DNA of 64,000 nt from positions 1 through 64,000 of the forward strand of contig JAHQIW010004447.1 in the NCBI GenBank assembly GCA_019055375.1. The letters are read 5' to 3'. The position numbers were made by a program, and so were the translations under genes. The notes under the pieces are model-generated. The model was not told the origin of the DNA. It saw only the letters and a list, made by a program, of their open reading frames with translations, and ran no database searches. Below are positions 1 to 64,000 of the stretch, in pieces. The stretch is from Parelaphostrongylus tenuis. Its lineage: Eukaryota; Nematoda; Chromadorea; Rhabditida; Metastrongylidae. Positions within the stretch are counted from its first letter, which is position 1, and each line of letters starts with the position of its first letter.

Positions 1-352
1 TTCATGGGGTGTAGCGATTCTATAGGTGTATTTTTATCAGACGTGTCCAGCAATTGAACATTCAACCTATCATTAGCGGATTTTCGCTATACGCCAATAG
101 AAATAATAAAACCTATCACAAAAGCACCCGTGTGTGTGCGCGCTGACATAACGTTAAAAAGAGGAATACTAGATAGCTGAGAAATGGGATGCCCAAAAAA
201 CTGCCTCTATTAGGACTGTGGGGAACTTTGCTATCATGAGTTCGAAGGACGAGATAGGTGCCTGTCTAGTAATGTATGAAGCAACAATGTAACAAACGGC
301 TCAAAAATGTTATAATATTATGCAGATTACTATGGTCTCTTTACTATTGAAA

Positions 353-671
353 AAGGATAAAGCTTTAGGCGTTGATCAATCACTGAGGAAATGCGCCATG
401 CAGCGTCTTCAATTTTCACCTTCGTTGTGATTTTGGCAGGAAGACCATATCTGGGCCCGGCCTTAAACAAAAAACTCTCCGGCTTGGCCCTACCCGCTGT
501 ACAGCAGTAAGTGTGGCTACCCGTCCCAACAACAAGTCTGGAACCAGTCTGCTGCACCAATTTACACGCCCACGGAGGGATGGATGCTTAGTGAGCCAGG
601 AAGCGCGAGATCGAAACCAGCGACCCTCGTAGGTGCGACGCAGAGCACCTGTAACTACTGGCGCCATATGC
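353..671 (-). repeat. SINE family A copy (tRNA-derived)
   Basis: The minus strand begins with a tRNA-like head (GCGCATATGGCGCCAGTAGTT) and a B-box-like GGTTTCGATCTCGCGC. It ends in the family 3' part GCGCATTTCCTCAGTGATTG and a TTTATCC tail. Mildly diverged. Confidence 0.8.
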
Positions 672-698
672 GTTCGTCTTTTCTGTTTATCCTGGGCA

Positions 699-2010
699 AT
701 GTTTGGATCAATGAAAACGAACCCCCTTTTGGTGGACAAGAACTTCCTATTGCACTTTAACAAATCATTCGAAAGCTTGAATCTACTGGCTATGCGCTAC
801 GTGGTCGCTTTTCAAAAAAGCCTCTTTATGAAGCTTGTTAGCAGAAAGGAAAAACAGTTTTTGTGCTCCACACACACACATGCATGCATACACACGTATA
901 TATGTACGTATATATGTATATTATATACATGTACATACATATATATGATCATATATATATAATATATATAGCGCATGTTGGCGCAGTGGTTAGAGGTGCC
1001 CTGCGTCGCACACACGGTCTGAGCAGAAGTTCAATGGGTCAATCTCGCGCTCCATGGGCTCACCAAGCCATCCATCCCTACGGTGGCTTCTGTGTTTTAA
1101 ATTGGTAACCAGACAGGTCTCAGGACTTGTTCTGGGAAGCAGGAGCTAAGCTACGTGACTCGGTTTCAGCGCTGGTGAGGCCACCGCGAGTCATATTGTA
1201 CGAGGCCAGATATGCATTTCAACTCACCTCAAAACGAAAGTTATAAAAATTGAAGTGTGGATGCATGGCGCATCCCTCAAGGGATTTGGATGCAACGCCG
1301 ACGAGCTTTATTCCTTTATCCTTTATATATATTATATATATAGATATTATATATATATATGATTTTGCCGTCAGAGTCACAGAGCTCTCACCTCAACTTA
1401 TAAGTAACCATCAAAAAGGCTTCAGTTTTGGTGATTCCCCAACCGCTGCGCTTATTTTTCTCGAAATACCCGTTTCATTTGCAGTGTAGCACGGAAAATA
1501 ATATTAAGTCCTCAGGCGTGGCCTTTGTTTTTCGCCTAAAATGTAGGACTGCGCATAAGGTAGCAAAGGAGGGAGGCGGAAAAGGAGCTCAAGGTGATGG
1601 AGATGCTCGTGCTCGATCTCACTGCAACGATACGGATCCATCGATTAGTCCCCGTTGATTTACCGCGTTACCACATTTGGTAGTGTGCAATGTTCGTTAT
1701 TTGATTTAAGATCTTTTATACGCTTTGAAGTACCTTTGGGTAAAACATATGACTCTGATACTACAAAGTTTTTTCCTCGATACAAGCTTTATCGTGCATC
1801 CAGCAGAGTAACAGCGAAAACGCAGGGAGTGTAGGACATAATTCTATTTCGAACGCTACGGGCGTTATGAAAAGGCCTTTTCAAAGAAGGAGCACGCTTA
1901 GCGCACTTAGCTAGAGATTCAAGCTTTTGAATTTGTTACCAGCAACACTCTTAATAAAGGGTTCTTGTCCAACGAAAGGGACCGTTTCTCATTTGCCTCC
2001 AAATACCAGA
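699..2010. mobile_element. Long-TIR non-autonomous DNA element, family E (with nested SINE)
   Basis: Left end GGACAAGAACTTCCTATTGC and inverted right end GGACAAGAACCCTTTATTAA, with further matches outward and inward. The interior shares ACTCTGATACTACAAAG-type sequence with the copy at 31.7-32.4 kb. A SINE A at 970-1327 and AT/GT-rich DNA (880-970, 1320-1362) lie inside. Confidence 0.65.
970..1327 (+). repeat. SINE family A copy, nested in an older TIR element
   Basis: Head GCGCATGTTGGCGCAGTGG with A-box, body with GCCACCGCGAGTCAT, and 3' GCGCATCCCTCAAGGGATTT, ending in TTTATTCCTTTATCCTTTAT. It sits inside the inverted-repeat element at 699-2010, so it is younger than that element. Confidence 0.85.
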
Positions 2011-2129
2011 AATGAGCCAAAAACTGACAAAAACTATGAAAAAAAGTAGATCTACGTCATCGAAATAAATCCTTTAGTTTACCGCTTTGCTAGCAGTGTT
2101 TTGATGAAGTAACTATATATCCAATGATA

Positions 2130-2235
2130 CTGAGTGATATGCAAAACTTCAAATCTTGACCGGGAATCGAACCCAGTCACCTCATCCTTTCTGGGGGCGT
2201 CTGCTAAGCACTGGGCACAGCCCCGCGGCTCCTCT
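2130..2235 (-). repeat. SINE family C fragment (tRNA-like)
   Basis: Minus strand has a B box (GGGTTCGATTCCCGGTC) and the family C end GTTTTGCATATCACTCAGTA. The tRNA half resembles a true tRNA, but the anticodon arm cannot be drawn convincingly. Confidence 0.6.
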
Positions 2236-3125
2236 TCTGTAATCACTTTTGGGGCCCTCCAATAGGTTAAAAACGAGAGTTCCATTCCCGCTCGAATTTC
2301 AGAGTTCTGCATATCACTTAGCATTATTGAACATATCACTTATTTTACCCGTATATCACAAACTTTTATTTATTGTGCCGGGTCCCACTACTTCTAGCAT
2401 TCGACCCATCTCCTCGCATTCATCGTTTGCTTGAAATTTATCTTCAAAAGGGTCGTGATATTCCGGTCGAGCAGATCTTCTTGCATTCTTGAGGACAGCC
2501 AGGCAGAGGCGTTTTGATCGACTGGCAGAGGGTGTTAGGGGGCCAGGATGGTCCAAGGGTGTCAACCACGCGACGAGCATCACTAACCATTAGGCAATGA
2601 AGAACTTTATTGAGCAGCTTTTTTAAGAAAAAAAAATGATATGATGTTCTACTTATATGCTCCAATGATGTTCCGTGGTATGCATACGAGAGAGGAAAGG
2701 AGATCCGCAGTGAAATTGTTAGCACGCGCCTACCTAAAGGGCAAAAAGTGGGTTCCTGCTCGAGGTTTTAACGTTTTGCTTATCTTTCGACACTATTGGA
2801 ACATAGTCATAATTTAATAACACCTAAACGAAAGGTTGAATAAAGAGTTCTTGGCTAATATATATATATACATATATATGTATATATGTATATATATCCT
2901 ACAACCGTCGACGTAACTGGGGGTTACCTGCCAATGTGTGCTTACCAGAGCAAAACCCATTGACGATTGGTTAATCACAGATCGACACCTCAGACTGCAC
3001 AAAACGTGGTAGCAGACTAGGAACCCGATAGTGCAGTGTTTACCAAACGCGCATCGAAAGGGTGAAACGCCCGAGTTCACCTCCAGCACGAGTTTCAAAG
3101 TTCTATGTAAAGGTAGAAGCTTTAT

Positions 3126-3207
3126 GATAAAGCTCCCAGCGTTGATCGATCCCTGAGGGATGAACGATGCATTCGCCTCCAATTTGCACACCATTTGAGG
3201 TGATTGA
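3126..3207 (-). repeat. SINE family A 3' fragment
   Basis: Only the 3' end of family A is present (GATAAAGCTCCCAGCGTTGA through to GAGGTGATTGA). It directly abuts a full plus-strand copy. Confidence 0.7.
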
Positions 3208-3211
3208 GAGG

Positions 3212-3546
3212 CGCATGTGCTGCAGTGGTTAGAGGTGCCCCGCGTCGCACATAAGGTCGGTCGCTGGTTCGATCTTGCACACATGGCTCACCGAGCCATC
3301 CATCTCTCCGAGATCGGTAAATGATACCAGACTGGTCCCAGACTTGTCTGAGCGGATAGGCAGCACTGACTCGATACAACGGTAGGCCACTGCGAGTCAT
3401 TGTAAAGGGCCAGATATGACATGGTATGAATTAAAGGACCGATAAGATATGAAATAAATTAGATTACCTCAAACGAGGTTAAAAGTGAAGACGAATGCAT
3501 GACGCGTCTTTAAGGGATGCTCGATGCCGAAAGCTTTATTCCTTAG
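3212..3546 (+). repeat. SINE family A copy
   Basis: Nearly complete: GCGCATGTGCTGCAGTGGTT head, GGTTCGATC B box, GCCACTGCGAGTCATTGTAA body, and 3' end AAAGCTTTATTCC. An extra 40 bases interrupt the body near 3420-3465. Confidence 0.85.
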
Positions 3547-3554
3547 TGAGCTTT

Positions 3555-3774
3555 TGAGGTAGTTAAACACATATCTGGCCTTCAGAATGACTCAAAGTGG
3601 CCTCTCGCTGTACCGAGTCAGTGCCGCTTATCCTCCCATCCCAGCCTAAAACCAGTTTGGTACTGATTTACCAACCTCGGAGGCATGGATGGCTTGGTGT
3701 AGCCATAAGCGCGATATCAAACCATCGACTTTGTGTGCGACGCAGAGCACCTCTAACCACTACGTCACATGCGC
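3555..3774 (-). repeat. SINE family A copy, tail-to-tail with its neighbour
   Basis: The minus strand carries the head (GCGCATGTGACGTAGTGGTT) and about 210 bases of body; the 3' part is missing. It forms an inverted pair with 3212-3546. Confidence 0.8.
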
Positions 3775-4107
3775 TTGACTTTTGCACATCACTATACATT
3801 ATTAAGAAGAGCTAGATCACTGAGAAACGAACCGACTCGAGTTGTTGACTTTCGACATTCTCGTCCGTAACGACCCCATCATCTTCCTGACTAAACGCAG
3901 AAATGCCAATTGGTACAGCACAAAACGCTATGAGAGCTGCTGCACCAATTAGAACTACGAACCGAGACATCGGCCATACCACTAATTACTAAATAATCTG
4001 CAAAAAAAATCTTAGGGAGAAACCACACAGAAAAACGAGTCAAATCGGTGACAATCACGAAATACGAAGCGATCGAGGTAAATCAACCTTTTAAGGGTGG
4101 CTGTTAA

Positions 4108-4413
4108 CCCTTTCGTGACCGTAGACTGACTCTCTCTGTATCTCTAACCTCCAGCGTGGCAACGCTGGACGATCTGCTGGACGTCGTCTGCATCTCCAAC
4201 TCCTAGTGTTCGAAAAACACTTGATATTATTGTATCACTTCAATCGTGCTATTGTTGTTACTTTGTCGTATTATGTTACATATAAATACATTGCTGTTAT
4301 AAGTAGGAAAATAACAACATTAATACAATTGAAATGATACAATAATACATCTAATGCGTCTCCAAGCTGAGGGTTAGAGACGCAGAGGAAGTGGGTCCGC
4401 GGTCCCGGAAAGG
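4108..4413. mobile_element. Short TIR element (MITE-like)
   Basis: Inverted arms of about 50 bases: CCCTTTCGTGACCGTAGACT and TCTCTAACCTCCAGC at the left, ACCTTTCCGGGACCGCGGAC and TCTCTAACCCTCAGC inverted at the right. About 306 bases, no coding content. Confidence 0.6.
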
Positions 4414-5388
4414 TCGATCGATTTTCGCACGCTGCGCGCAATTTTCATTGTTTAAAAAGAATATTTCCTTCATTTCTAAGTTAAACCTCGTGTTTTTTGT
4501 ATTATTCTGGTACGTTATGATTTCCTCTACACGCTCATACACATTTTATGCATATATAACTCCTACATGCGAAGAAAACTCCGAACGTGAAATGTAATCT
4601 TCTTTTCGCTCCTACAACGCACTTTGGAGACTTTCTCAAGAATTAAAATCAGCTTCGGAGTCGTCGAGACTTTAGCTATCGAACGAGTATCAGCATAGTC
4701 TAATTAAAAGCTATTCACGGACCCTAATCGGTCAAGCAAAACACTCCGAAGGTGAAACATAATTTTATTTACGTCACCACATCTGACTACGAAGGCCTTA
4801 TCGGAAATCAAGCACACTGTTATAATCGCCGACATTCGAACTTTCAAATGACCACTTGAATTCTGGCAAAAAAGCTTTGTTCAGCGAGAGAAAACCCCTG
4901 AAAACTTGTGGGTCAAAACGACTCACACCGCCCGGAAAGGGTCGAGCGGTCCACAACGACTATTATCAACATATTTAACGAGAAAAATAAATAATCATAA
5001 GAAAAGACAATGAATGGAAAATAATAAAGCGGATGGAAATGAAACGTATGAGAAACACGTTGATCTATGAATCGGTCAGCAGTCGACAGTTTTCGACCAC
5101 GCTTGGTCCCTATTAAGAACAAGGGATGGAACCATTCGGCACTCGACTATTTATAGTAATAGAGAAAAGCCCCGCCCCAACGGACCCTCTTTCGCTCTCT
5201 GTAAATCCGAGAATTTTCCGGACGAAACCGATTATGGAAGAACACGTCGACTAACGCCCATAACATGACCTAACGTGAATTCGTAATCGGTCAGATTTTT
5301 GCACTGGGGCGGGAAATTGTCAAATGGTCGCTCCTTACTGTTAATTACTAATTAATTGTTGAATAGTTGATATTGCTAAGTTAATTGA

Positions 5389-5630
5389 GGCGGAGCCGTG
5401 GCCGAGTGGTTGCGATGCTTGTCGCTGCGCGCGTGGAGCCGGGCACCACCCCATACTCTCTCCGGCAGTCAACGACGACGCCCTGTTATCTTCAAGATTC
5501 CAAGGCCACTCGCTCAACCAATTTTCTACGACGTTCAGGAAAAATACGAAAAAACGAATTGAACGCTAGAAGTACTGGAAATCGCATTGTTAAAAGAATA
5601 GTGTGGAAAACGCACCAAATATAAAATATC
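5389..5630 (+). repeat. SINE family B copy (tRNA-Leu/Ser-like head)
   Basis: Head GCCGTGGCCGAGTGGTTGCG resembles a class II tRNA A box. The body has CTCTCCGGCAGTCAACGACG and the 3' end AATTGAACGCTAGAAGTACT, ending CACCAAATATAAAATAT. Same order as in four other copies here. Confidence 0.8.
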
Positions 5631-5633
5631 TTT

Positions 5634-5739
5634 CATTTCGAGTGTTTTCTTAAGACCACAGCTCAAATTTCAATATGCCTGATAATCATTATTTGAGCCA
5701 CGCATGTCAGTGGTCTGTCAATGAGGGCTGACTTATAGA
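5634..5739 (-). repeat. Body of the hammerhead-bearing repeat, copy 1
   Basis: Downstream of ribozyme 1 on the minus strand. It shares with 22090-22174 the end segment containing TTTGAG, GTGGTCTTAA and CACTCGAAAT, and with 22559-22620 the segment around GACCACNTGACATG and TGGCTCAA. This defines a dispersed repeat whose 5' part is the ribozyme. Confidence 0.65.
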
Positions 5740-5782
5740 GCCCGATACACGTGTTTCGATCTTGCGATCTCGTCAGTCGGGC
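5740..5782 (-). ncRNA. Minimal hammerhead self-cleaving ribozyme (copy 1, near-perfect)
   Basis: Read on the minus strand the 43 bases fall into hammerhead order. Stem I is GCCCGA with UCGGGC, six pairs. The core is CUGACGA. Stem II is GAUC-GCAA-GAUC, four pairs closed by a GNRA tetraloop. GAAA follows, then a very short stem III made by ACACGUGU. Expected cleavage is after the A of GUA, directly before UCGGGC. The palindromic short stem III is the type known from minimal type I hammerheads of newt satellite DNA, Penelope-like elements and metazoan retrozymes, which act best as dimers. All core residues are present. Activity is inferred, not shown. Confidence 0.85.
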
Positions 5783-5799
5783 ACCAAATATAGTCCTAA

Positions 5800-5862
5800 G
5801 AGAATTGAGTGGGGAGCAAAAAACACGACCTCAGCCGGGAGTCGAACCCGCGTTTCATCCAC
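5800..5862 (-). repeat. SINE family C fragment next to ribozyme copy 1
   Basis: Minus strand: GATGAAACGCGGGTTCGACT (B box), CCCGGCTGAGGTCG, then TTTTTTGCTCCCCACTCAAT and CTCTTAGG. It runs into the hammerhead about 20 bases later on the same strand. Confidence 0.65.
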
Positions 5863-5937
5863 GAAATTTCTAGTACTTTTACTGATTGGCGTGGTGATGA
5901 GGCGAGTGGGGGTGGTGCATGTATGGTGGCGTGAATG

Positions 5938-6042
5938 TATCTTGGTGATGTAGTGGTATCACGCGTCCCAGTATGGATGAAACGCGGGTTCGACTCCCAC
6001 CCAAGGTCGTATTTTTGCTCCCACTCGATTCTCTTAGGAATA
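5938..6042 (+). repeat. SINE family C copy (tRNA-Gly-like head)
   Basis: GGTGATGTAGTGGTATCACG (A box) and GCGGGTTCGACTCCCACCC (B box), then TTTTTGCTCCCACTCGATTC and TCTTAGG. It is the inverted partner of 5800-5862, with a 70-base loop between them. Confidence 0.75.
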
Positions 6043-6263
6043 TATCAAACATCATAACACTGCGAAAAATGCAATAGAAATACGAGAAATTTCGAGGTTC
6101 AATTTGGAGTCAAAAAAGTTGATGCTTGAGACAGCTTACTAACGATTTGTATTACTTTGAAACCTAAGAAATTTTTTTTGGCCGAGGAGATAAAGTTGAT
6201 GAATGTTCCGAGTTCCAACAATTTCAATGTGAATCTTATATTATTATCAAAAAAGCATTACAG

Positions 6264-6583
6264 GAGCGCATGTGGCGCAGTGGTTAGAGGTGCTCCGCGT
6301 CGCACACAAGGTCGATGGTTCGATCTCGCGCTCGTTGCTCACCTGGGCCATTCATTTCTCAGTGGGTCTATAAATTGGTACTAGACTGGCCCCAGATTTG
6401 TCAGAGAGTATAAGCAGCACTGACTCAATACAGTGGTAGATAACAGCGAGTCATTTTAGAGGTCAGGTAAGCGTTCAATCACCTTAACGAAGCTGAAGAT
6501 TGAAGACGAATGTATGGCTCAGTCTCTCAGGGAATGATCAACGCCGAGAGCTTTGAAGCTTTTTAGAGCCTTATCTGCTTACC
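6264..6583 (+). repeat. SINE family A copy, full length
   Basis: One of the best heads: GCGCATGTGGCGCAGTGGTT, then CGCACACAAGGTCGATGGTT and CGATCTCGCGCTC, giving clear A and B boxes of a pol III promoter. The body and the 3' GATCAACGCCGAGAGCTTT follow. Confidence 0.88.
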
Positions 6584-6661
6584 AAGCCAAACTCGTTGGA
6601 GTTTGGTTGCTGACAGCTTCGGTAAGCCATATCTAAGAAAGAATAGTGATAAAGCAGTGGT

Positions 6662-6765
6662 CACTGTGACGTAGTGGTAGCATGTAGCCCGACAGGTGTA
6701 AAGAAGGGTTTGATTCCCAGCTGAGGTTGAGTGTTTTGCACATCACTCAATACTCTTAGATGTAT
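6662..6765 (+). repeat. SINE family C copy
   Basis: TGTGACGTAGTGGTAGCATG A box, GGGTTTGATTCCCAGCTGAG B box, and end GTTTTGCACATCACTCAATA then CTCTTAGA. Confidence 0.7.
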
Positions 6766-7177
6766 GACTGCAACAATGTCTGATCTTGAAGAGGTAATTT
6801 TTTTCCGCTCTCGATTGTTCTAAATTCTATGTGATAAGCAAAGTGGGCTGTGTGGCGTTCGGAGTAATCTTCTCTTTTTCTTTCCCTTCAGAATTCTCTT
6901 TTCTTCCTTTTCCCCGGATTTTTAATTTCCTTTAATGTCTTTTTGTAGTTTCCTAGCTTTAATGATATAGCACATAATATAATAGAGAGCTATTCTATTT
7001 CTAGTAGTCAGCAAAAAGTTCCACGGAGTACGGTAATGGTATGCTTGACGTCAACGCAAAGGGCCAGAACAATCCATTTCTAAGATCATTTCTGAATTCC
7101 GCCTTCTGAATAACTGTCTTTCTTTAGGTATTTTGAGGAAATTTTCATAAGTAGCTCAATAAGTATCTCATATGAGG

Positions 7178-7440
7178 GCGGCTATGGCCAAGTGATTGTG
7201 ATCCTCGCCACGGCGCGTGTGCAACCGAGCTTCACCCCCCGCTTCTCTCCGGCAGTCAACAACAACGTCCTATGGAACGCCACAGCAAGGCTATTCTTGG
7301 GATTGCAAGGAGACTCACTCAATCAGTATTCTACGCCGTTCAGGCAGAAGACAAGAAATGAATTAATTGCTAAAAGTAGTGGGATCCGAACAGTGAGAAA
7401 AATTCGCCATGGCGGACCAAATAAAATAAATAAAGTTAGC
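7178..7440 (+). repeat. SINE family B copy
   Basis: GGCGGCTATGGCCAAGTGAT head, CTCTCCGGCAGTCAACAACA body, GCTAAAAGTAGTGGGATCCG, ending CCAAATAAAATAAATAAA. An 84-codon open frame across it is incidental. Confidence 0.8.
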
Positions 7441-8114
7441 TCATAAGCCTCAGCAGCTGTAATTTTTCTTCAGCTATTGATGTTATAACTAAATGAACGA
7501 TAAAACTGATATGAGGAATATGAGGACTTCTGAAAGACCTATGACACAAGTACGCTTTAAATTCAGTATTTTCGATCTTCAGTGATCAGTTGCAAATAGA
7601 TCGGAGCACCTGAAACGCCACTCTTAAATATCTGATTATGTGCATTTGATAACGGTTTTTATTTTTTTTATCGTTGTTCATATACGTTCCTCTCTTTCAC
7701 CTGGTAATCTTTTATCTGCTGTTACCTTTTTAGTATCTAAAGTCGTAGCTGATATGTCGAGGCCATATTAGACAGGAGAACCTCGTTATATCGCTAAATG
7801 GACAAATTCTAGTTCGAGATGTCTGCTGGTTTTCGAATGGAAAAACATCACGCAAAAACGTTTTACCTTCGGTATCACCTATTATCTGATGAAGTATTGT
7901 ATAAATGGATTCTCATAGTAGATAGATAAAAACTAATAATTGTTCTGGCCACAGAACTGTCTTACTGTATTGCTCAGTCAGATATTGTTTATGAGTAATA
8001 AACTTTGACGACTGTTGTATTTCTGGCCGAGATCGAGCGAAAGGACCAAGAGTCAAATTTCCAAAAAATTACGTATTATTAGAACTCTTACCTATGTTTG
8101 CCTTGTTCTTCCAC

Positions 8115-8265
8115 AGTCTTCATCTAACAGTTTATTCCTACGCAGTGAAACTGGTAGTTCGCGTTCCCAACTGGATAAAATATCTATGGCTAAGGGGAAG
8201 CGAATGAAGCAAACTGACGCCAAACTTCTCTGTAGTGATAGCAGCAGTGAGCTGACATATCGGCA
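8115..8265 (+). other. Weak exon-like segment (unknown)
   Basis: Follows a perfect CTTCCACAG acceptor and stays open to a CAG/GTCCTT end. It encodes a Ser-rich polar stretch (LFLRSETGSSRSQLDK...KGKRMKQTDAKLLCSDSSSE). No domain recognised and no partner exon found. Could be a 5' exon of a gene lying outside or an alternative ASPH exon. Confidence 0.25.
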
Positions 8266-8849
8266 GGTCCTTGAGACTATAGTACAGCCCATATGCCTCT
8301 GGAGTGCCTCCAACCTCAAAGTTATCTGGTTTTTTTCATTTACCTCTGAAGATGTTCAATGAAATTGAAATCGTGGCTCATTCCTTAGGGACTGATCAGA
8401 GCCAAGAAATTTATTCTTCAGCCTTTAATGAAAGCTTTCAGGGACGGAATAATTATACAACACTTTGAGGACAATTTTTTCATATACGTGAAAGTGATCT
8501 ACGGCACGCAAAATTCGAGAACGATATACAACCACTGGACACTAATTGACGGATGTGAATTTATCCATACATATGTTGTCCTACCTGTTTCAAGGAAGGA
8601 CCCTTCGAACGAATCGACGAATGTGGGTTTCTGACATAATGGGACAGACAGCATCTTCTACTTGTCACGAAGAGGACAATCAGCTAATGAGAGCATTTTC
8701 ACACGTCAGTACTTCGCTAGAACTGAAGTGAAATTATTTGAGCGAAATTGCTACAAGACTAACCAGCTACCTGCGAAGAATACACAAGGCCGTAGTATTC
8801 TCGTTGTTGTAAGAGCGAAACGGGCCGCGAGGAGATCTATTTAGTCATT

Positions 8850-11750
8850 TCCACAATCACACTTGACAGATACGAACGTCACCGGCTCGAAATGTCCGAC
8901 CAGATGTATTTATTCACTCTGCCTATGGCTAAGCCTCGCATTGTCATATTTCAATCTTTCTTTTTTTTTCTAATTTTTTGAGCTCTAAATTGTCCTTCGC
9001 ACCTAGATCTCTTCAATGACCTCATATTCACTCAGCTACTTTTCCAGTCATGACCATTGAATTTCGAGAAAGATGCATCCAATAACTTTTTCGAAATCGC
9101 CTTAACTTATTGAATGATTTATCGAATTACGCTTCTCCAAAAATAAAACTAGAAATGAAAAGAAGGATGAGACTGTTACACTGATTTTTTTCCCCGCTTC
9201 AGCAATCTCAAACTCACGCATTAATCATGTTGTCATTGTCAGTAGTTCATATTTTGAGTGATTGTCTACTTCAAGGAGATGTACTTGATTTTACCGTGGA
9301 TGCTGACTAGTCTCAATCGACTAATTCAATGCTGTCGTGGAGGTCTTGATTGCTCGGAGTTCATTGCTGATCCGAAGCGATATTGAGCGATGTCGGTGTT
9401 TTGCACACTCGCACTCGACGCAGCTTTCTCTCCTCAGCTGATGTAAAGCAGCTCAGTCTCTCAATCAAACAACAGAAATCACTCCTTGTTGTTCTTTTTC
9501 ATCACCACCACTGTCCTGATGAGTAGCTTTTATTTAAAACCCTTACTTAACAGTGATTGACGATATCACATTCAGTACAAAACATCTCTCGTTTCGTTCT
9601 TATCGTCTCAAGTTACATCCTAGAATGGTAATGGACGATAAAATACTGGAATGACTTATGTACTAGACGGCATGAAACTATTCATTGATGAGAATTTCTC
9701 AGAAAAGCAGTCACAAAAACTCTTCTGCTTAACTTTCGGCAGTAAATTGAAATACCCATTTCGAGTTTAAAGGCTTACATGTATTGCAAATATGTCACGA
9801 ATAAGAAAGTTTTTGCAAAAAAGCGTCACATAAAGTGTTTTGATATATACATTTGAAGGTGATGTTTGCCACTTATTTTAGTCGTAATTTATTAGTTTAC
9901 GAGCTAATCAATGTTTTTCTTCGTTCATATTTGAGATACGATTATCATTTCGTAGAATGATCTAAACTGAACCCTACAATGGTAACGGTACTGGTTGCAT
10001 TCGCGAAGTATTTTTTAAATGCTTTGTTGCTATAATCAAATGATTCCCAGCTTCTGTCAGAACTATTATGGCATATTTTATTGTTCAGCCAACTTCAGCT
10101 CGAAATTTTACCGCCATTGTTACCTGTTTCTTGTACGATACAGAATACAAACGTGTACTTAGATGATGTTTGTGCTATTAGCTGCTAAATGGGTTTTGGA
10201 GCATCATTTCGGATGTTTTCACTTTTGCTCGGTCGCTTTCTGCGAAAGTTGAACACATACAATGCTTTTCATCGTTAGTCATCTCTATCAGCTGGAAACT
10301 ATTCGTTATAGCGATTATGTTCAGATTTTAGACGTTGAGGTTTTTGTTACTTCTTAGAACGATTATCGAGCAACACTTTGGGTTCTTGCAGCGACCGAAC
10401 GCCAAGAGGCGTAGCGATCGACGGACGACATATTGCATCTGTCTCTATCGTTCCTCTTCACTGAACATTATCTCCACCGCATAAATATACTACCAAAACG
10501 GAAACTATTCCTGTGTTTACATTACTTAATTTTATCATCGGGATTACATCCCGATGGCGTCGAAACAAAACGGCACTAGTATTCCTACTCCGAGACCGCC
10601 GTTTCGTCGACAGGGCTCTAGTAGTAAGTTCTGAAAAAAGTTACTTACTTAGTCTAAGATGTTTTTACTCAAATTTTCGCTCAATTTTCACACTTCCATT
10701 TTTTCATAGCAACTTCCCCTTGAAGTTTTTTTCAAATTCTCATTGCCTTGATAGTGAAAATTTAGTGCTATGATTTACTTTTGACTAGATCAATCGCAAG
10801 ACCTTCCGCGACATCATCATATTGGTTTTATCTGGATCTTACTGTTTGTTCAGCTTTTTTTCTTCTTTACTCGCTTCAACAATTTTCTTCTCGTCTCAAA
10901 AGCGGTGTATAAGCGTCATGTGTAATGAGGAACGAAAAATCCAATGAAGAACATTATAATGAATGGAATTATGCTAAAAAAAAATAGATGTTGACAAAGA
11001 ACGAACGTCAGGAGAGTCAGTACTTTCGAAGTGTAAAACCTCTTGTCCGCCTCACTGAGTTACGGATGCGCTGCTATAGGGGGTGAACGAATTGTATTTT
11101 CTGCTTCATTTTCCATATACAGTTCAATAGACATGACAATAACTTACCTAACTTACGGTAAGTTTTAAAGCAGTGTCGTCAAGTGAAAGCAGCGTTTTCA
11201 TTCATTGCTACAGTCATTACAGCAAATACGATTGAGATAGTGCATCATTAAAGTTAGGGAAAAACATCTAATAAATATTACTGAAGAAAGTTAACATATC
11301 TTACTCGTCATTGAAATCATCTATTTGCATAAATATTTAGTTCTATGTTACCTCTTTTACGACCCCTTCTCTTGTACTTATTCTTTAATACCTCAGCGGT
11401 CTAACAGAATTATACTTCTGCACTACGCTGAAGTTACATCGAACCATAGACTAAAACTGCTTACTTCCGTAAGGTACATCCTATCGAATTTGAAGAATAA
11501 TTGTCGCTCTCATGAGTCAGGTAGCATTTTTATGCATCGGAATGCTTTTAACGTGCAAATGCCTACAGATGTTAACAATCATCAACTATTCGTTCTCCAT
11601 TCCATTATCTAAGGCAGGCTGCATGAAACAAGGAACTACGCTGTTCTTCTCAGATAAAATAGCTACATCAGATTTTATTGTGCCTTAAAGAGCACTACGA
11701 TATTTTCATGCTTTCGATATCTCATATTTCTTAGCAAGATCAGAAGAATT
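8850..11750. other. Non-coding region upstream of ASPH
   Basis: AT-rich, without repeats of families A-E and without convincing exons. The promoter and any trans-spliced leader acceptor of ASPH should lie at its right end (TTTCAG at 11755-11760). Confidence 0.5.
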
Positions 11751-11780
11751 GATGTTTCAGTCGGCGCTTCGCCGCATCCA

Positions 11781-12025
11781 ATGACTGTGGCACTAGCACC
11801 CGTGTCCAAGATTGACTATAGCGTCACAAAGGTAGGCCGCTTTTATCCAGTATACATCTTTTAAAAAATGTATTCATGGTCACTCACTAAGCTGTTTAAC
11901 CATAATAACCCTCTTTCTTCCTTAGGGTGGTGCACGTACATGGATTGTTCTTCTAGTCTTTCTATTCCTATGTTCTGGACTGTACACAATTTTTTCATCG
12001 AAAGAGCGTTCCGAGAATACACATA
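11781..12025 (+). other. asph: ASPH exons 1-2: cytosolic tail and signal anchor
   Basis: Exon 11781-11831 encodes MTVALAPVSKIDYSVTK and exon 11926-12025 encodes GGARTWIVLLVFLFLCSGLY plus TIFSSKERSENTH. The hydrophobic run after R/T is a single membrane helix of about 20 residues. Short cytosolic N terminus, one helix, then a long lumen-facing part is the ASPH topology. Donor and acceptor sites are GT-AG with TTCCTTAG. Confidence 0.8.
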
Positions 12026-15000
12026 GTACGTTCGTTTTGTACTTGTTCAGAATTCTCGAGTTTGCCAGTTTCTTATTTTTTTGCAAAATCTTCGTCCTTT
12101 GGACATGATTTGACTTTTTCGTTTTTTCTAGTATATGCATTTATTTTGTTGCATAGTAATGTGCTTTCGAACAGTGCTGAAGCGCATGTATAAAAGAAGG
12201 AAGTTAAATGTTGTGTGATGGTAATAAGGTCTTTTCTTTGGAACGTTTATTCTCTTTTCTGAACTCAATGAATATTGAAAGTGCATTGACTATCTCACTC
12301 CCGTTGTGTGCGAATCGTTCTTTAAAGTGATTTCTCTAAAAGAGAACTGAGAGTTTTGCAGTGACGTAACCTCTTACTCCTCCCAACTCCTCAAAGACTC
12401 TAGACAACGCGAAATTACCGAGCTATCTGAGCGCCGATATCAAATGCATATGTATCAACACGCGATAAATGTCGAAACAGACGTTATCAGTGTCTATACA
12501 TCTAACGCTGTGATATGAAGCTCGCCCAAGAAATTGCGATAAATCTTAGGTTTCCGGAGCCCATGGTGTTTCTTGGTGCCCTTTCAGCAAAGCTTCTATA
12601 TTTAACACATAACTAACATTCATTCAACACAATACATTTAGTGAGATAATAATGGTCTCAATCAACATAAACCAAAAATATAAACGAAAATGCCTTATCT
12701 CATATCCAATTCACTAATCAAACTAGGAACATTACAACTTGTAAGTTTTTGCCTAAGAGGTACGAATCTCATGATTTGAAGAGGACTTTTTTTTCAGAGC
12801 TCAAAAAACGTATTGTTTTCTTCCTCATCGTCGAAACTCATATTTCAACACTCACACAACGTGACATTTGGAATTTTTTTGAAAATACACGACCATATTC
12901 CCCACTACAATGTTCGCTTTTGAGGCTTTAGCGCTTGCGAAAAGGATTTTAAAAATCTTTTCAGTTTTTTGAGGAATTTTGATTCTGAACATGCTCAGCA
13001 CTTAACGAGTACTTTATATAGATTATGCATGGGTAAGCAATAAAGTATAGATTTGTGAAGTTTGCAACTCCTCAAAGACTTTAGGTAAAGAGAAATCATC
13101 GTCAGTTGTTGAAAAATCAGCTTCAAAGGTGGTGGGTTAAAATATACTCAACAATTGTTCCTCTGTGACGGACTGATACCGCCAGTATGATTTGTTGCTG
13201 CATTTTGACACCCCCTAACACCCTTCATCCGTGGTCATTACCTTGTCATCATTCAGGTTGATTGGGTAATTTTTTCCTGATGGGGCATGAAAGTCGGCAT
13301 AGGTCTTTTTCGATTCAAATTATCTGACAGGAACTTGTTGAATTGGGATGCACTATTGTTAATCTTATCGTCAATTTGTTCAAATTAACGTCTTTAATGG
13401 CCAGCTAAATTACGAAAGTATTCGATCAGTGCCGAGATTAATTATCAATCAGTCTTGAGAACTCCTCCAATGATCTCTGTCACCTGTTTGCAATCCTTAA
13501 CTTCCCAAAATTTCAAAGCTTTCATCGTTGTTCACTTCCGTTAACGATTTGATCATGTCTCCATCTGTAACATGCCTGATTTTGAAAGTACATCCCGTGC
13601 TCTACTCCCAACTTTGAAATGCACGTAAAAGTTTCTAGACGTTGCTTTCTTAGCTTTCAATCCAATAATTGAAATTGAAAACAAATCAATAAGAAATTTA
13701 AAAAACCTTCGGCAAGCAAATGTAAGATAGTATCAACAATTTGAAATGCTAAAGAAGTTGCAGAAACGTGAGTCTGCATTTGATTACAAAGTGTCAAATT
13801 CCAACGACATAAATCTCAAAACTTTTTTCCTATAGCACAATATATGTTTAGGCTTTCATTCAGCTAACGTTGTGATTTTGCTAATTTGTGCTTCTCCCTA
13901 TCATTCTTCTTGACTGACTATTGCTTATAGTTCCGATAGAGAAAGAAACATGAGTGAGCGAAAGGCAAAGCATAGACTATAGTTAGTTTACTAAATAGAA
14001 AGTGAGCTTTCGGAAAGTGTAATGGCGGATTCAAAACCCAAATGAGGTTATGAAATAACTTCTGTCTAAGCACCTGAAAAATTCATTCACTAGAAACTCG
14101 ACTATAAGCTGTTTCCAAAGTCATCGTGTGGAAATTGTGAGAGTGAATGTGTACTTGAGTCAGTTTGGTATTATTTCACATATCTTGAGAAAAGTTGTCT
14201 GTCTACAAATTCGTTAGTGCTTAGGCGTTCAACACAATCAGAGCGACATACGTTAACTTGAATGTCATGATAAGGAAGTAATTACCTCTTTCAACTCAAA
14301 TTCTACCATCACACCATATTTCGAACCTTGCTAATAGTTTCCTATACGACTTATGTTCCATTGATCTACGGCAGCAGAATCCTGGTTTTCTATAGGCAAA
14401 GATTTGCATTGTTTTGCAAATTTACATTGCCACTGTGTTCCGAATACGACAGCTATTGTACACATGAGTTGGTTCGGCAAAAGATGGTGATGATCCCGGT
14501 GTATGGCTTAGGTTGCAGTTTCTATAATTGCGTTGAAATTTTTAAGATTTTGAGTTTAATTTTTAAAATTTCGAAATTATTTTTTGGAAAAAGTTCACTT
14601 TGAAACAACAAAGCAAAGTCCCTTCTATACGTCTGTGAAGTTCTCAACTCTTCAACTGCTCCAGCTGTAGAAAAATTTTCAATAATTTTAGGAACGGATG
14701 CACCTTATGAGTACGAAACGCAATTGTCCACGCTGATTTTGCTACTCATAGCACCAATAGTGATTAGCCTATAGTATGAGTCAATGACTGTGTTTCTATA
14801 TGTATTGGTAGAGCAATAAAGCACAGCAGTCACCTATGCACCTCTCCATAAAACTTCGCATCCATTTAATCTCACTACATTGCTCTTAAGGAGCTAATGT
14901 GTATATTTACCCAGTTGTTAAAACAACGAAATTTTATGTTAGGTGGTCAGAAAGAGAGCAGAAAGTTCCACGCTGATCTTATATCATTTACAATATTTAA

Positions 15001-18000
15001 CAAAAAAATTTACGCTTTTCGTGAGCACTGGCAGGGACGGAAAATACTATCACCTTTATTGTTTCAAAAAACACTTTTGAGTATTCTCAACCCATCTCTT
15101 ACTGTTCAATTACAGCGTCAAATCATATCAATTATTTGTTTAGTGATCATCAATTAGTAGAGACTCGGCGGTTTTTTTTTGGAAATCGTTACATTATTTG
15201 TTTTCAAAACGCTAAGAGGGTTTGAAGTTGTAGAGTGTGACTAAGTACCTTCAGACACTATGGTGTCCGTATGGTGCGGAATGAGTTAGAAAAAGAAAGC
15301 GTGTACCTTTTATCTTTGTAGCTGGTGCGTTTGCGCTGTGAATGTCAAGCACATAAGTTTTGTTAGAAAATTTTTGCGTCTTCTAACCAAAGACATATTT
15401 TTGATCACAGCGATTGTAGTTGTAAATTAACTATACACATATTCAATAGAGTAATGTCTCAGCTACATATCTGTTCAGTTCATGCTCTTCTACTCCTCTG
15501 CTAAAACTCTGATCCCAGTGCCGGTTTTAGAGCAGCTGTTAGTAGTTTTTTGATAACGAGAAGAAGACCTTATGATGGTATAGAAAAAACGTTTTTCTTC
15601 ATTATTTGAAGGCAAATGAATATTCGACCTATTTTGCTAGACAAGAACTTTTCATAAGAGTGTTAATAATTATTCGAAAGGTCAAATCTCTGGCTAGTGC
15701 GAAACGTGGCCGATTTTTTGTAAACATTCTTTTATAACGCTGTAAAAGTTTTACAAAATTGTGTTTCACATCGACTGAGCAGTTCGATACTTTGCTGGGA
15801 GAACGAAAAGCACATGAACGTGAAGAGAAAATCTTTTAATATCACAGCCACACGTTTAGTCTGGAGTTTCTCTCAAGACGGATAATACATTTCTATCGAG
15901 TGACAAAAATCGCACTTCACATTAGCTCTATCGATCGATCGCTGTGGGCTGCATCGAATCTAAGGCCACCAGACCTCCCGGTCATAGATTAGCCTGTAAA
16001 CAAGAAAGCCGGATATGTGGAACTTGATCTTATTTTCGCTGCTACACTGCAGAGAAACACTCTCTCCAAAAGTTAATCAAAGCGTTGTAATCTTCAATCT
16101 TACGCTATCGGAAAATTATTAAAAGTTCAAATAAACAGCTTTGTCTCGCGAAAGAAAACGCATGTGTGAAACACGAATGTTTTTCTTTCATCGGGGCGTT
16201 ATAATGAAGACTTTTTCAAAAATCGGTCGCGCACCACGCTAGCTACAGATATAAGCTTTCGAATGATTACTAACACTCTTATGAAAAGTTCTTGTTCAGT
16301 AAATGGGATCGAATATTCATTTGCCGCCATATGGTGGACAAGTACTGAAATGACATTGTTGTATGTAGTCATACGTATATATCACTTTTGATTTTCCTTA
16401 AAGTTGCTCATCATAGAAAGTTTCTGAAAACTTGAAAAATCAATTGTAAGAATTCTATCCACAAGCGTATCGAAGCCGTGAAAATTTTCACATTTGGAGA
16501 AGTCGTCGCTTTCTACTGAACGAATATTGCTTGTGGAATTAGTCCGCTATTCAAAATACGATGATCGACAAGCGCAATAAGATTTAATAGCTTAATAAAA
16601 CTAAAATCTTATTGTGGTAGGAAAACCCGTCATCCTACTGCAGAGATCCATAAATTTCAATGTTTTATTCAAATTGGTAAAGCTCACTGCGAGCTGTGGC
16701 GAAAAACCAAAGATGCTCAAGATTTGTAGGTAGCTACTATTTTCTCATCAAATGTAAGTGATCAATTCATCCATAGTCTACGTTGAGTGTGGCACATATC
16801 AATCATCAGTGCCCTTTTAGGCGTTGACTTGGATCATCCTGATAGAGGTGGTTATAGCATTTTGGAGCATTCTGCAAGCGATAGAGAAAGTATCCGGTGA
16901 CTATACATTTCTTCTTTCAAAATTACCCCATAATTGATAGCGAACAGCTCTTCTTTGACATATTAGATATGCTGCTTAAAGTTTCTAATCACTATAAATT
17001 TCATGTGTATTTCAGAGAGGAAGAAGAAGAATCTAATGACGAAGACGACTCATTGAAAGTACGGGTGGAAACAGTGGGTGAGCTTCATAAACACTTCTAT
17101 GGAATTTTTACTGAGCATCAGAGTAACATTACCTGATCTTTGCATTTTGTTGTTGTACAAAGAACCTATTGTTGACTATTAGTAAACATATCCACATCGT
17201 AGAATTATTTGCTATCGGATTTAGATAGCGATGAGGAGAATGTCGAGGAATCTCCACTAGAGGACCAGTTATTTGCGGGTTTGAGGCGAAAGATAGAGGA
17301 TAACTTTCAAAGGGTCAAAGAACTCGTACAAGTAACTATTTTTTCATATTCTTCAAATCATGCTTATTTTATGCTTTGTTTGACCTACAAACCCGTTAGT
17401 TGGAAATTTTATAACGCCTCCCGAAGTCATGCCTGCACAGGTTATGAAGATAGAGTATTCGGCATTCATACCCGTTATGAATGCGCTATGAATTTGACAT
17501 CATTAACCGTAGTAGAAGTGACTGGATGCTTCTTGAATTAATGAAGTGGGAACCTAATGATGTATCGAAAGCATTTTTTACCGTTGAATGCGATCCCGGT
17601 ACCAATTACCTTATCTGGAGCTCTGTCAGCCTCAACTCGGTTTATGAAGCATTTCTCACACAGAGGTTGTTGAGGTGTCTGAAGAAACCATAATGTCGTA
17701 CAACCCTTGTAGCGTCGGTAATCGTATGTATGGTAGCACAACATGGTGGTAAAGGATTAGTGCCTTTTTGTTGACCAAAGCAGGGCCATTGAGATTTCTC
17801 GACCACTTTGGCAATTTGTGAGAACAAGTTTTTTGTTGTGGGTGCCGCTGATAGAGTGGTTAGTGATGGTTGACGTCGCTCAACGGAGGGTTGATCCCCC
17901 AACTCCCGCTCTCACTACACTCTCCGCCAACCAGTAACGGACGTCCCAGCCTGACCATCCTTGAATTGAAAGGGATATGCTCAACCAGTATTTGATGGCC

Positions 18001-21000
18001 TCCGCGAAGATGACAAATTCTTGATCGAGCAATGAACGCGGGGTAACTAATTGAATGCTAAAAGTAGTGTTGATATTTCGTACCAGTAATGGTATTTCGC
18101 TTAGTCATAGTGAAATGGCTGTGATACGGACAAGTAAAGTGATCAAGGGAAATAGACCAAAGCAAACTAGCAAGCGGTCAATATAACCTTTTTATAACAC
18201 ATTTCGGCTTTACAACGTGCTGCGAAGCTTTATCACGGATCAATTGGTTCTCCCGAATACGGCCGAATAGCGTTTTGTCAAGATTACGGAAAAGAAACGA
18301 CGAAAGTACCTCAAAGTAATAATTTTCTGTCTTTAATTAACCTCTTGCGGCATCCATTTGTCAAACTTTTTGGGTTTTCGATTTCCTTCACATGCTGTAC
18401 GAGAATTGAGCTTCCCACACCAAGCTGTGCCAATTCTTGAACAGGTGTGCGTGTACTTCCACCAAAGCCTTCAGTTCATCGCCGTTCGTCCGCTCTCACC
18501 TTCATTTTGAAGGTCGAATTCGTCTCAACAAAATTTTTCAAACTGATGTTGCACAGTGTGCTCGTTTACTTTCCTTGATCCCGTACCTCATTAGTGGTTC
18601 GAGCCACTTGTGTAGCGTGTATTCGAGTTCGAATTCACAGAAGTAATTTTGCCGAAATTTCTATTCTAGGATATGATATTCTATCCTTTTGTATCCGTCA
18701 AAGATTATTCATAATACAGCTCAGAGACTTCAATTACATGACTCATCAAGGTGGCGCAATGGTTAGAGATGCCGTGCGATACACACGTGGGCAATGGTTC
18801 GATCCTACGCCCAGAGCTCATCACCCCTCCCATTCCTTGGGTCGCCGAATATTCCAAACTTGTCTAAAAAGATAACAGTACTGATTTAATAGGTTGGCAG
18901 GCCACCGCCAGTCATTGTAAAGGCCAGATTTACATTCAGTCACCCCAACGATTCTGACTACGACGACAATTTATACAGATTGATAAAGTCGAAGGCATGG
19001 CGCATCTCTCAGGGATTGATCGATGCCAAGACCTTTATCCATCAACCTTATCAGGCGTCAGCAGATGTACCACAGTGTGCTAATTCAAGCGCTTCTTGCA
19101 TTTGATCCGCTTTCTCGCATCCACCATCCGCGAAGGTTTTCAAAGTTGTTGCATGCGGGGGGATAGGTTGCTGACTGAGAGATTTTCCATCTTCGTCCAG
19201 AATGCTCAAAATGTCATTTGAACCTATCGTGTCAATTGTCTCTGAGGTCCTAAGATAGTAATTCTAGGGTATTCCCACATAAATTAGAGAGTAAGCCTAT
19301 CACAGGGAAGCGTGGTACCAATTTACCAATCTCGGTAGGATGAAAGACTTGGTGAGCTCAGGGCAAGACCGGACTAGTCTTTAATTCAAATCTAGAAAGC
19401 AAAAGTGCTTAGAATGAGCTTTGCTATTATATGTACTAGTAGAGATTGAAATAACGGATCATACATCAATTTCCAAGCAGTCTCAAGCAGAAGAAACATA
19501 ATAATTTATTGGAGGTAATTCTAATGTTAGAAATCTGAAAGTATTACTCAATCAGAAATAAAAATATAAAGAAATTGAAGGAGAAGGGAATGGGATTTGC
19601 AAACAACCATAAATGGAGATAAAAATAATGACAATGTTATTCTCTCACAAGAATGCGAAACAAATGAGAATAAAGTGGGGACAGGATTGTGGAAAAGAGC
19701 AGTTTTCTGAACATGTATTGTTTCGTTTAAGAATGTAGAAGGTGTCGATGTTTCTGAGTGGACATGTGCGGTGTGCTTACGTACAGAGTGCTCAGTAACC
19801 ATTAAAACTCTCAAACTGAAATTTTCTTAAATTTTTCCCTCAAGATGACAAACCTTTCTATCTATGCGAACTAGCTTCGTTAGTGATAAAGCCATAGCAA
19901 GGCTACCTAAGATCCCAAGAGAATGAAAAAATTTTTTTATACTGACACAGTGTCTTCTTCTACATTAATATTCAAACCATACAAATTCGATTCATTTTTT
20001 TTTTCGTTTTTTTTCCTCACCTAAGCCAAGCATATTCTTCCCCCATTCGAGGCTCTGTGAGGCCTCCAGTAAATAACTGAATGACTTGAAAACAACAATA
20101 TGGTGTATTCTCAAAAAGAAGCTGTTTATTGTGCGAACCAAAATTTGTTCACAACGTTATTTGAAGAGGCTATGAAAGTCTTTGACAGAGTGGATTTCTT
20201 GTCAGTGTGACCCTACAAGCTCTCAGTAAAGCAATAGTGCCAAAATATGAGCTTTAGTTTATTGTTTTTTTTTGCTAGTTCTATTTGATCCGTCTTCACA
20301 TCATGTGTGTTTTTTTCCACTGAGCCTCTCCCAGTAAATCTAGCATTCAGTTTGTGTTCTCGTCTTCTTGAACAATGTAGAACACTGATTGGGCGCATCT
20401 CCTTACAGTCTCGAGTATAGCCTGGCTGTGACGTTGCATAGAGTGTTCGCTGTTGACTGTTGGAAAGTGGTGAGGGGTGTAATCGGCCCTTCGCACGCTG
20501 CGATTACCACCACAACCACTCGGCCACAGCGCCGCCTTATTTTATTGTAATACAGTGTATTTGAGAAAACCTCTCGTTAGCAATCTCCTTTCGGATCATC
20601 AAGAAAAACAGTGAATAATTCAGTCAAGGCCGTGTTTGATATAAAGTCGGTCTTGGAAAGTGTCACAAGCGTTATTGACTATGAAATAATCCTGTCTTAT
20701 AATTGAGTTATAACTAACTGTAACGCAACTTCTCATAAAAATAGAGGTCTTCTGTAGAACCGTCATTCTCTCCATGAGAAAAGAGACCAACAAGACCAAT
20801 GTCACCATATCATTAAATGTGTTTACCGCCACTTACAATCGATAATAAAGTCATTGATTAAGATTAAAGTGTCATACGCGTTTGTTTTTGATAGAAAAAT
20901 CCTTGCGTTATAGAGCAGCGGTTATGAGGAACGCAACGACCCGGAAAAAGACGCATAACGCAAATTGCAAATTCAGGATTTTCAAAAACTCACAGAACAA

Positions 21001-24000
21001 AATTAGTTGCAAGTTGATATGGAATAGGAATTCGTCATGAAGAACAAAACCGCTTGAGTTTATCTGAGGCTCTCAGAAAAAAAAATATCGAACAGTCGGC
21101 ATACCGAAGACTTTTTCTGTGTATTTTCCACGTAAAGACCATCCTTACCCTCTTTAATGTACCAGCATTATAGATTCGCATCTTATGTCAAATCCTTCAT
21201 GTTTTATTTGCTACCTGTTTTTTTTTTTTTCATGACAGGGTACGATGGGAAATACAACCACAAGAGTGTTTGAATACGAGCAAAACTCAGAACCGCGATT
21301 ACCATTTCCAGAACTAACGTATTATCCACTGCGCCCCTAACACCGTTACTTTGCCTTTCATTCAGTCGAGTTTTGCTCGCATCTCAGCATTCTTAAGATT
21401 ATATTTTACATTATCTCTTCCTTGCGAAGTTCACGCATTACAGCACGCTTGAACGATATAGTATGAAGTATAACTAGCATAAAAAGTAGCAAGCCTAGAA
21501 GCTTTTCAGAATTCCCTTGATTTCATCACTGTCTTCCAGGTCTCTGATCTAGTCGTTTTGCTAGAAAGTCAATTTTTTCATTACCTGACTCTATCTGGCA
21601 AGAGCAAGAAAGTAATGATAACCACGATTCGGTACAAATTACAATCTAGAATTACCTGAAAAAGTATCGCTTTGGTTTATTGTGTGGATTCGTTGGTTCA
21701 TTTGAGAGCTTTCGTTGCAGATCCTCTTTTCACCCGATGACATGATGCAGTTGAAAATTGAATTGCTTCTGTTCCGTGATAGAAGCAGCACAGATTTTTT
21801 TGCTGCAGTTTCGTTTATCTAAATTCAGTTCATACCGGACCCGTCTATGAAGCTTCTTTTGATTTTTAATCTATTCAAAGTAAGAAACGACATTTAACCT
21901 TGAATAGTTTTTGAAGGACTAGCATCAGATGCGTACACCGAACCTTCCCTGTTAGGAAGACTAGTGCCTTTCATTCATAAGCTTTCAACCCACTGATTGA
22001 CCTAATGAAGATCGCGATTCCATTACCTCGTTTGTGGTGTGATGACGTTTTGAGCTGCTAACGAAACAAAACGATGGATTATACCTTTATTTCGAGTGCT
22101 TCATTAAGACCACACTCAAATTTTCAATAGATCTCTTCATTAGTATTTGACTCTTGTAAATGAACTCCTGTACAGCCCGATACACGTGTTTCGATCTTAC
22201 AGTGTCGTCAGTAGGGCAGAGCACGCCGAGCAGAGCGAAGCCCATCAGCGCAGAGCCCATTACCAGATCACATGACATGTTGGCTCACATAATAAAGAAA
22301 AGATCTGTCGAAATTTGAGCGTATAATAAAACACTTGAAATAAAGGCATAATATAATGAAAACATCAGCTAAAGAGCAATCGAGTGTACAATACTGTAAT
22401 TTCGGTGCTAATTTCACTTGACTTACAGTGTAAATCGTTCGTCTTTGATCCCTCTGTAGGGAGAGCAAGGACACCCGAGAGGATTGGCTAAAAAGATTGA
22501 AAGACGACGGGTTCTGCCCAACTGACGAGACTACAAGATCGAAACACGCGTATCGGGCGGTACAAGAGCCCATTACCGGACCACATGACATGTTGGCTCA
22601 AGTAATAATGAAGAAAACAATGGATTTCATGACCCGAGAGTGTCATTCAAATCAGTTTAGAATCATTATTAGCTAAGCTCCATAAAAATGTTATAAATGA
22701 TAGATTGGTGAGCAACAAATCATCTTTAACATATTGACGACCGTGTGCACACTATATTGTCCACGGGAGGGTAATTCTGCCTTTTTTAAAACCATTATTA
22801 GAGTTTCCCAAGCACTTTAGACCCTTTTTCCAACTCATAAACTTGAAAAAAGGGCGACCATCTAAAAAATTTGAATCGTTTGTGCCAAAACTAATTACTG
22901 ATTACTATATTAATAGTGTTTTAAAAGGGATTTACTACATTAATACGGATCTCAAGAGTCAGGCAGCCATTACGTGACTGGTTGCTTGCGAATGTGTTTA
23001 GAGACACCTACGAATTGTGTCTCATCTCTACAGTAATCAAGCATGCTTTTGTAGGCATAAATAAGACACCCTCACACCTTCATGCGTATAATTTGGAACT
23101 TCAAAGCCTTGATATGTACAGACGAATATAACGGTTGAGATCTCGCATGAGTGAACCAAAAAAATACTTTTTTTGATCGAAATTTACGTGCCTAGCATGA
23201 TGATTGCTGCATGCTCTTGTAGGCATAAATACGACACACCCGACACCTTCATGTATGCAAAGCCACTTGTCTGGACGATTTTCCGACTGCCGCGCAAGTG
23301 ATAAGCACGTTATCTGCAGATTCTCTTTTATCCCTACAAGGATCGTGAGAGCCATTTTGATGTTCACGACGCGACATCAAGCGGCGTCGCGCCTCGTGGA
23401 AAAGCAGGCAGAGAGTCAGACATGCGGAGCCACTTGTCTGGGACGATTTTCCGACTGCCGCATAAGTGACAGCACGACGCTGCCTGCCTATCAACGCTGG
23501 TTCTCAAAGGGTTATAATTAAATCAGTAAAATATATTGCGTTTAATGATGCAAGCCACAGTTATTTCCCTGCATTAGTAAATCATATAGGACTCATGTTG
23601 TGGCCAATATGCCAAAATATCTCATATTTTGCTTGTCTAGGCGGTAGTGTAGATTTATTTCGGAGATTTGCAGGATCCACGAGGGCGCCCATTCTGCTAA
23701 AGAAGATGCGGAGCCAGAACCTCCCCTCAGACAAATCAAGAGGAGAAAAAACGTCAATGTTAACAGAGTGCCCGATAAAGTGAGCAAGGTAAGCAAATTG
23801 CCAGTTGAATGTCACATTTTTTTACAAACAAGTTTTAAGTAGAAAAATAATTGCCAACAGAGCAGTTTTGACAGAGAATTCGGGATAAAGGATAAAGGAT
23901 AAAGCTCTCGGCGTTGATCAATCCCTGAGGGATGCGCCATGCATTCGACTTTCAATTTTTAACTTCGTTTGAGGTGATTGAATGCATATCTGGCCTTTAC

Positions 24001-27000
24001 AATGACTCGCGGTTGGCCTACCCGCTGAACCGAGTCAGTGCTGCCTTATCCCCCCAGACAAGTGTGAGACCTGCCTGGTACCAATTTACCGACCCCGGAG
24101 GGATGGATGGCTTGGTGAGCCATGGAGCGCGAGATCGAACCATTGACCTCGTGTGCAACGCAGAGGCACCTCTAACCACTGCCGCCACATGCGCTCTAGA
24201 ATTCGCGGAGAATAACTAATATTTCTACATTCCTACATTCAAATTCCTGGACTACTAATCTGTTTCACCCGTCCCGCTGATCTCTCACACGTGTCACCGC
24301 TCCCAACACCTTTGCGTGTCATTATCCTCAACCGATATCCGTCCACGTAGTCCGTATTGTTCCCGACGACTTGTATAGTCCACAGTGTAAGCGTCACCTT
24401 GGCCATCCGCGAAGGTATTGAATGTCCACAAAAATTTTAATCCGTCGAGACAAAGAACCGCGACCCACTGGCCGAGGGAGCGCTGCCTCGCTGTCCATGA
24501 GTACCTCTCAAAATCGGCATCGTTCAAAAATGATAGTGAGCTTGAGATCGGAGGGAGGGTGCGATGAAGCCTCAATGCGCCAGACTCACGGTGTCCATCG
24601 ACTCGTCGACGAATCGTTTTGTCGTCGACCCCGCGAAAATCTCCTCAAACTATGTTTAATTGTATGACAGACTACTAGATTAGTATATGATTGTGACTGT
24701 AGTAAAAAAAAATATCAGTTTTTATTCGAGAGAATAACTGTTTTAGTAGTTGTGAATAGTAGGGATTCAACCCGTCCCTAAAGAGGTTTCTTTCGTTTGA
24801 ACATTGTTCCGTTTAATTCTGATGTATTATTCAGGTAACTCATGACCCCATGTGAATGTAAAAAATCAATTATAGTCTCCACTGAAGCCATTCAAAACAC
24901 ACACTGGTCAATGGTGATAGTGATAATGATGACGATAACGACGATGATGATGATGACGATAATGATGAAAATAAGAAGAAGAATATTAATGATAACAATG
25001 ATGAAGATGATGATGATAGCGACAGGAATAATAACATCGAAAATGAAGAAGTTTGACCCGGAGAGCGCGACGTGCACGAGACACAGGTGAGAGCTTACAA
25101 AAGTCTTCGTGGATGTATGGCTCCTCTATAGACATTTTGAATGTTTATTTCCGTCAGTGCAGGATGAGAAACGAGAGCCAGCTCCTGGAAAGGGACTTAA
25201 AACCTCTGAAAATGAGATTGGATAGTGGAATCTGATGAACTTGCAGGACCACGTTATCCCGAAAGCGACGATCTCATGCTCTCGGTAAGCAAATAGAAAG
25301 TCAATATTTTAAGCGATGAATTATCCTCATAAAATTGCTAGGCACCTTCTATCTGACGCGATACCGGAACGTGAATGTAGAAGAAAACATTGTCCTCCCT
25401 TGTACGAAGCTGAGCCTCGACGATCACTTTTGAAAACGAAACATAAGGTGGCTTCTTTTTTTCTGTTCTTTTTTTCACTTATGACATTGTGAGTAGCAAG
25501 AATCTATTAGCATGTCATTTATGCAAACTAATTTGAAATAATAACATACTTTTGTAGGGTGTAAGTAAGCTGTGGAGGAGAGAATTGGTAGCAAAGGTCG
25601 TGATCAGTATGAAGATTACGAGAACGTTGAGGAAGACGATGAACTGGAGGATCAACTAAAGGAGAAGAACACTGAGGTTTGTCATTAAGTAAATACAGGT
25701 AAGAATGGGTGAGTAGTTCATAGTTTAAGAAGTAACTAATAGTCAATTCTATTCACTAATCAGATCAAAGGCTTTCCGAAGTTTGGAGTGTCTTACATAG
25801 CTATGAAATTCAAATTCGGATTATCTTCATCGACTTTCTTCACAGTAGACATAAAGTTGGGGACAGGCTATGACTATCTTCCTCCTCTTTCCACAAATAA
25901 TAATAAAAGTAACCGATTTGTGCATCAAATAATAAAGATATTAGCTGAGTATCAAACATTCAAAACTGGTCGAGCTGGCATCTAAGAGGTATAACTTGAG
26001 TATTTAGATCATCTGGGCGGGAATCGTATAGACGCGTCATGCCATCACGAATCGAGACGACCACAAGAATCGTAATATATTGGATCGAGCAGATGGTCTT
26101 GTGGAAAAGGTGAAGACGAAGCGTTTTTAAGAGGAACAAGAGAAACGACCAGTAATTGTTTTATCTTACTTGGATCATATGCATTTCAAGCGATGTATGG
26201 TTCCCAAGATTTATACGTGCGCACTCCAAATTCTCGCTCAAATTAGTGTAAGAACCATTAATTGCCACAGTGGGCTTAGTGAGTCCAACCTGAAAGATTC
26301 AAATCACAAGTTGCACTTAAGAAACCTATTCTTATGAATGAAACGTCTACCACGGTGAACGGTCATTCTTGGAAATTAATAAATCATGAACTAAAGTGGC
26401 ACTGGCATTTTCCGTTCACCGTTAATTCTACTTCAAGTCATAATGTTCTCAAACAATTTGGTAATGCTTATGTTGCTTTTGTTTACTAGCTCTTTTGATT
26501 TGGTATAATTGTTTGTGTGATTTGTGAAAAATGCGCACATAATATCATGGATTCGACCATCAATTCCTGCACAGCGGTGTTGTCCAGGAGTGAATATTTA
26601 GGCTTTTTTTTCTTATTACGGAAAAGGCCATCTGTTAGAGTGCTCCGTAACTGTAAATCCTATATGTCCGACGCGATGAAACCTTCAATTGCTCAAGATG
26701 TTTTTCTTTGTCTCGTAATTTGAGTGTTCTATATAAATTTTTTTTCGTTAGCTGTTGTTGAGAACTACGTGCAAATGGTGCATTTATTGTTTTGGAATGT
26801 GAAGAGAATATGATGATGTTAACAATTTTTCTTAGATAGGAAAGCTTTGAACTGAGCTACAAACATGTTTGGTTTGTTCAGATTCCTTTATGCATGTGCT
26901 ATAACTATGCTCGCAATCATAATCGTAGGCCTCTGGTTGTTTAACTAGAAGCCACAGAATACTCGTATTGTCTTTTTTTCTATTGAAAGAATACTCTGCT

Positions 27001-30000
27001 TGAATAAGTGTCGGAATGAAAGGCATTTGACACGTCTGCTAGTTTCTGTGATGTCAAGAGGCATTGTCTTAATGCCTGAGAAAAATTTTATAGTGTCCAG
27101 TAGCACATGATGCCCAATATTGTTCCTTTAGTGTCCATACACGATTTGAAGAGGCGTCCGAACGCGTTAATCAATTGACCTTTCCTTTTGGGCTGAAACC
27201 TCTTCATCTTTCTCCGTTCTTTTCTTGGAATTGAATGATTGAACGATCAAATCGAATTCTTTTTGTTTTGACCGCTTTCAGTGGTGGTGTGATGCTTCAG
27301 ATATACCCAGTGATATAGAGTGATGGTGCAAAACTTTCGCGTCAGCAGGACTCGAGCTCACATCTCTATCTGGAATCGTTTGCTCTAACCGTTTGCACAG
27401 ATAGATGCGTTGTAGCATAGAAAGAGTGGTGTGCACAATCATAGAACGAATCTCAAAAAGCCAGTTTATCGCACCTTTTCGTGGGCGTCGAGAAAAAGAT
27501 GGGACCGAAATGGATATATATATATATATATAATATATATATATATATATCCTCTTCGTAGGCTAGACGATGAAAAGGTGATCATACGAAATCACTTCGC
27601 CGCGTCAAATCTGATTATGAATTCCTAAATCAATCCAGATTTCTATGCGTTGCTTGGACTGGACATTATTTGCTGAAATTTAGTCACTATTCCGCAATAT
27701 TTAAAATGCTTATGTTCTCTGTTGACAAACAACAGGCTGACTATTGTATTCAATTATATTACAACAGAAAACGCGACAAAAAATGTCGCGGTGCAAGGAC
27801 GTAGAAGAGTGATAATTCGACTTTCGATTTTCTGAAAAATTCTGTTTGCATTAGTATTCGCATCATTACAATAATTCACTGAAGCTATGTATCTACTTGA
27901 TGAACCATAGGCACCTAAGAACAATTTTCACTTCGCTATACTCTTAGGATTTCCGCTATATTTTTTTTATTTGATCCATCTTTACAGTTTTTTTCCACTG
28001 GGTGGATACCACTGCCCGTAGCATCAACTCGTTTCTAGTCTTCTTCATGAACGTTGTAGAATACTTCTTGAGCACGTCTCCTTGTAATCTCGAGGATAGC
28101 CTGACTGTGACGTTCAATTTGGCTTCGTTGTTGACTGCTGCAGAGTGTTGGAGAAAGGGAAGCAGTCTCTCGCCGCAGCGAGCATCACAATCACACGACC
28201 GCTGTCCCTTTTCAAATGAAATACACACTTTCCTCGAGACTTGATTTTTTGTCAATCGGTCCGCTAACTCTCTAGTTCACAAGTTTGCTAAATTGCTCCA
28301 TAGAGCGCTTCACCAAGCCTCTTTTGTTTATATGACTTACACGTTCGTATTTAGCACGATTACGATGCTGCTTTTACGATTTTTAACGCCGTTCTAACGA
28401 TCTCGTCCTAACTCACCACGAGCCCATTTTGGCAAAGGTCGAGGTTACCAACTCAGTTCGAAAAGCAAATATTTCATTGACATTCCGTAGTGTAGTGAAT
28501 TTATTTCGCTTGCAGAGGAGAATTGACTTTTAACGATATCGATTTTAATCATGCTATGCAAGAATATGATATGTTCTCGAAAACGACGAAACTCCCGGAT
28601 GTACTGTTTCGGTGAGCGAATATCTAATAAAATCACATTATTTCTTGAACGGAGGCCGAAAGACAGATGATTCATGAGGCCAACGCTCAAATTGTGAGTA
28701 AGCACATGGTCAAGCTAGATCACCATTTACCAATATTCTTATTAAACAAACTCCATTCGCATTCACCCTTGTCGAGCGCCAGGAATTGCCATTGGCATTT
28801 GCTCACACTCGACCGCAGTTTTGCATTTCCTCTATGAACCTCCTCTTTTATCTGAATTTTTGACAAGTTTTTCGATATATATATATATATATTATGTAGG
28901 GTATGTATAATAGATAGAGATAGATAAAGATAGATAGATAGACAGATAGATAAATATAAACAGGTAGATAAGTAGCTATGAATTTGGATCGAAATTGAAT
29001 AGTTTTTAGTACACTTATTTGCTCATTTGCCTGCTCTTCATTTGGCTCTGATTCTTTTGTAGATATCACAAATGAGCAGCCTTGAAAAAAAAACAGTAAT
29101 AAATTGAGAAAAGTTAGTAATTATTCCACGCAAGACGTTAAACCTGCGTCCGAGATGGAGTCTTCGGATCTCAGCAGACAGGTTGAGGCATAGGAATTTG
29201 GTAGGCTCATTACACTTTCTTGATGAGGGTGCTTTGAGCAAGGAAACGCTGTAGTAACACTATTAACCTTGTCGATGATTAACTTCTAAAGCTTTTAGCT
29301 ATACTTTATTAGCTCTTGCCCTTTTCAAGAATTCACTTTTTGTGCGAGTGACTGGATCTCACTGATTGTCGTCCTGAGAATCGTGCACCTGATGCTAATG
29401 AACTTATAATTGCAGAGTAGATGAAAACGTAGTATTTCGTGGTCATTAACGATTTTTTACATTGCTTTCAATGAAAAAGAATTCTATCATATTCTTCGTT
29501 GATATCCAAAAATTGTTCAAGCCAGAAAAAGGCTCTTTTCGAAGAGCAAAATATAAGGGGCGGTTGATCAGCACACGGACACTATAGTGACCATATGGAG
29601 CTGAATGATTTAATGAGTCCCATAGCAGCGCTATTATCACTTTAACGACGAAACTGGTTTTAGTCAACAGTATACTCCTCTTTTAGGTGAAGAAGTCGAG
29701 ATTTTTACAAATTTACACAAGAGATGATGCTCTGTCGACGTAGAACTATGTACAGCTTTCATGGAACAGTTTTAATTTTTCAACCTGCTCGGTTTAACAT
29801 TCTGAGAAACCCGAATTTCTTGAAATTCTTTCTGTTCGGCGAAAACTAGATTCGACGACACATTAATGAGCATCATGTTTTGCTGAAGAAAATGGGGATT
29901 CTTCAATGCAGCTCAGTGGTTAAAAATTCTCTGCACTTGAAACAGAGTTGTTGGCTCGATTTGACTTATGGGGCAAACTAGTTTAGGACGAAATGATCAC

Positions 30001-33000
30001 TGATTTGATACACCAGAAGCAACCACAACTGATTTCACACATCAAGTATCTGATCAACCATTTGTCACAATATTCGGTGCCTGGCGCATTGCTTAACACG
30101 TTGCCGACCAAATACAAGAATTCTTATCCCACCGATCGCCTATTCGCATTAAAAGTGAGAGAATTTGAGTGTAAATTTGAGTTCTGTAGAGACTTTACCA
30201 CCATCAATGAAGAAATATCTCAGAAAGGATTTCTGTGAAGATAATTATAGTTGGAAGACACTCATGTGTCCAAAATTTTCAACATTTCAAACGAGAAAAC
30301 CACATCCTTTAGAAAAGAAGCATTTCTTCAACTTTTACATTATATTTTTTTGTTACTTTATCAATAATTTTCGCAGCCACTCATTAGTCTGACAAATACA
30401 GATTTTATACCATTTCTACTGATAAAAGTAAGTGGTTCGGAGTGGTTAGCCATTGCATGTTTGAACTTTTCCGCGGATTCGGTGATACTTATATAGTGAA
30501 GTTTTGATTTACCGAGTCACTTTTTCGCCAAGAAAGCACAGAATGTCGCTGGGGTTTTCAATAAACACTGTTTTGCTGTAAAGAGTGCTCGGTTGCCTAT
30601 AATTTTACCAACACGAACGCTTCATCGAGATTGGATAACAAAGCATTTCGAGCTCTTTTTTTCACATATCTTTCGACAATGCTTTGAACTTGTGGCTTAG
30701 ATACGTTTTTTTCCGACAATGATCACAAGTTCTATTGTTTCTGAGTAAAGAAGATCTTCGAAAAATTTTGATGATCCTACGTGGAGTTGAATCGCAGTCT
30801 ATACGGCAACTTCTTTAACTGACGACGTGCTCAATGTTTCATGATATCCATCGCGTCACAACGAATGTAAAGCTGAGCAGGTCACTCTAGAAGCAATGAT
30901 TAATCGTAATCAAAACTGAAGTTCACTACAATTTGACGTAGTTCAACAGAAAAGAAACAAAACTATTCAGTGAGGCCGCATTGCGACTAATCGAGTTAGC
31001 TAGCTTCCGTGGTGATTTCTACAGATGTCTCTTAACTCATGGAAGACTTGTTGACAGGTACACCTCCTAAATTAATTCAACTTTCATCCATGGATCATTC
31101 ATTTATCGTTCCATCTGACACAAAGAAAGGACATATGAATTCAGGTTTCCGGATGAAGTTCAACATCAAATGAATGTTGCATTAACATTTATCAAAATGA
31201 AGAGGTTCCAAGATGCAAAGAAAGTTCTTCACGATGTATGTTCTTTGCATGTTAAAAAAAAAAACGTTTGTACAAAGTCTTAGTTCAACCGAAATCTCGA
31301 AGAGGCCTAATGGGCAACTATCATTGTGATGTATGAAAACTTTCTAACCATTCTACTACCTTAGCTTTCCTACTGAGCATAATCTGCACAAGCATAAAAA
31401 TAATAATATAGAAAAAACTCATGTTAAGATCAGTTGGAGAAACATTGAATTGTTGAAGAATACCGAAGTTAAGAGATAATCGGTCTTGGGACATTCTATT
31501 GCAGTTTAAGCTTAGAAAACTTCACCTCTCTTAAGAAGATTATATTCAGATCATTGAGTACGACCATAGCAATGGTGTTGCACTTGCATACTACGGGTAC
31601 ATAATTAAGGTATTTAGATCATTGCTACTTGTAAAGTGTTGTACTGACTAAATATAATCTTGGTACTTTTCCATTTGTTAGCACAGAATTGTAAGCCGAT
31701 CCCTTTCTCTGAACAAGTAATTTTCATAGAAGCGTTAGTAATTATTTGAATGCATAAATTTTTGGCTAACGCAGTACATGGCCATTTTGAAAAGTTTCAT
31801 TTCTAATACTTCAACGAAAGGAAAACATTTGTGTTTCACACGCGCGTATTTCTCACAGTACAGAGCTCTTTCTTTAACCTATTAGTTATCATTCGATAGC
31901 GTAAGATTGAGCGATTTCAACGCTGTGCTTATTTTATGAAAGGACCGTTTCCCTGCAGTGTGGCAGAGGGAACAAGATAGCTTTACATACGCCAGCACGC
32001 TTTTTGGCTAATCTACGGGGTGGGGGAGAGGGCAGAGTTGGACGATCCAGCTTCAGCACAGCCATTGATCGATTGGCGCATTGGCGGGTCACATGGAAAT
32101 GCGATTTTTGTTACTTAATTAGGAATTGTTGCTTCGCTTTTAAAGAAACTCCAGATAAAACGTATGACACTGATACTAAAAGATCTTCTCCACGCGTTCA
32201 TGTGCTTTCCTTGTTTCATTAATAGACTGTGCGGTCAATGGGGAACACAAATTTATTTTTTGAAGAGCTATAGAAGGGTCTTCTCAAAAAATCGGCCTCG
32301 CACCGCGTCAGCCAGAGATTCAAGCCTTTGAATGATCAGTAACACTCTTATGGGAAGTGTCTGTCTAGCGAAATGGATCAGCTTACAATTCTGTGCTACC
32401 AAACGAAAAAGAAACCAAAAGCTGTGAGCCATTTTGGTTTTTCGAGTTTAATATGAACAAAATTGACTTGCAATTTAGGTTGATGAAGATGATATAGAAC
32501 ATGGCGTGGCTAATATGAAGAAAGGACTTCGTCTAAGTGGAGACCAAATCAGCGATGCAAAGTGAAAACGTTTCTTATTTATGATTTCTTAAGTGTATAA
32601 TTTCTTAAGATTAGAGCAGTGGTAAGCCGTCGCCGAAAATTTTTCAAGTATTGATTGTCACTGTAGTTGAAGTACGTCATATTTTGCCACTTTTTTGCAA
32701 ATTTCAAATTTTTGTAGGTTTTACTACCATCTCGGTCATGGTCTGATGTTTCTAGGAAGGTCTGCCGAGGTTTTGTATTGATCTTCAAATATTTATAGAG
32801 TGCAAAAGTTTTCATTTATTAAGATGAGAGACCTGATTGCTTGAACATTTGCATTAGAACGATTACAAACAACGGTCTACTTGAACTAAGGAACGAAAAA
32901 CTAGATAAGATTCGTAAAGCCCAGCGGTTCCACCTATCACCATCTTTAACCACTTGTAATCTAGCTAGTGTTCGGGCGACTTAAATACGCACTAATAAAG

Positions 33001-34390
33001 TCTGCATTCGTCTTTGTCGCATATCAGAGTTGCTTGTTGTACTGAAAAACCAACGTCACCGTTTGTATAACGTCCTTTGATACTATGCCTGTCGGCGAAG
33101 AATGTGGCGCCAGATTATATTATGAGGACAGTATACTTTCGCAGGTGTCTACACAGGTGACAGTATACTTTCACAGGTGCTGAGGTAATCCATAAACCAG
33201 AAAATCTCCGTTGGACTAAGGCACTAAGATTTTGTTGTGAACGACCGATTTAGGCGTATGCCGTATTTGAACATGCTGCTTCACTTGGACTATTCCTTTC
33301 TGCTCAACAAAGGTCTATGTACAACATTGAAGGACTAACCGGTAGGGCGTGGTGGAGTAGTGAGCAAACTGGATATGCGAAATATCTCAAGGTTCATTTT
33401 CTAATCGTTTTTCTCCAAGTGTGCAGTGAACAAGATTGCTTCTTTTCCCTCACATGCATAATATCTTCACTTTTAGATAATCTGTAATTTGGACTTTGAC
33501 TGAAATTTTCGTATATCGTTTTCTGTAGCTTTGTGTTCAGGGCAGTTGAGCGTCAGTGGGTTTTCTATCCGTGCTGAAGCCACGCGTGTGCTACATTCTG
33601 AGCCCAAATCTATGGAAGGAGGAAAACCCAAGAATTACCGTTGACGGACGATGGATAGCCTTTCCACTATTAGAAAACGGTCACTTTAATCTGAAACATT
33701 GTGGCATGGTACCACAAACCTGTTCCATTCTGAGAGAATTTCCGCGAAAGCAGTAATGCGAGTAGATCTGAGGTTTGACCGATTACAAATTCATCCGCTT
33801 TCACTTATCAAAATAAATATCCAAGATCAACACGACCTAACTTTTTCCACAGATGCGATTTTCCGCACTCTCGTCGGGAGCACAAATTCTACCACATTGT
33901 GGTCCGACTAACACTCGTCTACAAGCACATCTTGGATTAATCGTACCATCGGAAGCAAGAATAAGGTGTGCATATAAATTTCTCATCATCTGTAGATTGC
34001 ACTGCTTATGTGATCACTGTAGAATTTCAGTATATGAACTTTTCAGGGTAGGAAACGAAACAGCGTGGATGGAAGACTGGCAAGTTCATTATATTCGATG
34101 ACTCCTTCGAACATGAGGTAATGTTTGTTTTCATGCTAAACGTTTCGCGCCTTGCATTCGAAACATTCAACATCAGTCGCATTTTGATAATGATGCTGTC
34201 ACAGTTAGAAATATTGAACAGTTTTTATCAAAAATCAATGATTGTGATTTGTTTGCTCTGTACAAACAGGATTCATTTACAGCTACAATTCGATGGAGCA
34301 TCTTCTTCATCCTTGCGTCTCATACTCCTTATTGATCTCTGGCATCCTGAAGTCGAATCGCGTCAGCGATTGACTCCCAAGGATGACTGA
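11781..34390 (+). CDS. asph: Aspartyl/asparaginyl beta-hydroxylase (ASPH/AspH), exons interrupted by apparent frameshifts
   Basis: ER type II membrane 2-oxoglutarate/Fe(II) oxygenase that hydroxylates Asp/Asn in EGF-like domains. Recognised from the C-terminal domain: LPHCGPTNTRLQAHLGLIVP, IFDDSFEHE and LRLILLIDLWHPEVE. These carry the two iron-ligand histidines (human His679 and His725) and the 2-oxoglutarate arginine (human Arg735). Upstream are TPR-like helices, an acidic luminal stretch and a signal anchor. The start ATG at 11781 lies 20 bases after a TTTCAG (11755-11760) that could be a trans-splice or 5' UTR acceptor. The stop is TGA 34388-34390. At least six exon interiors need a one-base correction to restore the family sequence, so the gene is either a damaged consensus or a decaying copy. 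Exons 6 and 8-12 are uncertain. Confidence 0.85.
12026..15607 (+). other. ASPH intron 2, left part, no gene seen
   Basis: AT-rich. Open frames here (for example 14328-14603) start at random Met codons and show no domain, splice or codon signal. Confidence 0.5.
15608..16327. mobile_element. Long-TIR DNA element, family E
   Basis: About 720 bases with terminal inverted repeats of roughly 100 bases: GGCAAATGAATATTCGACC at the left and, inverted, GGCAAATGAATATTCGATCC at the right, both continuing to ACAAGAACTTTTCATAAGAG. No open frame. Lies in ASPH intron 2. Confidence 0.8.
16821..17331 (+). other. asph: ASPH exons 3-5: acidic luminal region
   Basis: Exons 16821-16896, 17016-17077 and 17225-17331 join in phase with exon 2. 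They encode SVDLDHPDRGGYSILEHSA, then IREEEEESNDEDDSLKVRVE, then DSDEENVEESPLEDQLFAGL. The Glu/Asp-rich composition is that of the ASPH luminal segment. The surrounding region is AT rich and without repeats. Confidence 0.75.
17848..18085 (+). repeat. Diverged SINE family B copy
   Basis: GCTGATAGAGTGGTTAGTGA head, CTCTCCGCCAACCAGTAACG, and AATTGAATGCTAAAAGTAGT near the 3' end. Lies in an ASPH intron. Confidence 0.65.
18750..19041 (+). repeat. SINE family A copy
   Basis: Head GGTGGCGCAATGGTTAGAGA, B box GGTTCGATCC, 3' GGCGCATCTCTCAGGGATTG and end CCTTTATCC. Lies in the large ASPH intron. Confidence 0.85.
19312..19370 (-). repeat. Short SINE family A fragment
   Basis: GGTACCAATTTACCAATCTC and the following GGTGAGCTC match the central part of family A in minus orientation. 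Both ends are missing. Confidence 0.5.
20262..20545 (-). repeat. SINE family B copy, full length
   Basis: Minus strand head GGCGGCGCTGTGGCCGAGTG followed by GTTGTGGTGG, then GCAGCGTGCGAAGGGCCGAT, CAACAGTCAACAGCGAAC and CAAGGAGATGC-like body, ending GGATCAAATAGAACTAGC. Best copy for a consensus. Confidence 0.85.
22175..22217 (-). ncRNA. Hammerhead ribozyme copy 2 (degenerate)
   Basis: Same motif order on the minus strand: GCCC...CUGACGA...GAUC GAAA CACGUG UAUCGGGC. Stem I and the GAAA-stem III half are kept, but the left side of stem II is changed (CAC instead of GAUC) and stem I has two mismatches. Probably inactive. The downstream 90 bases on the minus strand match those downstream of copy 1, ending in GTGGTCTTAATGAAGCACTC. 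Confidence 0.65.
22516..22558 (+). ncRNA. Hammerhead ribozyme copy 3
   Basis: On the plus strand: GCCCAA, CUGACGA, GACU-ACAA-GAUC, GAAA, CACGCG, UAUCGGGC. All core bases are present. Stem I keeps the GCCC/GGGC pairs. Stem II has one mismatch (the U of GACU lies opposite the G of GAUC is not paired cleanly, the rest pair). Downstream sequence with GACCACATGACATGTTGGCT is shared with the copy 2 locus and, more loosely, with copy 1. It lies 300 bases from copy 2 in the opposite orientation, inside the ASPH intron region. Confidence 0.65.
23884..24195 (-). repeat. SINE family A copy with (TTTATCC)n tail
   Basis: The most complete copy. On the minus strand it runs from GCGCATGTGGCGGCAGTGGT through the B box and the body to a tail of at least three TTTATCC units (plus strand GATAAAGGATAAAGGATAAA). 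It sits just downstream of an ASPH exon (23674-23788). Confidence 0.9.
27310..27420 (-). repeat. SINE family C fragment
   Basis: Minus strand has a tRNA-like B region (GAGCTCGAGTCCTGCTG) followed by GTTTTGCACCATCACTCTAT, the common end of family C. Confidence 0.5.
27514..27552. repeat. (TA)n microsatellite
   Basis: Nearly pure alternating TA with one break, a perfect hairpin former. In an ASPH intron. Confidence 0.9.
27956..28215 (-). repeat. SINE family B copy in an ASPH intron
   Basis: Minus strand from CGTGTGATTGTGATGCTCGC through GCAGTCAACAACGAAGCC and GGAGACGTGCTCAAGAAGTA to GGATCAAATAAAAAAAATA. A 99-codon open frame on this strand is the repeat itself, not a gene. Confidence 0.8.
28876..28975. 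repeat. (TA)n and (GATA)n microsatellite
   Basis: TATATATATATATATTATG followed by about 60 bases of GATA, GACA and GATAAA units. In an ASPH intron. Confidence 0.85.
31679..32400. mobile_element. Long-TIR DNA element, family E, in an ASPH intron
   Basis: AGCACAGAATTGTAAGCCGA at the left and, inverted, AGCACAGAATTGTAAGCTGA at the right. Internal CTGAACAAG...CATAGAAGCGTTAGTAATTA and TCAGTAACACTCTTATGGGA match the other copies. Confidence 0.75.
33541..34390 (+). other. asph: ASPH catalytic-domain exons 22-25, with several frame breaks
   Basis: Exons 33541-33772, 33853-33965, 34047-34117 and 34283-34390. The family pattern is spread over frames in exon 22: AVERQWVF, then IRAEATRVLHSEPKSMEGG, then NPRITVDGRWIAFPLLENG, then ESSNASRSE. 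Each switch is a one-base excess, near 33541-33543, 33561-33566, 33613-33616 and 33743-33745. Exon 24 needs one more (near 34078) to read VGNETAWMED then GKFIIFDDSFEHE. Exons 23 and 25 are clean and hold the substrate and metal-binding motifs. Confidence 0.82.
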
Positions 34391-34799
34391 CTTATAGACG
34401 GCATAACATGAAGAGGCAGTTCAACATTTTTTGCACTAAGCTAAACTGATGTAGAATTAATTTGAGTTGTTCCAAAATACTGTCGAATTGGCAGCTTCAT
34501 TTCTCTTGTACATTTTTAGCCGCATTTTTTTTTCTTTGAAATCGTTACTATTACATATCACCGCTAAGCTCATTTCATGCATTTTTCGTCCGTATGATTG
34601 AATAGCAGTATGAATTGCTTTTTTGACTAACTTTAGAGATATGAAAATGGGATATCGAAAAAGGGAACATAACGAGTTCGACTTCATGAAAATACGGTAG
34701 TTTTCCGTTATCCGCACCCTGTTTAGACCTTTCTAAAAAAACGTATTTTTTGGTTGTTTCAAAAGTTCTAATAGTTTAATCGATAGTTTTAAAAGAGTT

Positions 34800-35700
34800 C
34801 GATGTATTTTATCTTCAAAATAGCTTTATTATTCCGCCGTAACAACAAAAATAGAATCATGTTTCCTATTCAAAAATTTCTCGCTGAACGAAGTTTCTCC
34901 TTTGAGTTTTTTTAGCGACCTTTGATAGTTTAAATCTCGACAATGCCATTGACGTATTTTGTTTTTAGAAAGAACTTTCTAAGGCGTTATAATAATAAAA
35001 GGATATTTGGGCTTTGCAAATTTTGCACGAGAAAAGGGCGGTGACTCAGAGGCTATGTCGCAAAATCCTATCCACATACCGGCAAAGCGCGGTGGCTTGC
35101 TGTTAATGTCGCTCTGCGCGAAACTTAGCATTTTTTTGGTTGTTACAGCGCATCAAAAAATTCTATTAAAAAATCAGTAACATGATTGGAATCCCCGGGA
35201 TTTAGGCTGTCGAAAGGTTACTATAGGCTCATAAGAAAAGCTTTGTTAAGCAAGAAATGATTGAATAAGGAGCAGAATTTTATTTTCGCTGTTACAATGC
35301 AATATAAAGCTCTTTTGAAAGTTAATCACACTATGAATGCGAGATTTGAGCTACTAGATAACTAGTAAAACTCAAAAAAATTGGAAGTGCGTTTTCTCAA
35401 GAGATAGAAAAAAGGTGCGCCTAACGAAAATAATTCAAATTTGCGAAACTTAATGTTCCTTTGGCTGTGACAGCGTATGAAAAAGCTACCGAATGGTCCT
35501 TGAGAGTCTAAAGGAAAAGCTCTGTTCAGTGAGACATGTTTAAATATTATTTTGCTTTAGATATTGCGATGCAATAACAGAGCCATCTCAAAAACATGAT
35601 ACACCATTCAAATTCCTTTGATTTATGCTATCAAATGATTATTAAAACTGAAAGAAAAAATAAAAGATGCGTTTTTTTTTGTGAAGGGTTGAAAGGTGTG
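34800..35700. repeat. Degenerate family E-like sequence
   Basis: Segments such as TTATTTTCGCTGTTACAATG and AGAGATAGAAAAAAGGTGCG echo the interior of 15608-16327, but no terminal repeats could be fixed. Confidence 0.4.
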
Positions 35701-37213
35701 GATAATGGAAAACAAAAATACAAATCAGAAACTTGCCAACAATTCTGAACTGACTAAAAACTTTATTCTTCTTGATAAAACTAAATGAATGTCTCTAGTT
35801 AATGGTTGTGTAATGAGCCTATCACATAAACTGCACCGCATAGAATTCTCTAACAGATGTTGTTGTTTTGTGAGTTTACATGTGTAAATAAATCAAAATG
35901 AGTCAACATGGGCAAGGCTGGATTGTATTCAGACGGATTAATAGTATTAATAAATCCAGATAAAACTGAGCTGAAAAAAATTCAGACTAAAGATTATATA
36001 GAGAAATAAAACGGATGGATGGGCTCATAAGGGAGATGATGCGTAACAAAAAAAAAATACCCCTAAACATCCGAAGGTGAGTGGAATTCAGGACTACACT
36101 TGTAAATGAAGAGTGTAAGAGCACAGCCACAATTCTCCAGTTCCTTTTGTTCATAGCCCATAATTTTTTGTATCACAGGCTAATTGTTCATTCATGAAAT
36201 TTAAAAGCTTTTCCAAGAAAAAATACACTCTCCTTAGAACTTAGGTGGTAGTCGTACGTCCCACACTAGCATATGGAAATATGTAATCACCTACTACGAA
36301 TTTTGACAAGAAACGGAGGAGAAGATCAACATTCTCAATTAGAAACAAGAGTTTGTAATTGCAATAAGTGCTAAATAGATTCCTCTTAAATCTTCTGAGT
36401 TTAATAAATTTTCCCTTAATTCGTATAAATCTAGGAAGGTATACATCTACGACTTGCTCATACATTAGATCACAGACCACAATAAGTGGTAGGAAACATT
36501 TCGATGTTCAGATGTTTGACACCAATAAAAGAGGCAAGAATTTCTTGCTCTCCTCTATGGTTTTAAGATAACTTGTTTTTCTTCGTTCTCATTCTCTCCT
36601 TCTCTTCTTCTTCTTCTTTAATTCGCTTAGCTAGGATATCGCGAATACAAAAGTGTTGAAGAATACGTCAATTACTTGAAAAAGCATTGGGTTGTCACAT
36701 TATTACCTTCGCATTTCGACACTTTAGTTAATTCAAATGTAATTTATTCAAACAATCAAATGATCAACAATATGATTTTCTGTAATTCTACAGACTGTAA
36801 AAAGATGGTAACATTTGTGCACCCGATCAGGCTCGCACCTGGCGGTTTTTTACTTCGTTTCGACTTTAAATAAGCGTCCATCTCTGCTTAACTTTTTATC
36901 AACCAATCATGTACCATTTTTAATACAGTGTTAGTGTAGCCGATGGCATCCGTAAGAAAGAAACTAAAAATTCCAATGTTAGTCGCCTGGAAGCCCAACT
37001 ACCAAGCACAGTTAGTGTTTAAACAGCTCTGCCAGACTCGACATCTTCTCTATCAATAACCGCTTTTCTTCTGAGTCCATCCAAATGAAGCTAAATAACC
37101 TTTACTCGTGCTCCTCTACCATAAAACCCGTTATTGTCAGAGTCGAGCTCACTGTATCTGGTGAACCAACTATCAAGCAATCCCAAAGTTACCAATGATG
37201 ATCGCAATCATGA

Positions 37214-37640
37214 TCAGTGACATGTAACCATTTGCTGGGCAAAGATTGAATGCCTTCCTCTCACAAAGAGTGGGCTAGCCATCAAAGAAGTCGGTGAGAT
37301 CTTCCTGGAGCTAATTGTAGTCTTTAAATTTCTCCGCAGATGCTCCCTAACGCAACAGAAGAGGTCATAATTCAATGGAGCATTATCATAGCGAAATAGT
37401 AGTGAATGTGGTACCGTGGCCCACCTCGGTTTCTCCAAAATTTGGCGAATCGACTTCGCATTGTGAGGTGGGTCGGCCAGTGCATGAGGTGTCCATCGAA
37501 ACACCACTTTGTGGTGGCCTATTTCATTTGGATGGCGAGCGATGGTGTTATCACATCCAAGTGTCTGTGCAGTCTATTAGAACATTCTCCAGCATACCAC
37601 AGAATATTGGCAAGAACCAATTCGAAACATTAAAAAAAAA
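37214..37640 (-). pseudogene. Mariner transposase C-terminal relic
   Basis: Minus-strand translation has ILEKPRWATVPHSLLFRYDN, then APLNYDLF. It aligns with the mariner PHPPYSPDLAPSDYHLF block; the last catalytic Asp position is Asn (LNYDLF). The family end NLCPANGYM-like appears after one frame change. No TIR found around it. Confidence 0.65.
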
Positions 37641-37663
37641 CTGACCAAAACTTAGTGCAAAGG

Positions 37664-38250
37664 TATCGGGTCGTTTCATAGACTTTGACACTAAAGCAAT
37701 AAACACCTAATTTATTAACAAGAACTGACTGGAATCATACGATTTTACTACTATTCAATCGTACATTTCCTTGCGAATATTTTGGTATACAGATTGCCTA
37801 TAGTTGCTTAAGATGGAGCTGTTGTGAGAACAAATTCGCTTGCTGTTCATGCACGAATGACGCGTAGGGAAAAAAGTGCTAACGAAGCGGCGCACAATAT
37901 CACTGAGTTTCCTGTAAACGGCGCGAACGCGGCTGATTCTCCAGACTTTTCTCTCCAGCTTAGAACTTCGCGAACTACTTCACAGCCGTCCTTTCTGCAA
38001 CCGTATCATCGGCCGAAGCTCCATTAATCTTGCACGTCGCTTCACTAGTGCTACGTTTGTGCTTAAGTAGGAAGGGAATTTGCTTTGAAGACAGCTCCAT
38101 CTTCAAGAAAGCATAGGCACGTTGTATACCAAAATGTTCGTGAAAAGATTTGCAATTGAAAGACACCAAAGTCATGTAATTTTAATTACATCTGGTTAGA
38201 TAAACTTAGTGTTTATTGCTCTAGTGTCAAAACTCATGGAACAACCTAGT
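37664..38250 (-). mobile_element. Mariner-type element with TIRs and transposase N-terminal relic
   Basis: TIRs read GGTCGTTTCATAGACTTTGA (left) and, inverted, GGTTGTTCCATGAGTTTTGA, both continuing into CACTARAGCAATAAACAC, next to TA dinucleotides. The minus strand keeps a recognisable mariner HTH start: SKQIPFLLKHKRSTSEATC, KINGASADDTVAERTAVK. Only about 590 bases long, so the catalytic part is lost. Confidence 0.75.
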
Positions 38251-39794
38251 AAAAATGTGGCAATCTGATATTATATAGGAAATGCATCAGAACGGACTGT
38301 TGTCATGTACTTTCACAAACAAAGCATTCAATTCAGTTCCATTCATAAAGGTAGTGAATACAAAAGCCAGTGAAGTGTAAAAGTTAACCCTTTGCAGTGT
38401 ACAAAGGTTTGTTGCGGATGCTTGTGGATTCTTGCTACATTTAGGTGTCACCCAAACAGATTCACCTTCCTAGGAGCAGAACTTTCTTCACAGGATACGT
38501 TTTAGCAATGTTCATCTATTTTTTGAAACAGACATCATACAGCACTCAAGACTGCATAAATAATAGTAGTTCAATGGTCAACGTAACGTTTCTGTGAAAA
38601 CTGACGTGCTATACCGACCACCACAAGTCATTAAAAAGACACTGAACGGACATTAGAAGTGCCAAGAGTATCGGAGCGGTGTAGTGGATTTAAAACTGAA
38701 GTCACAAACTGATAAAGTATGAACTGTATTACGTTAATTACTCTCTTATGGATACGTCATGCATTCATCTGCATAGTATCGAAGATGTGACCAAATTAAT
38801 ATCTCGCTTATACGCTCGCCTGCAGTGTTGTTACAAAGTACATCGTATCAGTAGCGCTGTCCTCAAAGAGAAACTTGAGCAAATTCACCGACATTGCAGA
38901 GATGGAGAACTTGATTAGCACTGATTGAGAGACCATTAAACATTTGTGCATGTACTTCAGACCACCATTAAGTGCTCTAGGTCTTTTACGTCCCCCATGG
39001 CGAAGACCAGGAGAGAGATTTAATTACAATGTCGATACTGACTTACACGTTCTTTTCTAGAAAATTTCAAAACTAGCAATTATCCAAAGATATAATTAAG
39101 GAAAATTCCATTTGCACACAAGAGACCAAATGAAGGCATGCACTTTGTGCCTTAGGAAGATCGATGAATAATATGTGCATCCGTGTTTTTTCTGCTTTAG
39201 TTGCATTCTCGTGTTACTCATCTGGTCTTATAGATATCAGAGAGCGAACTACCATTATAATGTAAAGAAAAAGTAGAAGCAAGAGCCCAAAACCTAAGTC
39301 TATTCAAGATTGACTCAAATGCACAAAGAACAGATATCTGTATCGCCACCTAACCATGTTCACGAGGATGCTGGTGGAGAGTCAAGGAAACGAAGGCAAT
39401 GTATTGGTCGCTATGGTAATTGTATAGATGTTATGCATCCATATCTTGCTGGAATACATACTAAGCTGGTGAGCACTAGGCTTAGCCAGTCCAACAGAAT
39501 ACATGAGGAGATGAAAACGTGATAAACTAATGGAAATTTTGTCGATCTATTTGAAAATATGAAAATCCACAATAGTTGCATCACTGGTGGACCTCCTTGG
39601 AAACTGAATTCTTTTTTAGAAAAAAGGTTAAAGACAAAGCTTGATTTATTGGAAACCGTAGCGTAAACCTGACATCAGCAAAGAATCCCTTCCTGCTAAA
39701 AAAAACTCACTTGTTTCAACAACTTACGAGTTGATACACAACTAGATTATGTTACGTTAATTCTTCGTTTGAATGCAATTTCCGCTTTCATCAA

Positions 39795-39975
39795 ACTGGA
39801 CCCAGGCTTGTTTGGGAGGATAAGCAGCATTGATTCGATATAACGGGAGGCCACCGCGAGTCATTGTAAAGGCCAGATATGCATTCAATCAAATCAAACG
39901 ATATTAAAAATTGTAGACGAACGCATGACGCATTCCTGGAGGATTGACCAACGCCGTTTTTTTATCCTTTATGCA
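39795..39975 (+). repeat. 5'-truncated SINE family A copy
   Basis: Starts in the body (CTGGACCCAGGCTTGTTTGG). It keeps GCCACCGCGAGTCATTGTAA and ends TTTTTTTATCCTTTATG. The 5' truncation fits reverse transcription from the 3' end. Confidence 0.8.
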
Positions 39976-41053
39976 ATTTCAATTGCAGTAATTGACTAGT
40001 AGGAGTTCAGCGTGTGCAGACAGAGTTACCTTATCAAGTTGTTAACCCGTACAATGTGCACACAGTCATAGTCAATCAGTAATGTGATAAAGGCAGCGAT
40101 TACGGCAATCAGTGAGAATATAAAGGCTGAATAGCAGTTAATGAAGTAATACTCTTGATTTTCGCGCTTGATGTTCATGAGTGTGCCTCTCAATCATTAA
40201 TCATGGTCACAGCTTTTGTATTGTTGGTAGCAATGCACCCTTACAATAGATGACCTTTTCTTCTACTTTACAACTAGAGTGGAAGATGGCGCGTCTCAGT
40301 AGCTCGACTTAGCCTAGCCTAGAAACATACACTGAAAAACATCTTGAAGGAAATCCTGAGACCTTCGTGTGTGCACGCTTTCCAACCTTTCCAACCCATA
40401 AAAGTCAAAACTTCACCTTAAAAAATTGCATCTTAGTGGCAAAGATCATTTAACTCCATGTTTTTATGCAACTACTATGAAGTTCACTGCGATATAGAGG
40501 ATCAAGCGTGAGAACCAGCTATCATTCCGATCAGTCCATGTCGAACGTGGAAATTGGGTGTTAAAGGTCAAAAAGAGTTTTTCGTAGAACGCCAATTATA
40601 TCAAATGCGTTCATTATCACAACGCATAAAGCAGCCTCTTAATTCTTCATCTACCCATTAAGAGGTCATAATAATCACAAAAAAGGTGGTTTCGCATTTG
40701 TCATGGACTCATACGACGACACAGAACATCCTGCTCGTCAACTGTCAGAAGTTGCCCTGAAGTAGACGTACTTCCGATATTAAGCAAACTTTTTACGCAG
40801 CCTCTTGGTTAAGAACTTGCTGATCTACTTAAATGAAAAAGGACAAGAAACGAAGTCTTTACCTACATATTTTCTATGTCTGACTACGATTACCAAATCA
40901 TTAAATCTACGTTAGACACAAGGTCATAATACATCTGTGCCATGCAATATATTCACACTTAGATAAAATCCTACGCTTCATTCACACGCAGAACTTCGCT
41001 CACTTCAGACAAACGTATCAATAAGTCCGTCTGTTACATAAAAGTATGAAAAT

Positions 41054-41236
41054 AGAGGATAAAGCTCTCCAAGTTGATGAAACTCCGAGGAATGCGCCAT
41101 GAATTCGTCTTCAACTTTTAACTTTGTTCGAGGTGATTGAATGCATACCTGATCTTTACAATGACTCACGGTTTCCCACTGTATCGAATCAGTGCCGCTC
41201 ATCTTCCCAGACAAGTCTAAGACTAATCTGATACAA
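41054..41236 (-). repeat. 5'-truncated SINE family A copy
   Basis: Minus orientation. The 3' half is present (GATAAAGCTCTCCAAGTTGA to CCCAGACAAGTCTAAGACTA); the tRNA-like head is absent. Confidence 0.8.
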
Positions 41237-42331
41237 GACAGCACCAGGTATGTAGCAGACATAATAGAAATTAGGAAAATGAACTGACAAATGCTTGTCG
41301 TGTCATTATTTTCTCGAACGCAACAAGTTGCCAGATCCATTTATGAAGATAGTCAATTCAAAAAGGTTAGAGCGCATAACAAAACTATACCGACATCTGA
41401 GATTAAATCGCCAAAATCACATGATACCAGCAGATTTGATAAGCGCCAAGTCCATGCCACAATTTGAGGATCGTACTGCAATGACACATGAAAAAAAAAA
41501 GTTTTTGGGTTTAGCAAATGTTTATTTCGAGAACAAAGTTCTCATCATAAATAGTATACCTCGTATACATGGAAGGGAAGAAAATTGATGCCATATCTAT
41601 ATCAAAACAATGGAAAAATTCAATCAAGATCATGGAAGATTAGCGAACGTATATCAAAATCACAATGACAATTTTTCTATCGGAATTGTACATAAAATTA
41701 ACAAACCTGAAGGCACAACATTATTGAACCATAAAGATCGTTGAAAAATCAAAGTGTGAGGTTACTAGACGCTAACAACACCTACATTTCAGCAGTAGAA
41801 TGGTATGGTGACACAAAACAGAACTAGTCGAAAAAAACTGTGAAATACAATGTCATAGATTCTTCTCATCATCACAACATTATTACTTCTTTTCGCAGGA
41901 TAAAAATCAAAAGATTCGTTGCTAACGAAAATAGCCAGCGTCTATAACAAATGGTGATGAACATGTTCATGGAAGAAGTGACAAAAAAGAGCAAAATTCT
42001 AGTCTGAATAGCTACGAGCAAAATTAGTTGCACAAATAACTGCTAAATAAAGGAGGAATTGAGAACAAGTGACAATGAATAATAAAGCAAAAGCATATTG
42101 TTCCACACATAAAATATCTGGATGTTGGAACATACTCGGTTCATATGCTATATTTAACACTTCAAAAAGAGACCTCGTATGTAATTTAATTATGAAATAA
42201 ACATCTAACAAATTTTTGTTTATATCAACAACGTAATACTATTTATCAGCAAACTCGATATCACCTGCCATTGACACATCAATCTAAAAGGTATAAGTGA
42301 TTTTTTTCATATGATATTGTCATTAACCTTT

Positions 42332-43018
42332 TCGGTACGACAGGAACACGACGCTAGCCCCACGCCGCCATCGCGCGTGGCAGCGAGCAGTCCTTAGTAA
42401 TGAGTGGTTAGTGAAGCGATCAATCGGGAAGAAGGCTGCTGGTTGGTGGTTCTACGACCTACACAGAAGACTTTTTGGTGTCGATATGTACGAAGGTAGT
42501 TCTATGAACGTGATTAAAGAAAAAAAAAAGCTCACATGTCTCATAAAACTTTAATGATACGTTACTTAGACTCATGGCGTAACAACGAAACCATCGTAGG
42601 GGTTTTGCAAAACTGACTACATCCACTTCTCTGTTAGTTAATCTAAATAGTCGTACGCTTCAGAAAATATGTGTTCGGATCGGACCTCTACATAATCGAT
42701 GGAACTAATGCCAAAAAAAGTTGGAGATGCGCTGTTACTCTATGGATTTATGATTCGTGTCAAAAAGTAGAGAATATTAACGAATGAGCAATTTTTTTCC
42801 TGTAATAAATCCGTTGTGAAGAACCATCAGTACTGTCAGCACCGTCTATAATCGACACCAAAAAAAGCATCCTCAAAAAACCCAGACGTGAAGTGCTGTG
42901 CGAGAGCATCAAATCAGTAACCTTCTTTCCGATGTCCGCTAACGCTAACCAACAGACACTATGAACTGAGTTAGCCCTTCACGGCGGGGCCAGACTAGCG
43001 TCGTACTCCTTTCGTACC
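42332..43018. mobile_element. Long-TIR element near the Scribble 3' end
   Basis: Left TCGGTACGACAGGAACACGA then CGCTAGCCCCACGCCG; right inverted TTGGTACGAAAGGAGTACGA then CGCTAGTCTGGCCCCG. A second inner pair (TTTTTGGTGTCGAT) lies further in. About 690 bases with GC-rich ends, no open frame. Confidence 0.7.
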
Positions 43019-43634
43019 AACAAACTTAAATGATCTGTCTTTTCCATATTCCCGTTTTACTGACTACAACGCAACTTTGAATGTTCCTTGACTCATATTA
43101 TTTAAAGTTATGTGATTACTTTGTAATATTCTACGGGAATGTAATTTATAAAATTTTGTGTCATTAGGGAAACATACAACAACGGTAAGCGAAACAAATT
43201 CAAAGAAAGCTCAACGATTTTCTTCGATAACAGATTTTTTACCTATGTTCAAATGCATTTTCCGAACCGAAAAAAAAAATTTTCAATGGATAGTATTTTT
43301 TCGTATGCCAGTTTAACGCAAAAAACTTGATCCTTTTGACTTGCACCATCAGGCTCAGTGGCAGCGTCCAACGTAATTATAGCGATTCACAAAGTAATAA
43401 CAGTAACAGTATAGTAACTAATAAAATCAAACCTTTTGCTGTTCTGAATGGGATATTTTTCTCTTTCTGTAACAAAAAACGACTTTTAACAAAAAAAAAA
43501 AAGACCTTTCCACTTATTGTCCCAAAAGAAATTCAAAGAAATTTGAATGAAATATTCTCAGTCCAGACAAATCGGCGATATCACTTCACACCAATTCTCA
43601 GCTTTGAAAAATTTTTCCAACTCCAATAGAGGTA

Positions 43635-45899
43635 TCACAAACTCGCCTCTCTTTTTGTCACACTTTTCTCTACCACAATCACTTTGCGTTCACCAGTCAC
43701 CGCATCTACTATCGTACTTCTCTCGATAGAGATGTCATTGCTAAGTATCCTCTCCGAAGGAGGAATGGATCCATCTTCACCAATAGCAGGCAACTAAACA
43801 AATAAAAAACCAATTCACTATATAAGCCGGTACCCACTAGAATAATATGTTACAGTTTCCACTCTAACAAATTTTTCCACAGCTTTTATTGTGATCTTCT
43901 AAGCTCAAAATGCGTAAAACACCCCTAGTAAATGCTTCTTTCTTCTCTTCGTACTTCACTGTAACATGCCTGAATGACTGATTCTTTACATTTCATTGAT
44001 AAACCCATGGGTTGAACGTGAGATGAAAAGTCGATCATAGTCATTGCATGCTTACACCACAAGTTCATAGAATAATAGCTTATGGAAAGCAATTGTTTTA
44101 GTGAGTTCCATTACAATAAAAGATTCACTCGTCTCCATCTAAAACTGATGATGGATAGAGCGCTCGGTGTTGATCAAACTTTTGAGGATTCGCACTGTAT
44201 TTAACTCCATAGAGCCTATAGAGTTATTAAAGTAAGCTTGTCTTTACAATAACTTACAAGGCTTATAAAGTAAGTGCTCTTCATCCAGTAAGGATAGGCT
44301 GCTTGGAATTTGCCAATCTCGGAAGGATAGACGGCCCTATTTGCCCAGGGTCCAGGGTCGAAAGAAGATCCGCGGTACAGCCAGCAACTCTAACCACCGC
44401 GCTACACGCACCTACATAAGAAATGCTACTAAACTGAGTAGATAATATATACCGAAATCAGCTGCAAACGGTCCATGATGGCATCAGCTTCGGCTCTTTC
44501 TTGGTCAAGACTCTTCAAGCGAGCAGCTCGCCATTCACTACGTCTCTGTTGTTCCATGGCGCTGAGGGCAAAATATAAGACAATTTCAAAGAAGGCAATG
44601 CAGGTCCGTTGAACCTGTGATTGTTTTCGACTACAGTAATTATAACATCAACGCTCTCTGTAATGAGGCAAAGATTACCGCTTTTCCACATCGTTTAAAG
44701 GCGTTTCGTTTGAGACCAAGCTAGACGAAAGAGAAATGTCCGTCTTCTTTGGATTGCTGATTAATTTTGATTCCGCACTATAATAAGATAATATGCAGAA
44801 CACATAGGAGACAAGCAGTACAGTAAACAGAAAAAGAAGTCATAGCATAACTATAATTCACTAGAAAGATTAACACTATTACCCATTCTCTGACATCCTT
44901 TCGAACCCATCGCACACTTTTTCAAAATTGGCAGTAACAGAAGGAGAAATGCTTTTTCGACCATCCTCGTCTTTCTTTTTTGTATGTCGTTGTCTGTGAT
45001 CAGCGGTTTCATGGCTAAAAAGAATGGCAAATATCTATGCCCCATCTCAACCCCAAATTACAGAAAAAAAAATTAATAATGTCAAAAAAACGATACAAAA
45101 ATACCTGAAGGCAAGTTGTTTGCAGATCCTTGTTTTATTCCCAGTCTTTGCACTTCAATTTCTCTTTCAAAGTTTCTCACCTTGGATGCAAATGTCAATT
45201 TTTCTGGTTGCGTTATTTCAGGAATGAAAGGTACGTTCTGAAGCTGAAATAGTAGAAAGAAGAACTTAGTATCTTCAAGTTACATCTTTGAAAAATCGAT
45301 AGGGAAAAATACTGAGAACTCAAGGTTAAGACAATATGCATCACCTGCGAAATCCGTAACATCGGCTTTGGAGCAACTGCTGGTGGTATTCGGACGGGTT
45401 TTCTTAATTATAACTACATTCATATCACAACATTCAAAAAATTCAGACCAAGACGCCGATATATCTCAAATCTGTTCCAAAAAGGAACTATTGCATAATT
45501 TGAAACATTTAGGAGTGATTGTAAACCGTGATCGAGAAAAGAGTCTATCTAAATGAGAAAGCGCAACAATATACAGCGCTCAATGTGATCCCGTATTTTT
45601 ACAGCACTTTTTCTTTGAAATAAAAGAGTAGTATACATATAGCGGCGAAAAAAAAAAACAGAATGATTTTGAGAACATGGAATTCAAACTAGACGGAAAT
45701 CAAAATACCGGAGCGGAAGCAGAAAGCAGCGATTGATTTGTTGGTAAAGGACTGGACGATGCAGAGGTGGTTCATCGCATCGAGACAACTCTAGACAATG
45801 TTCACCATTTCGAACTGGGTTGTTCATGACGGCCGACGCTACTGATGCTGTCGATGTAATCTTGTTCTCGTCAGCTAGCATCATGTTCGATGAGGATCG
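43635..45899 (-). other. let-413: Scribble C-terminal tail (exons 28-33)
   Basis: Exons 45709-45899, 45105-45237, 44883-45014, 44679-44777, 44453-44561 and 43635-43793. Recognisable parts are PEKLTFASKVRNFEREIE, typical of the helix after SCRIB PDZ4, and the charged helix EWRAARLKSLDQERAEADAI, similar to the SCRIB ELRAARLRSLEED region. The reading ends with REASL and a stop. Exon 28 starts in one frame (RSSSNMMLADENKITSTAS) and ends in another (PLPTNQSLLSASAP), and exon 29 does not join exon 30 in phase. Exons 30-33 join each other cleanly. Confidence 0.72.
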
Positions 45900-48800
45900 C
45901 TTAAATGAAAATAAACTATTCCATGTGTTGTGCAAAGTTCACGCGATCCTCACAATCAGCCTACATTTATGACGTTCATCACACTACCTATTATAAAAAC
46001 TTACATACTGACCAAGTTGACAACAAGTTAGACCAATTTTCGATCATTTCTCTCCATGAAAACATGCCTATGCTAAGGGTTGAAGCAGTTTTTTTGAATG
46101 GTAATCACACTGTCTTCCCAGTCATAACAGAAACATTCAAGACCACTTAGAATCAAGGCAGAACTACTCAGATGTAACGAAGTTTTCGAAATTGGAAGCT
46201 TAAGAGGTGAATACACAAACACATAAATGTGGATTTTCATTTAACAAATACATTTTAACTATGATAGTGATCTCTGGAACAAAAAATTTTAACATACTCA
46301 ACCTGTTATTACGGCACATGACCAAAACTACTGAGAATGTATTGGGCATTTAACGTAAATATACGGCAAATTTATCATAGGATTAGAGTAAAGTGGGGGT
46401 GAGTCTCATAGTTTTGGAATAACTGTTGCAATTCTCAACAGCAGTAACACACACGCACACACACAGAGCAATATCACATGGAACAAACGACTAGTGTGCA
46501 ACGAAGTGAGCTGATAATACAAAGAATGTGGGTCTGGAGGCACATCTGAACAACATGCAATGAAAAATCAACGACCGTTGTTATACAAATAGTGGTCGAA
46601 CATTTGGAGGACATGGCAACAAATTTTCATGACTTGAAAGAAACGAAGCTGACACGAACTGGTCAGCGTAAAGCAAAGCTCGGGTCGAGATATTGCTAGT
46701 ATCATTCAAAATATGGAAGACAAAAGTAAATGAACAAACGAAATGCGTAGCAAAAAAAAAAGTGAAAACAAAAGAAAACTGGGAAAGGTCTCAGAAATAT
46801 GAGGTCGCGCTGCAGTACGTACTGTGTTTATATGAGTGCACGCACTATCCATTGTGATGTCGCGTGAACATCGAAATCATGTTAAACACTTCAGAGACGA
46901 TCAGAATATAAAGGAAGCATGAACACCTCTCCTAAAAGAACTTACCGATGACGTTGTATCTTTATCATCGGTTCGCGGAGGAACGCTCTTCACATTATAG
47001 CCATCGCATACAAGAATTCGCAACTCATTTGAGGATCGAAGAATCGCTGCTGCTTCGGACTGATCCACAGCCCAGCAATGAATCTCCGTTTACCTCAATC
47101 AGACGATGTCCAACTTGTAAACCAGCTTGGTGGCACACACTTGACGGTTCAATCTGAAGTGCACAAAATCATTTACCTGGTTTATTCTAAAAACAATAAT
47201 GCATTGAACAACAATATGAAAAGGTTATTTTTCGTTAGACGGTGACAAATGAACATTCGATGCCATTCGCTAGACAAGACTTTCCTTGTAATTATTCATT
47301 AGAAAGCTTAAATTTTTGGCTAGCGCGATATATGACCGTTTTTCGAAAAACTTTTCTATAAAGCTGTAAAATACAGAATACAATTATGTTTTACATCGGC
47401 CGCACAATTCAAATTTTCATTCGCTGGAAGCACGAAAAGCACATAAATGTTTGGAGAAAGATTTTCAGTACTAGAGTCAGACGGTTAATCTGGAGCCTTT
47501 TCCAGAGCGTAGACACAGTTTTTAAATGAATATCAAAAATCACAGCTCCATGTGACTCGCCTAAGAGCCAATCGATCGACGGCCGCGTTTAAAACGGCGG
47601 CATCTGCCTTGCCCCCCCCCCCCCCCCCCCCCTCCCGAAGATTAGTCAAAACCACACGATAGCGTATGTGAATCAATATAGCCAAAAACACGTGTTCGCC
47701 TATGAATCAATCCTGCTCTCATTGCTATATTGCAAAGAAACGGTACTTCCAGAAAATAAGCACATCATTGATATCGCTGAATCTTACGCTATCAAATGAT
47801 TACTAACAGTCTAAAAAAGTGTGCACTGTGAGAAATATGTCGTGTGAAACAGAGATGTTTTCCTTACGCTGAAGCGTTATCGATAGACTTTTTCAAAAAA
47901 ACGGCCACGTACCGCGCTAGCCAGAGATTTATGGTTTCGAATGATTACTAACACTCTTACGAAAAGTTCTTTTTCCAGAGAATAGATCCGGATATTCATT
48001 TGTCGCCGCTTAACGGAAAAGTACCAGTACAAAATCTCTTCAAATAATACTTCGATCATTGCAGTATATAGCCATTTAATCAAATTAATAGAGGATATGA
48101 GTCCTAATGTCCGTCTTAATCCTAGATAACTACTAAAAAAAAAACTATTCTAGCGCGGTATATGAGTTAAAAAATCGTCATTCACAAAACAAACATGTTA
48201 AATGTAAGACAGAGTGAAAAAGGTATTTTCAGCAGAACAACACCTTAAAACTCCCAACAAAATAGTATAATGATGCGTAGCAATTTTTACTGAGCTACTT
48301 CGTTTTGTATGCCTTGTTGAATTGGATGTCACGGGTGGACGTAAGCACACCGTCTGCACGGCACACCGAAATGTGAGAAAATTGAACGTCTTGTCTGAAG
48401 ACCGAAAAAAGATGTATTGACTGAAGGAAACCTAGTCATCACGAAATTAACCACCCTCTGAGTGTTGACACTAGAACGTGAAGAGAAGACCATTCGCTTT
48501 TCACTATACACCTCGTTCTTGAGGGTATGAAAACCATCATAACTCATATGACGCGTTGTTTCCCTCAATTTCTGGCAACAGCAAAGGGCATAAACATTGA
48601 CGCCCATGTTACTGACTTACAAATTATTGAAGCCAAGTTCTTGGATCAGAAAATATTTCACTTGCTTCCACTGACTTCTAGTCGGAAATCATGAGTTGTG
48701 CGCACTCCTTGCGATCTCCTTGCATACAGAATACGTCGAAAATGAATTGACCAATGGAGAATATCGCAAATAATCGCTCAGCTGACTAGTATGACCTAGG

Positions 48801-51800
48801 ATTTCCAAAGGTGCGATATATCTCATAAAGAACTGTATACTAGAGAATTTCGATGGAAAATATCCTAGCATGTATAACGAAGATCCTTAATGAAACGCAA
48901 CCAAGCCAACTGCATTCAGTAGAATGGAGCACTTAAAAAACGTTACATTTACCTCTACTGAAGTTACACTATGGCGGTATGCTATGCCATTGCTTGCCAC
49001 TGCGTCTATTGTGAAAAAAGAATTATAAGGCTATAACAAATTATCAAAACTGCTCTGCGGCACAGTCCATTAGCCTATGAAGTCGATGTAAAAGGTAAAC
49101 TCACAAATAAAAAATTCCTACTGAACCACCGCTTTACAGGTGTAATCTAACCTTCTATAACTCAATACTGACACAGACACGATATTCAAGAAACTCAATG
49201 AGTCCGCTGACTGCATCTATAAATTGCAGCATCACTGGATCGGGATTATAATGAGAGAAAACGAGAGTTATATTTGCTGATTTCACGAAACAGCTGTAAA
49301 AGCTAAGGAACGACAAGATCTAAAAAATGAAGCCTCCGAAAATCACAATGCGGTAAAAAGATCATATCTAATTATGACTGCACATAGCGAGCAAAATAAA
49401 GGTAAATTATTGAGATTTGAGTGCTCCGTGAAGGTGTACTACTTAACTATATAGATAAAAAGGCACGAAATTAATAAAGTCAAAAGGTATTTTTCAGTAC
49501 CTTCTCCACGAATATGCCTTCGTCCCTCTCGTCAGCAGGATTAGCCGCAGGTTTTCCAACACCGCCATGAATTAATATACCTAATGATTGACCATCTTTG
49601 CGAGTCACCGTGATAATACGCATTCCGGGAGGTTGTGGCTCATGAGTGACTAATAAAACCACACGTGGGCCACTTTGTTTCAAAGCCTGTAAGTGGTATA
49701 AAAAAAGATCTCAACGGAAAGCGAAAACAGGTATTATTCGGTACCTCAACTGCCTCAATGTGTTGAGCTTTTCGGATATCTCGATCATTAACTTCGAGAA
49801 TTCTATCGCCAATACGGAGACGTTGACATCTGAATGGTATGATGAGAAGCACAAGAAAATGGGCAGATCGCTAAGTCATACCGATCAGCAGGTGAGTTTG
49901 CAGCGATTTTACTGATAAATACACCGGGTCGATCCACACCAAACGGATGGCTTGAATGATCGCATCCGCCAACAATAGATAACCCGAGAGATTTACCATC
50001 CTTCGTCAAGACGACCTAGAGAGGGATTTATAAAACAAGTAAGATAGCGAAGGAAATTAATTCAAACAATTGAGTCAGCGAAACAAATGCCCCAGTCCTG
50101 ATATAACAAACAGCCATTTTATGAGGTCGTTTCATAAGTTTTGGCACTAGAGCAATAAACACCGAATTCATGAACAAGAAGTAATTAAAATTGCACCATT
50201 TTGATATCGCTCAACTGCGCGTTTTCTTGCGAACATTTTAATATACAACTTACCTTTACTTGCTCTAAAAAAGGAGCAGTCATGGGAACAAATTCGCTTG
50301 GTACTCATGCACAAATGGCGTGTTGAGGAGTAATAGTAGTAAAGGGGGGGGGGGGGCGCTAGACTGACAGAGCTTAAGGTGACGATACACTTGCAAAAAA
50401 GGAGGGTTAAAGAGTGGTTTGCGAGGTTCAAAGATGGATAGAACAGTCTGGAGGATTAGTCGTGCTCGAGTCGTTCACAAGAAGCTCCATTAATCTTGCG
50501 CGACGCTCAACTAGCATATTCCCCAGCGTGTCATTCGCGCATATGTAGCAAGGGAATTTGTTCCTAAGACAGCCCTGTTTGAACTAAATGCAGACAACTT
50601 TCAAACCAGAATGTTCGAAAGAAAATGCGCAATCGAACGATACCAAAATCATGCAATTGTAAGTACTTCTGATTGATAAAATTGATGCTTACTGCTCTAG
50701 TGCCGAAACTTATGGAACGAGCTCATAACATGTTGTCGACGAAATCATTGCAATACAACGTACCTCCTCCGTAGTTCCGTCCCATGACGAAGTGTCCGCA
50801 ACTGGATTATAAGACGTCGAATTTGTGGTTGCCACTTTGCATGCATTATGCATTGCAGATGGCTAAAAGGAATGAGATAACGATTATACATTGTTAGAAA
50901 TAGTGGAAAGATTGTCCAAGAAAAAAAAAGAACATAGAAGAGCAATGACAATCTGCCTAAATGTGATGAAAAAAACCTACATTTTGCTGCACCGATTGCG
51001 AATAAGGCGCCAAATTGGTAGGCGAAGAGGTGATGAGAGGAGTTGAAGGTAATGGGAGAGGAGAAATTTGTGGAACAGGATCACGCTGGTAGCTTTTATT
51101 AAGTCTACAATCTATTGAATGGTAGCACATGAGTGCAAGTGGCTTACCATGACAGTGATGTAAACATCCTCGTATGGATTACCAGTGAGTAAGGCGACCG
51201 CTTGATCATGACGAACACCTTTGAGTCGGGTTCCATTTATAGAGACGACTCGATCTCCGACCTTTAACCGGAGATTATTCAGTAAAGCAATAATTTTGGT
51301 AAACAACACGTCACGATCATTTCTGATGAAGAAAAGCAGACGTGATTATGTGTCAATCAACTTTTTCAAATATTGGAGTTAACGTATGAAGTGACACAAA
51401 TAGTAGGGTATCGATTGAAAGACAATGGAACCCAAGAGAAAACTACGTTAATGCTTTGAAAAACGATATATTGATTGTCGCAAAAGCTGCAGCGTTCGTA
51501 AGCTACGCATTCAGGTACAGAGACCTGACACAATGACCTTGATCAATCGCAGTAAAATTCATGAGAAGCTTACGTATTTCAGCAATGTCAAACTACAATT
51601 GTGGAGCTTTTCCTCCAAAAACGTATATTACCCTAAGGGATGCGCCACGCAATCGACTTCATCAATTATCGTTTGAAGCCACTGAACGCAAATTCTGGCC
51701 TTTACAATGACCCGCGGTGGCTTACCGATGTATCAAGTTACTTTTGCTATCCTCTCAGACAAATCTGGTACCAGTTTGGCGACTCCGCAAGGATGGAAGG

Positions 51801-54800
51801 CTTGGTGAGCATTGCGTGTGGGATCGAATCATCGACCACATATGTGTGCCGCAGGGCACTGCTCACGAGTGCGCCACACGCGCCCTACCAAGTACGTATA
51901 AGTTTATTGAGTTCGCAACCACAAGATTTCAAGCTTTTAGAGATCAAGAGCCTTGTGAAAGCATTTTTCAAAGTGATTAAGCTGGACGTCCGTTTAGAAG
52001 TGCACAGCTAAGTTCATTTTTATCTTAGATAGTTCCATAATCCAACAATAGTTTCAACTTTTACAAAGTTGGTCACGACGAAATCGGGCTCGCTGCGTGC
52101 AACCGAATTTGTAATCGCTTTGAAATGATCAATGCCGATTGCAAACATTACAGCTTTTGATACGTTCCGTGAATGCTCTAAAAATACCATATTGTCATAA
52201 GTACCTCGCCAGTATTCAAAGAGTGGATTTCGATATCTCTTTTTGCATGAAAATGTCAGCCAATCTTTCTTTTAATGCAAATTCTCAGGAGAAACGTGTC
52301 TCCATTACCCATTTATTTTGCCCATTTCAAAATATAATGTCGTCGCCAATCTGCCCCAAAATCCACCGCTGATGGCATATTATTAGGCATTCTCATAACT
52401 CTTGGCACTAGACCAATAAACACAAAATCTATTCAGTAGAAGCTTTTAGATGGATTATTATTAGTCAATTAATAGCCCAAACCTCAACAACATTGACTCC
52501 AAAACTAACACTCGTAAATGCTTACAGAGAGCACAATCCGAGCGAAAAGAAAACTAAGTTTCCCACTCAAAGTAAATAGCTCATCGATAGAACTTCATAA
52601 CGAGCTTATTCGGCAAAGTGAAACAAAAAAAAATGTTCGCACCACAGGACGGTAGAACAAAATCTCGCTCACAAAATCAATACAAAAAACCTTTAAGTCT
52701 TTCCAAAATGGATAGAAAATTTTTAATGAATTACGAAGATTTGTGTCTTTTGAATGACGCTGCTTGTTTGAGTGACGCGCGATTTTCATTATTCAATTGG
52801 AAAATTTTCTCCGTTTTGTTAGAACTTCCAAGTTTTTTGTATTTGTATTGTAAAGAAGACTTTGTTCAATCATTTTATAGGCACATACCTTCTGATATCA
52901 CCTTGCCAAATAAGCCCATTAAGAAATTCGAGCGACGAGCTATTTACTCGAATGTAAAACGTGGTTCTCCTCCTCCTCTAGCAGCGTTCTTTGTGAACCT
53001 TTACGAGAGTCAATTTCAGAATCAAAATTGTTGAGATTTGAATGATCGAATGACTGATATTCGTCTAAAAACCTGTAATTATTGAATTGGTGTTATTGCT
53101 CTAGCGCCAGAACTTATGAGAAGACTTATCATAACAACGTCAAAACAGCTTGTCTTGATGCAGAAAAGAAGCACGGACAAACCTTCTGACAGCGATCTAT
53201 TTACCACACTTTCAGTTTATTTTGAATTTATGGTTTTGCCACTCCGAGGTCTTAAGTTTTATCAAAACAGGTGCTGTGATAATACCAAGCTCTTCGTTAA
53301 ACTCTTGTTCTGTTGTATATAGATTCGCATGCACAGCAAATCGCCTAGGACTCTACCTTCCTAAACGCATTGACTTCCAAACCAAATTTGATACTTGAGC
53401 TGTTTTCTGCACGCTATAATTTGTAAATAGTACAAAGAATTCCAAGAATTTGTTTTTTCCGTTAGTTAAAACTAACGACTGCCCGACCGAATTCTTTCTG
53501 AATAGCGATAATAAGAGTGATACTAAGAATGCGTAAAAAATCATGTTGCACATTACCAAAAGTTTTCCTTGGCAAGATGCTGGTCCATTCGGTGTAATAT
53601 AACTAATGAAGAGACCATCAGAGGCCCCAGAATGTGAGGAAGCAACAGCGAAACCGGGAGAACCAGAAGCATCACTTAAAGGTAACCATAGACATAGTCT
53701 TCTTGAATGAGCACACATGTGTAAGAAGAATAAAAATACCGTTTTAACGTTACACTAAGGGTCTCGCGACTATTAATTGGTACATCGCTCGAATCCGACA
53801 TGTGAGAAACATCGATGGATTGCTCCGGAAACTTCTATAAACAGGTTAAATGAAATAAGTATCCTTGAATAGAGTACCTATATTTAGGAGTTGTGAAAAA
53901 TATTTACCATAAAATTCGCGCCGACATCCTCTTTTCTCAAAACCAATAATTCCACAACATCGCCTGGTTCATTCATCGCACGTACGGCTTCGTCATGTGG
54001 CGCAGAGGAGACATCTATGTTGTTTACTCTAAAGGGGAGGAAATGTTTGTTAGTTAGAGATTTTCTCCAAGCTTTCTGCTCATTCTAATACGTATCGACC
54101 TGCCTGAGAAGTTTATCGTTAACTCGAAGGCCTGCTAGACTTGCAGGTCCGTCAGGCGTAACACGCGACACGAAAAGCGAGCAATCTCCTTCAACAAAGG
54201 GAGTGCTGCCCAAACCGCCAGCAATCGAAAGGCCCAAATGACCGTTTGCATCGCGAACAATAGAGATTTTGCGTGACACTCCATCCCGGTTAACAGGCGA
54301 TACAACTGTCGATCGATCCTAAAACTAATAATATGGAGAAAAAAAATAAATTATTGCCAGTATTCAAATAAGTCGCATCATTATTAGATGGCAATCAACA
54401 CTTAGAGTCCGACGTGAGCTATTTTTCGCCCCATTTCTTTGAGACCATTTATTTCGCAACAGGGATGTCTCATGCTGTAAACTACGCATCAGTTCGGCAG
54501 CTAATTCAACGTGAACTCCCAATTCTATGCGTCAAAAAATTAAAATTATTGTCGACACTTAGCAGAAAAAATGTTGGTGGTGGGGAACGTGTGAAATTCA
54601 TCAACATCCTAGCATGTGGGAAATGTAGAGACTTCACGCTTTAACATAACGAAGTCCCTCTTGCACTCATAGAGTGACACAACAAATGTTATTGATAAAG
54701 AGGTTATATGTGACTGACAGTAGATGGGAACGACAGAAAAAAAAGATGGACACTTACATCACGAATTGATTTTAATTCGCAGAGTCTATAGACCCGGTGG

Positions 54801-57800
54801 TCATGGGGAGCTAAACATCAGACCCTAGGTGTTAAAGATTTGCTTCGACGTTTTTCATGCTATGTAAACGCACAATCAGCTTAGAACACAATTCTATGAG
54901 GAGACTTGAAAACGCATGCTTTTCTTCACCAACTAAATTCGATCTCGTTTGGTCAGTGACACGCAAAAATAAAGTGACCAATCGGTCGTACTCGCCAAAG
55001 AATGAGTAAATAAAAAGTAACTGCAAAAACAAGAAAAGATAGTTACTGTGCGATGACACACCAAACCAGTTACACTATGATGTGTTTGAAGAATGTCGAT
55101 AAGAAGATAAGTAAAGCAAGAAGAGCGAAAATAGTTATTGAACTGAGTAGAAAACACAGCAGATACTAAAGCACTGGGTGGTAATAAACGGAAAACGGTA
55201 AGCCAGATGACCACGATTTGAGAAGAAAAAGAAGCATTTTCGGAAACATAACTCATGCTATGATCATGCCAGCAAAGTAAGGTTATTCAGGCGATTTCTC
55301 CTCTATAAAACCTACTCGTTCTGAAGAGGTTTGTAGAGCACCACGTACTCCTTTGAAATGTGGGGTGTTGATTCGCTTAAGTCGGCACATTGACGGTGCC
55401 TCAGGAACATCACTTGCGAAAGCAACGTTCTTCATCTAAACTCCCCAATTGAAGCTATAAACGTGATAGGATTCGTTAACGGCACTAAATCGTTAAGAAT
55501 CAGGCAGACTGACATAGGTAAAGCTTGAGTTCAAGAGAATAGCTTACTAGGACATTACTATAGTGGAACTTATATTGAGAAGCTGCAAAGGTATACAACG
55601 ACCTGATAGAAGTAAAAATGAACTTCAATTTTTATTTCTACAACTTCAGCAATAGTCGCCTGATTAGAAGCGTTACTATATACGGAGAAAAGTTGAGCAC
55701 TAATCACAATGAATTTTTTTTTTTAATACAAGATGATGCAGGAAGGGAGAATGGCTTCACAACAAAATGAACTAGACAAACTTAACTGTGGTACTTTGCA
55801 CATTGATTCGCCGTCTAAAAGCTTGTAATAAGTGAATGAGGAAGCAAATCGAACAGTTTCTAGTGTCTAAGCAACTAGCAAGTATATATACTTAGCTAAT
55901 GCTCAAAACATATCTAACAAAGACCTACGGCTGCATATATGAGTCCGATTAGTCGCGCTATTGAGAGATTAAGATTCGACAATACATATTCGTCTTATAA
56001 GAGAGACGGGATTACTGATGAGATAAAAGTAATTACATGAACAAAATTTTTTGAAAGGAAAATCTTCACGGACAATTCATTCACAAAGGAAACATTCATA
56101 ACAACACAAACCTGCGTTGATTCTGGTGACTGTAGTTCCTGAGATGGCATGCTGTGCTCTGGTTCATATCTGAAGAACGAAAATATCACCTTTGCTACTT
56201 TCAAACAAGCCTACAAATTTATTTCATAACAAACGTGGATTTTTATAACGGGAAATATTCCAGCTGATTTGTTCCACTCCTATAGTTGAATCTCCCCAAA
56301 ATTTTCCCAGTAATTTTAGTAAAAATTCGGTCTAACAGATGAAAAAAAAAAACAGCAGAATAAACTAATTATGGTTGACAACCAATGACCGGTATTGGCT
56401 CAACCTCATGAACTTGTACACTCGATTCTCGACAAAATTGTGGCAATGAAATCATAAGCATTACCCATAGCAAGTCCTAGAGTAACATGACACGAAATTG
56501 TTAGTGTCTCACAGAAAAAAAAAATTCGATAACGAAAACAATAAGTTAATATTTAGTTGGTTAACGATAATTATGGATTCTGCAGAATGATTCAAGAGCC
56601 ATCACCTACGCATAGTATACGTATGTTATGTGCAATACATATGTATGTTTATATGTAGTATAGATACGTACCACTTTTATATGCACATGTATACGTGCGT
56701 ATATATTTATATAGAGCTACGTATACATATACATTTTCATATGTACACATACATATGTCTATATATGAATAGACATGAAGGTTTTGGTGCAAATTCGCTC
56801 AATAATTCTAACCTCATGTGCAGAGTTAAACGTCATTTAATGCTCGATTTCCAACTTGATTTTTCTTGCATATCCTCTGATACTATTTAAATAACGATAA
56901 TAATTTGCTGTACGGACCCCGGCTCTTCGAGCATTCGATTAGCTTCCTCGCATGCATGCTCCACAAAGATCCTCGAACACTTCGAGTGCTATTCTAAGTG
57001 CTGGTAGAGAATTTCGTCTTATTCATGAATAACGTGGAATACTGGTTAGAAAAAAATCTTTGGAATCCCGGAAAAATCAAAGCTAAGACTTTTATCGGCA
57101 TGTAGTTGATTGATTCCAAGAAAGTGCTGGTAACGAGATCGTAACAGATCACGGGAAGAGATTACTTTGCTTCCCGGTACACTCACTGTATCACTGTATC
57201 ACTGTATCACTACCTGAGCGGGGAAGCTGGGCAGACGTGGGTCTCATGGCAGTTAACCAGTCAAGAACCCTACATTATAATCGGCACACCACTTCCAATA
57301 AATCAATGGAACTCAAAATTCCTTGTATTTTTACTGCATTTTCGCAGTATTATGATGATTCAGATGTACCTTGTGTGGTGAGCAAAAGTTCGACCTCAGG
57401 CGGGAGTTAAACCCGCGTTTCACCTATACCACGGCGCGTGCTACCACTACACCACCGAGGCACTGTTTCCATACCACACATTAGTCTCTACTCGCTAGCA
57501 CTCTACTTCAATTAATGAAACCACTGAAAAGTGGAATACTTACTTTTGCACGCCACAGAAATGGCCATAAGTTTTGGTTTATGTAAATAAGAGCATACAC
57601 GTGATCGTGATTTTCCAAATGGAAAATAATTTGGAGGATAATTGTGGTAACAAAAAAGAAAACGAAAAAACCATATACAAAAAAAAATTTCAAAAATCGT
57701 TTGACTGATACGAGCAGCTCAGGTGAAATTTTGAAAAGATATCTTACTCAGTTGGTGGAACACTCTGAAATTTTAGCGCAGATCGTGGAGCCGGTTGAGG

Positions 57801-60800
57801 AACAGATGGTGGCGACGTCTCAACTCCAGCCCCAGGCTTCTTCGATAGAGTTAAAACGGCCGGTTGATTCTTGAAAAGCGCAGAGTTCATATAGTTAACA
57901 AGCAAATAGAAAAGTAGACGACGTCTGAAGTTGATTTTCGAATACTATCAATGATGTCACTATCGATCACTAAAAAATATTTGAGAAGTTAGGATTTATA
58001 AGAGTTTATAGAAGACATATTGCTCCATTGCTTTAGCTGAACAAATGACTATTATAAAGCTCCATTGAAACCTTTAGAAACTATACTACCGGAATTTCCA
58101 ATAAACTAAGAACGTAACTTAAACTTCTGAAATCTTCAGCGCAAACACGTCAGATGGTAACATCGGGTGCGAAATACGAGCCTGGACACATAAAAAAAAA
58201 ATGAAAGAAATATGTAACGAGGCTTCCAGAATATCATAATTTCTTAAGGTTAACAAAGAACAAGCATTCCTTATTCAAAGAACGCGGGCACTAACACCAC
58301 TTTTTGGAATTACGAAAGCTGAAATATTAGGTGGTTCCATAAGTTGGCACCAGAGCAATAAACACCAGTTCTGTTGACCAAAAATTAAAATAGTAATAAT
58401 TTGGTATCGTACAATTGCAAACTTCTTGCGAACATTTTGATATTGAACTTGTCTACATTTGCTTTAAGATAGAGCTGTCGTGAGAAGAAATTCGCTTGCT
58501 ACTCATGCACGAATGGCGCCTAAGGAAAAAAGCTTGCTAGTGAAGCGGCGCGCAAGATTAATGGGGCTTCCTGTCGACGGCCGGAGTGCGACTGACTCTG
58601 TAGACTGTCCTGTCCAGCTTTGAGCTCTAACCACTTTCTAGCCGTTCTTTCTGCAACTCTATCCCCCGCCCAGGCTTCTTTTCCGGTAAAATTTCGTTTT
58701 ACTGCTCTAGTACCAAAATTCATGGAACGACCTGATATTAAATAGTCTCATGATTTCTGTTTCTTTATTCACAGAAAAAGAATCACTTAATGAACGATAT
58801 GGTCACCAGTATGATGTCTGATATGCAACCATTTGCTGGGCAACGACCAAACGCTTTTCTCACAGAGGCATGAGGCTGGCGAACAAAAAACTCGGTGAGG
58901 TCAATTTTGAGCAAGTTGTGGTCTTCGAAATTTTCTTTCGAAGATGCTGCTTCAGGGCGCGGAAAAGATGGTATTGCGATGTACCAGTATCACGGCTATA
59001 CAGAAGATGTGGTACATGGTCCAGCCTACATTCTCCAAGATGTGGCGAGATGATTTTGCAATAAGAGATATTCGCTCAATACATGAACGGCCTACAGAGA
59101 CATAACTGCGGTTGATCATTTCATTTGAATAGTGAGCCATGGTGCTACGGCTATATACAAGTGTCTGCTCAAGCTACTAGAACCTTCTTCAACGTACCAG
59201 TGCTTTGGCAGTAATCCGCTTTGAAAGAAAAAAAATTAATAAAACAATAGAGCGGAAGAAATTATGGGATGGTGGCCGAACATAAAACGGAATAAAAGGT
59301 GAAAGATTAATTTCTTTTCAATGCTACAGAGCATTAAGGAAGCGTTTTCAGAAACCAAGAACGGCAATGAGACTGCGTTTATCAAGCTATTGGATGATTA
59401 AATACCAAAGGTCAAACGGAAAAGTTCTGTCCGGCAAAAAATCCAGGAGAGTGTATGGGATATTTGCGGAGTGAACATCGTCCACAAAGGGTTAAATTTG
59501 AGGATGACCATATGGGAACATACACATTAACGTCGACATATCACAGAGTTATATGTTAATACATCAATCAGTTGGTTGAATAAAAATTTATGACTAGATT
59601 CCTATGAGTCTACGAGTAGAAAAGAAACTTGGCAAAATTGGGAAAATTACCATAAAACATCCGAAAATTTTTCTACCGCTCATGTATGTATAGTGAAAAA
59701 GAAACTTACTTGATTCTGTCCATCGTGATGAATGACATGACCGTCTATACTGCTTTTTTTAAGTTTCTGCGGTTTAGGATGTGGGGTATCGTGACGTTCG
59801 AATTGGCCGATTGGTAACTATAGCAGTATAATAAGTAATTCACGAAAAAAAAAATCCAATGTGAACCTCACCTTTTCTTCGTCTATAGTAGCATCCTGAT
59901 CTGGGAAATGCACCTTCGGACCACCAATAAACGATCTATTTTGACCAGAACGATCTACAAAGAGAAAGATGTATAAAACTGAGTATTGCTAGAATCGGAG
60001 GAAAAAAAATGCTATATCAAAAAGCAATTGCAAGTGCATATTTTGGGCAAAAAAGGAGAAACTTCCTCAGAAGTCTATTTCTGTTGGAACAATTCTGAAA
60101 ATGATATAAGTGTGCCCTCGATTTTAGTACAAAGGTTCCACTCAAGAGGATTTCCTGTGGATTTAGTCCAAAAAACTCAGGAAAATCAACATAAAGCGGT
60201 TTAAAAAAAAAGAGTGTGAACAAACCATTCAGTGGATGTGCACTCAGCTGTGGTAACAAATAACAGGACAGTACTTTCACTCCGGTACGGGGATCTCGCT
60301 CTACTTGGAGTTTCAGCATGGCTTGCGACTGTAACGACAGAATGATACTGTACTATATCTCATGAAGACTATAGTGAGCAAATAAAACCTCCTGAAAACT
60401 CGAGATTCACCTGATTTTCACTCAACCATAACGCTTGGAGTTTAAATAGCACATTGATGGTAAACGGTAGATAACTGAGACGATTATTGCACAGATCGAG
60501 AACTGTTAGCTTCTCACACTTTCCAATGTCCATAGGTAACTCCGTGATTTCATTCTCTCTCAACGATAGCACAGTCAACGAGGTGCAACCACCTATCTAA
60601 AGAATAAGATCTGTGTTAGCAAACAACGGCCACCTGATATGCATGGATTTCAATTCGTGAGTGGAAAAAACGGGCTGAGTAGCCCATATACACTGATCGC
60701 AAGTCGAGTGAAGATGAAAACATTTGTTACTGACAACAACTTTCTTACTAACCGCTTTTTAGAAGCGGTACGATGCTACAACTATCTATTCAATAATGTT

Positions 60801-63042
60801 GAGTGATGTTGCAAAACCTTGAACCTCGGGCGGGATCTGAACCCACGTCTTATGATTCCCGGGGAGTGTGTTAACCATTGCATTGCAGGGACTACTGTTT
60901 TGCTATCACTACCATACAACTGCTATAAGGCGGTTAATTAGAAAATTGTTGTCGATTTCATTTATCCGATAGCGGTCAGCATAATCGAGTTTGATGTCGA
61001 TTTGTGCTTACCAAGCTAGCCGTAGACGGTTGATTGCCGACAGAATCAGTAACCTGTATCCCAGAAAAGGTGATGGCAAAATAGGAGCTCGGTAGTACAG
61101 TGATTAGTACGTGCCTCCCGAAAAAGGTAGACGTGAGACCTACTGCGCCCGAGGTTTGAGACTCCGCATATCACTCAACACTTATTAGATACATAGTTGA
61201 AAACATTTACTATGCTGGAACAAAATCAATACATCTTCCGTTGCAGTGATGTTTGCCTATTGAAACAATAATCATTATAGTATAACCTACAGTAAGAAGA
61301 TACAAGTTTCCTTACTATACCAAGAAGAAAAGCTGTTTCTCGAAAACAAACCGTTGATGGTATGGCCGTAAGTTTGTTCTGATCTACATTTAAATTCTTC
61401 AAATTGCGTAGATTTCCGATAGACGACGGCAACTCCTGAATTATTCGTTAAGGAAAGTAGCACTGTATCTACATTCATTGAAAAAGAGTTAAAGAATTAG
61501 AAAATCAATGAATCGACTGAACAGTTCGTACTTGCAATAAATTGTGAGTAAGAAAGAGTTCCGTCAATTGCTCACAGCTTCCGATCGCTTGCGTCAAGTG
61601 ATAAATGTGGTTCTTTTCAAGCTTCAGAATAGTCAGCTTCTTCAAGCGCCCTGGAAAAATGTGCTGCAAAATCAAAAGGAAACGCCTGTTTCGAAATGAC
61701 GTTGAAAGTACCAGAGAACGGACAGCCAAAAAAAAAGTATGCAGTGAATCATTCAGTAAACTCACCTATAGAGTTTGGGATAGTCTGAAGTTCGTTGTCA
61801 GAAAGATTGACGTCTGTCAGCATTGAAAGATCCCCTAACTCCTCAGGTAATACGGATAGACGGTTCTCACTTGCATCTAAACTCAATAAAATATCCCTTT
61901 AGTAATATAAACTGCAGCAACACCTTTCATAGGTATCGAACTGACCAAGTTGCTCTAAATGTCGGCACTTTGTTATCTGATCAGGGAGTCGCTCCAGATC
62001 ATTAGAATCTACATATAACTCCCGCAGTGATTCCAAGCATCCCATTTCAGCCGGCTAAAAAATAATGATTTCCTAGATTGTTACTCCGAAAGCATTTTCC
62101 ACCTACACTGCCCAGTAGCTATTAGCATTCTTGGGTCAAAGTAACGAGCAAGCATTAACTCACTAGCTGATCCAGTTCATTCTGACCAAGATCAATGATT
62201 TGTAAATTCTTTAGAAGCGTGATACTAGCTGGAAGTGAACGAATCAAGTTGTCACGAGCTTCCAGTGATCGAAGATTGATCAACTGTCCTATATCCACTG
62301 GTAATTGGGTTAGTGATACATCATTTAGACCAAGATGCGTCAATGAGACGCAATGTGCTATTGCTTCCGGTAACCTAAAACTCAGTTAAATGAACATGAC
62401 ATTGAAAAGAAATAATCAGAGCACACTATCACACTCACCTCGTAATTGGGTTTGAGCTCAAATCTAAAATCATTAGCATTCTACATTCTTTCAGCTGTTC
62501 CGGTAGATCGGAGATATCTGGAAGAAATACATCTTCATAAAAAAATTGTAGGCAAAGTAAAACTGAAGAACTTGCCATTTCTGCTAAGATTTAGCTCTAT
62601 AAGGTTGCATAAAGAGGCTATTTCGGGTGGGACACAAAAAATATCATTGTCGCTGAGATCCAACAGACGAAGCTTCGTAAGTCGAAATAGAGTCTAAATG
62701 AAATTTCTCAGGACTACGGTACAAAAGCGACTCGACCTACGATCTAAACCACGTATCACACGTTCGAAGATAAAACTAAGATAGCGTAGTAACAAATTCA
62801 GAACCTTCGGTAATTCCTTAATGTGATTCATCGCCAACAACAGTTCTTCAAGTCCGCGATAACGATCGATGTCATGAGGTACGGACTGAAACGGTTGTGA
62901 CTATTCTACAGGAGATTAAAAACAAAAACCAATCGGATGATACACCCATACTCTCACCACATACCTGGAGATTATTCTGTCGGCGATCAAGTGAATCAAT
63001 TTGACGGTTACATGCCAACGGAATACAAAAAAACGATGGCAT
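43635..63042 (-). CDS. let-413: Scribble/LET-413 LAP-family polarity scaffold, full length (16 LRR-type repeats + 4 PDZ)
   Basis: Cortical scaffold that defines basolateral membrane and junctions in epithelia. I model 33 exons, about 4.07 kb of coding sequence and about 1,357 residues. The start (ATG at 63042-63040) gives MPSFFCIPLACNRQIDSLDR, the characteristic LAP N terminus, with Cys6 and Cys11 where human SCRIB carries palmitoylated Cys4 and Cys10. The order is LRRs (exons 2-10), a LAP-specific segment containing VKVLSCYLLPQ (exon 11), a linker, PDZ1-4 (exons 17-27), and a charged tail ending at a TGA (43637-43635). Four PDZ domains distinguish SCRIB from Erbin, Densin or LANO. Exon phases join cleanly through exon 26. 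Exon 27, exon 28 and the exon 29/30 join each show a frame break. Introns 3 and 17 appear to use GC donors. The symbol is by homology to the C. elegans gene. Confidence 0.93.
44150..44415 (-). repeat. Diverged SINE family A copy in a Scribble intron
   Basis: Head in minus orientation (AGGTGCGTGTAGCGCGGTGG, then TTAGAGTTGC). The body is strongly diverged and the 3' end has AGCGCTCGGTGTTGATCAAA. Lies between Scribble exons 32 and 33. Confidence 0.7.
46946..47153 (-). other. let-413: Scribble PDZ4 second half (exon 27), with a frame break
   Basis: The exon opens in frame with IEPSSVCHQAGLQVGHRLIE, then VNGDSLL. After a run of three C on the plus strand near 47071-47073 the PDZ pattern continues one frame over as AVDQSEAAAILRSSNELRIL, then VCDGY. 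Its length of 208 is one more than a multiple of three, exactly what one extra base would give. An intact copy is expected to read straight through. Confidence 0.8.
47241..48008. mobile_element. Long-TIR DNA element, family E, in a Scribble intron
   Basis: GGTGACAAATGAACATTCGA at the left and, inverted, GGCGACAAATGAATATCCGG at the right. The interior shares the segment ending GCACGAAAAGCACATAAATG with 15608-16327. It contains a 21-base C run (47612-47632). Confidence 0.75.
47612..47632 (+). repeat. Poly-C tract of 21 bases
   Basis: Uninterrupted C run inside the family E element. Can form i-motif/G4-type structure and is a likely length-error spot. Confidence 0.9.
49501..51085 (-). other. 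let-413: Scribble linker, PDZ3 and first half of PDZ4 (exons 22-26)
   Basis: Exons 50981-51085 and 50764-50862 encode a Pro/Ser/Thr-rich linker. Exons 49882-50015 and 49745-49829 encode PDZ3: VVLTKDGKSLGLSIVGG, RPGVFISKIAANSPAD, then LRIGDRILEVNDRDIRKA and the HIEAVE helix. Exon 49501-49686 finishes PDZ3 (ALKQSGPRVVLLVT) and opens PDZ4 with RIITVTRKDGQSLGILIHGG, then NPADERDEGIFVEK, a close match in layout to SCRIB PDZ4 (GNPRDPTDEGIF). All phases agree. Confidence 0.92.
50121..50726 (-). mobile_element. Mariner-type MITE in a Scribble intron
   Basis: TA-flanked TIRs: TGAGGTCGTTTCATAAGTTT and, inverted, TGAGCTCGTTCCATAAGTTT, each followed by GCACTAGAGCAGTAA-type sequence. The minus strand has a degenerate trace of the transposase N terminus. 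A run of 13 G occurs at 50344-50356. Confidence 0.75.
51631..51895 (-). repeat. SINE family A copy in a Scribble intron
   Basis: Minus strand head GGCGCGTGTGGCGCACTCGT, body with GCCACCGCGGGTCATTGTAA, and 3' GCGTGGCGCATCCCTTAGG. Splits the intron inside PDZ2 coding sequence. Confidence 0.8.
52386..53130. mobile_element. TIR element of the same mariner-type family, foreign interior
   Basis: Left end CATTCTCATAACTCTTGGCA and CTAGACCAATAAACAC; the right end inverted reads GTCTTCTCATAAGTTCTGGC and GCTAGAGCAATAACACC. The inside does not resemble the transposase and has a 138-codon plus-strand open frame of unknown origin (52618-53034). Confidence 0.65.
53908..54318 (-). other. let-413: Scribble PDZ1 (exons 17-18)
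   Basis: Exons 54104-54318 and 53908-54028. The carboxylate-binding loop reads HLGLSIAGGLGSTPFVEGD, followed by CSLFVSRVTPDGPASLAG, then LRVNDKLLRVNNIDV and the alpha-B segment HDEAVRAMN. The exons join in frame only if the intron starts with GC at 54103-54102 (CTCAG/GCAGGT). The nearest GT donor gives the wrong phase. Confidence 0.9.
57360..57470 (-). repeat. SINE family C copy in a Scribble intron
   Basis: Minus strand GTGCCTCGGTGGTGTAGTGG, then TAGCACGCGCC, and GCGGGTTTAACTCCCGCCTG then GAGGTCGAACTTTTGCTC. Clearly the same family as 5938-6042. Confidence 0.7.
58329..58738 (-). mobile_element. Mariner-type element with transposase N-terminal relic
   Basis: TIRs AGGTGGTTCCATAAGTTGGC and, inverted, AGGTCGTTCCATGAATTTTG, followed by GAGCAATAAACACC or GAGCAGTAAAA. 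Minus-strand translation contains DRVAERTARKWLELKAGQDS, which fits the mariner HTH and the WFxKFRxGDxSLxD motif. Confidence 0.75.
58790..59215 (-). pseudogene. Mariner transposase C-terminal relic, second copy
   Basis: Shares with 37214-37640 the plus-strand landmarks CAACCATTTGCTGGGCAA, TCGGTGAG and AGTCTGTG-like end. The minus frame has SSRHILENVGWTMYHIF, matching the same transposase block. Heavily frameshifted. Confidence 0.6.
60795..60905 (-). repeat. SINE family C fragment in a Scribble intron
   Basis: Minus strand CTGCAATGCAATGGTTAACA, GTGGGTTCAGATCCCGCCCG (B box) and GGTTTTGCAACATCACTCAA. Confidence 0.6.
61085..61195 (+). repeat. SINE family C fragment in a Scribble intron
   Basis: GCTCGGTAGTACAGTGATTA head, AGGTTTGAGACTCCGCATAT and CACTCAACACTTATTAGA end. 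Confidence 0.55.
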
Positions 63043-64000
63043 GATACCCCGTCCGAGGGCACGCACCCTAACCAGTATTTGAAAGCTTCAAATGATGAAG
63101 CGAAAACACGAGAGTACTGTGAGTTCTGCGCGAGCTCGAGACCTAAAAAGGGAGAAAAAAAAAGAATAAGCAGAATCAAAGGCAAAAAAACAAGAAAGAA
63201 CTCTTATCTAAACAAACATACAAATAGTAATCAGCTACTAAGCAATCATAGAAGAAAAACGTCGAATCGCTAGTGAGAACAAATCGAAATGGTTGTCTAA
63301 ATTATGAAAGGCTGAAAAGATGCACAAACTATACGAATGTGAACAATCAATCGAAAGTGAGCTTCTAACGAAGACATTCTAAGAAATTCAAAGACAAAAA
63401 ACCTCAAAAAATATTTATTTTACAACTAAAATACACTCTGCTACTACTAAGTATTACTAATGAAGCATCGCTACTACCTACGCCGTAAATCCCACAGCAG
63501 AGCACTATGATCTACGCCATTCTAACTAACTGGGTAACCTATTCAGTCCAGACACGCTATATAAAACGACGAGAGGTAATTTTGCTTTTCAATAAAACAA
63601 ATATGCTCGTGCCACTTCACCAAATAATGCGAAAAAAAAAAGCTTATAATCCATGCATCATTGAGTAGATAGGAAATAAATCAACCCAGTGTAAAAGTAC
63701 AAATTTTAACGGTCTTTTCTCGGACATGGCCAAGTTTTCTCTTCATCTTCACTATCGACGTTTTTATCTCGACAATCAAAAATCAATGAACAATTTCATT
63801 AACTGGTTTGCGATCTCAGAACAGCTGGAAATGTTAGTGATCGTCGACAATTAACCTTCTGACTTTCACAGACCGATTCCCAACTACGATACACAACATT
63901 ACAACTAAAATGCAAGCTTCCACATAGTTCTTAGTAGTGTCCTCGGTTTATCCAACTTTGATGCAACGACACGCACAGTACATCTAAAACGTAAGCTTCC
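63043..64000 (-). promoter_or_regulatory. let-413: Upstream flank of the Scribble gene with possible trans-splice acceptor
   Basis: On the minus strand a CCTTTTTAG/GTCTCG acceptor (AG at 63144-63143) lies 100 bases before the ATG. No matching upstream exon is seen, so spliced-leader addition or a 5' UTR intron are both possible. The rest is AT-rich and repeat free. Confidence 0.4.

What the first reader, a model, noticed from the sequence alone, without database searches (positions are those of the whole stretch)
5740..5782. Near-perfect minimal hammerhead ribozyme in a nematode repeat
Minus-strand RNA has every conserved core base (CUGACGA, GAAA, and GUA before the cleavage point), a six-pair stem I (GCCCGA/UCGGGC), a four-pair stem II with a GCAA tetraloop, and a palindromic short stem III (ACACGUGU). 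That stem can pair between two molecules, as in dimeric minimal hammerheads. Such motifs are known from Penelope-like elements and retrozymes in other animals. Finding one in a dispersed nematode repeat suggests a self-processing, possibly circular, RNA element.
Basis: partly seen in the sequence, partly recalled or inferred. Interest (0 to 1): 0.92.

Follow-up and report, generated by a model that had tools for sequence, protein, structure and literature searches.

The report
Worm jumping ribozyme copied by Penelope
A short self-cutting RNA gene, scattered in thousands of copies through a roundworm genome, appears to spread as a small RNA circle that is copied into DNA by the enzyme of another jumping element, and its insertion scars record how that enzyme works.

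Summary
Observation confirmed. Window 5740-5782 (-) is a type I hammerhead with every core base; Rfam RF00163 gives 27.7 bits, below the 34-bit gathering score. It is one of 4,189 copies with <=3 mismatches (reversed control 0) in a 481-Mb nematode genome (SL1 leader, 102 exact copies).

It belongs to a 317-nt non-coding unit of the metazoan retrozyme kind, found solo, in tandem or as two divergent arms. The window copy is a single 5'-truncated arm between 12-bp target-site duplications.

The main result is mechanistic. In 32 of 38 double-arm insertions one arm starts at internal site A (~u74), the other at site B (~u122), always divergently. A second retrozyme family repeats this (12 of 14), as do hammerhead-bearing Penelope-like elements (PLEs) of the same genome (12 of 13 pairs). 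One locus holds ten complete units in two arms, identical apart from A-run length, as if one RNA circle was copied repeatedly.

Best reading: a non-autonomous retrozyme inserted by PLE machinery from both target strands and two internal start sites, probably on circular RNA. Cleavage, circles and transcription are inferred, not shown.

The parts
5740..5782 (-). Type I hammerhead: stem I 5782-5777/5745-5740, CUGACGA 5776-5770, stem II 5769-5766/5761-5758 with GCAA loop, GAAA 5757-5754, palindromic stem III 5754-5747, A17 at 5746, predicted cut 5746/5745
5618..5783 (-). Retrozyme family F1 insertion, one arm: unit positions 128->1, across the predicted cleavage/ligation junction, then 317->280 (5'-truncated one base before stem I); 98-100% identical to the 317-nt reference unit
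5612..5623 (.). Left target-site duplication GCACCAAATATA (its last 6 nt also fit the element end: microhomology)
5781..5792 (.). Right target-site duplication GCACCAAATATA (its first 3 nt also fit the element end)
5654..5715 (-). Hairpin module of the unit (stem u31-36 GACCAC / u87-92 GTGGTC plus inner GGCTCAAAT / ATTTGAGCC); start site A (median u73.5, about window 5672) lies within it, start site B (median u122; here u128, about 5618) lies 3' of it
   Evidence: window place computed from unit numbering
22081..22613 (.). Older F1-related divergent double-arm insertion with two decayed hammerheads (22175-22217 minus, 22516-22558 plus), flanked by AAAACGATGGATT (22068-22080) and AAAACAATGGATT (22614-22626)

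Best explanation
A non-autonomous retrozyme, inserted by Penelope-like machinery. Shown by sequence: a 317-nt non-coding unit with a type I hammerhead is dispersed in thousands of copies, with ~12-bp target-site duplications, tandem units, divergent arms and two internal start sites, usually used one per arm. PLEs with RT and GIY-YIG and their own minimal hammerheads in the same genome carry the same signature. Inferred: multimeric transcripts self-cleave, are ligated into ~317-nt circles, and the PLE protein makes a staggered cut. Both 3' ends then prime cDNA on the RNA, one at site A and one at site B. Synthesis can pass the ligation junction several times, and the two cDNAs are joined head to head.
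For: Copies: 4,189 F1 and 1,986 PLE-type hammerheads (<=3 mismatches), 1,368 F2 (exact pattern), reversed-pattern control 0 each. TSD >=10 bp in 25 of 58 untruncated loci (one duplicate, L099, included) against 5 of 3,306 mismatched flank pairs; modal length 12 (13 of the 28 TSDs >=9 bp among 57 insertions). Outer ends bimodal: 50 at u35-85, 45 at u104-155, none at u86-103; AB pairing 32 of 38 (AA 3, BB 3), P 1.2e-5, convergent 0 of 57. F2: 12 of 14 AB. PLE: 12 of 13 pairs have one long and one short arm. Opposite-strand neighbours within 1 kb in the first 100 listed places of each family: 11 of 11 (F1), 10 of 10 (PLE), 21 of 21 (F2) are '-+'. Start-site spacing about 48 (F1), 52 (F2) and 38 or more (PLE) nt. 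86 of 95 arms cross the cleavage junction; inner ends do not pile up there. C290: 45 of 45 pairs of the 10 complete units identical after collapsing A-runs (21 of 45 exactly), in both arms. Within-insertion concordance of minor alleles 0.43-0.51 against 0.10 between insertions. Downstream module: F3 (another hammerhead repeat) vs PLE1 0 of 1000 shuffles, F1 vs F2 0 of 1000. PLE fragment L007:3-1070 has GIY-YIG (E 2.4e-5); PLE open frames up to 909 aa. Unit as circle folds at -88.8 kcal/mol, z -4.5, 0 of 100 shuffles as low.
Against: No RNA or enzymatic data. The window hammerhead is below Rfam's gathering score and its MFE fold has a competing core helix. RF00163 at E<=10 also rings in 11 of 14 control genomes, though over the cut-off in none. 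29 of 57 insertions show no TSD >=9 bp; 19 of 57 have one arm only; 6 of 38 double-arm insertions break the A/B rule, and the A/B boundary was set after seeing the ends. F1 and the main PLE share no significant sequence at the start sites (263 of 1000 shuffles; F1 vs PLE2 42 of 1000; six earlier tests 60-704 of 1000); F5, a close relative of F1, matches neither F3 nor the PLEs (361-985 of 1000). C290 was chosen because it looked striking. Rare variants are mostly not shared within insertions. TSDs of F2 and the PLE have no shuffled-flank control. No empty site for the window insertion was found among the 40 of 2,646 candidates scored.
Confidence: 0.82

Rival explanations
1. The 317-nt units are solo pseudo-LTRs of an autonomous PLE not recognised here, rather than an independent non-autonomous retrozyme.
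For: PLE pLTRs occur solo and inverted (PMC3846280 passages) and carry hammerheads (PMC11167929); F3 shares its downstream module with PLEs. ORFs between F1 units were not searched systematically.
Against: Same-strand F1 spacing within 1 kb is 315-318 nt in all 16 listed cases; the PLE in hand has a different hammerhead and no significant similarity to F1.
Confidence: 0.09
2. The second arm arises by self-priming or snap-back of the cDNA, as proposed for rotifer PLEs, not by priming from the second target strand.
For: Palindromic centres in rotifer PLEs were read that way (PMC3846280 passages); a few of our insertions have equal ends (L095 73/73, L094 72/75).
Against: Snap-back should copy the first arm's own end, yet 32 of 38 double arms end at two different sites; a PLE protein cuts and extends both target strands in vitro (PMC11167929).
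Confidence: 0.2
3. The template is an uncut linear multimer transcript, not a circle; the ribozyme is dispensable, as in the anole PLE assay.
For: In the anole PLE, hammerhead mutants do not affect insertion in vitro (PMC11167929); crossing of the junction fits either template.
Against: C290 units identical in both arms but for A-runs; minor-allele concordance within insertions; hammerheads kept with two-sided stem changes between groups.
Confidence: 0.25
4. Ordinary foldback or satellite DNA amplified at the DNA level; the hammerhead is a vestige.
For: Inverted and tandem architecture; abundance.
Against: Ragged inner ends, ~12-bp TSDs, bimodal outer ends, divergent order.
Confidence: 0.03

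Closest known systems
Metazoan non-LTR retrozymes (Cervera and de la Pena 2020, PMC7229834)
   Same: Type I hammerhead, non-coding tandem unit in the 170-400 nt range (317 nt, 43% GC), dispersed, TSDs, PLEs in the same genome, self-paired predicted circle.
   Different: Nematode host ('nematod' occurs 0 times in that paper's main text); divergent two-arm insertions with two start sites are not described there ('inverted' 0 times; supplements not seen); short stems, stem III a perfect palindrome; circles not yet shown here.
Penelope-like elements with minimal hammerheads (PMC11167929; PMC3846280)
   Same: Head-to-head inverted ends, 8-10 bp TSDs and a 'tail' on one of two inverted pLTRs (rotifer); RT starting at two internal sites and both strands extended (anole).
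   Different: The repeat here is non-coding, a different length and sequence, and its hammerhead has a longer palindromic stem III; no significant homology of F1 to the main PLE.
Amphibian satellite hammerhead repeats (newt, axolotl)
   Same: Weak stem III with a palindromic tetraloop that cleaves better as a dimer, 330-350 nt units (PMC7229834).
   Different: Different sequence; insertion anatomy not compared here.

Membership tests
Hammerhead ribozyme, type I (RF00163) | Core CUGANGA...GAAA...H17 with three helices, open at stem I | tested here: met
   all core bases present
Hammerhead ribozyme, type I (RF00163) | Rfam gathering score 34 bits | tested here: not met
   27.7 bits; 20 other hits in this genome pass, best 45.8, mostly family F2 by sequence
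Hammerhead ribozyme, type I (RF00163) | Compensatory changes in stems among relatives | tested here: met
   4 of 6 stem I and 3 of 4 stem II pairs change on both sides across one representative each of F1, F1b, F2, F3, F4; one non-pair in F4. The scan that found them required some pairing
Hammerhead ribozyme, type I (RF00163) | Self-cleavage at GUA|U | not testable with these tools
   needs RNA
Metazoan non-LTR retrozyme | Non-coding tandem unit of ~170-400 nt with type I hammerhead | tested here: met
   317 nt (F1), 284-285 nt (F2)
Metazoan non-LTR retrozyme | GC below 50%, no LTR/PBS/PPT | tested here: inconclusive
   unit GC 0.43; PBS/PPT not searched
Metazoan non-LTR retrozyme | TSDs longer than 4 bp | tested here: met
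   modal 12 bp where found; >=9 bp in 28 of 57
Metazoan non-LTR retrozyme | Expressed as linear and circular RNA | not testable with these tools
   no transcriptome available
Penelope-like element | RT plus GIY-YIG ORF | tested here: not met
   a 317-nt unit cannot hold one; present in the separate PLE
Penelope-like element | Inverted head-to-head ends, one with tail, short TSD | tested here: met
   works like a PLE insertion without being a PLE

The most novel reading that the evidence does not exclude
PLE-type integration obeys an asymmetric rule: the two ends of one staggered break prime on the two different internal start sites (A on one strand, B on the other) of one RNA. A small hammerhead circle can serve as the endless template for both arms, so retrozymes are circular-RNA parasites of PLEs and record single rolling-circle reverse-transcription events.
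Probability: 0.5. Interest if true: 0.82.

Novelty: new variant of a known kind. Interest (0 to 1): 0.7.

Why it matters
Which enzyme moves animal retrozymes has been a guess: co-occurrence makes PLEs 'a strong candidate' (PMC7229834). Here the retrozymes and the PLE of one genome share the same insertion anatomy: similar TSD length, divergent arms, and a pair of start sites about 40-50 nt apart. Thousands of copies turn this into a readable record of PLE integration. It supplies a short defined RNA with predicted start sites for testing in vitro, and an array that looks like several turns of reverse transcription round one 317-nt RNA circle. It also adds nematodes, in the literature that I could search, to the hosts of retrozymes.

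Tried and rejected
Run-off at the cleaved 5' end: BLAST suggested 7 of 95 arms ending at u1-2. Base-by-base extension moved six of them to u301-316 (three of these by only 2-4 matching bases) and left one at u2, so there is no run-off peak. Shared start-site sequence between F1 and the main PLE: looked convincing by eye, not significant. Of 15 module pairs tested, five had <=1 of 1000 shuffles (F1-F2, F1-F5, F3-PLE1, F3-PLE2, PLE1-PLE2). MAFFT alignment of nine hammerheads misplaced the stems, so pairs were counted in hand-anchored columns. IMG/VR scan for GAAACACGTGTATCGGGC: 0. Empty site for the window insertion: joined flanks found the window's own two pieces and a repeat in the right flank (40 of 2,646 candidates scored). 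PDB search with the PLE fragment: nothing at E 0.01. Papers not held: Craig 2021, Cervera and de la Pena 2014, Lunse 2017 (one search used a DOI recalled wrongly).

Rows dropped before counts. F1: L067 and L073 (cut by the fetched stretch), L099 (same insertion as L098), L021 (no exact hammerhead), L010, L011, L013, L016, L018, L020, L026 (duplicates of other loci), L041 (in one search, not). The earlier F1 set (20 of the 57) was picked by eye from the list and is biased to tandem and inverted places. The other 37 come from 40 near-consecutive places: the first exact-hammerhead places by contig number, skipping C54 and C88 (in earlier lists), C119:131, C170, C183 and C188. Exact hammerheads favour young copies. 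F2: 37 chain rows, from top-scoring Rfam hits; 14 double-arm rows used; dropped were L034 (same insertion as L033), double-arm rows whose outer end was not reached (L035, L036, L037, L041, L053) and single-arm or fragment rows. PLE: L110/L111 kept as the one equal pair; in L117 and L119 the long arm runs past the 216-nt reference.

Full report
OBSERVATION. Rfam's type I model fits its whole length at 27.7 bits, E 5e-5 on 241 nt, under the 34-bit gathering score. In the whole genome RF00163 gives 69 matches at E<=10 among the candidates scored, 20 over the cut-off; the 14 control genomes ring in 11 cases, none over the cut-off. The 43-mer itself with <=3 mismatches is found 4,189 times, its reversed control never. 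Representatives of five hammerhead groups (F1, F1b, F2, F3, F4) keep their stems while changing letters on both sides at 4 of 6 stem I and 3 of 4 stem II pairs (the scan required some pairing, and F4 has one non-pair). Each representative, and the PLE's hammerhead, has a palindromic stem III.

ORGANISM. The genome has 481.5 Mb in 5,105 contigs and no name. The nematode SL1 22-mer (recalled) occurs 102 times, many in a 568-bp array; the Rfam SL1 model itself rings below its cut-off. The PLE's relatives that carry a name, among 120 listed of 214, are strongylids (Ancylostoma, Haemonchus, Necator, Heligmosomoides, Nippostrongylus, Angiostrongylus). I call it a strongylid nematode; the species is not established.

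THE REPEAT. Querying with window 5600-5900 returned 84 matches; many stop at query position 184, where the window element ends. Reading them defines a 317-nt unit, numbered here from the predicted cut. The window copy is unit 128->1 and 317->280 on the minus strand, between direct repeats GCACCAAATATA at 5612-5623 and 5781-5792. It is a 5'-truncated insertion of about 166 nt. An older double-arm relative lies at 22081-22613, with a 13-bp flanking repeat that has one mismatch.

INSERTION ANATOMY. I fetched 40 near-consecutive places with exact hammerheads (37 usable) and added 20 loci picked (skips and drops are in Tried and rejected). Among these 57 insertions 38 have two arms, every one divergent with the 3' ends of the ribozyme strand outward, and 0 are convergent. 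Outer ends fall into two clusters, A (50 ends, u35-85, median 73.5) and B (45 ends, u104-155, median 122), with an empty gap between. Pairing is AB 32, AA 3, BB 3 (P 1.2e-5 against independent choice; near-consecutive sample alone 21 of 26, P 0.0012). Direct repeats >=10 bp flank 25 of 58 untruncated loci against 5 of 3,306 mismatched pairs. TSDs of >=9 bp are found in 28 of 57; their modal length is 12 and they are 72% AT. Inner ends are spread round the unit with no peak at the cleavage point (an apparent peak was an artefact).

SECOND FAMILY AND THE PLE. F2 (284-285 nt, different hammerhead, 1,368 exact-pattern copies) repeats the rule: 12 of 14 usable double-arm chains AB, medians 41.5 and 93.5. 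Of 37 chain rows, 11 (10 distinct insertions) show TSDs of 11-15 bp, without a flank control. L007 carries a PLE fragment with RT (YIDD motif, my reading) and GIY-YIG (E 2.4e-5), followed by a minimal PLE hammerhead. That type of hammerhead occurs 1,986 times with <=3 mismatches. PLE protein matches are many, with open frames up to 909 aa (114 scored of 25,665 candidates). In 12 of 13 divergent PLE pairs one arm ends near reference 161-185 and the other reaches 216 or beyond; the 13th is symmetric. PLE TSDs are 9-15 bp in 11 of 13 pairs, again without a flank control. Opposite-strand neighbours within 1 kb are '-+' in 11 of 11 (F1), 10 of 10 (PLE) and 21 of 21 (F2) cases of the first 100 listed places; one PLE '+-' pair lies 4.5 kb apart.

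READING IT. PMC11167929 (parts 1-3 of 4 read) shows that an anole PLE protein cuts and extends both target strands and starts reverse transcription at two adjacent internal sites, matching the 'tail'; it saw no difference in start site between the strands. PMC3846280 (passages) describes rotifer PLEs with an inverted pLTR, 8-10 bp TSDs and a tail optionally on one of the inverted pLTRs, and explains the inversion by self-priming. The nematode data fit two ends of one break, each primed on a different site. PMC7229834 (parts 1-4 of 6 and a term search) names PLEs as a strong candidate to move animal retrozymes; its main text does not mention inverted arms or nematodes. The shared anatomy reported here supplies that link, by sequence only.

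TEMPLATE. 86 of 95 arms cross the cleavage/ligation junction, so the template is a circle or an uncut multimer. On contig C290 one insertion holds ten complete units in two arms, identical to each other apart from A-run length (45 of 45 pairs after collapsing A-runs, 21 of 45 exactly) and sharing 11 substitutions against the reference unit. Its outer ends are at u114 and u74, and TTATCTTTATTACTT stands at both ends, partly overlapping the element. One circle copied many times explains this most simply; array homogenisation or an identical multimer is not excluded, and the locus was picked because it stood out. Across other insertions minor alleles agree within an insertion at 0.43 (same arm) and 0.51 (opposite arms) against 0.10 between insertions; rare variants are mostly not shared.

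START-SITE MODULE. Just downstream of the hammerhead, F1 and F2 share a hairpin plus trailing motif (0 of 1000 shuffles), and F3 and the PLE share theirs (0 of 1000). Between the two groups similarity is weak or absent (13, 21, 42, 100, 158 and 263 of 1000 for F1-F3, F2-PLE1, F1-PLE2, F2-PLE2, F2-F3, F1-PLE1; F5 with F3 or the PLEs 361-985). I treat a common recognition structure as a lead.

LITERATURE LIMITS. 'Not described' rests on searches of an open-licence library (listings) and on the passages named above; three key papers were not held, and supplements were not open to me.

Noticed in passing
window 5788-6045: Imperfect inverted repeat with a tRNA B-box-like core at the right edge of the retrozyme insertion; it is a dispersed family, with copies about 293 bp apart on contig C2485 and inverted pairs elsewhere. 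No Rfam hammerhead match in its part up to 5880.
   Followed up: partly
window 6262-6400: tRNA-derived SINE-like repeat (my reading) with further copies in the window (533-675, 970-1019, 3211-3346, 3652-3775, 18751-18804, 24059-24196, 51804-51883); ARAGORN reports one tRNA-like gene in the window, elsewhere, at 57392-57461.
   Followed up: no
L006 minus strand near 2189 and L044 plus strand near 1189: F3, a hammerhead repeat with stem III ACACCGGUGU; downstream of it the L006 copy is clearly related to the PLE tail. Its unit is not defined.
   Followed up: partly
L004:344 and L027:3212: Two further PLE-type minimal hammerheads, apparently of other families.
   Followed up: no
unit position 280 (window 5783; L091): Two independent single-arm insertions stop at u280, the base before hammerhead stem I; may be chance or an RT stop.
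   Followed up: no
G000 contig C3131: Tandem array of about 568-bp spacing with exact SL1 leaders.
   Followed up: no
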